Origin: Methylophaga sp.
Lineage (GTDB): Bacteria > Pseudomonadota > Gammaproteobacteria > Nitrosococcales > Methylophagaceae
Length of the DNA: 64,000 bases
Assembly: GCA_011053005.1 (NCBI GenBank)
Contig: DRHW01000019.1
Location: forward strand, 1-64,000
Direction: 5' to 3'
Position 1 is the first letter of the stretch. Every line of letters begins with the position of its first letter. The position numbers and the translations under genes were made by a program. Shown piece by piece: positions 1 to 64,000 of this stretch. The notes under the pieces were generated by a model. That model did not search any database. It was given only the letters and a program-made list of their open reading frames with translations, and had not been told where the DNA came from.

Positions 1-449
1 ACACCTCGTGTTTGTAATAAGGCTACATTTTGTTGGGTTGCTGGGTTTTCCCACATCTTATTATTCATAGCTGGCGCAATAACAAGTGGGGACTCACTCG
101 CTAAACATAGCGCAGCCAGTATGTCATCAGCACGTCCATGCGCTAACCGAGCAATCGTATCGGCGCTTGCTGGTGCAATCAAAATCCAATCTGCCCAACG
201 TGCTAATTTAATATGCCCCATAGCTGATTCTTGATCGGCATCTAATAATTCTAGCGCAACAGGATGACCGCTCAATGTTTGCAAGGTAAGTGGCGTAATA
301 AATTCGCATGCACCTTTAGTCATTACCACACGTAATTCGGCGCCTGCATCAATTAAACGGCGAACTAAGTCTGCTGATTTATAAGCGGCAATGCTACCAG
401 TGACACCTAAAACTATTTTTGTACCATGCAGCACATTGTTATTCATCAT
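1..449 (-). CDS. coaBC: Phosphopantothenoylcysteine decarboxylase / phosphopantothenate-cysteine ligase (CoaBC), N-terminal part, truncated by window edge
   Basis: Manual reverse translation from ATG at 449 gives [50 protein letters not shown]...[33 protein letters not shown]...APAMNNKMW, typical CoaB/CoaC flavoprotein motifs; overlaps the stop of the upstream gene. Confidence 0.93.
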
Positions 450-1774
450 AGCTTACCCAGTGCTAAGTCACGTAAAGTCAGGTCCGCCAACACGCTATTT
501 TGGGCCGCCGCTAATTGCTGTAAAAGCTGGTCAACCGATGGTTCAACAAGGCTTTTAATCGGTAAAGAACGAGACTCTTCAGCACTGCGTAGACAATTTA
601 AAATCATACTGACTTTAATCGAAGAGATATCTTGTGCCGGCACATAACTTGGGCAGTCCCCAGAAAGTTCAGCTAGTAAGCCGCCTTCAACCAAAGTCAT
701 TAATAAATCCTCAAGAATCGAAGTGAGTAATCCTGTTTCTTGTTCTAAATCTTGCTGACTAAATGCAGGTTGATGCCGACAAAATCGTCTCCCAATAACC
801 GCCATCAGCCAGAGACCTTCTTTTTCTCTTTGACGAGGGCTTAATTCATAGGGTTTGTCACCTAATTGAACGAGTTTTGGATGTTGCAAATAAAAAGCCA
901 CCAGCGAACCCGTTAATAAAATAAGCCAAGCTAAATACAACCAAATCATAAAGAAAAATAGCACCGCAAAACTGGAATAAATAGCGGTGTAACTTGATGA
1001 TGAAGCGACAAAATTAGCAAATAAGGTGCCTAACGTTACCCACAAAACACCTGCAACAGTGGCACCTGCAAGCGCTGGCCCCAATTTAACTCGCGTATTA
1101 GGAATGAATTTATATAAGAAGGTAAAGGCCAGAATGATCATGAAATATGGCACCAACTTACTGAGTATGACTAACAAGGTGCCAAACGGCTCGATCGACT
1201 GTAAATATTGAATAGCGCTGTTATTTAAAACGGTTGCAGCAATGCCAAGCCCTGTAAATATCAAAAGTGGGCCAATCATGACCACGCTGAGATAATCGGT
1301 AAATCTGCGAGCCAATGTTCTTGATCGCTTTACTCGCCACACAAAGTTAAAGGCATTTTCTACTTTTTGCACTAAAGAGATGATCGTATAAAACAACATG
1401 GCGACGCCTAACGATCCTAATAGACCCACTTTAACGTTTTCAACAAACCCAATAATACTGACGGTTATTTCTTGGCCACGCGCGCCCAAAGGTTCAAATA
1501 TGCTTAATAAAACAGGCTCAATTTGATTGTGCACACCAAAGGCTTTTAAAACGGAAAAAGCCACGGCAATCAGCGGTACTAATGATAATAAAGTGGTATA
1601 TACAAGACTCATCGCCCGAAGATTTAAATCACCGGTCGCCAACTCCCGCACCATAATGTAAGTGACACGTAGCCAGTTAATAAGAAAACGCATCAATAAA
1701 TGCGATTTTTCAGGTAATTCGTGCCATAACGACACCTTAAAAAAGGTGGTTAATTTCGATATTAAATCGGTCAT
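446..1774 (-). CDS. YihY/BrkB family inner membrane protein (UPF0761)
   Basis: 442-aa ORF; multiple TM segments and the [28 protein letters not shown] motif typical of YihY/BrkB. Confidence 0.9.
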
Positions 1775-1818
1775 TGCATGCTCACAACATTGGAATTAGT
1801 CGATAGATAGCCATAATT

Positions 1819-2577
1819 CTATACTGGATTATCAATATCTATAAATTGATGTTGAATATCAAACTGCTGAGCAAGATGTTCGCCCAAGGCCTTTACGCCA
1901 TAACGCTCGGTGGCATGATGGCCTGCTGCAAAGTAATTGATACCTAATTCACGCGCTAAATGCACCGTCGGTTCTGAAATCTCACCACTTATAAATGCAT
2001 CTAGACCAAGCACTGCAGCCTGTTCAATATAGCCTTGTGCTGCTCCTGTACACCAGCCAATGGTTGTAATGGGTCGATCATGTCCTTGTATCACCATCGG
2101 TTCTCGTCCTAATGTACGACGAATTTGAGCGGTTAACTCAGCGACGGATTTAGGTTCATTTAAACAACCACACAATGCGATCGCTGGATCGCCAGTTCCT
2201 GAAATACGACCATCAGTTTCTAAATCAAGCAATCGAGCCAACTGCGCATTATTACCTAATGTTGGATGAGCATCGAGCGGTAAATGATAAGCAATTAAAT
2301 TCACATTATTCATCAATAACTGCTTCAATCGACGTTGTTTAATACCCGTGACTCGCGGGTCTTCACCTCGCCAAAAATAACCATGATGAACCATTATTGT
2401 ATCGGCATCTAAATCTAGTGCAGCATCAAGCAGGTCTTGGCTTGCCGTGACTCCACTGACTATATTATTAATGTATTCCGTACCTTCAACTTGCAGGCCA
2501 TTCGGACAATAATCTTGAAACCTATTCGGCTCCAATAAAGTATCAAGATAAGATAGAAACTCAGATCGCGTTATCAT
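1819..2577 (-). CDS. Nif3-like dinuclear metal centre hexameric protein (YbgI family)
   Basis: MITRSEFLSYLDTLL...DYCPNGLQVEG...MVHHGYFWRG...LPLDAHPTLGNN...GHHATERYGVKAL; start at 2577 preferred to the upstream ATG at 2610. Confidence 0.92.
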   Translation of the reverse strand: MITRSEFLSYLDTLLEPNRFQDYCPNGLQVEGTEYINNIVSGVTASQDLLDAALDLDADTIMVHHGYFWRGEDPRVTGIKQRRLKQLLMNNVNLIAYHLPLDAHPTLGNNAQLARLLDLETDGRISGTGDPAIALCGCLNEPKSVAELTAQIRRTLGREPMVIQGHDRPITTIGWCTGAAQGYIEQAAVLGLDAFISGEISEPTVHLARELGINYFAAGHHATERYGVKALGEHLAQQFDIQHQFIDIDNPV

Positions 2578-2633
2578 CAGGCTAAATTCCGACAACAATA
2601 AATTTGTCACTATAGCAAACTGGGGACCAAATA
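2484..2633. repeat. 150-bp direct repeat, copy 1 (5' end and upstream region of the nif3-like gene)
   Basis: Aligned by eye to 5705-5854 at constant offset 3221; one mismatch (a2551 vs g5772). Confidence 0.97.
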
Positions 2634-2982
2634 ATTTATTAGTGATAAAACCATCACTTTAACCTGAATAATCGTCAATTACATGTCACGCGAACTTCAT
2701 AACTGATTAGAAAAAAATCACAACTCGAAATAAGTCAATTACTTAGCAATATAAAAACTATTTACAACCCTACGTTTCTGCCGATAAATATCAGAAAGAT
2801 ATTGGCAGCCTTGATGGCTTACACCCGCAGGTCAGCGTACTCGATAAATAATTAATCCATGGCTTAGTTCGACTTCATGCGTTGACGCCCCTATCTTCCG
2901 GCATCTTCGTCATATCACCAAGCTATCGTATCCTGAAATACGTCGATTATACGGTTGAGTTAAATTTACCATGAGAAATTTA

Positions 2983-3010
2983 AGGAATAATTCCTATAGG
3001 AATTATTCCT
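2983..3010. promoter_or_regulatory. Perfect 28-bp palindrome AGGAATAATTCCTATAGGAATTATTCCT upstream of the TonB-dependent receptor; candidate operator or hairpin
   Basis: Sequence equals its own reverse complement; followed by the 12-bp palindrome TAGTCATGACTA at 3010-3021. Confidence 0.6.
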
Positions 3011-3034
3011 AGTCATGACTACTATCTCGATTCG

Positions 3035-3064
3035 ATTAAAACAAGCAACAGCTACTGTTTTAAT
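3035..3064. promoter_or_regulatory. Inverted repeat ATTAAAACA-N12-TGTTTTAAT in the receptor leader
   Basis: 9-bp perfect arms seen directly; overlaps a second inverted repeat TTTTAATA-ATA-TATTAAAA at 3058-3076. Confidence 0.4.
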
Positions 3065-3093
3065 AATATATTAAAATTCAGAGAGAAAAATAA

Positions 3094-5256
3094 ATGACTC
3101 TAAAACCAACATTCATCAGTACGGCCATACTATTATCAGTATTGCCTATTACTTATGCAGCACAAGCCGAGGAGCAAGCGACTGCCAAAATCGAAAAATT
3201 AACAGTCACCGGTATTCTGCCGGACAAACTTGAAGCTATTGCAGGCTCATTTGATGTTATTGATGAAGAATATCTAGAGTCTCGCCGACCATTATCTATC
3301 AATGAACAACTAAGAACAGTACCGGGTGTAATGGTTGTGCCTGATGGCAGCATGAGTTTTGATTTAAACATAGGTATTCGTGGGCAGGATCCACGCCGAA
3401 GTGCAAAAACGATGGTGATGGAAGATGGTATGCCACTTCAATTAGCACCCTATACAGATCCTGTTAACCATTATGCGACGCCCTCGACTTCTGTCAGTCG
3501 TGTAGAGGTTATTAAAGGTGCAGGGCAAATTCTGTATGGCCCACAAACATTAGGTGGCGCGGTAAATTTTGTGACGAAACCTGTTCCACGAAATGGTGAA
3601 GTTGAAGGCAGTGTAACCTCACGCTTTGGTAATCAGGATTTCAGCGGTTTGCATGGTAATATCGGCTGGGGTAATGAATTAGGCGGATTCATGTTTGAAT
3701 ACTCACAAGTCCAAGGCGATGGCATTTATAACGACAGTGAATATGACGTTAAGGACTATCGTTTCAAAGGTGAATTGAGCATTACTGATCGCCAAACAAT
3801 AGGTATCAAATTAGTCCATACCAACGATCGTCGTAATCAAACTGAAAATTACTTAACCCGAGATGAATATGCAAGTGATCCCTACTCTCATCCAACGGTA
3901 GAACTCGACGAATGGGAGCAAGATCGCGATGTGGTTCAGTTAACGCATAAATTCGAAGTGAATGATAATTTCACTTTGAATTCTCAAGCTTACTACACAG
4001 ATACTTTCCGTAACGGTTTACGTGGAAGCAATAGTGGCCGATTAGTAGATGGGCAATGGGTATCACGTTTACGTAATTGTGATGCAGCAAATAGTGGTGC
4101 TGGAGCGGCCAATATCACTGAATTAGGCACCGAAGATATTAATGTTTGTGGTGGTCGTCATGCCCCTCGTCAGTATTACACTTGGGGAGCAGAAAGCAGA
4201 GCAGATTTTGGTCATACTTTATTTGGACTTCAAAATGATGCCATCATGGGTATTCGTTATCATCAAGAAACGGCTCATCGTAAACAAGTCTTTGCGACCA
4301 ATACGGCTCAACGTGAAGATTATGAGCTAGCATTACGTGAAGGTGAAGATCGTGAAGGGGCAACCCTTGATGCCTATGCATTATCTTACTATGCTCAAAA
4401 CACCAGTTATATTGGTAACTGGTCAGTAACGCCAGGTTTTCGCGTTGAAGATGTTCGTACACGAGACAGCGATGAATTCTCTTCTGACCGCGCTTCTGAT
4501 AGTTACACTGAGTTATTACCAAGCTTTGGCGTTGCTTGGAATGGCATAGCTAATACAACCATTTTTGCTGGGGTTCATAAAGGTATTTCACCTGCACGTG
4601 CTGATCGAGAGTTTAGTAGCCCCGGTGCGCGTGCTGAACCTGAAGAAAGTACCTTATTCGAATTAGGCATGAGAAGTAACTACTTCAAAGGTATTGCTGT
4701 GTCTAGCACTTTATTCCACAACAATATCGAAAATACTATTGTAGATAATGGTGGAACATTTGATAACAGTGGAGAAAGTGAGCAACAAGGTCTTGAATTA
4801 GCCGGACGTATAAACTTTGGTGATATCTATAACCAGACCAATAATATTTATTTATCAGGCGCCTATACCAACCTATGGACGGCCGAGTATAAAAAAGCAT
4901 CAGACCCAGCTAATGATGGAAATCGTATGCAGTATGCACCAAAGCACTTGATGAACATCGACTTAGGGTACGAACATACTAGTGGTATCGATGCACGCAT
5001 TGGTGCACAGCTTGTCAGTAAACAATTTGTTGATGATGAAAACACCCGCATTGAGAGTGAAAACGGTATTGAGGGTACAATCCCTAGTTACACGATTTGG
5101 AATGCAACTGTTAACTATTACATTCCGGACACCAGCGTGACCTTATTTGCTAGTGTAGAAAACTTATTTGATAAAGAGTTTTTGGTCAGCCGTAACGAAG
5201 GTAAGCTAGCGGGACGTGAACGTCTGTTCTTTGGCGGTATCACATACGACTTTTAA
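3094..5256 (+). CDS. TonB-dependent outer membrane receptor (FecA/siderophore-receptor-like)
   Basis: 720 aa with signal peptide; plug domain IRGQDPRRSAKTMVMEDGMPL..., VEVIKGAGQILYGPQTLGGAVNFVTK; C-terminal beta strand ending in F. Confidence 0.93.
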   Translation: MTLKPTFISTAILLSVLPITYAAQAEEQATAKIEKLTVTGILPDKLEAIAGSFDVIDEEYLESRRPLSINEQLRTVPGVMVVPDGSMSFDLNIGIRGQDPRRSAKTMVMEDGMPLQLAPYTDPVNHYATPSTSVSRVEVIKGAGQILYGPQTLGGAVNFVTKPVPRNGEVEGSVTSRFGNQDFSGLHGNIGWGNELGGFMFEYSQVQGDGIYNDSEYDVKDYRFKGELSITDRQTIGIKLVHTNDRRNQTENYLTRDEYASDPYSHPTVELDEWEQDRDVVQLTHKFEVNDNFTLNSQAYYTDTFRNGLRGSNSGRLVDGQWVSRLRNCDAANSGAGAANITELGTEDINVCGGRHAPRQYYTWGAESRADFGHTLFGLQNDAIMGIRYHQETAHRKQVFATNTAQREDYELALREGEDREGATLDAYALSYYAQNTSYIGNWSVTPGFRVEDVRTRDSDEFSSDRASDSYTELLPSFGVAWNGIANTTIFAGVHKGISPARADREFSSPGARAEPEESTLFELGMRSNYFKGIAVSSTLFHNNIENTIVDNGGTFDNSGESEQQGLELAGRINFGDIYNQTNNIYLSGAYTNLWTAEYKKASDPANDGNRMQYAPKHLMNIDLGYEHTSGIDARIGAQLVSKQFVDDENTRIESENGIEGTIPSYTIWNATVNYYIPDTSVTLFASVENLFDKEFLVSRNEGKLAGRERLFFGGITYDF

Positions 5257-5284
5257 GGTATTACGTTTGTAATTGCTTGAGACG

Positions 5285-5322
5285 GGAGCTAAGTACGACT
5301 GAACATCGTCGTGGTTAGCTCC
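5285..5322 (+). terminator. Stem-loop downstream of the TonB-dependent receptor, possible terminator without U-tract
   Basis: GGAGCTAA...ACGAC / GTCGT...TTAGCTCC pairing; no T-run follows. Confidence 0.4.
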
Positions 5323-5640
5323 ATCATTCTAGATAATGGATTAAAAAATCATAATTATCCACGTTGCTCTATTGTCTGTATTAAATCTAGTCCTAGTGAC
5401 CTAAATAAAGTCACTTAGATCAAAAATATCTTGAAAAAACGGCTTAATATCACGATTTAATAACATCTAAATATTACGACATTCATTGCCCTTGTGACGA
5501 TAGTGTAGGACTCTACTCCCGTAAGTAGTCACTACTTTACATCTCTGATATATATCACTTACTACTTAAAAGCTATAAGAAGAAGGTTCTTTATCTCGCT
5601 GTAAATAACAGTGCTCACCTAAAGTAACATCTTAATCCCC

Positions 5641-5854
5641 AAATCCAACGCAGCATCAAGCAACTCATTTCTTTACCTTACCCCTATATTTAATGTAATC
5701 ATGACTTCAACTTGCAGGCCATTCGGACAATAATCTTGAAACCTATTCGGCTCCAATAAAGTATCAAGATAGGATAGAAACTCAGATCGCGTTATCATCA
5801 GGCTAAATTCCGACAACAATAAATTTGTCACTATAGCAAACTGGGGACCAAATA
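5641..5854 (-). pseudogene. Relic of the nif3-like gene 5' end, including direct repeat copy 2
   Basis: 5705-5854 is 149/150 identical to 2484-2633; 5641-5704 reverse-translates in part to LDAALDL, matching LLDAALDLDAD of the intact gene but diverged; ORF 5673..5912 is this relic. Confidence 0.85.
5705..5854. repeat. 150-bp direct repeat, copy 2 (immediately upstream of the DUF4126 gene)
   Basis: 149/150 identity to 2484-2633, same orientation. Confidence 0.97.
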
Positions 5855-5856
5855 CT

Positions 5857-6531
5857 ATGGAAGCAGTTAATATCATCGCACTCAGCATGGGTGCCGCATG
5901 GGCGAGTGGCATTAATCTTTATGCAACTATTGTCATGCTCGGCTATATGGGAATGACAGGAAATATAGATCTTCCGCCTGGTTTAGAAGTCCTTTCTGAT
6001 CCTATGGTGATGGGTGCAGCAGCCGTGATGTATTGCGTAGAGTTTTTTGCTGACAAGGTGCCTGGCGTAGATTCTGGCTGGGATACACTTCATACTTTTA
6101 TTCGTATTCCTGCTGGCGCGATGTTGGCCGCTGGAGCAATAGGAGATGTCACCCCCGCATTAGAACTCACTACAGCAATATTAGGTGGTGCTTTAGCGGC
6201 TGGTAGTCATGCGACAAAGGCTGGAACGCGTCTATTGATCAATACTTCACCCGAACCCGTCAGCAATTGGACAGCATCGATCACTGAGGATTTATTAGTC
6301 ATAGGTGGATTATGGACAGCGCTCAATCACCCGACCATTTTCATTGTCAGTTTAATCGTCTTTATTATTTTGATGGTGTTGCTATTGCCACGTTTGTGGC
6401 GCTTGCTGAAAAAAGTCTTTCAACGTGTAGGAAGTTGGTTTGGACTGTGTGATGCCCCGCCTGTGATACCCATGCCGAGCGCACCGCTTATAGACAATGT
6501 GATTGAACAATCGAATAAATCTAAGCTTTAG
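5857..6531 (+). CDS. DUF4126 domain-containing membrane protein
   Basis: MGAAWASGINLYATIVMLGYMG...; YCVEFFADKVPGVDSGWDTLHTFIRIPAGAMLA; SHATKAGTRLLINTSPEPVSN typical of DUF4126. Confidence 0.85.
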   Translation: MEAVNIIALSMGAAWASGINLYATIVMLGYMGMTGNIDLPPGLEVLSDPMVMGAAAVMYCVEFFADKVPGVDSGWDTLHTFIRIPAGAMLAAGAIGDVTPALELTTAILGGALAAGSHATKAGTRLLINTSPEPVSNWTASITEDLLVIGGLWTALNHPTIFIVSLIVFIILMVLLLPRLWRLLKKVFQRVGSWFGLCDAPPVIPMPSAPLIDNVIEQSNKSKL

Positions 6532-7363
6532 TTTTTAAACGGTAAAATACGCCGTGGGGACTACGGATCATTTCAAACGCATCGGTATAACCATTTATGG
6601 TTTCCGATGCACCAAGAAATAAATAACCACCTGGATTCAACGCTAAGGCCATGCGGTTTAAAATATCTGTTTTGCGTTCTGCAGAGAAATAAATCAACAC
6701 ATTACGACAAAAAATAATATCGAATTTACCTAATGAGGTATAGCTTGCCAATAAATTTTGTTGATTAAAGTTGACCCGCCGAATAATCTCATCAGTGACT
6801 CGCCAGCGATCACCAATAGATTTAAAAAACTGCTTTTTACGCTCACCGGTTAAACCGCGACCCAAAATAATCTCATCATATTCCGCTTGTTTTGCGGTTG
6901 CTAACATACTCATCGAAATATCTGTCGCGACTATCTGAGCATTACTCAACACGCTAGAAGAGGTCTTTGCCTGATATTCACTGAGAGCAATACTAATCGT
7001 ATAAGGTTCTTGTCCTGACGAACAGGCTGATGACCAAATCCGACATTGCCTTTTGCTCGCTTTATCTAGACTAGGAAAGACTTCTTTAGCCAGTATTTCA
7101 AATGGACTTTGATCACGAAACCACGATGTTTCATTGGTTGTCATCGCGTCAATCACCGCATCTCTCAAATGTCGTGGTTGTCTGATTTCAATGGCTTTCA
7201 GCAATGCTGAAACAGAAGGAATATTTTCATCACGCAGCAATTTTGTCAGCCGACTTGTAATTAAATATTGCTTACCTTCACCCAATAAAATGCCACAAGC
7301 CTGCTCAAGGAACAGTTTGAACTGATCATAATCTTGGGGAGAAATATTGCCTACTTTATCCAT
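6521..7363 (-). CDS. cheR: CheR-family protein-glutamate O-methyltransferase
   Basis: TNETSWFRDQSPFEIL, WSSACSSGQEPYTISI, FCRNVLIYFS, GYLFLGASE motifs. Confidence 0.92.
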   Translation of the reverse strand: MDKVGNISPQDYDQFKLFLEQACGILLGEGKQYLITSRLTKLLRDENIPSVSALLKAIEIRQPRHLRDAVIDAMTTNETSWFRDQSPFEILAKEVFPSLDKASKRQCRIWSSACSSGQEPYTISIALSEYQAKTSSSVLSNAQIVATDISMSMLATAKQAEYDEIILGRGLTGERKKQFFKSIGDRWRVTDEIIRRVNFNQQNLLASYTSLGKFDIIFCRNVLIYFSAERKTDILNRMALALNPGGYLFLGASETINGYTDAFEMIRSPHGVFYRLKTKA

Positions 7364-7529
7364 ATTCAGTTAATTATCGTTCCCATTTTCCTACTTAAAT
7401 CACACTAGTACATCAATTTACTATATACAATATAATGTACGAAATTTAGCCACGCTAATCTAGTTAAACGTGGATTGATCATAATATGCGGCTTATCAAC
7501 AAAATCAATTTACATGTATTTAAGAGATA

Positions 7530-9749
7530 ATGACTATGTTAAACAATAATAACATTGTTTCATTCGGCACACATCAAGGCAAAGGTGCGAAAGAACTGTC
7601 GTCTCAAAACAAAAAAATCATTGCGTCATGCCGAATTATTTTGACGAACTCACTACCTAAATGTTTTGTCTTTTTAGGTAATTTAGATGATACCTTATTC
7701 AAACTGGCTGATCAGGCTAAAAATAATTTAGAACAGTCAGAATACTTTAATGTTATGCGTCTGTTTCGCCTCCAAAAAGATAATCTACAAAATGAATTTA
7801 CCAAGCTTGTTCTGAATGATTTTGATCTTTTTTTCTCATCATCATCGGTGGATAGCCATAATTCAGAGTCATCACCTAACTTAGGTTTGGAACTCGCTCT
7901 TCTACAAGATGACGATCTTGAAGAAGATATCGCCATCACCCGAATTGCGACAAAAAGCAATGAAGTATTTGGTAATGAATTTACACAGCTTACCAGCCGT
8001 TTTGCACACTTAATCAATAGACCAGCCACGACTAAAAACCCATTAGCCGCTGAGCGTATTGCTGCCCATCTTAAAGAAGTCATCTCGCCTGTCACATCGA
8101 ATCTTGCTATAAAATTGCAGGCATATAAACAGTTCGAACAACAAGCTATCGGCGAGCTCAAAAATTTATGTTTGCAACTTAATGATGAACTGATTAAGCA
8201 CCAAATACTACCTAATTTAGCTCAACGTAAACCCTCACAAAAGCATTCAGCAACGTCACCAACATCGTCTATAGAAGAATCAAACTCTGGTACTTCAAAC
8301 TTGATATCCAATCAAGGTGAAGACGATCAAAATACTTCAGCGATGTTTGAGCAACTACGTGTTTCGCTCAACCGTAACGCTTCCTTAAACACTCAAAATG
8401 GTGGCAGTGGTTCGTTTAATATTGCCGACCAACAATCTATATTATCAGCCCTAACAGAACTACAGCAGATCCCAACTGCGCAAGTATCAATGTCTCAAAA
8501 TGGCCGCTATCAACTGCCTGAGTTACGTCAATTATTAGCGGGTAATTTACAAGCGGGATCCCAATCAGTTAGCCATATCGATGAAGATACGATCAATGTC
8601 ATTGATCTGCTTTTTGAGTTCATTTTAGAAGATAAAATCATTCCCGCACCAATGCGAGCGATGATCGCTCGTCTCCAAATTCCCATGTTAAAAGTGGCCA
8701 TCAGGGATAAAAAGTTTTTCAGTACTAAAAATCATCCAGCAAGACGTTTATTAAATAATTTAGCCAAAATATCGACAGGATGGAGTCAACAAAACAACAC
8801 ACAGCAAGACCTTATACAAACCAAAATAGAAGCCGTCATCACGACCATCTTGGCTGAGTTAGATACCGACATTAGTCTTTTTGAACAACTCAATCTCGAC
8901 CTAAAACAGTTTATTGATCAGCAAGGCCAAAACAGTACGGTCTCAGAACAACGCATTGTAAAAGCCAATGAAGGCCAAGAAAAATTAATTGCTGCCCAAC
9001 AACAAGTGGATAACGTTATCGAGACTCACCTCTCACAACATTCACATTTGCCCAAAGTGGTTATTTCACTGATTGATGATGGCTTAAAACATGTACTTAA
9101 ACTTCGATTATTGCAAAAAGGCATCGATAGTGCCGAATGGAAATATTCAGTGGCATTATTGGAACAATTGATTTGGAGTGTACAGCCAAAACCAGAACCA
9201 AGTGACCGCCAGCAATTATCACAAGCACTGCCTAAATTAATAGAAGAGTTGAAAGAAAATTTAAGCGGTGCATCGTTTAATCAGCCGAAAATAAAAGCTT
9301 ATTTCGAGGAGCTAAATGCTTGTCATGTGCAATGTTTGCAAGGGGATCAGCTTGAACCTGCGGTATTACAAACTATCGAACATCGCTCAAAAATGAGTAA
9401 TCCCGCCGAACCAGAGGCATTGCCAGAAATTGCTCTTGAAGAAAAAATACTATCCGATCAAGAAGCCATAGAAAAAGCAACAACACTCGAAATAGGCACA
9501 TGGTTAGAGTTTTTCGATGAAGAATCGCCTCGCCAAATAAAGTTTTCATGGCGCAGTAATTTAACGGGGCGCTGTTTATTTGTGAGTTATCACGGCTTAA
9601 AAGCGGCTGATCTTTCACTTGCTGAACTTGCAGGTTTGTTTCAACGTGGGCAAGCAAAGATTATCGATCAATTTGAACCCTTAATGGATCGTGCACTGAT
9701 TTCAATGATGGCCGCTATTAATCAACAACCGAACTCAACAGAAAAATAA
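7530..9749 (+). CDS. DUF1631 family protein
   Basis: 739 aa; pattern of DUF1631 including DLLFEFILEDKIIPAPMRAMIARLQIPMLKVAIRDKKFFSTKNHPARRLLNNLA and C-terminal LEIGTWLEF...FSWRSNLTGRCLFVSYHG. Confidence 0.85.
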   Translation: MTMLNNNNIVSFGTHQGKGAKELSSQNKKIIASCRIILTNSLPKCFVFLGNLDDTLFKLADQAKNNLEQSEYFNVMRLFRLQKDNLQNEFTKLVLNDFDLFFSSSSVDSHNSESSPNLGLELALLQDDDLEEDIAITRIATKSNEVFGNEFTQLTSRFAHLINRPATTKNPLAAERIAAHLKEVISPVTSNLAIKLQAYKQFEQQAIGELKNLCLQLNDELIKHQILPNLAQRKPSQKHSATSPTSSIEESNSGTSNLISNQGEDDQNTSAMFEQLRVSLNRNASLNTQNGGSGSFNIADQQSILSALTELQQIPTAQVSMSQNGRYQLPELRQLLAGNLQAGSQSVSHIDEDTINVIDLLFEFILEDKIIPAPMRAMIARLQIPMLKVAIRDKKFFSTKNHPARRLLNNLAKISTGWSQQNNTQQDLIQTKIEAVITTILAELDTDISLFEQLNLDLKQFIDQQGQNSTVSEQRIVKANEGQEKLIAAQQQVDNVIETHLSQHSHLPKVVISLIDDGLKHVLKLRLLQKGIDSAEWKYSVALLEQLIWSVQPKPEPSDRQQLSQALPKLIEELKENLSGASFNQPKIKAYFEELNACHVQCLQGDQLEPAVLQTIEHRSKMSNPAEPEALPEIALEEKILSDQEAIEKATTLEIGTWLEFFDEESPRQIKFSWRSNLTGRCLFVSYHGLKAADLSLAELAGLFQRGQAKIIDQFEPLMDRALISMMAAINQQPNSTEK

Positions 9750-9750
9750 T

Positions 9751-10620
9751 ATGGTTAAATCGTCGGTCAAGCGGGGCGCTCAGCCTAATATTCTAATTAC
9801 GGGCTGTTCTACAGGCATTGGTTTTTGCGCCGCAAAGGTTTTACATCAACGCGGCTACAATGTGATCGCAACTGTTAGAAATACTGATGACGCGCGCCTC
9901 CTACAACAACTTGGCGTTATCACCACCCTACTTGAACTTAATGATAGCCAGTCCATCAACGATGCCGTTCAATTTACCCTTGACCACTTTAATGGCCAAA
10001 TAGATGCACTATTTAATAATGCTTCCTACGGACAAGCCGGTGCAGTTGAAGACTTAAGTCGCGCAGTGTTGCGAGAGCAATTTGAGACCAATGTCTTTGG
10101 CGCCCAAGAATTGACCAATTTAATTATTACTCAAATGCGCAAACAAGGTCACGGCCGCATTATCTATAATAGTTCTGTACTGGGGCTGGTCGCGATGGCT
10201 TATCGGGGCGCATACAATGCGAGTAAATATGCCATTGAAGGTTTAGTAGATACCTTACGATTAGAACTGTATGACACTGATATTCATATTAGTTTGATTG
10301 AACCCGGCCCGATTATTAGCAAGTTCAGAACTACCGCATTTAAAAAATACCAGCAGAATATTGATAAAGAAAATAGTGCTCACAAAGCGACCTATCATGC
10401 GATGGAGCAACGTCTCACCAAACAAGGACCGGCAGCACCGTTCACCCTGCCACCAGAAGCGGTCGTCACCAAACTTATCCATGCGCTTGAGAGTAAACGG
10501 CCTAAAATCCGCTATTACGTGACCTTTCCTACTTATTTATTTGCCACACTAAAACGCGTGTTGCCACATCGTTGTTTAGATTGGCTACTGATTAAAATAG
10601 CCGCCGCTGAAAATAAATAA
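9751..10620 (+). CDS. SDR family oxidoreductase
   Basis: ITGCSTGIGF Rossmann motif, NNASYG, YNASKYAIEG catalytic YxxxK. Confidence 0.92.
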   Translation: MVKSSVKRGAQPNILITGCSTGIGFCAAKVLHQRGYNVIATVRNTDDARLLQQLGVITTLLELNDSQSINDAVQFTLDHFNGQIDALFNNASYGQAGAVEDLSRAVLREQFETNVFGAQELTNLIITQMRKQGHGRIIYNSSVLGLVAMAYRGAYNASKYAIEGLVDTLRLELYDTDIHISLIEPGPIISKFRTTAFKKYQQNIDKENSAHKATYHAMEQRLTKQGPAAPFTLPPEAVVTKLIHALESKRPKIRYYVTFPTYLFATLKRVLPHRCLDWLLIKIAAAENK

Positions 10621-10720
10621 TAACTATAAAACCTAATACTAGAGAAAATTATTTAATGATTAGTGCTAGCTAATAAATTTATTTTCTATATAAATCAAAC
10701 AATTAAACTCATCTATATGT

Positions 10721-11629
10721 TCACTTTTTTTCGTATAAGAAATCGATAAAGTGCTTCGCCAATGGTGATAGTGGTCGCTCACGAATATGTAACAACGATA
10801 AAGGACGCGTATATTGCTCAGCCTTTGCCAAAGAAAGAGCCTGAATTCGTTGTAAATCAATCAAGTCTTTCACCACAATAGTTGGCAGCATAGCCACGCC
10901 AGCACCACCGACCACAGCACGCGCGATGCCTTCATTACTACCTATTTCTATCGTTTTTTTTGGATGAATACGACTGGCATGTAACAGTTGATCCGTCACT
11001 TCTCTCGTGCCCGATCCTATCTCACGCATCACCCAAACCTGCTCATTTAAGTCGTCATCGCTTATCTTTTTTTTCTTTGTTATGAGCGACTCATTGGGCG
11101 CAACAACCGATAAAGGATCATCTTGCCATTTCTGAGAAATAATCTGTGGTTCACTGACACTGCCCTCCACTAAAGCAATATCAAGCTCACAATCAATCAG
11201 TAATTGGCTAATATAACGGGTATTGCCGACAACAAGCTGCACATCAACCAATGGATGCTGCTGTAGAAAATCTGCAATATAAGGCGGTAAATTGTATCCG
11301 CCAACGGTGGTACTTGCGCCAACCACCAAACGACCTCGTTTTAAGTTTTTTCGTGCTTCGAGATCTTCCATTGCTGCACGTTCTAAGGCGAATATTCCAC
11401 GAGCATGTTCACGAAGCGCTTGCCCGTTATCTGTTAGACGAACGCCTTTTTCAGTCTGAGTTGCACGCCGCACACGATCAATTAATGGCAAACCTAATTG
11501 ATGCTCTAACTCCCGAACACCTTTTGAAACTGCTGGTTGGCTGATAAAAAGTGCCTCAGCTGCACGAGAAAAGTTTTGATTTTCTGTCACTGCATAAAAA
11601 ATTCGTAATAGATGTAGATTTATTTTCAT
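10721..11629 (-). CDS. LysR-family transcriptional regulator (YeiE/CbbR-like)
   Basis: N-terminal HTH LLRIFYAVTENQNFSRAAEALFISQPAVSKGVRELEHQLG; divergent from a YeiH-family gene. Confidence 0.88.
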   Translation of the reverse strand: MKINLHLLRIFYAVTENQNFSRAAEALFISQPAVSKGVRELEHQLGLPLIDRVRRATQTEKGVRLTDNGQALREHARGIFALERAAMEDLEARKNLKRGRLVVGASTTVGGYNLPPYIADFLQQHPLVDVQLVVGNTRYISQLLIDCELDIALVEGSVSEPQIISQKWQDDPLSVVAPNESLITKKKKISDDDLNEQVWVMREIGSGTREVTDQLLHASRIHPKKTIEIGSNEGIARAVVGGAGVAMLPTIVVKDLIDLQRIQALSLAKAEQYTRPLSLLHIRERPLSPLAKHFIDFLYEKK

Positions 11630-11736
11630 AACTAATAGTTATAGATTGTTAATTAATATGTATTGGAGTCATTCTATTGATTCCATTAACCTTAATCAAT
11701 ATTAGAGTTAAATGATTAATTAATGGAGTTATTGAT

Positions 11737-12798
11737 ATGCTAACAACGCTATTTTTAAAAAGAGATTCAACCATGCAGAGTCTTGATATTAAATCGTGGG
11801 GCTTCGGGTTATTACTATCCGCGATTATCGCGTTTTTTGCCATCTGGACAAGTCAGCTTAATTCAATACATCAGCTTGGTATTTCAGCTTTAACCATTGC
11901 GATTGCTTGCGGTATTTTGGTGGGCAATACTGTCTTTCCCGCTATATCTGAACATTGTGCGGTTGGCGTCGATTTTTCAAAAAACCAATTATTGCGTTTA
12001 GGCATTATCTTATTTGGCTTTAACGTTTCATTTCAACAAATTTCAGAAGTCGGCTGGCACGGCTTGGCAATTGCTATAACAATTGTTAGTTCAACGCTTT
12101 TTCTTGGCTATCAAATAGGTACAAGATTATTCAAACTTGATCGTCAAACATCTATTTTAATCGGCGCGGGCAGCGCTATTTGTGGTGCGGCGGCAATTAT
12201 TGCAACTGAACCTGTGATTCGTGCACAAGCACATAAAGTCACCATTGCGATTGCCACGGTGGTTATTTTTGGCACACTTTCCATGTTGATATATCCGCTT
12301 TTATATCCTTATCTTGGGCTGACAGAACACAGTTATGGCGTATTTGCAGGCTCGACGATTCATGAAGTCGCCCAAGTTGTGGCAGCAGGTCATAGTGTAA
12401 GTGATGTTGCAGAATCAACGGCGGTGATAGAAAAAATGCTACGCGTTATGTTGCTCGCGCCTTTTCTACTCGCCTTATCTTTTATTGAACAACGCAGAAC
12501 CACGCAGTTAGATTCAACCAAAAAACGGACAATTACTATTCCGTGGTTTGCCTTTTTATTTATTCTCGCTAGCGGTATTAATTCTTTAAATATTATTCCG
12601 CCAATGTTGACAGAAAAGCTGATTCAGCTTGATACCATTTTACTCACAATGGCGATGGCGGCATTAGGATTACGTACACATATTGGCGCTGTTCGTCAGG
12701 CAGGGATCAAACCACTGTTGTTGGCAGCAAGTCTATTTAGTTTTCTATTGGTCGGAGGTTTATATCTTAATAAAGGGTTTAACGAGTTATTCGCTTAA
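11737..12798 (+). CDS. YeiH/YadS family putative sulfate exporter
   Basis: GILVGNTVFP...GVDFSKNQLLRLGIILFGFNVSFQQI...GAGSAICGAAAIIATEPVI...AGSTIHEVAQVVAAGHSVSD; the likely start may be the internal Met at 11773. Confidence 0.88.
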   Translation: MLTTLFLKRDSTMQSLDIKSWGFGLLLSAIIAFFAIWTSQLNSIHQLGISALTIAIACGILVGNTVFPAISEHCAVGVDFSKNQLLRLGIILFGFNVSFQQISEVGWHGLAIAITIVSSTLFLGYQIGTRLFKLDRQTSILIGAGSAICGAAAIIATEPVIRAQAHKVTIAIATVVIFGTLSMLIYPLLYPYLGLTEHSYGVFAGSTIHEVAQVVAAGHSVSDVAESTAVIEKMLRVMLLAPFLLALSFIEQRRTTQLDSTKKRTITIPWFAFLFILASGINSLNIIPPMLTEKLIQLDTILLTMAMAALGLRTHIGAVRQAGIKPLLLAASLFSFLLVGGLYLNKGFNELFA

Positions 12799-12808
12799 AT
12801 CTAAATAA

Positions 12809-12846
12809 ATAAGCGTGGTTATCAACAATCAATAACCACGCTTATT
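12809..12846. terminator. Bidirectional terminator between convergent yeiH-like gene and clpB
   Basis: AATAAGCGTGGTTAT-N8-ATAACCACGCTTATT hairpin followed by T-rich sequence. Confidence 0.8.
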
Positions 12847-12861
12847 TTTAGTTCGTTTAAA

Positions 12862-15435
12862 TTAATTATTAAAGGTCAACGCATCGTCGCTGACATCAAC
12901 TTTAATCGTATCGCCACCTTTGAACCGTCCTGATAACAGATCATGTGCCAAGTGATTTTCAATTTGTTGTTGAATCACCCGTTTAAGCGGTCTTGCACCA
13001 TAAACAGGATCAAAACCCGCTTCTGCAATCAAATCTAAGGCTTTATCACTCACCTCTAAGGCCATATCACGATCCGCTAAACGCTGACGCAAATGTTCTA
13101 ATTGAATATCAGCAATCGCATGAATTTGGTCACGCTGTAATGGATGAAACACCACCACATCATCAACACGATTTATAAATTCAGGGCGGAAATGTTGACC
13201 AACAATTTCCATCACCGCCGCTTTCATCTTCTCGTAATCATCTTCGCTCGCCATTTCTTGGATCACATTTGAACCCAAGTTAGACGTCATCACGATAACC
13301 GTATTGCGAAAATCAACCGTACGGCCTTGGCCATCCGTTAAACGTCCATCATCCAACACTTGTAACAAGATATTGAATACATCAGGATGCGCTTTTTCGA
13401 CTTCATCCAACAAAATAACTGAATATGGTTTACGACGTACTGCCTCAGTCAAATAACCGCCTTCTTCATAACCGACGTAACCTGGCGGTGCACCAACTAA
13501 TCTCGCTACCGAATGTTTTTCCATGAATTCGGACATATCGATCCGAACCATCGCATCTTCGGTATCAAATAAGAAGGTCGCTAATGACTTACACAACTCA
13601 GTTTTACCGACACCTGTTGGCCCTAAAAATAAGAACGAACCATTCGGGCGATTAGGATCAGATAATCCAGCACGACTACGACGAATCGCATTAGCCACCG
13701 CAGTTACCGCTTCATCTTGACCGATAACGCGCTCATGCAAAGCATCATCCATTTTCAACAATTTATCGCGTTCACCTTCCAACATTTTAGAGACTGGAAT
13801 GCCCGTCCATTTAGAAACCACTTCGGCAATTTCTTCTTCGCCCACTTCGTTGCGTAATAATTGAAAGTCTTTTGTTTCTGCTTGAGCCGCCAGCGTAAGT
13901 TGTTTTTCTAACTCAGGAATTTTGCCATATTGCAGTTCTGACATTTTGGCATAATCACTGTTACGCGTTGCCATCTCAAGTTCCATCCGTGCTTTTTCAA
14001 GCCCTTCTTTAATATGTTGGCTACCATGCAATGTGGCTTTTTCAGACTTCCAGATTTCTTCTAAATCCGCATATTCTCGGCCGAGTTTGTCCATCTCCGT
14101 TTCAAGCGTGTCTAAACGTTTTTTCGATGCATCATCTGATTCTTTTTTAAGGGCAACACGTTCAATTTTCAACTGAATTAAACGGCGTTCCATTCGATCT
14201 AATGACTCAGGTTTCGAATCAATTTCCATCCGAATTCGACTCGCCGCTTCATCAATCAAATCAATCGCTTTATCCGGCAACATACGATCAGTAATGTAAC
14301 GATGCGATAAGGTCGCCGCCGCCACAATCGCAGGATCAGTAATGTTAACGCCATGATGTACTTCATAACGTTCACTTAAACCACGCAAAATCGCAATGGT
14401 ATCTTCAACCGAAGGTTCACCCACTTGGACTTTTTGAAAACGTCGTTCTAAGGCCGCATCTTTTTCAACATACTTGCGATACTCATCTAACGTGGTCGCG
14501 CCAATACAATGTAATTCGCCGCGTGCAAGCGCCGGTTTCAACATATTACCTGCGTCCATCGCACCTTCGGCTTTACCAGCGCCAACCATCGTGTGGATTT
14601 CGTCGATAAATAAAATGATCTGACCTTCTTGTTTCGAAAGATCTTTTAATACCGCTTTCAGGCGCTCTTCAAACTCTCCACGGAATTTTGCACCGGCAAT
14701 CAACGCGCCCATATCTAACGATAAAACACGTTTATTTCGCATGCCTTCAGGCACTTCACCATTAATAATACGTTGGGCTAAACCTTCAACAATCGCCGTT
14801 TTACCCACGCCCGGTTCACCAATCAATACAGGATTATTTTTAGTGCGACGTTGCAATACTTGAATTGTTCGACGAATTTCATCATCACGACCAATCACTG
14901 GATCAAGCTTGCCATTCTCAGCAAGTGCCGTCAGATCAATCGTATATTTTTCCAATGCTTGGCGTTGTTCTTCGGCATTTTGATCGGTGACTTTATCGCC
15001 GCCTCGTATTTTTTCTATTGTCGCTTCTAATACTGATTTATTGCCGCCAAATTGACGCAACACATCGCCTGCCTTATTTTTATCTTCCACCACCGCTAAT
15101 ACAAATAATTCACTTGATACATATTGATCTTGGCGCTTTTGAGCGAGCTTATCGGTTTGATTGAGTAAGCGGTTTAAATCCTGTGATACATGAATATCGC
15201 CACTACCGCCTTCAACATGCGCCATACGTGTTAATTGATTTTCTAACTCCGCTTGGTAGGCCGTAATGTTGACGCCACTTTGTGCCAACAGAGGTCTTAC
15301 CGTGCCACCTTGTTGCTGTAACAAGGCCAACATCAAATGCGCAGGCTCAATAAACTGATGCTCCTTACCCACCGCCATGCTCTGCGCCGCGGCGACCGCT
15401 TCTTGAAATTTGCTGGTTAATTTATCGATTTGCAT
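12862..15435 (-). CDS. clpB: ATP-dependent chaperone ClpB
   Basis: 857 aa; two Walker A motifs [13 protein letters not shown] and [13 protein letters not shown]; Clp N domain; middle coiled coil. Confidence 0.98.
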
Positions 15436-15470
15436 AATGCCACCTTAGGTTTGTTTTTTTGTTGCTAACT

Positions 15471-15499
15471 AGATGGGGGAAGCTAAGAATAAATACAAG
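15471..15499 (-). promoter_or_regulatory. Sigma-32 (heat-shock)-type promoter of clpB
   Basis: Minus strand reads CTTGTA-N15-CCCCATCT, close to the RpoH consensus CTTGAA/CCCCATNT. Confidence 0.75.
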
Positions 15500-15625
15500 T
15501 AGTCTTACAAAAACTAAGTTAATTACAGCTGGTGTTATACACATCTAAACTCAATACGCAGTATTTGATTCGGCATTGGGTGAAAGCATCCCTACAGCCA
15601 TAAATATGGCAATAATTATAGTTTT

Positions 15626-16225
15626 TCATTTTCTCTTATTTTTCTCAGGCAAAACATCTTGTATCGCTTCAAGATTTTTCCAATCAGGTATTGGAGCAGA
15701 TATTCCTTTTTCTGGTGTAAACATGGATTCCTCTATTTTTTTATAATGATGAATATATCTAGGACAGTTGATAAACATCTGGTCAATCGTTACTCGAATT
15801 ATCAGTTGAGCCCCTGCAAATTCACTTAAAAGTTCATCCTCTTCATAAACATGAGCGATGCCATGCAGTCTAAGTCTTTGTGGGTTTTCAAAATCAATAA
15901 AAAGCATACCCACTTTATGACTAAGACTCATGTTACCGATAGATAAAAACATGCCGTTGCCATCATAGTCAGGAAAAGCAATGGTGTGCTCATCAATAAC
16001 CCGAACAAATCCAACAGGGCCACCTTTGTAAGAACATGTCGGCCAACCTTCATTATTTGTTGTAGAAAGAAAAAACATATCTCTGCTTTCAATAAACGTC
16101 TTTTCTTCTTCGGTCACCTTATTATGATAAATAAGTTCAACTTGTCTCTGTGCAAGTTTTTCCGTTCCAAATGACTCCTGCCATTTTTTTGAACCTGCGT
16201 GATAAGGATCGTTTATATCGGTCAT
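15626..16225 (-). CDS. Pyridoxamine 5'-phosphate oxidase family protein
   Basis: FIESRDMFFLSTTNNEGWPTCSYKGGPVGFVRVIDEHTIAFPDYDGNGMF... typical split-barrel flavoprotein. Confidence 0.85.
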   Translation of the reverse strand: MTDINDPYHAGSKKWQESFGTEKLAQRQVELIYHNKVTEEEKTFIESRDMFFLSTTNNEGWPTCSYKGGPVGFVRVIDEHTIAFPDYDGNGMFLSIGNMSLSHKVGMLFIDFENPQRLRLHGIAHVYEEDELLSEFAGAQLIIRVTIDQMFINCPRYIHHYKKIEESMFTPEKGISAPIPDWKNLEAIQDVLPEKNKRK

Positions 16226-16265
16226 AATCTTGTTCCTAAAATAATGCTTCTAAAATAGATTCAGC

Positions 16266-17744
16266 TCAACCTTTGTTTGGTTTAGCATGCACAAGATTAA
16301 ATAACGTATCTAAGCGTTGATTTTCTTTTGCATCATTAGGAAGAAGATAAGCAAATAGAACATAAATACTCATGTTTACGACAAGAGCGAGTGTTCCTGA
16401 TGTCAGCCCATAAGCCCAAGGAAGCGATTCAGGAAAATTGAACTCTAAAAACACAGCTGTAATAAAACCAACGGTCATCCCGACTATTGCACCTTGTTTA
16501 TTACCTTTTTTCCAGAATAATCCCATAAATTGCGGTACTGCAATTTGAATGATGCCTTGATATGCCATTACTGCCAGAGCAAATAAAGCAGGCAATGTCA
16601 TCGTGGCTAACCATGCTGAAATGATGGTAATAATCACCATGCCAACCTTAGCAATAATAATAAGTTGTTTAGGATCCAGCTTGAGATAATTACCGATTAA
16701 ATCATTAGCAATTTGAGCACCATAGGCTTGGATATTGCCATCGGTATGCCCCATCGTTGCAGCCAAAACGATAACACCGGCCAAACCTAATAATAGAGGA
16801 CCACCGGCTTGATTGGTGACGATAAACCACACATCTTCAGCATGACCCTCAACCGAAGATAATCCTGATGCATACATACCAAATAGTAGCAGTGACACGC
16901 AGAATATAAGTGATAAAGGCATAGCGATGGCGGCTGATTTTTTCAGTGTTTTAACGCCATCAGCGGTGAATAATCTCACAAAGATATAAGGCCAACACCA
17001 ACCACCTATAGCGCCAGTCAGTACCAAACTGAACAGCCATAAAGGACCTTGTTCAGAACCTATACTGGGAATGGTGAACATACCGCTATCCATCGTGTTC
17101 AGTGTGATGTCTTGCGTAGTCATCATCCACATAATCAACCCAATTAGGATGAGGCTACCGCCAATATAAGCGACTATGCCTTGAAACATATCCGAGATAA
17201 TCACACCACGCATACCTAATCTAACGGTCCAAAACTGGCGGATCACAATAACAAATACGCCCAACAATACCGCCATCGAAAAAGAAAGTTTGCCAAAAGA
17301 TAAATGCACAAACATCACGCCTAACGCTTGCATCCCTAAAATTAACCATGGTATTCCCGATAAAATACCAATCACCGCAGTAACCGTTCTAATATGCCGT
17401 GAGTTGTAACGTAAAGCTAATAAATCCGGCTGCGTTTTTAAATCAAATGCTTTACCCCAAACCCAGACTGGTTTTGCCATCACATACATCAAAACAACTG
17501 TGAGCAGACTATAAGTAAGTACATAAAAGGAAATCACGCCGCTGGCTGCGGCCAGACCTGCAAATGCCGTGAACATGGCGCCGGGATACCATGTATTTAA
17601 AAAGGACATCGCTTGATATTTAGCGCCAAATGAACGGCCTGCTACCGCGTATTCGGTGAAGGAATCATTAGTCTGCTTAACTTTATGAAGAATAAAGATT
17701 ATTACTGCAAAAAATACAGCCACTAAACCAAAAGTAATGATCAT
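16266..17744 (-). CDS. Sodium:solute symporter (SSS) family protein
   Basis: 492 aa, about 13 TM segments; AVAGRSFGAKYQAMSFLNTWYPGAMFTAFAGLA and TMGHTDGNIQAYGAQIANDL. Confidence 0.9.
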   Translation of the reverse strand: MIITFGLVAVFFAVIIFILHKVKQTNDSFTEYAVAGRSFGAKYQAMSFLNTWYPGAMFTAFAGLAAASGVISFYVLTYSLLTVVLMYVMAKPVWVWGKAFDLKTQPDLLALRYNSRHIRTVTAVIGILSGIPWLILGMQALGVMFVHLSFGKLSFSMAVLLGVFVIVIRQFWTVRLGMRGVIISDMFQGIVAYIGGSLILIGLIMWMMTTQDITLNTMDSGMFTIPSIGSEQGPLWLFSLVLTGAIGGWCWPYIFVRLFTADGVKTLKKSAAIAMPLSLIFCVSLLLFGMYASGLSSVEGHAEDVWFIVTNQAGGPLLLGLAGVIVLAATMGHTDGNIQAYGAQIANDLIGNYLKLDPKQLIIIAKVGMVIITIISAWLATMTLPALFALAVMAYQGIIQIAVPQFMGLFWKKGNKQGAIVGMTVGFITAVFLEFNFPESLPWAYGLTSGTLALVVNMSIYVLFAYLLPNDAKENQRLDTLFNLVHAKPNKG

Positions 17745-17983
17745 GACTCAAACGCTCCTTGTTTCTCTTCAACTAAATAAGCTGCGATTAAGCTACATAC
17801 AATGCAAACCGCCACACTAATAAAGTAAAACAACGTGGCAGGCATACCAAAAATGAACATTATCCGATAATCATTCACTATCCAATAAATAGGTGGAGCC
17901 AGCGCTATAATAGCGTCCAAGTAGAACCAAACTATTATAAAAATCGGCAAACTTCTTTGCATTTCTCTCTCGTTCTTATTCAT
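17741..17983 (-). CDS. Small two-TM membrane protein, DUF3311-like candidate symporter partner
   Basis: 80 aa, two hydrophobic segments; overlaps the symporter start by 4 nt. Confidence 0.65.
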   Translation of the reverse strand: MNKNEREMQRSLPIFIIVWFYLDAIIALAPPIYWIVNDYRIMFIFGMPATLFYFISVAVCIVCSLIAAYLVEEKQGAFES

Positions 17984-18043
17984 AAGAATCCTTGTCTATT
18001 TTTATGTTTTTATATTTATTTATCTAGGATGCACCGTTCATTT

Positions 18044-18496
18044 TTAATGCAGAAAGATGTTTTCCAGCTTATCGAGACAATTTGGCCAATCTGCTTTATA
18101 GGCATCACAAGCTAGTTTCGTCTTCATTCTGCTTTGCGTCAGTGTTAATACCGTTTTTGATGCGCCTATTTCTGTCAGCCTAATTTCAAGTAAGGTTTCG
18201 ATATCTCGAATAACGTCTATAGGCCCGCTATATTGCCAATATTTAGCAATATAACTGTATGGCGTGACCACTTGATAAGTCCCATTTATAAAATGTTGGG
18301 TACCATCCGGGCTTTGTATCTCTATCTTTATTTCACCATTACGTTCTGGATTATTGATTACGCTCGTGATGACATTTGGATCGGGCGCTAACCATTGCTG
18401 CATGAGTTTAGGTTCTGTCCATGCTCTAAAAATTGCCTTTGACGATGCCGATATTGTTCTCACTAACACTAATTCTTCTAATTCAGCCTCAATCAT
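18044..18496 (-). CDS. SRPBCC / AHSA1 domain protein
   Basis: LVLVRTISASSKAIFRAWTEPKLMQQWLAPDP... typical AHSA1 N terminus; overlaps the ArsR-like gene. Confidence 0.88.
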   Translation of the reverse strand: MIEAELEELVLVRTISASSKAIFRAWTEPKLMQQWLAPDPNVITSVINNPERNGEIKIEIQSPDGTQHFINGTYQVVTPYSYIAKYWQYSGPIDVIRDIETLLEIRLTEIGASKTVLTLTQSRMKTKLACDAYKADWPNCLDKLENIFLH

Positions 18497-18851
18497 TCAA
18501 CTCTCCTTCTTGTTTTAAAAGTGATTCCAAAGCATTCAAACGCTTATGCCAAAAATCTCGGTAATAAGAAATCCAGTGTTCTGCCTCAGCTAATGATCCA
18601 GAAGAGAATGTACAAAGATGCGTGCGTCCAACTATTTTTCTGGACAGCAAACCGGCCTTTTCTAACACCTTGACATGCTTTGATGTGGCAGCAAAAGAAA
18701 TAGAAAACGGCTCGGCAAGTTCACTGATCGTGCAGGATTTTTTGTTGACAAGTAGCCCTAGCATTTCTCTCCTTGTTGGATCAGCTAATGCTTTAAATAC
18801 GTTATCGAGTTGCTGCGAATCATATTCAACCATAAGGTTAAATATATTCAA
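18489..18851 (-). CDS. ArsR-family transcriptional regulator
   Basis: VFKALADPTRREMLGLLVNKKSCTISELAEPFSISFAATSKHVKVLEKAGLLSRKIVGR winged HTH. Confidence 0.92.
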   Translation of the reverse strand: MNIFNLMVEYDSQQLDNVFKALADPTRREMLGLLVNKKSCTISELAEPFSISFAATSKHVKVLEKAGLLSRKIVGRTHLCTFSSGSLAEAEHWISYYRDFWHKRLNALESLLKQEGELND

Positions 18852-18988
18852 AATTTATCAAATAAGCAAATTGAAAGGTGTGGGAAGGCACTCATCCAAA
18901 CTAGAAATGAGTAAATAACCTTATATATTTGGCAAAGTTGGGTTAGCTATCACCAAACAAGCTATTTTTTGAGTGGGAGAAAATGAAG

Positions 18989-19513
18989 CTACCAATATCG
19001 ACGAGCGCCCAGATAACGTTTTTTATAATAGGCACTATCTAAACTGTCTACTTGCACATTTTTACGGCTATTCGGGGCGTGTATGAAGGTATCGTTGTCT
19101 ATATAGATACCTACATGCGATACGCTTTGTCCCATTGTTCTAAAAAAGAGTAAGTCGCCCGCACTCAATTTATTTCTGTCGATATGTTGACCAGATTTGA
19201 ATTGATCAGGCGTGCTTCTAGGAATGGAAATGCCGTTAAGGCGATAGCTATATGAGGCGAGACCCGAACAATCGAAGCCTTCTTTGGGTGAGTTGCCGCC
19301 AAATTTATAGGGCGTACCCATTTGTAATTTGGCAGATTGGACAATCTCACGACCGACAGACTGATTCGATTGATTGACATTGCCATAAGAGCCTGTTGAG
19401 CCTGTCGTCTTATCAGGGTGATACGGCACCACCGAACAAGCGGTCACTAACGATAAAGCAAGACCGCTCAACATCAGCTTTATGATTATTTGAACATGAC
19501 GGTAATTCAACAT
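18989..19513 (-). CDS. NlpC/P60 family lipoprotein, cell-wall peptidase
   Basis: Lipobox LVTAC; GFDCSGLASYSYR, GDLLFFRTMGQSVSHVGIYIDNDTFIHAP; start refined to 19513. Confidence 0.9.
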   Translation of the reverse strand: MLNYRHVQIIIKLMLSGLALSLVTACSVVPYHPDKTTGSTGSYGNVNQSNQSVGREIVQSAKLQMGTPYKFGGNSPKEGFDCSGLASYSYRLNGISIPRSTPDQFKSGQHIDRNKLSAGDLLFFRTMGQSVSHVGIYIDNDTFIHAPNSRKNVQVDSLDSAYYKKRYLGARRYW

Positions 19514-19532
19514 TATCAACACAGTTCGCGCT

Positions 19533-20156
19533 TTAATCTTCAAATAACGATGGATCGCCCAAACCAACACGTACTATTTCTGGCATATCATCAATAAACT
19601 CAATAACGGTTGTCGGTACGGAACCACCAGCGCCGCCATCTATGATTAAATCAACGAACTTACCAATACGATCCATCATTTCTTCAGGGTCGGTCATCGG
19701 CATATCTTCATCCGGCAAGATCATTGTTGAACTCATTAAGGGTTCATTCAGCTCTTCGAGCAATGCTAAAGCAATCGTATTATTAGGAATACGTAGGCCA
19801 ATCGTTTTACGTTTAGCGTGTTGTAAACGTCTTGGTACTTCTTTGGTCGCTGGCAAAATGAAGGTATACGCACCCGGTGTATGGGCTTTAATGGCACGAA
19901 ATACGCTGTTATTAACCTTGGCATAAGTCGACAGTTCGGACAAATCACGGCACATTAACGTGAAGTTATGATCATCATCTAATTGACGAATTCGGCGAAT
20001 TTTATCCATCGCGTCTTTATCGCCAATATGACAACCCAACGCATAACCCGAATCTGTGGGATACACCACTAAACCACCTTTACGGATAATGTCGCAGGCT
20101 TGAACGATTAAACGTTTTTGTGGATTTTCTGGGTGTATTTGGAAAAACTGACTCAT
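19533..20156 (-). CDS. Sua5/YciO/YrdC family L-threonylcarbamoyladenylate synthase-like protein
   Basis: GGLVVYPTDSGYALGCHIGDKDAMDKIRRIRQLDDDHNFTLMCRDLSELS...PGAYTFILPATKEVP. Confidence 0.9.
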   Translation of the reverse strand: MSQFFQIHPENPQKRLIVQACDIIRKGGLVVYPTDSGYALGCHIGDKDAMDKIRRIRQLDDDHNFTLMCRDLSELSTYAKVNNSVFRAIKAHTPGAYTFILPATKEVPRRLQHAKRKTIGLRIPNNTIALALLEELNEPLMSSTMILPDEDMPMTDPEEMMDRIGKFVDLIIDGGAGGSVPTTVIEFIDDMPEIVRVGLGDPSLFED

Positions 20157-20298
20157 GTAAAACCTTTTAAAAAAGCTCAACAATATGCTGAGGAATAATA
20201 TGTTAAGTCGATAAGGATAAACCTTTTTTCAAAAAACAGTGAGTAACACGAACCATATTGATAATAAAAGTGCTCTAAAAACAGCGGGCTACTTCATC

Positions 20299-21213
20299 TC
20301 AATGCGAAGTGTCCCAGAGTTTTTTTGCTAATTCGGTCGTGTCTAAACTATCTAGCCACCATTTCAAACCGGCTCCTTTTTCCGCTGTTCGCCAAGCAAT
20401 GTAAAGTGGTTCTGGTTGGCGTGGTTCTTCGACGTGTTTAATAATCAATTGCTTATTAGCAATCGCCGTTCTCACCATGGGTTCAGGCAAAAACCCCACA
20501 CCTAAACTGGCTTGTTGAAAGGCTAATTTTGTTTTCATATTCGGCACTGACAACGTATTTTGGCCGCTTAACAAACCCACGGTTCTTGAAGGCGTATTAC
20601 GCACCGAATCACGCACCGTTATCACACGATGTTGTGATAATTCAAGCTTACCGAGCGGTTTATCGATTAATGCCAATGGATGTTCAGGCGCAACAACAAA
20701 GACAAAATCAATCATGCCGATGAGTTTTGATTTGTAACCACCTCCCGATGGCCCTTCGCCTGCGGCGCCGACTAATAAATCAACTCGACGATCTAATAAT
20801 GATTCCCATGTTCCAGATAATGAATCATGCAAAAAATTAAGCCGTGTCAGAGGTGAAATTGTAGAAAAGTCGGCAATTTCGGTCAGCAAACTGGCAGGGC
20901 TAAATATGGTATCCATGCCAATATTCAGTTCTGTTTCCCAACCTGAGGCAACACGTCGCACTCTATTTTCAATCTCTTCTGCTGTTCTGAGTAAATAACG
21001 CCCTTCGTTAAGTAACTCTCGACCCGCTTTGGTTAAGCTTACTTTTGGCCCTGAACGCTCATAGATTTTGACATTGAGATCTTGCTCCAACTTACTGACC
21101 GTATATGAAATAGTCGATGGCACTCTAAATAACGCATCAGCCGTGGCTGCAAAGGTGCCCAACCGATCAATCGTATCTAAAACCAGCAGTGAATCAAGGC
21201 TCAGCTTAAACAT
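20299..21213 (-). CDS. LysR-family transcriptional regulator
   Basis: LSLDSLLVLDTIDRLGTFAATADALFRVPSTISYTVSKLEQDLNVKIYERSG HTH. Confidence 0.9.
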   Translation of the reverse strand: MFKLSLDSLLVLDTIDRLGTFAATADALFRVPSTISYTVSKLEQDLNVKIYERSGPKVSLTKAGRELLNEGRYLLRTAEEIENRVRRVASGWETELNIGMDTIFSPASLLTEIADFSTISPLTRLNFLHDSLSGTWESLLDRRVDLLVGAAGEGPSGGGYKSKLIGMIDFVFVVAPEHPLALIDKPLGKLELSQHRVITVRDSVRNTPSRTVGLLSGQNTLSVPNMKTKLAFQQASLGVGFLPEPMVRTAIANKQLIIKHVEEPRQPEPLYIAWRTAEKGAGLKWWLDSLDTTELAKKLWDTSH

Positions 21214-21363
21214 TCGAATTATTCGATGATATAACCATATTTTTTCCGTTTTTCATTTGATTTTCACTCCCTCATACTTCAAATCAAGCAACATCAAGCC
21301 ATCGGAATTATTGCATATAACGAGAATTGATTGAGCAACTAATATCATTTAAAGGAGATCAAA

Positions 21364-22065
21364 ATGTTAACACTACACAAAAATAGTCAGCGTGGCGCGG
21401 CAGATCATGGTTGGTTGCAATCAAACCATTCTTTCTCGTTTGGTAGTTATTACAACCCAAATGAAATGGGGTTTGGTCCTTTACGCGTTATTAATGAAGA
21501 CCGCGTGCAGCCTAATAAAGGTTTTGGTGAACATGGCCACGACAATATGGAAATCATCACCTATGTATTAAGTGGCTCGCTTGAACATAAAGACAGCATG
21601 GGTAACGGTTCGATAATTCACTACGGTGATGTGCAAAGAATGAGTGCCGGAACAGGCGTGAGACACAGTGAATTTAATCCATCTAAAAATGAGCGTGTTC
21701 ACCTCTTGCAAATCTGGATTCAACCTAATGTTCAAAATATTGAACCTAGTTATGAAGAGAAACATTTTGATGCGGAATCTAAAAAAGGAACGCTACGACT
21801 CATTGCTTCTGAAAATGGTCGAGATGGCTCGGTAGTGGTGCATCAAGATGTCAGTATTTTTGCCTCACTCGTCGATGGTGAAGACACGATTATACAAGCC
21901 ATTTTACCGACAAGAACAGCGTATTTACATTTAATTCGCGGCCAAATTACCGTTAATGGTCAGCACGTTACTACTGGCGATTCGTTAAAAATAACGAATG
22001 AATCAGAACTTATTATTAATAACGCGGCCAACGCTGAATTTTTATTATTCGACTTACCTTATTAA
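21364..22065 (+). CDS. Pirin family protein
   Basis: QRGAADHGWLQSNHSFSFGSYYNPNEMGFGPLRVINEDRV...GFGEHGHDNMEIITYVLSGSLEHKDSMGN. Confidence 0.95.
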   Translation: MLTLHKNSQRGAADHGWLQSNHSFSFGSYYNPNEMGFGPLRVINEDRVQPNKGFGEHGHDNMEIITYVLSGSLEHKDSMGNGSIIHYGDVQRMSAGTGVRHSEFNPSKNERVHLLQIWIQPNVQNIEPSYEEKHFDAESKKGTLRLIASENGRDGSVVVHQDVSIFASLVDGEDTIIQAILPTRTAYLHLIRGQITVNGQHVTTGDSLKITNESELIINNAANAEFLLFDLPY

Positions 22066-22113
22066 TTTTTAACCATTTTATTTAAGTTTTTAACTTATTT
22101 TTTGGAGAACCTC

Positions 22114-22989
22114 ATGAGCAACAGAATCTTAATCATCGGCGCGACAGGTAATAATGGCTTGGCAACCCTGAATGCGTTATTTTCAAAACAAGATAGCAAT
22201 GTAATCGTGCGTGCCGCGGTACGTAGTCAGCAAAAAGCGGACGAATTAGCACAACGTTACCCAACAATTGAAACCGTTATTTTGGATCTCGATAAACCAG
22301 AAACATTGCCAGCGGCATTGGTCAATGTTTCAAAGGTCTTCATTATTCCTGGTAATGTCGAAAACAGAGCACAACATGCAAAATCAGTGATTGATGCTGC
22401 CAAAAATAGCGGCAGTGTTGAACATGTTGTTTTATATTCAGTGGTCGGTGCAGAATGGGAAGCGATTTTGTTTGCGAAACAATTCCGCGAAGCAGAAAAG
22501 TATCTTGAAGCATCAGGCTTAGCGTGGACACATTTGCGAACAATATGGTTTCAAGATAACTTCTTTGGTTGGGCTGAGGGGATTAAAAATGGTCAGTTTT
22601 ACTTTGGGGTTCGAGATGGCCTATTCGCACCACTAAATGTGGGTGATATCGGTGAAATAGCGGCAAATATCTTAACCAGAGAAGGTCATGAAAATAAAGC
22701 GTACAACATTACAGGGCCAGAATTATTAAGCGGCCAACAACTTGCCGATGAATTTAGTATTGTTACCGGCAAACCAGTTCAATATGTTTCGCCACCAGAA
22801 GAAGCAACGCTTGCCTCTTTAATCGGTGCGGGTTGGCCAGAATGGCAAGCTAAAGGTATTGTCGAATTATTTGAAGTATTCGCTTCTAATCAAGCAGCGG
22901 TTGTAACGGAAGATGGCGCAAACTTATTGGGCAGACCTTTAACAACGTTCAAACAGTTTGTTGAATCAAATAAAGCGGCGTTTGTTTAA
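22114..22989 (+). CDS. NmrA/NAD(P)H-binding family protein
   Basis: ILIIGATGNNGLATLNALF Rossmann motif; start refined to 22114. Confidence 0.87.
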   Translation: MSNRILIIGATGNNGLATLNALFSKQDSNVIVRAAVRSQQKADELAQRYPTIETVILDLDKPETLPAALVNVSKVFIIPGNVENRAQHAKSVIDAAKNSGSVEHVVLYSVVGAEWEAILFAKQFREAEKYLEASGLAWTHLRTIWFQDNFFGWAEGIKNGQFYFGVRDGLFAPLNVGDIGEIAANILTREGHENKAYNITGPELLSGQQLADEFSIVTGKPVQYVSPPEEATLASLIGAGWPEWQAKGIVELFEVFASNQAAVVTEDGANLLGRPLTTFKQFVESNKAAFV

Positions 22990-23003
22990 GTAGTCAATCA
23001 AAC

Positions 23004-23036
23004 TAACTCCCCGACTCATGTTGGGTTGGGGAGTTA
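23004..23036. terminator. Stem-loop between convergent genes
   Basis: TAACTCCCC ... GGGGAGTTA arms; weak U-tract. Confidence 0.5.
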
Positions 23037-23068
23037 TCAATACAGATTATTGAGTATAAATAATCAGG

Positions 23069-23896
23069 CTACCAAGTCGACCAAATAGGCACACAGCTTT
23101 TTGGGAATTCAGCCAAGTTACCTAGTTCAACCCATGCATTATCAGGCGTGTGAAAATCAGAACCACATGATGCAAGTAACTCAAACTGTTCAGCCAATCG
23201 TGCTAAATTTTTAACTTCTTCCGGATGTTGTCGTCCAGAAACAACCTCAAAGCCCACGCCGCCCGCTTCTTTAAAGTCGGTGATTAATCGGCGCAATTTT
23301 GTTGCCGTCATTTTATAGCGTGCAGGATGTGCAATCACGGCTTGACCACCAGCAGCGGTGATCCATGAAACAGCATCAGTCAAATTCGCCCATTCACCTG
23401 CAACATAGCCCGGTTTATTTCTTACTAAAAAACGTTTAAAAACATCGCTAATGTTTTTGGCATGACCCTGTTCAACAAGAAACTGTGCAAAATGCAATCG
23501 ACCCAACATGACATCAGATGAATATTTGCGTGCGCCATCAAGTGCGCCAGCAATACCTGCTTTTTCTAATCTTTCAGCCATTTTATTCGCACGTTCGATA
23601 CGAAACATGCGCATTTTCATCAAACCTTGTTGCAAGGTGGCATTATTCGCATCTACATTCAAACCAAGAATATGAACGGTTCCACCGGCCCACGTTACCG
23701 AAATTTCTACGCCGGGAATTAAGGTTAAATCGGTATTTTGTGCTGCCAACTGCGCTGCAACGAGGCCTTCAGTACCATCATGATCCGTTAATGCCAAAAC
23801 ATCTACGCCTTGCGCTATCGCGCGGGCAATAAGATCTTCAGGTGATAAGGCGCCATCTGAGGCAATAGAGTGAGAATGTAAGTCATAACAAGTCAT
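23069..23896 (-). CDS. PHP-domain phosphoesterase (RNase AM/YciV-like)
   Basis: YDLHSHSIASDGALSPEDLIARA...LALTDHDGTEGL...SCGSDFHTP. Confidence 0.92.
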   Translation of the reverse strand: MTCYDLHSHSIASDGALSPEDLIARAIAQGVDVLALTDHDGTEGLVAAQLAAQNTDLTLIPGVEISVTWAGGTVHILGLNVDANNATLQQGLMKMRMFRIERANKMAERLEKAGIAGALDGARKYSSDVMLGRLHFAQFLVEQGHAKNISDVFKRFLVRNKPGYVAGEWANLTDAVSWITAAGGQAVIAHPARYKMTATKLRRLITDFKEAGGVGFEVVSGRQHPEEVKNLARLAEQFELLASCGSDFHTPDNAWVELGNLAEFPKSCVPIWSTW

Positions 23897-23949
23897 TGTG
23901 ATCATTTTACGTTAAAATGACGACCGTTACTTTTTAAAGCAAACTCACC

Positions 23950-24552
23950 ATGAAACTATTTTTTGATTTTTTACCTATTGCTCTCTTTTTTATCGCCTAT
24001 AAATTTGGTGGCGGTATTTATCACTGGGATGGGCAAGAATATGACCTAAAAGGCATTTATGTCGCCACCGCAGTGATGATTATCGCTTCAGTCTTGCAAG
24101 TGACGATCACTTGGTTATTGACTAGAAAAGTCGAAAAATCACATTTAATCACCTTAGTCTTAGTGCTCGTTTTAGGTGGCGCAACATTGTGGTTACAAAA
24201 CCCTGATTTTATTAAATGGAAGCCAACTGCGGTCAATTGGTTGTTTGCCCTCGCTTTTATCGTTGCTCAAGTATTTACTGACAAATCATTACTCGAACGC
24301 ATGATGGCTGAACATATACAGTTACCTGCTGCCGTCTGGTTTAAGCTAAATATAGCTTGGGTATTATTTTTCATCGGTTCAGGTTTAGCGAATCTTTATG
24401 TTGCGTTTAACTTTGATGAAGATACATGGGTTGATTTCAAGCTATTTGGTCTATTAGGTTTAACGCTGGTATTTATAATCTGTCAGTCGATTTATCTTGC
24501 TAAACATGCCATTGAATCTCCAGATTCAGGATCATCTAAGGAGATTAAATAA
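23950..24552 (+). CDS. yciB: Inner membrane-spanning protein YciB (septation protein A)
   Basis: [21 protein letters not shown]...[13 protein letters not shown]...[15 protein letters not shown]. Confidence 0.95.
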
Positions 24553-24851
24553 TGCTTTACGCTATTATTAGTGAAGATGTGGCTGATAGTTTAAGTCGAA
24601 GATTAGCAGCAAGACCGGCTCATTTAGAACGACTTAACGAATTACAACAGCAAGGTCGTTTGATATTAGCCGGTCCACACCCAGCCATTGATAGTGAAGA
24701 TCCAGGTCAAGAAGGTTTCAGCGGTAGTCTCGTTGTAGCGGAATTTACAGACTTATTAGCAGCACAAGCATGGGCAGATGCCGATCCTTATATTGAAGCC
24801 GGCGTGTATGCTCACGTCGTAGTTAAACCTTTCAAAAAGGTATTACCATGA
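24552..24851 (+). CDS. yciI: YciI family protein
   Basis: [45 protein letters not shown]; follows yciB. Confidence 0.95.
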
Positions 24852-25120
24852 CCGACACCACGACCCGCTTACAAGCCGCGCTAAATACACTGAATCCCAC
24901 TTATTTAGAGCTACAAGATGATAGTGCTTTGCATGCGGGTCATGCCGGTAATACGGGTGGCAGCCATTACACGGTGATCATCGTAAGCGAAGCCTTCACT
25001 GATTTATTACTGATTAAACGCCATCGTTTAGTTTATGAAGCTGTCGGTAAGTTAATGGTCAAAGATATTCATGCGCTCAGTATTCAAGCTAAAACACCCG
25101 CTGAATTTGGCTTAAACTAA
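24848..25120 (+). CDS. BolA family protein
   Basis: [43 protein letters not shown]...[10 protein letters not shown]. Confidence 0.93.
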
Positions 25121-25130
25121 TAAGCCGAAA

Positions 25131-27413
25131 ATGGCTAAAGACACCGAAACTGCCGCCAGAAATGAAGCTTTTTTAAGGCAGCTAGAAACCCAAAGATTAA
25201 ACAAACCCTGCAATCGTATTATTGATCTACGCGGTAAGGTTGCAGGTGAATGTCAGGCTTATACCTTTGGTGAGCGCATTCATTATCTTGATGACAGAGC
25301 TTATTTACTCACCAAACAATTATTAGCGCGGTTTGATGGTCGTTACACAACGGGGGTTTATGAATCCTTGTTGAAAGCATTAAAGATGCTTGATCAACAA
25401 CAAAAACAAACCTCGCTTGATAACGATACCAACAAAGAAATTCTGCACCAAGATCCCGTTCAGCCTCAATACATCTCATTTGATCACATCTTACAGCGCC
25501 AAGAACGACGTGTTGTTTACACAAGTCCCATCGATCTTAATATTGCCGATGTGCTTTATCATGCTTCAACTATTGATATTACCAGTCGCGCTATTAGGAT
25601 AACCCTTCGTCGAGCGCATACGATTGAACAAGGTGATAACGTTAGCGTCACTTTTTCAGGTTTTAATGAGTTAAATAGTCAAACTAACGATTCGGATATA
25701 TCGGTTAATTTACTGACTAAAGTAGCTTATAAAGTCGCTCAAATCGACCACAATGAGCAATACACCTATGCAATATTAGTTCGCAATCGAGACGATAATA
25801 TCGCGGTGACCGACTGGTTTGATAATTGGACACAGCAACAAACTAATCCTGCTCATGCCGATATCAATGATTCAATTTTTAATCTAGCAAGTCGTTATTA
25901 CTTAAGATTATTTTCACGTTCGTTAAATATGCCGTTAGTTTGGTTAAGTACTGAAAATGATCCTGACGCCATAAAAGCCCTTCACTTATCGCTCAATGAT
26001 GACAAGCTGATTGAATATTTAACTGATGCTTCTCATCAAATAGATTTCACCCTGTTACCGATCAATAAAGTGATGCAAAGTGGTGAGGCGCATTTAGTCG
26101 TCGTTTATAAAACCAATAACAGTTTGAAAAGTATTACCGTACCACGCAGTAAGCCCTATTTAATCGGAAAAATACTGAATTGGCATCGCCAACAACCCCA
26201 TAGTTATCTATTGCTTTTGCAATCTGCCCAGCAACCATTTGATCCCAAAATTTTTGATGATGACCTCGCGTTTATTAGCCATTTAGATCCGAACTACGCC
26301 AAGGTATTCACCAATCGCTTATATTCAATTACCCAGACAATTTCCATTATTGACCTATCGGCTTCGTGCTTAAATATCAGTTCGCCTAATACCTTTAATG
26401 AACATGAATTAACGTTATATAAAACGGCTAATCCAGCACAAAAATTATTGCCAGTACCGACATCGTTTAAACATCAAATTCAACGTAAACGCCAAAGATT
26501 CTTTATCAATACGCCTGTTAAAGCACACTTAGGGCAAGTTGTTTTCAACGCGCCTACTATCGATTTTTCAAAAGATGGTTTATCACTGCAAATAGATGAA
26601 GATATTACTATTCCACTAGATTCACGGATCACTATTGATTTCACTCGTTGGCAAAATCAAACTAATAAACATGATCTAACCGGTATTTCTTATTCAGTAA
26701 AAAGCAAAACAAGTTTGCCAAAAGGACAAATACGGCTAGGTTTACAGCGTTTGTCACACTTAAGTCCTATCAGTCTCAATCAATTTTTTGAGTCGATAAT
26801 CGAACGTAATAAAGACAAACTTGCCGTAAATAACCGCGATCTTATTGCCGATAAAGAAGCGGCTATTTATCGAAAATTATTACCTGCTACCATCGCTACT
26901 ATTCCATTTTATTTGGGTGTTGATGCAAATCAAAAAAGAATTTTGCAGGCGATTGCCACCACACAATTTAATCATGCAAAACAATATGATTCTTTTTGGC
27001 TAACGTTTGCAAAAATGGCTACCGCTTTGTCAAAAATCATCAGAAATCAATTAGTCGAAAATAATCGCGATATTCGTTTTGGTCTATATTGCTATAAAAA
27101 TAAAGCCAAACAAAATGACTGGCTGATGGCGACTGATTTTGACTTTTCGTATTCAGCAGCCAAGGACGTATTTATAAGTCGCGCATTGGCACATGAACAC
27201 TATTTATTTTTTCAGTGCTCATTAATGCCGATTCAATCAAATGCACTTGATCTGGAAGACGATCTCAAAACACAATTACTTGCGTTACGAAATCAATCAC
27301 CCCATAAAGTGAAGCAGGTTCGTGAAGTGTTATATGGCTTATTTGGCATTGGCAATCTGTTTGATGTGACCGATATTATTGCCGCGGCATATAAAAAAAT
27401 GAAGCCGTTTTAA
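25131..27413 (+). CDS. PilZ-domain-containing protein (760 aa)
   Basis: RKRQRFFINTPV...DFSKDGLSLQI fits PilZ RxxxR and (D/N)xSxxG; an earlier RQERR...DITSRA segment resembles a degenerate PilZ. Confidence 0.8.
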   Translation: MAKDTETAARNEAFLRQLETQRLNKPCNRIIDLRGKVAGECQAYTFGERIHYLDDRAYLLTKQLLARFDGRYTTGVYESLLKALKMLDQQQKQTSLDNDTNKEILHQDPVQPQYISFDHILQRQERRVVYTSPIDLNIADVLYHASTIDITSRAIRITLRRAHTIEQGDNVSVTFSGFNELNSQTNDSDISVNLLTKVAYKVAQIDHNEQYTYAILVRNRDDNIAVTDWFDNWTQQQTNPAHADINDSIFNLASRYYLRLFSRSLNMPLVWLSTENDPDAIKALHLSLNDDKLIEYLTDASHQIDFTLLPINKVMQSGEAHLVVVYKTNNSLKSITVPRSKPYLIGKILNWHRQQPHSYLLLLQSAQQPFDPKIFDDDLAFISHLDPNYAKVFTNRLYSITQTISIIDLSASCLNISSPNTFNEHELTLYKTANPAQKLLPVPTSFKHQIQRKRQRFFINTPVKAHLGQVVFNAPTIDFSKDGLSLQIDEDITIPLDSRITIDFTRWQNQTNKHDLTGISYSVKSKTSLPKGQIRLGLQRLSHLSPISLNQFFESIIERNKDKLAVNNRDLIADKEAAIYRKLLPATIATIPFYLGVDANQKRILQAIATTQFNHAKQYDSFWLTFAKMATALSKIIRNQLVENNRDIRFGLYCYKNKAKQNDWLMATDFDFSYSAAKDVFISRALAHEHYLFFQCSLMPIQSNALDLEDDLKTQLLALRNQSPHKVKQVREVLYGLFGIGNLFDVTDIIAAAYKKMKPF

Positions 27414-28738
27414 CCGGCAATTTTCATCTTATCGATCCAAACTGAACCCGTACGTGTATTACCGCGCTTGTTCACATCATTGCCGATGGCTTGAATACCC
27501 ATAAACATATCGCGTAAATTACTCGCAATAGTGAATTCATCGATTGCATATTGAATCACGCCATTTTCTACCCAAAAACCGGCCGCACCTTGCGAATAAT
27601 CACCGGTGACAATATTAACGCCCATGCCCATAGTTTCCGTCACCACAACGCCCGTGCCCATTTCTTTGAGTAACTCAGCAAAATTTAACTGACCACTATC
27701 AATAGTCAAGTTATGTACGCCGCCGGCATTTGCTGTGGTTTTCATCTTTAATTTGCGTGCAGAATAACTATCTAAAACATAGCCTTGTAATACGCCATCG
27801 GTGATGATGTCGCGGGCTTGTGTTGCCACGCCATCACCATCAAAAGCAGCACTACCTAATGCTTTTAATAAACGCGGTTGTTCATGAATATGTATAAATT
27901 CTGGGAAAACCTGCTTGTCTAAATGATCTAATAAAAACGTCGATTTACGGTACAAAGCACCGCCACGAATCGCCGAAATAAATTGGCCAAATAAAGAGGG
28001 TGCCACTTCAGCAGCAAAAATAACGGGATAAGTCCCCGTTTTCATTGTCCTTGCATCCAAGCGTTGTAAGGTGTTTTTTGCAGCGCGTTCACCGATGTTT
28101 TTTGCTGAATCTAAATCCGCAGCATCACGTGAAATGTCGTACCAGTAATCACGCTGCATGCCACGTTCATCATTCGCAATTAACGTACATGACACACTAT
28201 GACGACTGCTCACCGAACTGCCTAAAAAACCATGACTATTGGCATACACCCGGCCGCCTTCATGACTTGAAACACTGCCACCTTCTGAATTAGTAATGCG
28301 TGGATCAGCATCAAACCCAGCTCTTTCGCATTCAGTTGCAATGATAATCGCACGTTCGGCATCCATATCCCAAGGGTGATACAAGGATAAATCGGGAAAC
28401 TCCGTCGCCATTAAATCAGCATCAGCCAAACCAGCACAATCATCTGCTTGAGTATGTTTAGCAATACGACTTGCTGCTTTTACTGCATCGGCAATGGCAT
28501 CAGGTTTTAAATCAGACGTGCTCGCAGACGCTTTGCTTTGACCAAAATAAACCGTAATGCCCAAGCCTGTGTCGCTATTATATTCAAGCGTTTCAACATC
28601 ACCTTGTCTTACACTAACAGAAAGCCCTTTACTATGACTGACGCCCACTTCGGCGGCACTTGCACCTTGTAATTTAGCTTGCTGTAATGCAATTTCTGCC
28701 GCTTGTTCAAGGGCTGCGGTATTCATACGGTTACTCAT
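27410..28738 (-). CDS. pmbA: Metalloprotease PmbA (TldD/PmbA family)
   Basis: GVSHSKGLSVSVRQGDVETLEYNSDTGLGITVYFG...; GDYSQGAAGFWVENGVIQYAIDEFTIASNLRDMF. Confidence 0.95.
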   Translation of the reverse strand: MSNRMNTAALEQAAEIALQQAKLQGASAAEVGVSHSKGLSVSVRQGDVETLEYNSDTGLGITVYFGQSKASASTSDLKPDAIADAVKAASRIAKHTQADDCAGLADADLMATEFPDLSLYHPWDMDAERAIIIATECERAGFDADPRITNSEGGSVSSHEGGRVYANSHGFLGSSVSSRHSVSCTLIANDERGMQRDYWYDISRDAADLDSAKNIGERAAKNTLQRLDARTMKTGTYPVIFAAEVAPSLFGQFISAIRGGALYRKSTFLLDHLDKQVFPEFIHIHEQPRLLKALGSAAFDGDGVATQARDIITDGVLQGYVLDSYSARKLKMKTTANAGGVHNLTIDSGQLNFAELLKEMGTGVVVTETMGMGVNIVTGDYSQGAAGFWVENGVIQYAIDEFTIASNLRDMFMGIQAIGNDVNKRGNTRTGSVWIDKMKIAG

Positions 28739-28885
28739 ATTGATTGCTCAACCTTATCAATTATTTTTCACGAAGATAACCTCTTCGTAGCTCTAATACA
28801 CCCTGCGTCATTAACAACTTATCAACGCCAAGGCATCAAGATAATCAGCGTTCTTCAGCTTGTTAACCAAAGATAATGCCACTGA

Positions 28886-29635
28886 TTAAGATACTTTTTT
28901 ACATACAGGACAATCCGGATCTTGGCGTAATTTAAGTTCACGCCACGTCATCAAAAACGCATCGAAGATCATCAATCGGCCGGCTAATGACTCGCCGATA
29001 TCGGTTAATAATTTAATCGTTTCTACTGCTTGCATACTGCCGATAATACCCAGCAAAGGGGATAACACACCGCTTTCTGAACAGGTCTGTTGTATTTCAC
29101 CATTGTCTTCATAAATACAACGATAACATGCACTGCCGATTATCCGTGGATCATAAACGGTTACTTGTGCTTCCATACGAATGGCCGCGCCGGAAACAAG
29201 TGGTGTTTTAAGTTGCTGCGTCACTTTATTTAATAAAAAACGCGACGCAAAATTGTCGGTACAATCCACCACCACATCAGCAGCGGCAACGGTATTTCTT
29301 AATGCTTGTTCGCTGGGTCTAACGGTTTGAATTTCAACTTCAATACCACTATTTAACGCACGTAAACTATCTGCCGCTGATTCAACTTTGAGACGATTAA
29401 TATCTTTCTCACCATGAATGATCTGCCGTTGCAAATTTGATAACTCAACAATATCATCATCCACCAAGGTTAAATGACCGACACCTGCTGCGGCTAAATA
29501 TAAGGCAACAGGTGAACCTAAACCACCTAATCCGACAATCACCACACGACTATCGAGCAGTTTTTGCTGACCCGTAATATCTATTTGCGGTAATAAAATT
29601 TGGCGACTATAGCGAAGTAATTGATCATCATTCAT
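28886..29635 (-). CDS. moeB: Molybdopterin-synthase adenylyltransferase MoeB / ThiF family
   Basis: LRYSRQILLPQIDITGQQKLLDSRVVIVGLGGLGSPVALYLAAAGVG; CxxC pairs CYRC and CPVC. Confidence 0.92.
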   Translation of the reverse strand: MNDDQLLRYSRQILLPQIDITGQQKLLDSRVVIVGLGGLGSPVALYLAAAGVGHLTLVDDDIVELSNLQRQIIHGEKDINRLKVESAADSLRALNSGIEVEIQTVRPSEQALRNTVAAADVVVDCTDNFASRFLLNKVTQQLKTPLVSGAAIRMEAQVTVYDPRIIGSACYRCIYEDNGEIQQTCSESGVLSPLLGIIGSMQAVETIKLLTDIGESLAGRLMIFDAFLMTWRELKLRQDPDCPVCKKVS

Positions 29636-29672
29636 TGCTGTTGTTTCATCTAAAAAGCAGTCAAGGTGAGAA

Positions 29673-30503
29673 TTATACCGCGACTAAGCCCATCGTAACC
29701 CGGTCATTGCCACCAAAGTCTTGTCGTGATGACACGTCACTAAAACCTGCATCGCTGAATAATTGCTGTACTTGTTGGGCCTGATCGTAGCCATGCTCGA
29801 CCATTAACCAACCACCCGACTTTAAGCAACGCAGAGCTTGCACTACTATCAAGCGAATATCATCTAAACCATCAACGCCAGATGCTAACGCCGATAGCGG
29901 TTCAAACCGCACATCACCCTGCGACAAATGAACATCATTGGCCTCAATATAAGGCGGATTACTCACCACTATATCAAGCGAATTATCAGCGATAGCGGCT
30001 AACCAACTTCCTCGCCAAAATGACACATTGCTTAATTGATGATTAAACGCATTTTCTTTTGCGACTTGTAACGCTGCCATCGAAAAGTCCATCGCCATTA
30101 TCTTTGCTGAAGCTTGTTCGGCTGCTAGTGATAAAGCGATAGCGCCAGAGCCCGTTCCTAAATCAGCGACCCGCATCGCAGGTTTAAGTTTTTCTAATGC
30201 TAAAGCGACTAATAATTCGGTGTCTGGACGCGGGATCAACGTATCGGCTGTCACTTTTAGGTCTAAAGTCCAAAAGCCGCGTTGTCCCGTCAAATAAGCC
30301 ACCGGCTGACCTTGCTTGCGCTGTTGAATAAGCGCAAGCCATGTCGTTTGTTGCGGTTCAGTTAATAATTTATCCGGCCATGCATGTAAATAAGATGACG
30401 AGCAGTCAAATAAATAACATAACAATACTCGGCTATCTACGTCGGGACTGTCGCTACCATTAAGTTCCACATGCCCATAACGTAAGGCTTCTGCAATATT
30501 CAT
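29673..30503 (-). CDS. prmC: Peptide chain release factor N5-glutamine methyltransferase
   Basis: LIPRPDTELLV, VADLGTGSGAIALSLA, VVSNPPYIE motifs. Confidence 0.96.
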   Translation of the reverse strand: MNIAEALRYGHVELNGSDSPDVDSRVLLCYLFDCSSSYLHAWPDKLLTEPQQTTWLALIQQRKQGQPVAYLTGQRGFWTLDLKVTADTLIPRPDTELLVALALEKLKPAMRVADLGTGSGAIALSLAAEQASAKIMAMDFSMAALQVAKENAFNHQLSNVSFWRGSWLAAIADNSLDIVVSNPPYIEANDVHLSQGDVRFEPLSALASGVDGLDDIRLIVVQALRCLKSGGWLMVEHGYDQAQQVQQLFSDAGFSDVSSRQDFGGNDRVTMGLVAV

Positions 30504-31778
30504 TTAGATAAACATTACCGCCGTTAAGACTAACACCGCAGCTCCCAAGCCTATTACGGTCATTTTTAATACAGAGATTTGTCGGCTTAATGCTGTCAGC
30601 GCAAGATGATCACCGCTGCCTGTCGTATTACTGTTCGATTGTGTACTAATCTTAGCCAACGAATCTTCCACAGCTGTGCGTATTATTGGCGACGTCATTT
30701 CTGTTACGTTATCCGTCAAATAAGTCATTATTATCGGCGATAATTTAGCTTCTATTTGCTGCATTAACGGTTCAAACATTTTTTGCTCATTACGCTGCAA
30801 CCATACTTGGCCTTCGCTATTTAACATCGTCATGATTTGTTGCTGTAAGCCCGCTTCTTTAACGGCATTTTGCACTGCTTTTTCGACAGAATTAGCTATC
30901 GCATCATGTACAGCATGATTGGCGACGGTATTCGCGAGATCTTCCGTTACCTGCTTGGCTTGAACTAACACTTCGGTTTTTAATGCGGGCAATAAAGTAT
31001 CAATCGATAATTGAACTTGTTGATTCACCATTTTCTCTGCGGTATTTGCTGCGACTTGGCGACTAATATCTTCAGCCACTTCACGTACATCTTCTTGCAT
31101 TTTAGGCAAAAGTTCACGCTCAACCGCCGCCATCACATCAGTAAGTACTGTCTGTTGATCAGGCTGACTATTTAATGAAACTAGCTGTTCATTAACAATA
31201 TCTCTTGCGGTTTCATTAGCTACTTGGCGGCTTACCGTTTCTGAAAGTTCGCGCAGTTCTTGCTGCATCGTCGGTACTAAATCTTGCTTCACCATTGTTT
31301 TAAGTTCATCTAACAATGTGGCGGTATCGATCTTCGATGATGTAGAAACTGAATTAGAATCGGCACTGTTGTTAGATGTCGTATCGGCTTGAGCGGCATG
31401 CGTCATCTGTTGCGTTAACTCTACAATAATGGCCTGCAATGCTTCGGCCTCAGGTGGTTTACTTATAGTCGCCACGGCGCCTACTTCTTGTGATTTTGCC
31501 CGATCTGCATCCGTATCATGGCCGGTACAGATAACAACCGGTATCTGTTTTAAATTGTCATCGGCTTTAATCTGTTGTGTTGCGGTCAAGCCATCCATTC
31601 CACCCATCATCACATCCATAAAGATAATATCTGGTTTAATCTTGTCACTTTTTAGATAAACCAAGGCATCTTCACCGCTGCCTAATTCAATCACTTCTAA
31701 ATCATGTGCAACCAATAACTTGCTCAACGTCATCCGCGCTACACGAGAATCATCCACTACCAACGCTATTTGCTGCAT
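30504..31778 (-). CDS. Response-regulator receiver protein with internal repeats and C-terminal TM anchor
   Basis: REC domain ALVVDDSRVARMTLSKLL...PDIIFMDVMMGGMDG...PVVICTG...SKPPE; C-terminal VLKMTVIGLGAAVLVLTAVMFI. Confidence 0.88.
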   Translation of the reverse strand: MQQIALVVDDSRVARMTLSKLLVAHDLEVIELGSGEDALVYLKSDKIKPDIIFMDVMMGGMDGLTATQQIKADDNLKQIPVVICTGHDTDADRAKSQEVGAVATISKPPEAEALQAIIVELTQQMTHAAQADTTSNNSADSNSVSTSSKIDTATLLDELKTMVKQDLVPTMQQELRELSETVSRQVANETARDIVNEQLVSLNSQPDQQTVLTDVMAAVERELLPKMQEDVREVAEDISRQVAANTAEKMVNQQVQLSIDTLLPALKTEVLVQAKQVTEDLANTVANHAVHDAIANSVEKAVQNAVKEAGLQQQIMTMLNSEGQVWLQRNEQKMFEPLMQQIEAKLSPIIMTYLTDNVTEMTSPIIRTAVEDSLAKISTQSNSNTTGSGDHLALTALSRQISVLKMTVIGLGAAVLVLTAVMFI

Positions 31779-31803
31779 TGTTTTATCCTAGATTGTCGCC
31801 ATA

Positions 31804-32115
31804 TCACCCAATGCGATAGACATCTAAATTCACTTTATTAACTTGATGACCCAACATTATCACTTCGCCAGCATATTGTTGCTGCATATCGCTAGCAAAC
31901 TCAAAAAAATAGTAACGCTGAATTTGCACACGGCCTAGGCGATTTCGTTTCAAACGTATTTTTTTCCAACCCACCGTATCATTCAAAAAGCTTACGCCAT
32001 GTTGATTACATGTTCGCTCTGCCGCCTTTATTGCTAGCTCTGCTACACCTCGGCTATCCCACCAAAACCAAAGCAATCCTAACAATAACAAAATAGTTAA
32101 ACCGTTATCAATCAA
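31804..32115 (-). CDS. DUF3301 family protein
   Basis: LLLLGLLWFWWDSRGVAELAIKAAERTCNQHGVSFLNDTVGWKKIRLKRNRLGRVQIQRYYFFEFAS; probable TTG start at 32115 overlapping the rsmE stop. Confidence 0.8.
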   Translation of the reverse strand: MIDNGLTILLLLGLLWFWWDSRGVAELAIKAAERTCNQHGVSFLNDTVGWKKIRLKRNRLGRVQIQRYYFFEFASDMQQQYAGEVIMLGHQVNKVNLDVYRIG

Positions 32116-32840
32116 CCTAAATCTCCCCACAGGGTTTGTACAACAGCCAAAGCCGCGACCGTCGCAGTCTCTGTCCTTAAAATACGAGGTCCAAAACAAA
32201 CAGATGCAAATTCTGCTGCTTGTGCTTGTTCAATTTCTGCCTCGCTCAAACCACCTTCTGGGCCAATCAATAAAGTGATGTCTTGTTGCTTATCTAATGT
32301 CGTAAAACCTGTTTTTGCTAGCGGGTCTAAGACCAAACGGCATCCTTGCTTATTTTCTAGCAAAGCCTCTTCTAAGGACATAACCATTGATAATTCAGGC
32401 AAGACACTGCGACCACTTTGTTCACAAGCGCTGATCATAATGCCTTGCCAATGTGACCAGCGTTTTTCATCTCGGCCGCCGGAAAGCTGCACATTACAAC
32501 GTTCTGTTGCAACCGGAATAATCCGTATCACACCCAGTTCGACCGCTTTTTGCAAGGCATAATCCATCCGTTCGCCGCGTGAAATGCCTTGTAATAAGGT
32601 AATGGTTAATGGCGATTCATTATCTACGTTTACAGTTGATAATAATCGCACCGATGATTCACGTTTAGCGACAGAGTCTAATACTGCATCAACCTCTAAT
32701 CCTTGCCCATCAAACAGGCGCAATGCGTCGCCCTGCTTCATTCGCAATACTTGTATCGCATGACGATGCGCTGCATCAGGCAACACAAACAACTCTTGGT
32801 TATTATTTAGTTCGGGGCAATAAAATCGTGTAATTCGCAT
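32112..32840 (-). CDS. rsmE: 16S rRNA (uracil1498-N3)-methyltransferase
   Basis: HRHAIQVLRMKQGDALRLFDGQG; LQGISRGERMDYALQKAVELGV; LLIGPEGGLSEAEI; GPRILRTETA. Confidence 0.96.
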   Translation of the reverse strand: MRITRFYCPELNNNQELFVLPDAAHRHAIQVLRMKQGDALRLFDGQGLEVDAVLDSVAKRESSVRLLSTVNVDNESPLTITLLQGISRGERMDYALQKAVELGVIRIIPVATERCNVQLSGGRDEKRWSHWQGIMISACEQSGRSVLPELSMVMSLEEALLENKQGCRLVLDPLAKTGFTTLDKQQDITLLIGPEGGLSEAEIEQAQAAEFASVCFGPRILRTETATVAALAVVQTLWGDLG

Positions 32841-32938
32841 TCAATTTTCATCATGGCTAATCAAAAGGGTTGCAGCTAGTTTACATGGAGTTGACGGGGG
32901 TTTGAATGTTATCAATAAGGTATTGCTATACTAACAAA

Positions 32939-33730
32939 ATGAATATTGACATCGAACAGTTAAAAACTATCGTTATTTCCGCCAGCAAAGAGGAGTTACT
33001 GCCTCGTTTTAACTCGGTAAAACGCAATTATAAACGTGATGGCAGTGTCGTGACTGAAGCTGATTTGGTGATGCAGGCTAGGCTGATTACCAGCTTAAAA
33101 GCCTTGTATCCCGATATCGCTTTATTAGGCGAAGAAATGTCAGTCGAACAGCAGCAAACATTATTAGCATCAGATACGCCACTATGGTGTTTAGATCCTG
33201 TAGATGGCACCAGTAACTTTGTCGCTGGCGTGCCTTATTTTTGTGTATCGTTGGCACTGATTGAAAATGGTAAAGTTACCTTAGGTTTAATTTACGATCC
33301 GATTCGAGATGAATGCTTCACCGCACAACGTGGCCAAGGCGCTTATCTCAATAATGAACGACTGATGAGCGAAGACACCGGTTTGCAGTTAAAAGAGGCC
33401 ATTGCCTTAATCGACTTCAAACGCTTAACGCCTGAATTAGCAACCGAATTAGTCACCCGCCGCCCTTATGGATCGCAACGCAGTTTGGGTTCGATTGCTT
33501 TAGAATTATGTTGGATAGCCGCGGGACGAGGTCACATTTATCTACATGGTAAACAGCAGTTATGGGACTATGCAGCAGCGCAACTAATCTTATCTGAAGC
33601 AGGTGCGCTTGCATTAACGCTTGAAGGCAAAGCACTGGGTAGTGACAGCTTAAAACCCATTTCCACGGTTGCCGCTTTAGATGAATCATTATTTAACGAA
33701 TGGACGACTTATTTAACTGTTTCGCGATGA
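32939..33730 (+). CDS. Inositol monophosphatase family protein
   Basis: WCLDPVDGTSNFVAGVPYFCVSLALIENGKVTLGLIYDP; LWDYAAAQLILSEAGA; start refined to 32939. Confidence 0.92.
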   Translation: MNIDIEQLKTIVISASKEELLPRFNSVKRNYKRDGSVVTEADLVMQARLITSLKALYPDIALLGEEMSVEQQQTLLASDTPLWCLDPVDGTSNFVAGVPYFCVSLALIENGKVTLGLIYDPIRDECFTAQRGQGAYLNNERLMSEDTGLQLKEAIALIDFKRLTPELATELVTRRPYGSQRSLGSIALELCWIAAGRGHIYLHGKQQLWDYAAAQLILSEAGALALTLEGKALGSDSLKPISTVAALDESLFNEWTTYLTVSR

Positions 33731-34470
33731 TGTCTGACAATCTTATTCTCCCTGATTGGCCCGCACCAGAGTGTATTAAAGCACTCAGCACTACACGCTT
33801 AGGCGGTTCGAGTTTGCCACCTTATGATGGTTTTAATCTTGGCACTCATGTTGGTGATGAACCTAATACTGTCATTAAAAACCGTGATTATTTAGTCGAG
33901 CTAGCACAGCTACCTGAATCACCACGCTGGTTAAATCAAATCCATGGCACTCAAGTCATTAATAGTAATGATTGGCTGCTCAATATGGATGCTGATGCCA
34001 TTATCAGTCAGCAAAATAATCATATTTGCACGATTATGACGGCGGATTGTTTACCGCTGTTATTGTGCAATAAACAAGGTGATACGGTTGCAGCTATTCA
34101 TGCCGGTTGGCGCGGGCTAGCGGCAGGCATTATCGAAAAAACGATTGCTGAGTTTCATTGTGATCCCCAAGATATTTTAGTCTGGCTAGGTCCGGCGATT
34201 GGCCCTACCCAATTTGAAGTTGGCCCTGATGTTTATCACACTTTTACCCAGCATTCTGCTCAAGCTATTCAGGCATTTCAACAAACGGATGCCACACATT
34301 ATTTAGCGGATATTTATTTGCTTGCGAGACAACGCCTAATCACATTAGGAGTCAATGCTGTCTTCGGCGGTAATTTGTGTACAGCAAGCGATTCACAACA
34401 TTTTTTTTCTTATCGGCGTGACAACGTCACCGGCAGGATGGCATCGATGATCTGGATCAGCTCTAAATAA
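33727..34470 (+). CDS. pgeF: Peptidoglycan editing factor PgeF (YfiH, multicopper polyphenol oxidoreductase family)
   Basis: CIKALSTTRLGGSS; IMTADCLPLLLCNKQGDTVAAIHAGWRGLAAGIIE; FSYRRDNVTGRMASMIWI. Confidence 0.94.
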   Translation: MMSDNLILPDWPAPECIKALSTTRLGGSSLPPYDGFNLGTHVGDEPNTVIKNRDYLVELAQLPESPRWLNQIHGTQVINSNDWLLNMDADAIISQQNNHICTIMTADCLPLLLCNKQGDTVAAIHAGWRGLAAGIIEKTIAEFHCDPQDILVWLGPAIGPTQFEVGPDVYHTFTQHSAQAIQAFQQTDATHYLADIYLLARQRLITLGVNAVFGGNLCTASDSQHFFSYRRDNVTGRMASMIWISSK

Positions 34471-34511
34471 GGTATGATCTTCCGAATTTAGATTTATCCT
34501 TTAGGATTGTT

Positions 34512-35336
34512 ATGGAATTATTGCTCTGGATCATTGGCTTTAGCTTGATTGGCGGTTTGTTGAGTGTCATTGTCGCTTCGTCATTTTTACTGTTATCAAC
34601 TAACGCACGCAATGTAGCCGTTCCTCACTTAGTTAGTTTTGCTATCGGCAGTTTATTAGGCGCTTCTTTTTTAGGTCTAATTCCTCATGCAATGGAACAT
34701 GAATATTCGGTTGATCCACATACTATCGGACTAACTTTACTCTTAGGCTTACTCAGCTTTTTCTTATTAGAAAAAATGGTGTTATGGCGCCACTGCCACA
34801 GTGATCACTGCGAAGGTCATTTACCAGAGCTAGAAGGACATAGCCACTCACATTCGCATGGTCATCATAACAATCAAGACGGCAATAATAAGGCGGCTGG
34901 CACTTTAATTTTAATCGGTGATACCTTTCATAACTTTGTCGATGGTATTTTAATTGCTGCGGCTTTCATGACCGATATCCATCTTGGTATTGTGACCTCA
35001 TTAGCGATCGCCGCTCATGAAATCCCCCAAGAAGTCGGTGATTTTGTTATTTTATTACACAGTGGTTTCACGCGAAAAAAAGCATTATATTACAACATGT
35101 TATCTAGCCTTGGCACGGTTGCAGGCGCACTTATCGCCTACTTTGCATTATCCGATGTACAGCAGTATTTACCTTATGTGTTAATTATTGCCGCCTCTAG
35201 CTTTATCTATATCGCGGTCGCCGATCTCATTCCCGGTTTACATAACAAAGTAAAACTATCCGAAACCTTGCAGCAAATATCGCTCATCGCTGCTGGTGTG
35301 CTATTTATTTACATAGCTCACAGTACCTTGCACTAA
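34512..35336 (+). CDS. ZIP family metal transporter
   Basis: His-rich loop GHSHSHSHGHHNN; GDTFHNFVDGILIAAAF; AAHEIPQEVGDFVILLHSG. Confidence 0.94.
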   Translation: MELLLWIIGFSLIGGLLSVIVASSFLLLSTNARNVAVPHLVSFAIGSLLGASFLGLIPHAMEHEYSVDPHTIGLTLLLGLLSFFLLEKMVLWRHCHSDHCEGHLPELEGHSHSHSHGHHNNQDGNNKAAGTLILIGDTFHNFVDGILIAAAFMTDIHLGIVTSLAIAAHEIPQEVGDFVILLHSGFTRKKALYYNMLSSLGTVAGALIAYFALSDVQQYLPYVLIIAASSFIYIAVADLIPGLHNKVKLSETLQQISLIAAGVLFIYIAHSTLH

Positions 35337-35345
35337 CGGAAAAGC

Positions 35346-36251
35346 GTGTTGAAGCAATTCACTATTTGGCATTTTACAGATGGCAAACCAGGTCATGAAA
35401 ATCAAACGAGGGGCTTAATACAAGCAATGGCGAACGTCACATCAATTCAGCGCCACACGATTGATGTTCCTCAAAGTATGTTGCTACTCTTATGGGCTTT
35501 AATATCTGGTAACTTATTTCGCCAGTTATCAAAACTAAAAAAGCCGGATTACCTTATTGCTGCTGGTCGACGAACCCATTTTCCGATGCTATTAGCAAAG
35601 CTCTGGTTTGGTGGAAAAAGCATCGTCTTAATGCGCCCTTCTTGGCCTAAAAAATGGTTCGATATGCTGATTATTCCTGAGCATGATCATCCTAAAGCAA
35701 GCCCCAATATCCTGACTACGCAAGGCGCTATCAATACGATTACGCCGTCATTTGATCATGATCAAAATCAAGGAATCATTTTAATAGGCGGGCCGAGTAA
35801 ACATTATTATTGGGATACAAGCAGTATTATTCAGCAAATTTCTTCGTTATTAAGCAATATGCCCGACAGATCATGGACGATTATCAACTCTCGCCGAACG
35901 CCTGATAATTTTTTAACTCAACTGCAACATATCTCCCACCCTTACACATTTATTGATCATCACCAAACAAGTAAAGAGTGGCTACCTAAACAACTAGCCA
36001 CTGCTGGACAAATATGGGTTTCACCAGATAGCGTATCAATGATTTACGAAGCGCTCACCTCAGGCGGCGCTGTAGGTTGTTTTGATCTTGAAAAAAAAGG
36101 TGACAATCGGATTGTGAAAGGCATCGAAAAACTGATGCAAAATGGCATGCTGACACCTTTTAAGCATTGGCAAGCTACACATACGATACAGCCACCGCCA
36201 TCTCAACTTAACGAAGCTCAACGGGCAGCAGATTGGATATTAAATCAATGA
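35346..36251 (+). CDS. Mitochondrial fission ELM1-like family protein
   Basis: WHFTDGKPGHENQTRGLIQAMA; LIAAGRRTHFPMLLAK; PDSVSMIYEALTSGGAVG. Confidence 0.85.
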   Translation: MLKQFTIWHFTDGKPGHENQTRGLIQAMANVTSIQRHTIDVPQSMLLLLWALISGNLFRQLSKLKKPDYLIAAGRRTHFPMLLAKLWFGGKSIVLMRPSWPKKWFDMLIIPEHDHPKASPNILTTQGAINTITPSFDHDQNQGIILIGGPSKHYYWDTSSIIQQISSLLSNMPDRSWTIINSRRTPDNFLTQLQHISHPYTFIDHHQTSKEWLPKQLATAGQIWVSPDSVSMIYEALTSGGAVGCFDLEKKGDNRIVKGIEKLMQNGMLTPFKHWQATHTIQPPPSQLNEAQRAADWILNQ

Positions 36252-37372
36252 ACAAAACTCTTACCGTTATTCAAATTTTACCGGCACTGAATAGTGGTGG
36301 CGTAGAACGTGGCACGACTGAAATAGCCAATGCCTTAGTTAAGGCTGGACACCGCTCGATTGTTATTTCTGCTGGCGGTCGTTTAGTTGAACAGTTAGAA
36401 AATGAAGGGACAACTCATATCACCTTGCCTATTGGTGAAAAACGCTTAAGCACGTTGAAATATATCTGGAAAATGAGAAAGATTATTCGAGATATTCAGC
36501 CCGATATTATTCATCTACGATCACGCTTACCGGCATGGATAGCCTATTTAGCATGGAAAAAATTACCTGTAGCTCATCGGCCACATATTGTGACGACTGT
36601 TCACGGCCCTTATTCTGTCAATAAATACAGCGCCATTATGACCATTGGTGAACAGGTCATTGCCGTGTCAAATATGATTAAAAATTATATTCTCGACAAT
36701 TATCAAGGCATCAATCCTAATAAGATCCATGTTATTCATCGAGGCATCGACCCACAACGTTACAGCAATGAATATCGCCCAAGCGATGCGTGGCTGACGC
36801 AATGGCAACAAGATTATCCGCAACTTACAAATCAATTTGTGATGACATTACCAGCTCGTATTACTGGCTGGAAAGGTCAAGATGATTTCATCAGCTGCAT
36901 TCACCGGCTTAAATCTCAAGGCATCAAAGTACAAGGTCTTATCGTGGGTGAAACACATCCGCGTAAACAAGCTTTTTTAGCGGTGCTCAAGCAACGTATT
37001 AAAGAGCTGGATCTTGAAAATGAGATTATATTTACCGGCCACAGAAGTGATCTGCAAAATATCCTCGCTGTTTCCAATATTGTTTTTTCTTTAGCCAAGC
37101 AACCGGAAGCTTTTGGGCGCACGACAATTGAAGCTTTAAGTATGGGTATTCCAGTTATTGGTTATGATCATGGCGGTGTAGCTGAACAACTCGATACGCT
37201 ATTTCCGGAAGGTAAAGTGCCTGTTGAAGATATTCAAGCCGTTGTTGATAAAGTGATCGCTTGGCAACACACAATGCCATCTGTAGGCACTGACCATCCC
37301 TTTACTTTACAAATAATGTGTCAAAAAACTTTAGAGATTTATCAAGAGCTGGCGAATAAACCTAAGATCTGA
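36248..37372 (+). CDS. Glycosyltransferase family 4 protein
   Basis: PALNSGGVERGTTEIANALVKAGH; PARITGWKGQDDFI; EAFGRTTIEALSMGIPVIGYDHGG. Confidence 0.93.
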   Translation: MNKTLTVIQILPALNSGGVERGTTEIANALVKAGHRSIVISAGGRLVEQLENEGTTHITLPIGEKRLSTLKYIWKMRKIIRDIQPDIIHLRSRLPAWIAYLAWKKLPVAHRPHIVTTVHGPYSVNKYSAIMTIGEQVIAVSNMIKNYILDNYQGINPNKIHVIHRGIDPQRYSNEYRPSDAWLTQWQQDYPQLTNQFVMTLPARITGWKGQDDFISCIHRLKSQGIKVQGLIVGETHPRKQAFLAVLKQRIKELDLENEIIFTGHRSDLQNILAVSNIVFSLAKQPEAFGRTTIEALSMGIPVIGYDHGGVAEQLDTLFPEGKVPVEDIQAVVDKVIAWQHTMPSVGTDHPFTLQIMCQKTLEIYQELANKPKI

Positions 37373-37421
37373 CAATGCAAATAGCGTTCGAATCGATCAG
37401 CTAAATTCATGTTAAAAAATA

Positions 37422-38474
37422 CTATTGCGTTATCAGCTTAAAAAAGTCTTTATATTGTTCAATAATCCGGTCGCGACTATATTTCTGTTGATATTCTAAA
37501 TAACCATGTTCAGCTAATTGTTTTGCCTGATTAGGATTTGCAAGTAATGTTTTGATGGCTGATGCTAAAGCAGTTACGTCATCAATCGGTGTCACTAAAC
37601 CATTTTTTTGATCGGTAATTAATTCACTCGGTCCTTGCGATGCGGTGGCAATCATTGGGCATTTATTGAACCACGCTTCAATAATGATGCTGCCCAAACC
37701 TTCATGACGTGACGGGCAAATAAACAAGTCTGCTGTTTGCATTAAGGCATTAACATCACTTTGCCAACCTAAAAACCGAACTCGTTCGGTAATACCAAGC
37801 TGGTTTGCTAATTGCTGCAAACTCTCTTTTTCAGGTCCATCGCCAGCTAACCAAAGTACGGCATCCGTATCTATTTTAGCCAAAGCTTTTAATAAAATAT
37901 CAAAACCCTTGTGTGTATGTAAGCGACCTAAAGCAAACAAAATTGGGACGCCAGCGGGTGTCGAAAAGCTTTCTCTCGCAATGCTTTCAGATGCCGTCTC
38001 ATTTACAAAATTAGGAATATGAACAACGCGATGAGCAGGCAAGCCAGAGTTAATTAAATAGTCACAAATCCCTTTTGTAATGCCTACCCAATAATCACAG
38101 TGTTTGTAATATTTAATATCGTAATAATGGCCCAATCTTGCGACTAATTTATAGTCACCTGCTGGTGTGAGTGAGGTTGCACGGTTCATATACGTCATCA
38201 CAATATCAGGCTTAATGCTTTTTAATGCCTTCCGATATTTATAATGATCGATAAAATGAACCAAACTACCAAACTTAAAGGCATGCATCTCAACATTGGC
38301 CGCTGCAAAGGCATGTTGTCTTATTTTATGAGCTCGGGTGAAGGCATATTGCACAAATTCTTTTTCTGCTGCGAGTTCACAAACAAGACGTGTATAAAAA
38401 TTCTCTGCTCCGCCCTGATTCGCTCCGGCAAGAACATGAGCCACTTTTATTGGAGTGATGCTGTTATTGGTCAT
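37422..38474 (-). CDS. Glycosyltransferase family 4 protein
   Basis: LAGANQGGAENFYTRLVCEL; LFALGRLHTHKGFDILLKAL; CPSRHEGLGSIIIEAWFNKCPMIAT. Confidence 0.93.
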   Translation of the reverse strand: MTNNSITPIKVAHVLAGANQGGAENFYTRLVCELAAEKEFVQYAFTRAHKIRQHAFAAANVEMHAFKFGSLVHFIDHYKYRKALKSIKPDIVMTYMNRATSLTPAGDYKLVARLGHYYDIKYYKHCDYWVGITKGICDYLINSGLPAHRVVHIPNFVNETASESIARESFSTPAGVPILFALGRLHTHKGFDILLKALAKIDTDAVLWLAGDGPEKESLQQLANQLGITERVRFLGWQSDVNALMQTADLFICPSRHEGLGSIIIEAWFNKCPMIATASQGPSELITDQKNGLVTPIDDVTALASAIKTLLANPNQAKQLAEHGYLEYQQKYSRDRIIEQYKDFFKLITQ

Positions 38475-39169
38475 TGTTGCCTCTGTTTATCATCCATCCA
38501 GCCTCTTAAACCCCAATCTCCGCCTGTATCGCGTTTTTTTATTAGAGATTCAATCGCCTTATGTAATCTTGACGCTTTGCGACCTGCTTTGTAACGCGCT
38601 AATGGTGGGAAATAATAAGCGAATGGCACAATATCTGGCCAACCTAAACCATCAATGACAACCAATCTTATAATCGAAGGATCTTGCGTGATGTTATCTT
38701 GTTGAACAACAATATTGTGTAATAACAAGTTACGTGACGGCATGCCAAGTGATTGCCATAAATGAAGAAATGTATTTAGAGCAGGTTTTAGTGCATCATT
38801 AAGACCATATAACCAAACATACTGTTTTAAGGTCATGGATATTTGGCCGTCTGTATCTTTGATTAATTCAAAAGCTAATCCGCGACCCAAGTTAGTCTCA
38901 ACATAGCCATAACATTTTGGCATCAGCTGATAAGCATCATGACCTATCGACTTTTCAACCCGCTGATATACCGCTAAATCAGATATATTCTCATCAAAAT
39001 AAGATAAGGGACGAAGATTGCCAGGGAAGGATTTTTCAGCTCGCTTTCTTTCAGGCGCACGTTCCGGTCGAGCAATTTTGATGCAGCATAGTGGATTATT
39101 GGGATCAACAAAACAAAGTCTATTACCACCCGACGAAAAGGCAGAATCTAACGAGGCAAATTCAATCAT
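38471..39169 (-). CDS. YrbL family protein (PhoP-regulated, kinase-like)
   Basis: FSSGGNRLCFVDPNNPLCCIKIARPERAPERKRAEKSFPGNLRPLSYFDENISDLAVYQ... Confidence 0.85.
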   Translation of the reverse strand: MIEFASLDSAFSSGGNRLCFVDPNNPLCCIKIARPERAPERKRAEKSFPGNLRPLSYFDENISDLAVYQRVEKSIGHDAYQLMPKCYGYVETNLGRGLAFELIKDTDGQISMTLKQYVWLYGLNDALKPALNTFLHLWQSLGMPSRNLLLHNIVVQQDNITQDPSIIRLVVIDGLGWPDIVPFAYYFPPLARYKAGRKASRLHKAIESLIKKRDTGGDWGLRGWMDDKQRQQ

Positions 39170-39362
39170 TATTAACCTTTCTTTAGTCTCAATTTACCAG
39201 GGCCACGTTCAGCGGATAAAGCCAACACAGGAAGCCACGTCGACCCATTATTATTTTGTGTGTTTATCACTGATGGAATCCGCGAGTTATATATCTAAAC
39301 GAGTATTAACTTTAATTTAATAGTTTTAAGTTGGAATGGATGCTGAATGAAATTTAAACGTA

Positions 39363-40292
39363 TTAGCCAGCATTTCTGTGCTGAGATAATATTTTTAAGA
39401 AAGCATCTGGGTTCTTAATCTGTGTTAATTCACCTTCACGAGGGAATAATTTGTCTTGCAGGCGTGACAACCAAAAACGTAATGCAGCAGCACGTAAAAC
39501 CAAATTCCAGTTGGCTGCTTCATTATCCGTTAATTCCCGTTGTTTAGAATAAGCGGCCATCAATGCCTGATAACGCTCAAGCTCAATTAAACCGGATTCA
39601 TCGACACACCAATCATTTACCGCGACTGCCAAGTCGTACAGCAAATATTCATCACAGGCATAATAAAAGTCGATAATGCCTTTTAATTGATCGCCTTCAA
39701 ATAAGGCGTTATCACGAAATAGGTCTGAGTGAGTAACACCCATTGTTAAGTCTAAATTGGCATAGTTTTGTTGAAAGTCCAATTCATCACGTAGTAACGC
39801 AGCACTATCATCATCAAGATGTGGCAATAAGGTTTCAGCCATCAGCTGACGCCATTCAGGTCCGCGTTCTGTTGTGCGATGAAACTCGAACTGTTGGCCA
39901 ACCGTGTGCATTTTCCCCAAGATATCGCCAATCGCCTGACATTGCGCAATATTTGCAATCGTATCAACACCTCGGCCCGATAATCGCATCACTAAAGCAG
40001 CGGGTTTATCGCAAAGCATTTTTAAATAATTGCCTTGCGTATCAGCAGCAGGATGCGCCGAAGGAATGCCTTGTTGATAAAAAAAGGTCATCACATTAAG
40101 AAAATAAGATAATTCATCAAAAGAATGTTGCTCGAACAAGGTCAATACAAACTGTCCCTGTTCAGTTGTAACAAAATAATTGGTATTTTCGATGCCATCA
40201 CTAATGCCTTCATACGACACTAGAGATCCGACGGAATAATCATTTAAAAACGTAACAAGCGCGTCACGTGACACTTCAGTATAAACAGACAT
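39363..40292 (-). CDS. thrB: Homoserine kinase
   Basis: MSVYTEVSRDALVTFLNDYSVGSLVSYEGISDGIENTNYFVTT; GVTHSDLFRDNALFEGDQLKGIIDFYYACDEYLLYDLAVAVNDWC. Confidence 0.95.
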   Translation of the reverse strand: MSVYTEVSRDALVTFLNDYSVGSLVSYEGISDGIENTNYFVTTEQGQFVLTLFEQHSFDELSYFLNVMTFFYQQGIPSAHPAADTQGNYLKMLCDKPAALVMRLSGRGVDTIANIAQCQAIGDILGKMHTVGQQFEFHRTTERGPEWRQLMAETLLPHLDDDSAALLRDELDFQQNYANLDLTMGVTHSDLFRDNALFEGDQLKGIIDFYYACDEYLLYDLAVAVNDWCVDESGLIELERYQALMAAYSKQRELTDNEAANWNLVLRAAALRFWLSRLQDKLFPREGELTQIKNPDAFLKILSQHRNAG

Positions 40293-40321
40293 TAATAATA
40301 AGACTCAGAAGCTAAAACTAT

Positions 40322-40660
40322 TTACCATTTAAACAAGATCCAGTTTGGCACGAGGTCAGACTGTAATTCAAATTGTTTAGATTCTAATGAACCATCACCA
40401 TCGGTATCAATGAAGTAATATGGCTTACCCACTGTCGGTGTCACTTTGATCATATATAACTGACCATTTGCCCGATATTCTTCAATGGTACGGTCTTCTT
40501 TTTGAATAATATTGATTTCAGGTTCGATGCTTTGTCCATCCTCCAATGGGGGTGGAATAACAGGCGCCTGAGGTAGCTCAGGATCAGCAGACCAAACATT
40601 GGCTGACATTAACAAGCTAACAACGCATACAATAGGCATAACAGCGGATTTGTTAAACAT
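40322..40660 (-). CDS. DUF2782 domain-containing protein
   Basis: EPEINIIQKEDRTIEEYRANGQLYMIKVTPTVGKPYYFIDTDGDG; signal peptide; start refined to 40660; next to thrB/polA. Confidence 0.87.
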   Translation of the reverse strand: MFNKSAVMPIVCVVSLLMSANVWSADPELPQAPVIPPPLEDGQSIEPEINIIQKEDRTIEEYRANGQLYMIKVTPTVGKPYYFIDTDGDGSLESKQFELQSDLVPNWILFKW

Positions 40661-40756
40661 GATTTGTGCTCCGTATAATTTCGGACTAAGAATAGCATTC
40701 AAATGCGCGATTATAGCAATCTATCACCCAATATCTAAAATATAAAGTAAATAGCC

Positions 40757-43504
40757 ATGAAACAAATGCCCCCTTTTATCCTTGTTGACGGTTCGTCTTA
40801 TCTTTACCGGGCTTATCATGCCATGGGTCAAGCAAACCTCACTAACGCAGATGGACAGGCCACTGGAGCTACCTATGGTGTAGTCAATATGTTGCGTAAG
40901 TTATTACGTGATTACAATCCAGAGCATATTGCCGTGGTCTTTGATGCGAAGGGGAAAACCTTTCGTAATGACATGTACCCAGAATATAAAGCCCACCGCC
41001 CGCCAATGCCGGATGATTTGCGCGAGCAAATAGAACCTATACACGCCATTGTCAGAGCAATGGGGCTGCCATTATTGATGATTGATGGCGTAGAAGCAGA
41101 TGATGTCATCGGCACCTTGGCTCAACAAGCAACAGAGCAAGGGATCAATACGATTATTTCGACTGGCGATAAGGATATGGCACAACTGGTCAATGAACAT
41201 ATCACCTTGATCAATACCATGAGCAACACGACCACCGATATTCAAGCCATTATGGATAAATATGGCATCGCGCCAGACAGGATCATTGATTATTTAGCCT
41301 TAATGGGCGACAAAGTAGATAACATTCCCGGCGTGCCCAGTGTTGGAACGAAAACAGCCACTAAATTATTACAACAGTATGATTCTCTTGAAGGTGTCAT
41401 TGCTCACGCTGATGAAGTGAAAGGTAAATTAGGCGAGAAATTACGCGAATCGACGTCGTTTTTACCCTTGTCCTATCAACTTGCCACCATCAAACTTGAT
41501 GTGCCATTGGACTTTTCACCAGCAACATTAAATATTCAACCGCAAGATCATGATGCGCTACTGGCATTGTTCAAAAAGCTAGATTTTAAAACGTGGACGA
41601 GCGAATTAGTGCGTGCAGATAACGCAGCATCATCAACGAATAGCACAGCACCGATGTCAGAAAACATCGCGCCTACGCCGCCAGCGCCAAGCGAAAGTCA
41701 TTACGAAACTATTTTGACTGAAGATCGCCTGCAACATTGGTTGGCTAAACTTAAAAGTGCAGAACTATTTGCCTTTGATACCGAAACCACCAGCTTGAAT
41801 TATCTTGATGCGCGCATTGTCGGTTTATCATTCGCAGTAACCGCAGGCGAAGCTGCCTATCTTCCTCTGACTCACGATTATCTTGGCGCACCAGAACAAC
41901 TGAATATTGATCATGTTTTAGCCTTATTCAAACCTTTATTAGAAGATCCAACACGCTATAAAGTTGGCCAAAATCTAAAATATGATCGTCATATATTGCT
42001 CAATCACCATATTGATTTACAAGGTATTCAACATGACACCATGTTGCAATCTTATGTTTTAGATAGCACCGCAACCCGTCATGATATGGACTCACTGGCT
42101 GAAAAATATCTAGGTCGCCAAACAATTCACTTTGAGGATGTAGCTGGTAAAGGCAAAAAACAGCTGACATTCAACCAAATTGACCTCGAACACGCCGCAC
42201 CGTATGCAGCCGAAGATGCTGATATAACCTTACAATTACATCAAACGTTATGGCCAAAAATTCAAGCGATTCCTTCATTAGCGAATGTTTATGCCACGCT
42301 AGAAATGCCTTTATTGCCAGTACTTAATACCTTAGAACGTAATGGCGTTAACATTGATATTTGGATGTTGCAGCAACAAAGTGATGAATTGGGTCATAAA
42401 CTCGACAAACTTGAACAACAAGCATGGGAATTGGCAGGTGAAAAATTCAATTTAGGTTCGCCCAAACAACTTGGCGTCATTTTGTACGACAAGCTTGAAA
42501 TTCCTATCTTGAAAAAAACGCCAAAAGGCCAACCATCAACAGCAGAAGCCGTATTACAAGAATTAGCTGATGACGGTTATGAATTACCGCAAGTGCTAAT
42601 GCACTATCGCAGTTTAAGTAAGCTAAAATCAACGTACACCGACCGTTTGCCAGAGCAAGTGAATAAAACCACAGGCCGCGTGCATACTTCTTATCATCAA
42701 GCGGTGACGGCAACCGGTCGCCTATCTTCTTCTGATCCGAATTTACAAAACATTCCTATTCGTAGTGAAGAAGGTCGTCGTATCCGCGAAGCTTTTGTGG
42801 CTTCGACTGGTTATATCTTACTCGCTGCCGATTATTCTCAAATTGAATTGCGCATCATGGCGCATTTATCGCAAGATCCAGGTTTGCTCAAAGCCTTTGC
42901 CGCAGGCGAAGATATTCATCGCCATACCGCCGCGGAGATTTTTGGTGTGAATTTGGATGATGTCAGCAACGATCAACGACGTAGTGCAAAAGCAATTAAC
43001 TTTGGTTTAATTTATGGCATGTCGGCGCATGGTTTATCCAAGCAATTGGGGATTGAACGTCATCAAGCTGCTGATTATATGACGACGTATTTTGAGCGTT
43101 ATCCTGGCGTCAAACATTATATGGAAAGCACCCGCGAGCAAGCTAAATTGGATGGTTACGTCGAAACATTGTTTGGCCGCCGTTTGTTTTTACCTGAAAT
43201 CAATTCGAGTAACGGCATGCGCAGACAATATGCTGAACGCACCGCGATCAATGCGCCAATGCAAGGCACCGCAGCCGATATCATCAAACGCGCGATGATT
43301 GATATTCATCAATGGCTGGTCGCTGAAAACTCAGCCATTCGAATGATTATGCAAGTGCACGATGAATTAGTGTTTGAGGTACCCGTTGATCAAATCGACA
43401 TGGCAAAAGCACAAATTGAACAGTTTATGAGCAATGCCGCCAAATTAGATGTGCCATTAGAAGTGGGGATTGGTACGGGTGATAATTGGGAAAAAGCCCA
43501 TTAA
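40757..43504 (+). CDS. polA: DNA polymerase I
   Basis: 915 aa; 5'-nuclease, 3'-5' exonuclease (FAFDTETTSLNY) and polymerase (ADYSQIELRIMAHLS, RRSAKAINFGLIYGMS, VHDELVFEV) motifs. Confidence 0.98.
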   Translation: MKQMPPFILVDGSSYLYRAYHAMGQANLTNADGQATGATYGVVNMLRKLLRDYNPEHIAVVFDAKGKTFRNDMYPEYKAHRPPMPDDLREQIEPIHAIVRAMGLPLLMIDGVEADDVIGTLAQQATEQGINTIISTGDKDMAQLVNEHITLINTMSNTTTDIQAIMDKYGIAPDRIIDYLALMGDKVDNIPGVPSVGTKTATKLLQQYDSLEGVIAHADEVKGKLGEKLRESTSFLPLSYQLATIKLDVPLDFSPATLNIQPQDHDALLALFKKLDFKTWTSELVRADNAASSTNSTAPMSENIAPTPPAPSESHYETILTEDRLQHWLAKLKSAELFAFDTETTSLNYLDARIVGLSFAVTAGEAAYLPLTHDYLGAPEQLNIDHVLALFKPLLEDPTRYKVGQNLKYDRHILLNHHIDLQGIQHDTMLQSYVLDSTATRHDMDSLAEKYLGRQTIHFEDVAGKGKKQLTFNQIDLEHAAPYAAEDADITLQLHQTLWPKIQAIPSLANVYATLEMPLLPVLNTLERNGVNIDIWMLQQQSDELGHKLDKLEQQAWELAGEKFNLGSPKQLGVILYDKLEIPILKKTPKGQPSTAEAVLQELADDGYELPQVLMHYRSLSKLKSTYTDRLPEQVNKTTGRVHTSYHQAVTATGRLSSSDPNLQNIPIRSEEGRRIREAFVASTGYILLAADYSQIELRIMAHLSQDPGLLKAFAAGEDIHRHTAAEIFGVNLDDVSNDQRRSAKAINFGLIYGMSAHGLSKQLGIERHQAADYMTTYFERYPGVKHYMESTREQAKLDGYVETLFGRRLFLPEINSSNGMRRQYAERTAINAPMQGTAADIIKRAMIDIHQWLVAENSAIRMIMQVHDELVFEVPVDQIDMAKAQIEQFMSNAAKLDVPLEVGIGTGDNWEKAH

Positions 43505-43545
43505 GCATCATCCATAGCTCAACTAAATAATGGCTAATTCAAACA

Positions 43546-43580
43546 ATGACTCGCCGCTCAGAGGGTGAACGGCGAGTCAT
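43546..43580. terminator. Bidirectional terminator-like hairpin between convergent polA and xerC
   Basis: ATGACTCGCCG-N13-CGGCGAGTCAT perfect arms. Confidence 0.7.
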
Positions 43581-43619
43581 ACTCAGCTTAATAACTAACT
43601 GTTTTATGACGATTTATAG

Positions 43620-44531
43620 TTATTTCTTCTTAGCGCGTGGATGCGCCTCATCGTACACTTTTGCTAAATGCTGAAAATCAACATGAGTATAAATCTGGGT
43701 TGTGGAAATATCAGCGTGACCCAACAATTCTTGAACCGCTCTCAAATCACCGCTCGCTTCTAACATATGTGAAGCAAAAGCATGCCGCAACCGATGCGGA
43801 TGTACTTTGTCGGAAATACCCTGTTTTTTCCCCCAATAATTTAGTCGTTTTTGAATCGAACGTACGCCTAATCGCTTGCCTTGTTTAGTCAGAAATAAAG
43901 CTGATTGTTCAAAAAAACCTAATTCATCGCGTTGACTTAACCAAGATTGTAACGCTCTGATGGCTTGTGTTCCGACCGGTACGATGCGTTGTTTATTGCC
44001 CTTACCCAACACATGAACAAGCTGAGATCCAAAATCGACATCGCGTAAATCAAGCGCAGCTAATTCAGCTAAACGTAAACCAGAAGAATAAAATAATTCC
44101 ATCATCGCCCGATCACGACAACCAATCATGGTGTCTTGCGATGTGCCATCTAATAAACCACTCATTTGATCGACATCTAATGTCGATGGCAACCGTTTTT
44201 CGCCTTTAGGTGCTTGAACAGCTTGTGCGGGATTATTATCAGCCAAACCTTCACGAATCAAATAACGATAGAAACTACGCATCGCTGATAAAGAGCGTTG
44301 GATGGAACGGCTTGCTAAACCTTGACGATGAAGTTGACTAATAAATTGTCGTATATGACTGCTTTTAAGCAACGACCACACGGGAAGTGCTAGCTGCCCA
44401 CAATAAGTAGCAAATTGCTTAAGATCACGTTGATAATTGTTCACCGTATGCGGCGACATGCGTTTTTCTTGCGCTAAATACAGTAAGAAATCATCAATAG
44501 CCTGTTGCTGCTCATTCACCGTGTAACTCAT
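43620..44531 (-). CDS. xerC: Tyrosine recombinase XerC
   Basis: LFYSSGLRLAELAALDLRDVD; HPHRLRHAFASHMLEASGDLRAVQELLGHADISTTQIYTHVDFQHLAKVYDEAHPRAKKK; housekeeping context with dapF and DUF484. Confidence 0.96.
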   Translation of the reverse strand: MSYTVNEQQQAIDDFLLYLAQEKRMSPHTVNNYQRDLKQFATYCGQLALPVWSLLKSSHIRQFISQLHRQGLASRSIQRSLSAMRSFYRYLIREGLADNNPAQAVQAPKGEKRLPSTLDVDQMSGLLDGTSQDTMIGCRDRAMMELFYSSGLRLAELAALDLRDVDFGSQLVHVLGKGNKQRIVPVGTQAIRALQSWLSQRDELGFFEQSALFLTKQGKRLGVRSIQKRLNYWGKKQGISDKVHPHRLRHAFASHMLEASGDLRAVQELLGHADISTTQIYTHVDFQHLAKVYDEAHPRAKKK

Positions 44532-45222
44532 GATGATAAGGACGTAATAAACGCATCGTTATTTCGCCCAAAAAGCTTAAATAATCCGTCGCCATATCGG
44601 CATGAAAACGGTTTTCATTAAAACTTGCGATTGCTAACAAACCGGCACATGGCTCATGACCTAAGGGCAAACAAGCAACTGATTGCACTTGTTCGGCCTT
44701 ATCAGCAAATAATACGTTTTTTTGAGCTTGCGTTAAGCGCCCACACACCGGTTGTTGTTTAGCTAAAATACGATCAAAAACTTTAAAATCTTCATCATCA
44801 ATATGATGTTGAACGATATTATCAGCAAGCTTTGGTAGTTCTATCTTCGCATCGCCGTTATAAAACAAACGTAACGTCACCTCATCCGCTTCGAATTCTC
44901 GCTTAAACTCATTCATTAATAACGGCAATAACTCATCCAAACTTTTCGCATCCATCAATCGCAAACAAAGTTGGTGTACTCGCGACTGTAATTCATTATT
45001 TTTTCGAGCATTAAATAACAATGAATTAAGTTGGGTTTGGAGCTTTTCATTTTTTTGCACACTGCGATCTAACTGCCTTTGTGCCAGTGAAATCGTACCT
45101 TCAGGCGAAGTTGAAAGCTGTAGCGAATCTAACACCGCTGGTTCAGAAATAAAAAAATCAGGATGTTTTTTTAGATATGTCGCCACCTGTTCGGTGGTTA
45201 ATTCGAGTTGATCTTCGCCCAT
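44512..45222 (-). CDS. DUF484 family protein
   Basis: VATYLKKHPDFFISEPAVLDSLQLSTSPEGTISLAQRQLDRSVQKNEKLQTQL; between xerC and dapF. Confidence 0.93.
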   Translation of the reverse strand: MGEDQLELTTEQVATYLKKHPDFFISEPAVLDSLQLSTSPEGTISLAQRQLDRSVQKNEKLQTQLNSLLFNARKNNELQSRVHQLCLRLMDAKSLDELLPLLMNEFKREFEADEVTLRLFYNGDAKIELPKLADNIVQHHIDDEDFKVFDRILAKQQPVCGRLTQAQKNVLFADKAEQVQSVACLPLGHEPCAGLLAIASFNENRFHADMATDYLSFLGEITMRLLRPYHHELHGE

Positions 45223-46046
45223 GCCATTTCCCCATCAAATACGTGCGTTGTTGGTCCCGTCATCCAAACAGATGCGTTGTCGTCAGACCATTCAATAACT
45301 AATTCACCACCCGGCAATTTAACCGTCACTTCTCGCGCTAATAAACCGCGTTGGATCCCGCTGACTACCGCAGCACATGCACCTGTTCCGCAAGCCAATG
45401 TTTCGCCTGCACCACGTTCAAATACACGTAAATTGATGAGATTCGGATTAACCACTTCCATAAAACCAACGTTGACTCGCTCAGGGAATTGACTATGTTG
45501 TTCAATAATCGCCCCTAAGGTATTCACCTCGGCGGTAATAACATCATCAACCAATAATACCGCATGCGGATTACCCATCGAAACTGCGCCAATTTCCACA
45601 TCTTGTCTACCCGCTATTGGTAATTGATAGGTTAGAGATTGGCTATCAGAGACAAAAGGAATATTGTGTGGAGAAAATTGTGGTGGCCCCATATCAACCG
45701 TGACTTCGCCACCGTTTTTCAGACTCGGGTAAATCACGCCAGAAGCCGTTTCAACAGCAATCGTCGTTTTATCCGTTAAGCGATTATCATGAACAAATCG
45801 AGCAAAACAACGAGCGCCATTGCCGCATTGAGCAACTTCGCCACCATCGGCGTTAAAAATACGATATTTAAAATCATTGTTAGCGTTTGATGCCGTTTCG
45901 ACCAGCAATAACTGATCGCAACCGATGCCGTAACGTCGGTCAGCTAATAAACGAATTTGACTAGCCGTTAACTCAACGTGCTGGTTAATCGCATCGATGA
46001 CAATAAAGTCGTTGCCAATGCCATGCATTTTACTAAATTTCAACAT
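45198..46046 (-). CDS. dapF: Diaminopimelate epimerase
   Basis: KFSKMHGIGNDFIVID; GNGARCFARFV; RGAGETLACGTGACAAV. Confidence 0.98.
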   Translation of the reverse strand: MLKFSKMHGIGNDFIVIDAINQHVELTASQIRLLADRRYGIGCDQLLLVETASNANNDFKYRIFNADGGEVAQCGNGARCFARFVHDNRLTDKTTIAVETASGVIYPSLKNGGEVTVDMGPPQFSPHNIPFVSDSQSLTYQLPIAGRQDVEIGAVSMGNPHAVLLVDDVITAEVNTLGAIIEQHSQFPERVNVGFMEVVNPNLINLRVFERGAGETLACGTGACAAVVSGIQRGLLAREVTVKLPGGELVIEWSDDNASVWMTGPTTHVFDGEMAWAKINSN

Positions 46047-46048
46047 GA

Positions 46049-47299
46049 TTAGGCCGGAAGCAGCTGTTCACCAGCATATAAAGATTCAATCGTTTCACGT
46101 TCACGTACCACATGAATTTTATCGCCATCCACCATTATTTCCGCCGCACGAGGACGTGAATTGTAATTAGAACTCATTGTAAAACCATAAGCGCCTGCCG
46201 AACGAATGGCTAATAAATCATCTGGTTTAATCGCAAGCTGGCGATCTTTACCAAGAAAATCACCTGTTTCACAAATAGGCCCAACAATATCAAAATTTTG
46301 TGGCGTTAATGACTCGTCCGGAATGACAGCTTGAATATCCATCCAAGATTGATATAAAGCTGGGCGTAATAAATCATTCATCGCCGCATCAACAATCGCA
46401 AATTGTTTATCTTCTGTCGGTTTAATGTATTCCACTTTAGTCACTAAAATACCGGCATTACCCGCTATTGCACGACCTGGTTCTAACAATATTTCCAAAT
46501 CACGACCGACCAATAAACTACGCAAAGCCGCCGCATATTCAGCCGGGCTAGGCGGTGTTTCATTTTGATAGGTAATCCCTAAACCGCCACCGATATCTAA
46601 ATGTTTCAGCTTAATATCCAACTCAGCCAATCTGTCGATTAATGTCAACACGCGTTTTAAAGCATCAACAAACGGTGCGACTGACGTCAATTGAGAACCG
46701 ATATGGCAGTCAATACCAACAACATCTAAATGAGATAAGGCTTGTGCTTGCAAATAAACCGATTCGGCATTTTCAATAGCAATACCAAATTTGTTTTCTT
46801 TTAGGCCTGTTGATATATAAGGATGAGTCTGTGCATCCACATCAGGATTAACGCGAATTGAAATGGCCGCGCGCTGATTTAATTCAGTCGCTACTTCATT
46901 AATCCGTTCCAATTCAGGAATTGATTCAACATTAAAACAACGAATGCCTTGTTGTAATGCATAGCTAATTTCCGCAACTGTCTTACCGACACCCGAAAAA
47001 ACGACTCGGTCAGCCTGTCCACCAGCGGCTAATACACGTGCGAGTTCACCAGCAGAAACGATGTCAAATCCAGAACCTAAGCGAGCTAATACATTTAAAA
47101 CAGCTAAGTTAGAGTTTGCTTTTACCGCGTAACATACTAAATGTGCTTGGCCTGAAAAAGCATCATCAAAGGCTTGCCAGTGGTTTTCTAATGCTGCTCG
47201 AGAATAGACATATGTAGGCGTACCAAATTGCTCTGCAATACTTGATACCGCGACATCTTCTGCGAATAAAACACCTGTTTTGTAATCAAAATAATTCAT
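46049..47299 (-). CDS. lysA: Diaminopimelate decarboxylase
   Basis: YAVKANSNLAVLNVLARLGSGFDIVSAGEL; HIGSQLTSVAPF; LEPGRAIAGNAGILVTKVEYIK. Confidence 0.98.
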   Translation of the reverse strand: MNYFDYKTGVLFAEDVAVSSIAEQFGTPTYVYSRAALENHWQAFDDAFSGQAHLVCYAVKANSNLAVLNVLARLGSGFDIVSAGELARVLAAGGQADRVVFSGVGKTVAEISYALQQGIRCFNVESIPELERINEVATELNQRAAISIRVNPDVDAQTHPYISTGLKENKFGIAIENAESVYLQAQALSHLDVVGIDCHIGSQLTSVAPFVDALKRVLTLIDRLAELDIKLKHLDIGGGLGITYQNETPPSPAEYAAALRSLLVGRDLEILLEPGRAIAGNAGILVTKVEYIKPTEDKQFAIVDAAMNDLLRPALYQSWMDIQAVIPDESLTPQNFDIVGPICETGDFLGKDRQLAIKPDDLLAIRSAGAYGFTMSSNYNSRPRAAEIMVDGDKIHVVRERETIESLYAGEQLLPA

Positions 47300-47305
47300 T
47301 TTCTA

Positions 47306-47434
47306 TTATGACCCTGAGCTCGTGAGAGCCTGATCTTCAGGCATATATAAATCGCCTTTTAGGCCACATGCCGTTAAAACAGATACTAAGCTGACAATTA
47401 ATATTAGTCGGTTCCAACTCATTATTTTTTGCAT
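47306..47434 (-). CDS. lptM: LPS translocon maturation chaperone LptM (YifL-like small lipoprotein), missing from the supplied ORF track
   Basis: Manual translation: MQKIMSWNRLILIVSLVSVLTACGLKGDLYMPEDQALTSSGS (42 aa); lipobox LTAC followed by GLKGDLYMP; immediately upstream of lysA. Confidence 0.9.
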   Translation of the reverse strand: MQKIMSWNRLILIVSLVSVLTACGLKGDLYMPEDQALTSSGS

Positions 47435-47581
47435 TATTATTTCCAATATCGATCAATTGTGAGCAGTATATACGGGAAGCAAGTGACTCGTCTCGACTTG
47501 CAAACTAGAAATTATCGAATAACTTACATAGTATAAGTGCTCAATAACACAATCTTTAGCTTTTAGGTCATCGCGCATATC

Positions 47582-49294
47582 ATGGAAAATACCGAATCAA
47601 TCAGACTTAGTGGTTTAGCAAGACGTCTCATTACTGATGGCCTATTGAGTGAAGAAGACGCACTTTCTGCCCAAAAAAATGCTAAAAAAGCTAATCAGCC
47701 TTTTGTAAGCTATTTAGTTCGCAATAAAATATTAGATAGTCACGCTATCGCCTTAGTTGCATCTCAAGAATTTGGCGTACCTCTTTTTGATATTGATGCG
47801 ATGAATATGGAGGTTGCAGCGACATCACTGATTAAAGAAAGTCTTATTCGTCAACATCATGCTTTGCCGCTATATCAACGTGGGAATCGCCTTCATGTTG
47901 CGATGTCCGATCCTACTAATTTACAAGCATTAGATGAGTATCAATTCAGCACGGGCATGAATACTTTTGCAGTTTTAGTTGAAGAGCAAAAATTAACAAC
48001 GGCCATAGAACGCGCTTTAGATAAAAGTAATGAAAAATTTGATGATTTTGGTGGTGCCGATTTAGATGATATTGATCTAGGCCCAGATGATACCAATGAT
48101 GGCAAAGAGCCTGCTGGTTCAGAAGCCGATGAGACCCCCATCGTACGCTTTATTAATGGTATTTTGACCCACGCCATCAAGTCCGGCGCATCAGATATTC
48201 ACTTTGAACCTTATGAAAAAAAATACCGAGTACGCATTCGTATCGATGGTATTTTGCAAGAAGCTCAGGCAGCGCCCGTTAATCTTGGTGGTCGAATCGC
48301 AGCTCGCCTCAAAGTATTATCCCGTTTAAATATCGCTGAACGTCGTGTGCCACAAGATGGCCGGATGCGACTCAAATTATCGAATACTAAAACCATTGAT
48401 TTCCGGGTAAATACTTGCCCAACTTTATTTGGTGAAAAAATTGTATTGCGTATTCTTGACCCAACCAGTGCGCAACTTGGGATTGATGCTTTAGGCTATG
48501 AACCCGATCAAAAGAAAATATTCATGGAAACCATGCATCAGCCTTACGGCATGGTGTTGGTCACCGGCCCAACAGGTAGTGGTAAAACGGTATCGCTCTA
48601 CACCGCGCTCAATATCTTAAATACCGATGATAGAAATATTTCTACCGCAGAAGATCCCGCCGAAATCAGCTTAGCCGGTATCAATCAAGTTAATATCAAT
48701 CCTGCGGTCGGACTCACCTTCTCTTCAGCGTTAAAAGCCTTTCTTCGTCAAGATCCAGACATCATCATGGTCGGTGAGATTCGCGACTTAGAAACGGCAG
48801 AAATATCGATCAAAGCCGCACAAACTGGTCATATGGTATTTTCAACCTTACACACTAATGATGCGCCACAAACCCTTACCCGTTTAGCCAATATGGGCGT
48901 TCCTGCCTTTAATATTGCCTCTGCGGTCTCGCTTATTATTGCCCAACGACTCGGCCGCCGTTTATGCAGTAAATGTAAAAAATCGGAAGATATTCCTGCT
49001 GAAGCATTATTAGAAGAAGGCTTCACCCAAGCACAAATAGATAAAGGGATGACTATTTTTAAAGCGGTAGGCTGTGAAAGTTGTACTTTAGGCTATAAAG
49101 GCCGTGTCGGCATCTACCAAGTGATGCCTATCTCTGAAGAAATGGGCCGTATCATAATGGAAGGTGGCAATGCGATGACCTTAGCCGATCAAGCCGAAAA
49201 AGAAGGCATTGATGATTTAAGAAAATCCGGTCTTAAAAAAGTTGCTGCGGGCATGACAAGCCTTGAAGAGCTGAACCGAGTAATTAAGGAGTAA
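47582..49294 (+). CDS. pilB: Type IV pilus assembly ATPase PilB
   Basis: GASDIHFEPYEKKYRVRIRIDG; GPTGSGKTVSLYTAL; IMVGEIRDLETAEI; CSKCKK...CESC. Confidence 0.97.
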   Translation: MENTESIRLSGLARRLITDGLLSEEDALSAQKNAKKANQPFVSYLVRNKILDSHAIALVASQEFGVPLFDIDAMNMEVAATSLIKESLIRQHHALPLYQRGNRLHVAMSDPTNLQALDEYQFSTGMNTFAVLVEEQKLTTAIERALDKSNEKFDDFGGADLDDIDLGPDDTNDGKEPAGSEADETPIVRFINGILTHAIKSGASDIHFEPYEKKYRVRIRIDGILQEAQAAPVNLGGRIAARLKVLSRLNIAERRVPQDGRMRLKLSNTKTIDFRVNTCPTLFGEKIVLRILDPTSAQLGIDALGYEPDQKKIFMETMHQPYGMVLVTGPTGSGKTVSLYTALNILNTDDRNISTAEDPAEISLAGINQVNINPAVGLTFSSALKAFLRQDPDIIMVGEIRDLETAEISIKAAQTGHMVFSTLHTNDAPQTLTRLANMGVPAFNIASAVSLIIAQRLGRRLCSKCKKSEDIPAEALLEEGFTQAQIDKGMTIFKAVGCESCTLGYKGRVGIYQVMPISEEMGRIIMEGGNAMTLADQAEKEGIDDLRKSGLKKVAAGMTSLEELNRVIKE

Positions 49295-49297
49295 TCT

Positions 49298-50542
49298 GTG
49301 GCGCAAGCAACTAAATCAACAAAAGCTGTGAAACAAAAAGTTGATCCTGTTTTTATTTGGCAAGGCACCAATAAAGAAGGGCGACGTCTCAAAGGCGAAC
49401 AATCGGCTGCCAGTATTAATGAAGTAAAAGCCATACTCCGTCGTCGAAGTATCAACCCGATCAAGGTTAAAAAGAAACCTAAAGATCTGTTTGCACCTAG
49501 AAAACCTTCCATTAAACCTTCCGATATTGCTGTTTTTAGCCGTATGTTAGCAACGATGATGTCAGCGGGTGTTCCCTTAATGCAATCAATGCAAATCATT
49601 GGCGAAGGTCATGAAAATGCCAGTATGCAGGAAATGATTTTATCGATTAAAGCCGATGTTGAATCAGGCACCAGTTTGGCGGAATCATTAGGTAAATTCC
49701 CCTTATATTTTGATGATCTATTTGTAAGCCTAGTTCATGCAGGCGAGCAATCAGGTACATTAGAAACCCTGTTACATGAAATCGCCGCCTATAAAGAAAA
49801 AACGGAAGCCTTAAAAGCCAAAATTAAAAAAGCATTAGTCTACCCAATTGCTATTATCGTCGTAGCCTTTGTGGTAACAGCTATTCTAATGATCTTCGTA
49901 ATTCCTCAATTCGAAGCTTTATTTACCGGCTTTGGCGCTGACTTACCCGGTCTGACCAAAGCTGTTATTAGCGTCTCTGAAGTCTTCCAAGAATATTGGT
50001 GGATCATCTTTGGGTCGATTATTGCCGCCGTCTATGCCATCAAAGAAGGTAAACGCCGTTCACGCAAAGTGCAACATTTCTTTGACCGCTTGATACTTAA
50101 AATCCCCGTCATCGGTATTATTCAAGAAAAAGGGGCGATTGCACGTTTCGCGCGTACCTTTTCAACCATGTTTAAAGCCGGTGTGCCAATGGTTGAGGCA
50201 ATGGTCTCGGTGGCTGGAGCAACTGGTAATATTGTATTCAGTGAAGCCACTATGTCGATGCGTGATGATGTATCAACCGGTACTCAATTAAATGTCGCGA
50301 TGAAAGATGCTCAAATCTTCCCAAATATGGTGGTGCAAATGGTCGCCATTGGTGAAGAGTCAGGCTCACTTGATGCCATGTTAGCCAAAGTCGCTGACTT
50401 TTATGAACAGGAAGTTGATGACGCTGTTGATAATATGACCGCGTTAATGGAACCAATGATCATGGTAGTGTTAGGTGGTTTGATTGGTACCTTAGTTATT
50501 GCAATGTACTTACCAATATTCAAAATGGGCGCAGTGGTATAG
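49298..50542 (+). CDS. pilC: Type IV pilus inner membrane platform protein PilC
   Basis: Two T2SSF domains; FSRMLATMMSAGVPLMQSMQII; ARTFSTMFKAGVPMVEAM. Confidence 0.97.
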   Translation: MAQATKSTKAVKQKVDPVFIWQGTNKEGRRLKGEQSAASINEVKAILRRRSINPIKVKKKPKDLFAPRKPSIKPSDIAVFSRMLATMMSAGVPLMQSMQIIGEGHENASMQEMILSIKADVESGTSLAESLGKFPLYFDDLFVSLVHAGEQSGTLETLLHEIAAYKEKTEALKAKIKKALVYPIAIIVVAFVVTAILMIFVIPQFEALFTGFGADLPGLTKAVISVSEVFQEYWWIIFGSIIAAVYAIKEGKRRSRKVQHFFDRLILKIPVIGIIQEKGAIARFARTFSTMFKAGVPMVEAMVSVAGATGNIVFSEATMSMRDDVSTGTQLNVAMKDAQIFPNMVVQMVAIGEESGSLDAMLAKVADFYEQEVDDAVDNMTALMEPMIMVVLGGLIGTLVIAMYLPIFKMGAVV

Positions 50543-50545
50543 CTC

Positions 50546-51415
50546 ATGGCTTTTATTGCACTATTACAATCATCACCATTTTTCTTTATCTCACTGGTCA
50601 GTATTTTGGGGCTGTTAGTAGGCAGCTTTCTCAATGTCGTTATTTATCGGCTTCCCATCATGATGGAGCGGGACTGGAAAGCACAATATGATGATCTGAC
50701 GAATCGTACACCCGAAGAAATTGCCCCTTTCACATTGAGCGTGCCACGTTCGCGCTGCCCGCATTGTCATCACGCGATTACTGCGATAGAAAATATACCA
50801 GTGATGAGTTACCTATTTTTAGGCGGAAAATGCAGGAAATGCAAAGCGGCTATTTCCAAACGATATCCTTTAATAGAAGCGTTAACGGGCTTACTTTCTG
50901 GCATTGTCGCTTGGCAGTTTGGCTTTGATTGGGCTTGCCTCGGCGCGTTATTATTAACTTGGTCACTGATCACTCTAACCTTTATTGATATTGATCATCA
51001 CTTATTGCCAGATAGCATTACGTTGCCCTTGTTGTGGCTAGGTATTGTCTTTAATTTATTTGCTGTTTATACCGATTTATCATCTAGTGTCGTTGGTGCT
51101 ATCGCCGGTTATTTATCGCTGTGGTTAGTATTTCATGGCTTTAAACTCGTCACAGGCAAGGAAGGTATGGGTTATGGTGATTTCAAACTTTTAGCGGCGT
51201 TAGGCGCATGGTTTGGCTGGTTAATGTTGCCATCAATCATCTTGTTATCATCATTAGTCGGCGCGGTTGTTGGCATCTCGCTCATTATTTTTCGCCAACA
51301 TGAACGTAATGTGCCGATTCCTTTTGGCCCATATCTGGCTGCGGCAGGTTGGATTGCCTTAGTCTGGGGTGACGCAATCACCTATACCTATCTTAGCTGG
51401 ACCGGTGCAGTCTAA
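50546..51415 (+). CDS. pilD: Prepilin peptidase PilD
   Basis: GLLVGSFLNVVIYRLP; CPHCHHAI...CRKCKA; FIDIDHHLLPD; GKEGMGYGDFKLLAALGAWFG. Confidence 0.97.
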   Translation: MAFIALLQSSPFFFISLVSILGLLVGSFLNVVIYRLPIMMERDWKAQYDDLTNRTPEEIAPFTLSVPRSRCPHCHHAITAIENIPVMSYLFLGGKCRKCKAAISKRYPLIEALTGLLSGIVAWQFGFDWACLGALLLTWSLITLTFIDIDHHLLPDSITLPLLWLGIVFNLFAVYTDLSSSVVGAIAGYLSLWLVFHGFKLVTGKEGMGYGDFKLLAALGAWFGWLMLPSIILLSSLVGAVVGISLIIFRQHERNVPIPFGPYLAAAGWIALVWGDAITYTYLSWTGAV

Positions 51416-51421
51416 TATCCT

Positions 51422-52057
51422 ATGTTAAAAATAGGCCTGACTGGCGGTATTGCGAGTGGTAAATCAACCGTGTGTCGGTTGTTTGCTCAACATGGCATTC
51501 CGATTATTGATGCCGATATTATTGCCAGACAGTTAGTCGAACCTGAGCAAGAAGCTTATATCGAGATTATTGAAAGCTTCGGTAGTGACGTTTGCTTGCC
51601 CAATGGCGAACTTAATCGTCAGTATTTAAGAAAACTTATTTTCTCTGATGATAAAGCAAAACAACAGCTAGAAATGATTCTTCATCCGAGAATTCGTTTC
51701 CAGTTATTTGAGCAAAGTAATACTTTCAATACACCGTATTGCATCCTGGCTATTCCTTTACTGATAGAATCTGAGATGACTGAGCTTGTTGACCGCATAC
51801 TACTGATTGATATCGATTTATCACTACAATTAATGCGACTGCGTGAACGCGACAATATAACACTTGATGACGCTCAGTTAATCATCAACAGCCAAGTGAG
51901 TCGTCAACTACGTCTAGCCTGTGCTGATGATATTATTACCAATAATAATGAAGTCCAAAATCTGACTAAACACGTCGATGATTTACATAAAAAATACCTT
52001 TCTCTCGCAAATAACCCGCCTGCAAGTTGCCAGCATAAGCATAGTCATGGACAATGA
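51422..52057 (+). CDS. coaE: Dephospho-CoA kinase
   Basis: MLKIGLTGGIASGKSTVCRLFAQHGIPIIDADIIARQLV. Confidence 0.97.
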   Translation: MLKIGLTGGIASGKSTVCRLFAQHGIPIIDADIIARQLVEPEQEAYIEIIESFGSDVCLPNGELNRQYLRKLIFSDDKAKQQLEMILHPRIRFQLFEQSNTFNTPYCILAIPLLIESEMTELVDRILLIDIDLSLQLMRLRERDNITLDDAQLIINSQVSRQLRLACADDIITNNNEVQNLTKHVDDLHKKYLSLANNPPASCQHKHSHGQ

Positions 52058-52092
52058 GCATTTTTACGATCATTAATTAATTTGAATCGCCT

Positions 52093-52863
52093 GTGCCTGA
52101 AAAAATTATTTACGAACAACCGCTCAATGAGCGCATACGCACATTTCTTCGACTTGAATTTTTATTCGCGCGACTTGATCACGCCTTAAAACACAATGAC
52201 GAATTAAGTAACCGTAATGCAATTGATACCTTACTCAGTCTTTTGTCTGTATTTGAACGTAGCGATCTAAAACAAGAAATAATTAAAGAATTAGAGCGTC
52301 TTGTCAGTACACTGTCAGCCTTAGAAAACACGCCTGGGGTTGATAAGCGCGCATTGGATGATTTACTAGGTGAGTTAGATCAAATTTTAGATTCGTTATT
52401 GGTTGGTAAATCAATAATTGGTCAATCGTTACGTGAAAATGATTTTTTATACAGCATTCGACAGCGTGCGAGCATACCCGGCGGAAATTGCGACTTTGAT
52501 TTGCCTGCCTACCATTTCTGGTTACGTCATACCTCTTATGATGCCCGTAAACAACAACTACTCAACTGGCTAAACCAATTTGCTAGCATGCGTGCAGCCA
52601 TCGAGATTTCACTTCGATTAATTCGCGGCAGTACCGTATTCAAACCCGTCGCCGCTGTAACTGGATTTTTTCAACAGAATTTAGATAGCAATTTGCCCAA
52701 TCAACTAATACGTGTTCAAGTAATGAATGATACGCCTTATTACCCAGAAATCAGTGGCGGCAAACATCGTTTTACCGTACGTCTGATGCACTTTGATATT
52801 AACCAACGCGCTAAACAAATTACTGAAAATATTGATTTTTCACTTAGTATATGTGCAATGTAA
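52093..52863 (+). CDS. zapD: Cell division protein ZapD
   Basis: IIYEQPLNERIRTFLRLEFLFARLDHAL; between coaE and yacG. Confidence 0.96.
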   Translation: MPEKIIYEQPLNERIRTFLRLEFLFARLDHALKHNDELSNRNAIDTLLSLLSVFERSDLKQEIIKELERLVSTLSALENTPGVDKRALDDLLGELDQILDSLLVGKSIIGQSLRENDFLYSIRQRASIPGGNCDFDLPAYHFWLRHTSYDARKQQLLNWLNQFASMRAAIEISLRLIRGSTVFKPVAAVTGFFQQNLDSNLPNQLIRVQVMNDTPYYPEISGGKHRFTVRLMHFDINQRAKQITENIDFSLSICAM

Positions 52864-52875
52864 GGTGAAAATCTG

Positions 52876-53079
52876 ATGACTAAAACTATCGTTCAATGTC
52901 CACAATGTGGCCAATCCGTTCCTTGGCAAGATGACCAGTTATGGAAACCTTTTTGCAGCGAGCGCTGTAAATTAATTGACCTAGGAGATTGGGCGGCTGA
53001 AAATCATCGTATTCCCGATAAGTCATCCCAAATTGAACAGCTCGATATTGATGAATACAACCCGTCTGATTATCACTAA
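52876..53079 (+). CDS. yacG: DNA gyrase inhibitor YacG
   Basis: [42 protein letters not shown]. Confidence 0.96.
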
Positions 53080-53120
53080 ATCATCTCGCTAAAAAGCTTA
53101 GATGACTTAAAAGATAGAAA

Positions 53121-54197
53121 TTACGCATCACCAGCAGTCAGAATGCCTTGTTGATAGGAAAAATCTAACATTCGATTTAACGGTATCAAGGCTTTTAAAC
53201 GTGTTTGTTCATCCACTTCGACGATGTTTTGCATATCACGCAAGGTTTCATACAAATTAACTAAGGTATTCATACCCATCCACGGACAATGGGCGCAACT
53301 TTTACATGTTGCACTCTTACCACCCGTAGGCGCGGGAATCAGCCGTTTATTGGGCACTACTTGGCTCATTTTATAAAACAAACCATAATCAGTAGCAATA
53401 ATTAAGGTATCCGCTTTTGACGCTTTACCTGCCGCGATAATTTGTTTGGTTGAGCCGACAAAATCTGCTTTCGCGATAATAGATTCCGGTGATTCTGGAT
53501 GCACTAACACTTCAGCATCAGGATATTTTTCCATTAACACTTCAAGTTCATGCAGCTTAAATTCATCATGAACAATACAATGACCCTGCCAAAGGATCAT
53601 GTCCGCACCGGTTTTGTTATTAATATACTGGCCTAAATGACGATCTGGTCCCCAGATGATTTTTTTACCTTGGGCCATCAAATGTTGAATAATCTGAATC
53701 GCATTACTTGATGTCACAATCCAATCTGCACGCGCTTTTACTTCAACGCTAGTATTGGCATAAACCACCACTTGATGATCAGGATATTGATCACAAAACT
53801 GGCTAAACTCATCGATTGGGCAACCTAAATCTAACGAACACTCTGCTTCCAATGTTGGCATGATAACGGTTTTTTCTGGGCTTAAAATCTTGGCTGTTTC
53901 GCCCATGAATCGGACGCCACACACCACCAAAGTGTTGGCTTGATGACGTGCACCAAAGTTGGCCATATCTAAAGAATCAGAAACATAACCGCCTGTTTGT
54001 TCGGCTAAAGCTTGTAATTCATCATCGACATAATAATGGGCAATTAATACCGCATTTTTTTGCTCAAGCAAGACTTTAATCTTGGCAACATAATCTTGTT
54101 TTTGCACTTCGGTCAGCCATGGATTGGGCGTGACATTATCAATAATATGATCAATTCTTGATTGCAATTTTTTAGGAATTGTTTCTGCAAGACTCAT
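53121..54197 (-). CDS. nadA: Quinolinate synthase
   Basis: [77 protein letters not shown]. Confidence 0.98.
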
Positions 54198-54203
54198 TTT
54201 ATA

Positions 54204-54608
54204 TTACCTTTGAAATACTAAAGCTTGAAGCGATGAAATAATAGGAACATTGGCTGAAGGGAAATCGATGTCTTTTAAATCAGCGATAGCACACCATTGC
54301 AGTTTTTGACCTTCACGGCCTAATGGCATTCCATCAAATTTATCGACATACCAAACATCGAGCAAAACAGAGCGATCATCATATTCATGGGAAACGGTTA
54401 ATAATGGCTTGGCAGCAATAACGGTAAGCGCTAATTCTTCTTCAATTTCACGCTTTAAAGCATCATAAACCGTTTCGTTTTCTTCTACTTTACCGCCAGG
54501 AAATTCCCATAAATTGGCTAGATGCTGATGTGCCTGTCGAAGAGCTAATAACACTTCATTGTTATCATTAACGATAGTCGCCACGGCCACGTGTATAATT
54601 TTTTTCAT
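54204..54608 (-). CDS. NUDIX hydrolase, MutT-like 8-oxo-dGTP diphosphatase
   Basis: LWEFPGGKVEENETVYDALKREIEEEL Nudix box. Confidence 0.92.
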   Translation of the reverse strand: MKKIIHVAVATIVNDNNEVLLALRQAHQHLANLWEFPGGKVEENETVYDALKREIEEELALTVIAAKPLLTVSHEYDDRSVLLDVWYVDKFDGMPLGREGQKLQWCAIADLKDIDFPSANVPIISSLQALVFQR

Positions 54609-54796
54609 TCAACCATCACATAGTGCGCGCCACAATAAGGGCAAGAAACTTCACCATTGGTTTGGATATCTAAATACACCTGCGGATGACCGTCCCACAG
54701 CGTCATATTAGGCATAGGGCAACTCAAGGGCAGATCAGTTGAATGCACTTCATATCGCTGTTTGCTACATGATGTCGCTGAATTTATATCATTCAT
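54605..54796 (-). CDS. Small zinc-finger domain protein
   Basis: 63 aa; LSCPMPNMTLWDGHPQVYLDIQTNGEVSCPYCGAHYVM. Confidence 0.88.
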   Translation of the reverse strand: MNDINSATSCSKQRYEVHSTDLPLSCPMPNMTLWDGHPQVYLDIQTNGEVSCPYCGAHYVMVE

Positions 54797-54828
54797 CTGA
54801 ACGGCCCTCGAAACCTTAACTATTAGCC

Positions 54829-56628
54829 CTAAGGTTTTTCTGTTGTTTCAGCCAATGCTGCGGGTTTACGCACGCGAATATTCAACTCTTTTAATTGGGC
54901 TTCACTCACTACACTCGGCGCGCTTGTTAATAAACAGCTCGCTGATTGCGTTTTAGGGAAGGCCATTACATCACGAATAGATGATGAGCCCGTCATCAAC
55001 ATCGCAAGACGATCTAATCCAAATGCCAAACCACCATGTGGCGGGCAACCAAATTTTAATGCTTCTAATAAGAAACCAAATTTATCATCCGCTTCTTCTT
55101 TAGAAATGCCTAATAATTCAAAAACTTGGCTTTGTACGTCTGCTTTATGAATACGCATTGAACCGCCGCCTAATTCGGTTCCGTTCAACACCATATCGTA
55201 AGCACGTGATAAACATTTACCTGGATCCGTTTCTAATAAACCAAGATCTTCTTCACGAGGTGCTGTAAACGGATGATGTAATGCTGTCCAACGATTGGAT
55301 TTTTCATCCCACTCAAACATCGGGAAAGCAACAACCCATAATGGCTGCCAGCCATGTTTCACTAGACCTAAATCATGGCCTAATTTCACACGTAAAGCGC
55401 CCAATGCTTCATTTACGATATTAATGCTATCAGCACCAAAGAAGACTAAATCGCCTGTTTGTGCTTCGACGCGTTGCATAATGGCAGCAATCACTTCATC
55501 TGGTAAGAATTTTAAGATCGGCGATTGCAAACCTTCTCGGCCTGCATCAATATCATTCACCTTGATATACGCTAAACCTTTCGCACCATAGATGCTGACA
55601 AATTTCGTGTAATCATCAATCGCTTTACGACTTAATTCAGCGCCCGCGGGTACACGTAATGCGGCAACACGACCTTTTTCATCATTCGCAGGACCAGAGA
55701 ATACTTTAAAATCAACGTCAGTCATTAAGTCGCTAATTTCAACGAGTTCTAAATCAATACGTAAATCAGGTTTATCACTACCGTAACGCAACATAGCATC
55801 AGCATACGTCATGCGAGGGAAAGGATTCGGTAAAGGCTGCTCTAAAACATTAGCAAACAGACTACGAATCATTTCTTCCATCATCGTCATCAAGTCTTCT
55901 TCTTCAACAAAAGACGTTTCGATATCGACTTGGGTAAATTCAGGTTGACGATCAGCACGTAAATCTTCATCGCGGAAACAACGCACGATTTGATAATAAC
56001 GGTCCATTCCCGCCACCATTAACAATTGTTTAAACAATTGTGGCGACTGTGGCAAGGCGAAAAAATCACCCGGATGTGTACGACTTGGCACCAAGTAATC
56101 ACGCGCACCTTCTGGTGTTGCCTTAGTTAAAATCGGCGTTTCGATATCTAAGAAACCATTATCATCAAGAAAGCGACGTAACATGCTGGTAATTTTTGAG
56201 CGGAAACGTAGCTTTTGCAACATTTCAGGGCGGCGCAAATCAATATAACGATGGCGTAAACGTACATCTTCACTAACTTCAGCTTGTTCAGTTAATGGGA
56301 ATGGAGGTGTTTCTGAGCTATTCAAAATATCCATACGTTGAGCAACAATTTCAATTTTTCCACTACTCATATTGGCATTATCACTGCCAGAAGGACGTAA
56401 TCTAACTTTACCCTCAATTTGCAATACATATTCACTACGCACGCTTTCTGCAATAGCAAAACTGGCTGCATCTTCTGGATTACAGACTACTTGAACCAAA
56501 CCTTCACGATCACGCAAGTCAATAAAAATAACACCACCGTGATCACGACGACGGTGCATCCATCCCGCAATCGTTACCGTTTGACCTTCCAATGTTTCGT
56601 TCACATCGCCGCAATAATGGCTACGCAT
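54829..56628 (-). CDS. aspS: Aspartyl-tRNA synthetase
   Basis: [57 protein letters not shown]; class II motifs including [13 protein letters not shown]. Confidence 0.98.
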
Positions 56629-56695
56629 AGTTCAATTCCAATAGTTCAATTTATTTATGTTCGCCACACTAAATCTTAAGCCATGGCACTCAGTT

Positions 56696-57328
56696 TTATA
56701 ACTTATCTGTATTGAGCTCATCAACAAGCACAATTTTGTTATATTTTGGTACAACCACACCCATTGAGATAATCATTTTTAGACCTTCTTCAACGGTCAT
56801 ATCCATTTCTATCACTTCCGACTTGGGTATCATCAATACAAAACCAGACGTCGGATTAGGTGTCGTTGGAATAAAGACACTGATCACATCGCTTTCGGTC
56901 TTTTCTTGAACTTCACCTAAATCAGATGAGGTCATAAATGCCAAACTCCAAACGCCTTTGCGCGGGTACTCAACCAATAATACTTTACGAAACGACTTAC
57001 CATCTCCCGCTAATACCGCTTCTAAAATCTGTTTAATACCTGCATATAAATTACGTACAACAGGGATCCTTGCCAGCAATGCTTCCCAAGCGGAAATAAT
57101 TCGGCGGCCTAATAAGTTAGCAACAATCATCCCTGTTGCTAACACCATAATAACCCCTAATAACACGCCAAAACCTGGAACATGGAAGCCAAGCAAGGTA
57201 TCCGGCTGATAAGCATAAGGTAACAAAAGTAGCGTGCGATCTAAAAAGTCTACGATGGCTCGTACAACGAGAAATGTAATACCTAATGGCATCCAAACTA
57301 ATAATCCAGCGATTAGATATTTTTTCAT
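56696..57328 (-). CDS. DUF502 domain-containing membrane protein
   Basis: KYLIAGLLVWMPLGITFLVVRAIVDFLDRTL; IPTTPNPTSGFVLMIPKSEVIEMDMTVEEGLKMIISMG. Confidence 0.93.
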   Translation of the reverse strand: MKKYLIAGLLVWMPLGITFLVVRAIVDFLDRTLLLLPYAYQPDTLLGFHVPGFGVLLGVIMVLATGMIVANLLGRRIISAWEALLARIPVVRNLYAGIKQILEAVLAGDGKSFRKVLLVEYPRKGVWSLAFMTSSDLGEVQEKTESDVISVFIPTTPNPTSGFVLMIPKSEVIEMDMTVEEGLKMIISMGVVVPKYNKIVLVDELNTDKL

Positions 57329-57365
57329 TTCAGGTTAATGCTCTTTTAAATAGGGCTTAAGAAAT

Positions 57366-57611
57366 TTATATTGTGGTTTCAGTTGACGATGAAGAACCTG
57401 TTCCGCTGTCGGCCAAATTGCGTTTTTTCCCGCTCTTAAAGTCCGTTTCATACCAACCATCCCCCTTCAAGCGGAAACCTGCGGCTGAAACCAACTTACG
57501 TAATGATGCTTCATCACAAGCAGGGCAATGAACTAATGGCTCATCGCTCATTTTTTGTAATGCTTCAAACTGATGCTCACAGGCATCGCAATGATATTCA
57601 TACAATGGCAT
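57366..57611 (-). CDS. FmdB family zinc ribbon protein
   Basis: MPLYEYHCDACEHQFEALQKMSDEPLVHCPACDEASLRKLVSAAGFRLKGDGWYETDFK. Confidence 0.96.
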   Translation of the reverse strand: MPLYEYHCDACEHQFEALQKMSDEPLVHCPACDEASLRKLVSAAGFRLKGDGWYETDFKSGKKRNLADSGTGSSSSTETTI

Positions 57612-57783
57612 TAACTTTCACCCTCATGCTTACACAATAAAATTTAGTAAGAAACTTTTCAATTTCAATTCAGAAAATGGGTAATTATACCCAAAAACCA
57701 GCGAGACGGCTTTTATGCTTTTATTTCACGTAAAGCAAAGCGCTTCTCTACCAATTAATACATAATCGGCTACACTTTAAATC

Positions 57784-59553
57784 ATGAAAAAATTTATGAA
57801 AGAAAATCAAGACTGGAAAGCCATTAGAAGCCTTTTTCCCTACATTTGGACATTTAAAGGCCGAGTGGCTGTCGCCCTAACATTATTAATTTTCGCTAAA
57901 TTCGCCAATGTGGGTATTCCGCTAGCTCTAAAAGGCGCCGTTGATGCGCTCGATCCAAAACAACAAGACCTGATCTACTTACCGATTCTGATGATTATAA
58001 TTTATGGTTGTTTGCGCTTAGCGAGCAGTCTATTCAGTGAATTACGAGACGCCTTATTTGCCAAAGTTATTTATCGTTCGGTTCGCCATGTTGCCGGTAA
58101 TATTTTCGAACATTTACACAAACTTTCATTACGCTTTCATTTACAACGTCAAACAGGTGGTATTTCACGCGATATCGAGCGGGGAACACGTGGTATCAGC
58201 TTTTTAATGAATTTTATGATCTTTAATATTTTGCCAACCTTGGTCGAAATAGCGCTGGTTACGATCATTCTTCTGACCAAATATGACAGTATTTTCGCCA
58301 TTATCACCAGCGTGACTATTTTGCTTTATATCGTTTACACACTGCTCATCACTGAATGGCGTATGCGATTTCGGCGCGCGATGAATGATATGGATTCCGA
58401 AGCCAATAATCAGGCCGTTGATAGTTTACTCAATTACGAAACCGTTAAATATTTCAATAATGAACAGTATGAATTACAGCGTTACGATGAGAAATTAACG
58501 ACTTGGGAAGCCGCCGCGATTAAAAATCAAACGTCATTATCGTTACTCAACGTCGGTCAAGGTGCCATTATCGCAACAGGCCTTACTATATTAATGTTAC
58601 TGGTCGGTCAGGGTGTGGTAGATGGCAAATTATCATTGGGGGATTTAGTTTTAATTAATGCTTTTCTATTACAACTCTATTTACCCTTGGGCTTTCTTGG
58701 CTTTGTGTATCGTGAAATTCGTCATTCTTTAGCTGACATGGAACGGATGTTTGTCTTACTGGAAGAAGCACAAGAAACGGTTGATGAAACCAAGGCGACA
58801 TCACTCGTCGTGGAACACGGTACCATTCAATTTAATCATGTTGATTTTTATTACGATGCTAATCGGCCCATTTTGCATGACATTAATTTCACGATTGAGG
58901 CAGGTAAAAAATTGGCAATTGTCGGCGCGAGTGGTTCCGGTAAATCAACCATAATAAGATTATTATTTCGTTTTTATGATCCGCAAGCAGGAAACATCAC
59001 CATTGACGGTCAAGATATTCGAGAGGTCTCCCAGCATAGTCTTCGTCAAGCCATTGGCGTCGTGCCACAAGACACCGTGTTATTTAACGACACAATTTAC
59101 CAAAATATTTTATATGGTAATCCAAAAGTCGATAAACAAGCCGTTATTGATGCAGCGAAACAAGCCCATATTCATGATTTCATTGAAAAACTACCTGATG
59201 GCTATGAAACCTTAGTCGGTGAACGCGGCCTAAAATTATCGGGAGGTGAAAAGCAACGTGTCGCGATCGCCCGTACATTACTCAAAAACCCGAAAATTCT
59301 TATGTTTGATGAAGCAACATCGGCATTGGATAGTCATTCTGAACAAATAATCAATCAACAACTTCAATCGATTAGCACTAATAAAACAACATTAGCAATT
59401 GCACATCGATTATCAACGATTACCGATGCAGATGTCATCTTAGTCATCGAGCAAGGTAGAATTATTGAGCAAGGTAATCATCGCACATTGCTCGCAGCGC
59501 AAGGACGTTATGCCGCAATGTGGTCACTACAACAAACTGAAGGTAACAACTAA
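57784..59553 (+). CDS. ABC transporter ATP-binding/permease (ABCB/Atm1-like)
   Basis: GGISRDIERGTRGISFLMNFMIFNILPTL; VGASGSGKSTIIRLLFRFYDPQAG; KLSGGEKQRVAIARTLLKNPKILMFDEATSALD. Confidence 0.93.
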   Translation: MKKFMKENQDWKAIRSLFPYIWTFKGRVAVALTLLIFAKFANVGIPLALKGAVDALDPKQQDLIYLPILMIIIYGCLRLASSLFSELRDALFAKVIYRSVRHVAGNIFEHLHKLSLRFHLQRQTGGISRDIERGTRGISFLMNFMIFNILPTLVEIALVTIILLTKYDSIFAIITSVTILLYIVYTLLITEWRMRFRRAMNDMDSEANNQAVDSLLNYETVKYFNNEQYELQRYDEKLTTWEAAAIKNQTSLSLLNVGQGAIIATGLTILMLLVGQGVVDGKLSLGDLVLINAFLLQLYLPLGFLGFVYREIRHSLADMERMFVLLEEAQETVDETKATSLVVEHGTIQFNHVDFYYDANRPILHDINFTIEAGKKLAIVGASGSGKSTIIRLLFRFYDPQAGNITIDGQDIREVSQHSLRQAIGVVPQDTVLFNDTIYQNILYGNPKVDKQAVIDAAKQAHIHDFIEKLPDGYETLVGERGLKLSGGEKQRVAIARTLLKNPKILMFDEATSALDSHSEQIINQQLQSISTNKTTLAIAHRLSTITDADVILVIEQGRIIEQGNHRTLLAAQGRYAAMWSLQQTEGNN

Positions 59554-60120
59554 ATGAACAAAATTGTCGCTTTTTGTATGCTTACGCTATTTGCTTCTTC
59601 TGCATATGCGCAATGGCAAATAGAGACCTTTTCGGATAATAAAATAAAATCTGCGATGGTCAGGAATGAAGCGGGGTTTGAACTCGCTATTTTCAAAACA
59701 GCAGAAGGTATTGTTTGGCTTGATTTTAGTCTTTCTGATAATGATTTTGATGAACTTTCACAAAATGAATTACCCATTTTTCAAATAGATGATCACAAAC
59801 CAGTCAAAATGCTTCGTGGGTTCACCGCAACCATTGTTCCCGCTGATGAAGGCATCCAAGCAATAATTGTTAGTAACAATGAATCTATCTCCACCGAAAG
59901 GGACTTCAATTTCAATCATATTATCGCAGAGCGCTTACCTGAACGTGTGATATGCCCTATCTGGCAAGGCAATTCCCGACCTCACTTAGGCACACTTGAT
60001 AACCTGATGAATGGTCAAAATGTAAACTTTAAGTACACCTTACTTGATGACTCCAAAGGAGAAACATCATTCAATTTAAAAGGTGCAAAGGAAGCGCTTA
60101 ACGCCATTATTACTGAATAG
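59554..60120 (+). CDS. Hypothetical secreted protein
   Basis: 188 aa; signal peptide MNKIVAFCMLTLFASSAYAQ; starts immediately after the ABC transporter stop; no family recognised. Confidence 0.75.
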   Translation: MNKIVAFCMLTLFASSAYAQWQIETFSDNKIKSAMVRNEAGFELAIFKTAEGIVWLDFSLSDNDFDELSQNELPIFQIDDHKPVKMLRGFTATIVPADEGIQAIIVSNNESISTERDFNFNHIIAERLPERVICPIWQGNSRPHLGTLDNLMNGQNVNFKYTLLDDSKGETSFNLKGAKEALNAIITE

Positions 60121-60321
60121 GTCATAAAATAAATACGTTTAAAGCTTGGACACTTCCCATTAAATCAGAGTAGTATTTCCCACCGAAATCGGGATTACTC
60201 CCGTAATTCTACGTAAAAAAATGCATTAATAAATCTTGTTCAGCTTTGGTTCAGCTTTGTCGTGACATACTGGCCCCAAATCGCAACAAGGCAAATAACA
60301 CAATAACAATCGAGGAATATT

Positions 60322-60765
60322 ATGAAATACGGCAAAACACTTGCAAGCACTCTTCTTGGCGCATCAGTTCTACTTTCTTCAGCTGTTATGGCTGAAAATC
60401 ATGTAGTTTCAGCACAAGTAACAGCATTTAAACCGATGGTTATCAAAATTGCACCTGGTGACACTGTTTCTTGGGAAAATATGAATGGTCATGTTGTTAA
60501 TACTACATTCACCGATAATGACGGTGAACATCATTACATCCCTGAAGGCGCAAAAGGTTGGACTTCAGCAATGGGTGAAAACTTCCAAACTCCACCACTA
60601 ACTGTGGAAGGCGTTTACCTCTATAAATGTGATCCACATTGGGGTGCAGGTATGGGTGGGGTCATCATCGTAGGTGAACCAACAAACCTAGAAGCTATTG
60701 AAGCAACTAAGCCAAAAGGCGCATTAAAACGTCTTGTTAAGAAAGCAGATAAAGCCGTTAAATAA
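60322..60765 (+). CDS. Pseudoazurin (type 1 blue copper protein)
   Basis: Signal peptide; FKPMVIKIAPGDTVSWENMNGHVVNT; C-terminal copper site YKCDPHWGAGMGGVIIVG. Confidence 0.93.
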   Translation: MKYGKTLASTLLGASVLLSSAVMAENHVVSAQVTAFKPMVIKIAPGDTVSWENMNGHVVNTTFTDNDGEHHYIPEGAKGWTSAMGENFQTPPLTVEGVYLYKCDPHWGAGMGGVIIVGEPTNLEAIEATKPKGALKRLVKKADKAVK

Positions 60766-60790
60766 TTTTTAACGATTATTGCTCAACCTT

Positions 60791-60820
60791 AAAAGCCCAC
60801 AATTAATTGTGGGCTTTTTT
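60791..60820 (+). terminator. Rho-independent terminator after the pseudoazurin gene
   Basis: AAAAGCCCACAATTAATTGTGGGCTTTTTT. Confidence 0.92.
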
Positions 60821-60936
60821 GATCTAAAGCTCAGCGTATATGATAATATCACTAGGTTTTTGTCCAGACTTGCTCCAACTGTCTGCAACCAATGATTATG
60901 ATAATTTTATAATTTACTGCTGGGAGAACCCCTCTA

Positions 60937-61536
60937 ATGTCTCACACTGTTGATAACAGTAAACGACGATTTCTGACTACCGCAGCCAGTGTCGTCGTAG
61001 GTGGTGCAGGCGCTGCTGCTGTAGCTGTACCCTTTGTCTTCTCCATGTTACCTAGCGCAAAAGCAAGAGCAGCAGGTGCACCTGTTGAAGTTGACATCAG
61101 CAAGCTTGAAGTCGGTCAATTGATGACTATAGAATGGAGGGGAAAACCGGTTTGGATATTCAACCGTTCTCTAGAGTCGCTGCAAGAATTACCCGCGCTG
61201 AATGAGCAATTAGTCGATCCTGAAAGTGACACTAGTTCACAACAACCGGCATATTGCAAAAATGAAAACCGTTCTATTCGCGACAACATCGCTGTTTTAG
61301 TCGGTATTTGTACGCATCTAGGTTGCTCACCAACCTACCGACCTGATTTAGCGCCTGCTGATTTAGGTCCTGAATGGAAAGGTGGTTTTTTCTGCCCTTG
61401 CCATGGTTCTCGCTACGATCTTTCAGGACGCGTATTTAAAAATATGCCTGCGCCAAAAAATCTAGTCGTTCCTCCCTACCATTTCTTAGGTGACAATCGC
61501 ATTGTTGTCGGTGAAGACCCTCAAGGAGCTGCATAA
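60937..61536 (+). CDS. petA: Ubiquinol-cytochrome c reductase Rieske iron-sulfur subunit
   Basis: Twin-arginine-like RRFLTTAASVVVGGAG; CTHLGC and CPCHGS cluster ligands. Confidence 0.97.
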   Translation: MSHTVDNSKRRFLTTAASVVVGGAGAAAVAVPFVFSMLPSAKARAAGAPVEVDISKLEVGQLMTIEWRGKPVWIFNRSLESLQELPALNEQLVDPESDTSSQQPAYCKNENRSIRDNIAVLVGICTHLGCSPTYRPDLAPADLGPEWKGGFFCPCHGSRYDLSGRVFKNMPAPKNLVVPPYHFLGDNRIVVGEDPQGAA

Positions 61537-62765
61537 TGTTTTCTAGTCTAATGGGCTGGGTTGATGCCCGCTTCCCTGCAACAAAATTATGGGAAGAACA
61601 TCTCTCTAAATATTACGCGCCAAAAAACTTTAACTTTTGGTACTTCTTTGGCTCACTCGCATTACTTGTTTTGGTTATGCAAATTGTCACGGGAATATTC
61701 CTGACAATGCATTACAAGCCTGATGCTGCACTGGCATTTGCTTCTGTCGAATACATTATGCGTGATGTTGAGTGGGGTTGGTTAATCCGCTATTTGCATT
61801 CCACCGGTGCATCCGCCTTCTTTATTGTGGTTTATTTACACATGTTCCGCGGCCTTATCTACGGCTCATATAAACAACCCAGAGAACTGGTCTGGCTATT
61901 TGGTATGTTCCTCTACTTAGCATTAATGGCTGAAGCATTCATGGGGTATTTATTGCCTTGGGGTCAAATGTCATTTTGGGGAGCACAAGTAATTATCTCT
62001 TTATTTGGTGCTATTCCTTTTGTTGGCGACCAATTAGCCTTATGGATTCGTGGTGATTTTGTGGTTGCCGATGCAACGTTAAATCGCTTCTTTGCTTTCC
62101 ATGTTATCGCTGTTCCTTTGGTTATTCTTGGTTTAGTTGTTGCTCATATCATTGCTTTGCATGAAGTAGGCTCAAATAACCCTGATGGCGTTGAAATCAA
62201 AAAACTTAAAGATAAAAATGGCATTCCACTAGATGGCATTCCTTTCCACCCATATTATTCTGTCAAAGATATTGTCGGTGTAACGGTTTTCTTGTTCATC
62301 TTCTCTTTAGTATTATTTTATGCACCTGAGATGGATGGTTGGTTTTTAGAGCATGCTAACTTTGTGCCTGCAAATCCACTTAAAACACCGTTACATATTG
62401 CTCCCGTATGGTATTTCACGCCTTTCTATGCGATTTTAAGAGCAGTACCGAGCATTGCAGGTTCATCCTTCCCTGGTGTGGTCGCAATGGGATTATCCAT
62501 CGTATTTTTATTCTTATTACCTTGGTTAGACCGTAGCCCAGTTAAATCGATTCGCTATCGCGGTATTTACTTCCGTACAGCCATTGTATTATTTGTCATT
62601 AGCTTTATTGGATTAGGCTTTCTTGGTACGCAACCTGTCACACCGTTGTACACATGGTTAGCAAGAATTTTCTCAATCATTTATTTTGCATTTTTTATAC
62701 TAATGCCTATTTATACTAAACATGATAATGATAAACCGGTACCAGAAAGGGTGACATTCAAATGA
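61536..62765 (+). CDS. petB: Cytochrome b subunit of the bc1 complex
   Basis: NFWYFFGSLALLVLVMQIVTGIFLTMHYKPDA; RYLHSTGASAFFIVVYLHMFRG; LLPWGQMSFWGAQVI. Confidence 0.98.
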   Translation: MFSSLMGWVDARFPATKLWEEHLSKYYAPKNFNFWYFFGSLALLVLVMQIVTGIFLTMHYKPDAALAFASVEYIMRDVEWGWLIRYLHSTGASAFFIVVYLHMFRGLIYGSYKQPRELVWLFGMFLYLALMAEAFMGYLLPWGQMSFWGAQVIISLFGAIPFVGDQLALWIRGDFVVADATLNRFFAFHVIAVPLVILGLVVAHIIALHEVGSNNPDGVEIKKLKDKNGIPLDGIPFHPYYSVKDIVGVTVFLFIFSLVLFYAPEMDGWFLEHANFVPANPLKTPLHIAPVWYFTPFYAILRAVPSIAGSSFPGVVAMGLSIVFLFLLPWLDRSPVKSIRYRGIYFRTAIVLFVISFIGLGFLGTQPVTPLYTWLARIFSIIYFAFFILMPIYTKHDNDKPVPERVTFK

Positions 62766-63475
62766 GAACTTTAATCTTTGCATTATTCTTCGGCTACATA
62801 GCGGCGATTTCTGGTCAGGTTATGGCGAGTTCTGAAGGCATTCATCTTGATGATGTTGAAGTGGATTTATCTGATAAGGCATCATTACAACGTGGTGCCA
62901 AAACATTTGTTAATTACTGTTTAAGCTGTCATCAAGCATCTTATATGCGCTATAACCGCATGGCGAAGGATCTTGGTTTAACTGATGCTCAAGTGAAAGA
63001 TAACTTAATGTTTGCCTCAGAAAAAGTGGGTGACACAATGACCGTTGCCATGCGTGCTGAAGATGCTCAAAAATGGTTTGGTGTAGCGCCTCCTGATCTT
63101 TCTGTTATTTCTCGCTCTCGTGGCACAGCGTGGTTAAATACCTACTTACGCACCTTCTTTCTTGATGATACCAAACCCGTTGGGACTAATAACTTAGCAT
63201 TCAAAGATGTGGGTATGCCCCATATTTTGTGGAAACAACAAGGTTATTTAACCCATGATGAAGAAACCGGGCATCTAAGCCCAGCTAGTGAAGGTTCACT
63301 CTCTAAATACGATTACGATGTTATGGTCGCAGATCTGGTTAACTTTCTAGCATACATCGGTGAACCATCCAAAATTCAACGCTTAGAACTTGGTAAATGG
63401 GTATTATTGTATCTATTCCTATTCTTCCTTGTTGCCTACCCAATGAAAAAAGCATTTTGGAGAGATATACACTAA
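62762..63475 (+). CDS. petC: Cytochrome c1 subunit of the bc1 complex
   Basis: FVNYCLSCHQASYMRYNRMAKDLGL; C-terminal TM anchor. Confidence 0.97.
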   Translation: MRTLIFALFFGYIAAISGQVMASSEGIHLDDVEVDLSDKASLQRGAKTFVNYCLSCHQASYMRYNRMAKDLGLTDAQVKDNLMFASEKVGDTMTVAMRAEDAQKWFGVAPPDLSVISRSRGTAWLNTYLRTFFLDDTKPVGTNNLAFKDVGMPHILWKQQGYLTHDEETGHLSPASEGSLSKYDYDVMVADLVNFLAYIGEPSKIQRLELGKWVLLYLFLFFLVAYPMKKAFWRDIH

Positions 63476-63498
63476 CTCCCACTGCTTATTTGAAACTT

Positions 63499-63530
63499 AA
63501 AGAAAGGGAGCCTGCTCCCTTTCTTTTTTT
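63499..63530 (+). terminator. Rho-independent terminator after petABC
   Basis: AAAGAAAGGGAG-CCTG-CTCCCTTTCTTT then T-run. Confidence 0.92.
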
Positions 63531-63583
63531 CAGAATAACTAATAACCCACAGATATTTTGCACTTAAAATATTTTTAGGAGCA

Positions 63584-64000
63584 TGAGCCAAATGGCTAAT
63601 AGTAATCGCCGTTCGATGATGACCTTATATTCAGACCCATCATGTCCATTTAGCCACCGTACACGCATCGTAATACACGAAAAAAATATCGCGGCAAATA
63701 TTGAAGATTTGATCGATGGACATTGGCCAGAAGAGGTTGCAGCAGCCAATCCATATGGAACGAGTCCAATACTTATGGATCGTGATCTGACTTTATATGA
63801 TGCTAATATTATTGTTAATTATTTTGATGAACGATTTCTGCACCCGCCATTAATGCCAATTGAGCCTGCATCTCGTGCTAAAGCGAGATTGATGTTGCAT
63901 CGCATTGATAAAGATTGGTATTCTTTGTGGCCAGTACTTACTGGCACTGAAAAGAGTAAAATAAGCAAGGCACGTAAAATTATTCAAGAAGATCTTACGG
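63584..64000 (+). CDS. sspA: Stringent starvation protein A (SspA), truncated by window edge
   Basis: Manual translation: MSQMANSNRRSMMTLYSDPSCPFSHRTRIVIHEKNIAANIEDLIDGHWPEEVAAANPYGTSPILMDRDLTLYDANIIVNYFDERFLHPPLMPIEPASRAKARLMLHRIDKDW; downstream of petABC. Confidence 0.94.

Follow-up and report, generated by a model that had tools for sequence, protein, structure and literature searches.

How did a single TonB-dependent receptor gene come to lie between a nif3-like gene and a DUF4126 gene, enclosed by two nearly identical 150-bp direct repeats, and does the identity of these repeats date its arrival? The question is raised by a locus in a 2.89-Mb genome from the family of Methylophaga, which we analysed in a window of 64,000 bp (bases 1-64000 of contig C19). 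The features of the locus are listed in Table 1.

Organization of the locus

The two repeats lie on the same strand, match at 149 of 150 positions (99%) and have a spacing of 3221. They bracket one receptor gene, and the gene order is that given in the initial annotation. Within the 64-kb window they make up the single 150-nt direct-repeat family, and a self-comparison of the whole contig (198,925 bp), which was the extent of our survey for similar pairs, revealed no other pair comparable to them. The next direct match in that comparison was a diverged tandem duplication at 119429-119781 (L137), of about 200 bp, with 72% identity and an offset of 153 bp.

The nif3 start codon at 2577 is conserved, with orthologue alignments beginning there. 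Two nucleotides separate the end of copy 2 from the ATG of the DUF4126 gene. Beyond the repeat, copy 1 follows the sequence of the corresponding site in relatives for about 2 more nt (AAATAAT), and copy 2 reads AAATACT there. Since this agreement ends 2 nt past the repeat, the duplicated block stops right at the DUF4126 start codon.

Table 1. Features of the nif3-DUF4126 locus, in window coordinates.
Feature	Position	Strand	Evidence
nif3-like gene (DUF34/NIF3), intact, 252 aa; ancestral left neighbour	1819..2577	-	PF01784, E=1e-65; orthologue in the same place in relatives examined
Repeat copy 1: nif3 codons 1-31 and 56 nt of upstream region	2484..2633	.	repeat comparison
Left flank of insert, AT-rich (34% GC)	2634..3093	+	GC count; shuffle test against DUF4126 negative
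Decayed copy of genus-specific dispersed intergenic repeat, in left flank	2831..2912	+	77% match, E=3e-11
28-bp perfect palindrome AGGAATAATTCCTATAGGAATTATTCCT, upstream of receptor	2983..3010	.	self-complementary match
TonB-dependent receptor, 720 aa, FecA-like	3094..5256	+	PF07715 and PF00593
Stable stem-loop 3' of receptor	5286..5322	+	predicted fold, about -24 kcal/mol
Decayed continuation of copy 2: nif3 5' fragment with 8-nt deletion, other indels and in-frame stops	5565..5704	-	orthologue alignment
Repeat copy 2: probably homogenised tip of nif3 fragment, with upstream region now serving DUF4126	5705..5854	.	repeat comparison
DUF4126 gene, 224 aa; ancestral right neighbour	5857..6531	+	PF13548, E=3e-60; divergent from nif3 in relatives

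The receptor is absent from the sampled relatives

In 19 distinct relatives whose loci span the site, we found that nif3 and DUF4126 are directly divergent, with one copy of the repeat and no receptor. Their start codons are usually about 58 bp apart (up to about 110). These empty-site relatives include the two closest genomes, with 86% identity in nif3 DNA. The proposal of the initial annotation that the two genes were once adjacent and divergent is thus supported, and the empty sites are most simply read as the ancestral state rather than as products of excision.

When the insert DNA was compared with the other 28 genomes of the genus, no match was detected apart from short repeat-like stretches. 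Likewise, no homologue of the receptor was detected in these 28 genomes, as DNA or as protein, at the thresholds used, and a search of 58 relatives with the protein gave no match at E <= 1e-60. In wider samples, homologues came from a few Gammaproteobacteria and were mostly 37-40% identical, and the best one found, in another family, was 46% identical. The empty sites, together with the absence of the receptor from the 28 other genus members, indicate a lineage-specific insertion, and the receptor itself was most likely acquired in this lineage from a distant source. Its GC content and codon usage are like those of the rest of the window, so that composition does not mark it as foreign; this fits an old entry and proves nothing.

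The receptor and its flanks

The receptor begins with a signal peptide-like sequence, has a TonB-box-like motif (EKLTVTG) and, as in FecA-type receptors, combines plug and barrel domains (PF07715, 59.9 bits, and PF00593, 139 bits, both above cut-off). FecA was also its best match among solved structures in the PDB (E=2e-50). Unlike FecA-type systems, the insert carries no FecR/FecI or transport genes, and identity with the ferric dicitrate receptor was rejected, the score of 204.7 bits being far below the NCBIfam equivalog cut-off of 1100 bits. The receptor may serve in iron-chelate uptake. A weak hint towards iron comes from the neighbours of its distant homologues, which encode a PepSY protein, a ferritin-like protein and two-component genes.

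The palindrome upstream of the receptor is a possible operator; no other site with up to three mismatches was detected in the 29 genomes of the genus. Downstream, the predicted stem-loop, which has no U tract, is a likely transcript end. A search for Rfam families found none. The decayed dispersed repeat in the left flank belongs to a 132-bp unit (consensus starting CCAGCGAGTCACCGTACTCG) with 17 matches in a sister genome (G001) and two each in two others (G021 and G006). The copy in the flank is the only one in this genome. Its presence suggests that some of the flank has a history within this clade.

A decayed nif3 fragment adjoins copy 2

A blastn comparison joined 5641-5854 to 2411-2633 at 88% identity, revealing a longer stretch derived from nif3, of which copy 2 is only the clean tip. 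Alignment with orthologues carried the nif3 match leftward to about 5565, the most distal part (5565-5640) aligning weakly, and in shuffle tests the match of the decayed stretch was outside chance. Reading from the old nif3 start, the fragment meets stops. The duplicated block is thus at least about 290 bp long (5565-5854) and reaches from the start codon of DUF4126 back to approximately codon 80 of nif3.

The two parts of this block differ sharply. In the decayed stretch, 61 of 144 sites differ from the genome's own nif3, compared with one of 150 in the repeat (Fisher 1.5e-21). Furthermore, the decayed stretch scored higher against nif3 of the closest relatives (98 for L014 and 74 for L013) than against the genome's own nif3 (59), as expected if the fragment had diverged early on this branch. 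These pairwise scores and the shared-change counts given below were used in place of a tree, which for the decayed 140-bp stretch put copy 2 on a very long branch and left most forks unresolved.

Gene conversion has probably homogenised the repeat

We defined private changes as sites at which nif3 of this genome differs from that of each of the two closest relatives. In the repeat, 12 of the 13 private changes are present in both copies, compared with none of the 13 in the decayed stretch (Fisher p = 2.7e-6), where the fragment carries the relatives' base at ten sites and a third base at three. At the boundary of the repeat, near-identity gives way abruptly to divergence, and shared private changes occur inside the tract only. 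These counts indicate that the decayed stretch split off before the private changes arose and that the repeat was made alike afterwards, so that the 150-bp identity is, by this comparison, younger than the duplication. The initial annotation had taken this identity as the footprint of entry, a view that is not supported, given the decay of the adjoining 140 bp and its lack of private changes.

The changed codons of the repeat are mostly synonymous (11 of 13 against L013 and 10 of 13 against L014), indicating that the converted sequence evolved as a working gene. The pattern suggests that copy 1 was the conversion template and copy 2 the recipient. At the single mismatch between the copies most relatives carry the base of copy 2, so that copy 1 has probably mutated since the last exchange. 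Similar signs have been described for gene conversion and concerted evolution in bacteria (PMC6053082), where duplicates are closer to one another within a genome than to their orthologues and a sharp edge separates them from a diverged stretch. A whole gene is involved there, whereas here conversion would preserve a pseudogene's 5' tip, which also serves as the upstream region of a neighbour.

Age of the insertion

The divergence of nif3 at fourfold-degenerate sites, counted from the point where this genome parted from its two nearest relatives, is about 0.38 substitutions per site in each lineage, and the decayed stretch has accumulated about 0.36 substitutions per site along its own branch. 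Both are Jukes-Cantor estimates from about 100-150 sites with wide error, and the dating draws on about 140 aligned positions that include indels. The two values are consistent with a fragment that has evolved without constraint over most of this branch. With decay at this pace, by our arithmetic, the 94 coding bases of copy 2 within the repeat would be expected to hold about thirty changes had no conversion occurred; one is observed. The duplication and the insertion are therefore probably old, and the last 150 bp recently homogenised by gene conversion. By these estimates, the insertion would date from roughly the time when this species and its nearest relative separated. Entry near the base of the branch, together with absence from both closest relatives, would mean that the receptor arrived just after that split or was lost there. 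These readings of conversion and age draw on one genome of this species.

The most important rival reading places the entry recently, with incoming DNA that already carried a diverged or decayed nif3 5' fragment as homology anchor. Its far end would have joined illegitimately at the DUF4126 start, and the 150 bp of host sequence would have been duplicated between sister chromosomes, without gene conversion. One event would then yield both the near-identical 150 bp and the divergent stretch beside it, and the steps have precedents: transformation generates duplications by interchromatid integration (PMC3784515), and one-sided homologous capture has been described (PMC3240628). However, the donor would have to lie outside the sampled genus for the receptor and inside this clade for the nif3 fragment, which is closest to L014, and that fragment would have to be truncated and broken by indels beforehand. 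Furthermore, it would be chance that its decay corresponds to the neutral depth of the branch. We consider a recent entry of this kind unlikely.

Proposed history and route of entry

We are fairly confident of the following order: an old one-sided integration at nif3, then decay of the fragment, then recent conversion of the 150 bp. A FecA-like receptor gene of distant origin would have been acquired between nif3 and DUF4126 only in the ancestry of this genome, and at its entry part of the nif3 5' end would have been duplicated together with the shared upstream region (about 290 bp). The event may have been a single crossover, at nif3, of a circle carrying a piece of the nif3 5' end or, alternatively, homology-facilitated illegitimate recombination between sister chromosomes. 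The nif3 gene would have stayed intact and DUF4126 would have retained its upstream region. The redundant nif3 fragment would then have decayed at about the neutral rate except in the 150 bp adjoining DUF4126; these would recently have been overwritten by gene conversion, with copy 1 as the most likely donor and copy 2 as the recipient.

The route that we infer is one-sided homologous recombination at nif3, either Campbell-type or homology-facilitated illegitimate. The right side of the insert is nif3-derived, and in the left flank a shuffle test detected no DUF4126 remnant or homology at the junction. In both known modes, as here, a foreign segment is flanked by a duplicated piece of a host gene without a recombinase, and one end would be anchored by homology; here, however, the event appears old and decayed, and the mode could be either. 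Merodiploids and tandem duplications generated by transformation also resemble the locus in that DNA uptake duplicates host sequence, but those duplications span at least 100 kb between long repeats (PMC3784515), compared with about 290 bp enclosing foreign DNA here. DNA uptake is plausible in this organism, since its genome encodes ComEC and DprA, both above curated cut-offs. The window also holds, at 47582-49294, a gene for a PilB-like type II/IV secretion ATPase with an MshEN domain. The three together fit a capacity for natural transformation.

Neither an integrase nor a transposase gene was seen, the receptor gene is the only large open reading frame of the insert, and no tRNA was found in the 64-kb window, as the initial annotation had noted. 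The insert had no DNA match among plasmids and phages, neither a circle nor a plasmid intermediate was detected, and a 99-base pattern from the repeat had none among viral contigs. Plasmid-encoded matches to the receptor protein were only about 27% identical.

Other explanations of the repeats

The repeats might also stay alike through active cycling, in which the module is excised via the 150-bp copies and re-enters by crossover at the copy that remains. Direct repeats of this size are a RecA substrate, the two copies have traded sequence if they did undergo conversion, and a recombinase-less genomic island of Escherichia coli with short flanking direct repeats does excise (PMC5426353). That island resembles the present locus in that direct repeats bracket an integrase-free cargo; it differs in that its excision has been demonstrated, whereas reversible excision of the receptor would be possible in principle. 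Nevertheless, conversion suffices for the homogenisation, neither plasmid nor phage carrier was seen, and a circle without an origin, once lost, is normally gone for good. We regard active cycling as quite improbable, and marginally more so the idea that the receptor is a recombinase-free switchable module whose cycling in the population keeps the 150-bp copies identical while the fragment rots.

That the second copy is an artefact of assembly is very doubtful: a 150-nt repeat is close to a common short-read length, but each copy has unique flanks, the contig extends over 199 kb, and the unique decayed nif3 stretch joined to copy 2 is not something that an assembler would make up. Least probable is transposition or site-specific integration with target duplication, which same-strand repeats around a cargo and the preference of some islands for gene 5' ends might bring to mind; we rejected it, since a duplication of at least 290 bp far exceeds the target duplications made by transposases and since a recombinase gene, a tRNA and terminal inverted repeats are all absent between the copies.

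Implications

We judge the locus to be an uncommonly readable example of known processes. It illustrates how the identity of flanking repeats can mislead the dating of an insertion: near-perfect repeats would suggest a recent event, whereas the adjoining pseudogene stretch suggests an old one. It also shows a way in which a genome can gain a receptor gene with both neighbours unbroken and no mobile-element machinery in sight. If the module did cycle, outer-membrane uptake and exposure to phages and bacteriocins could vary within the population.
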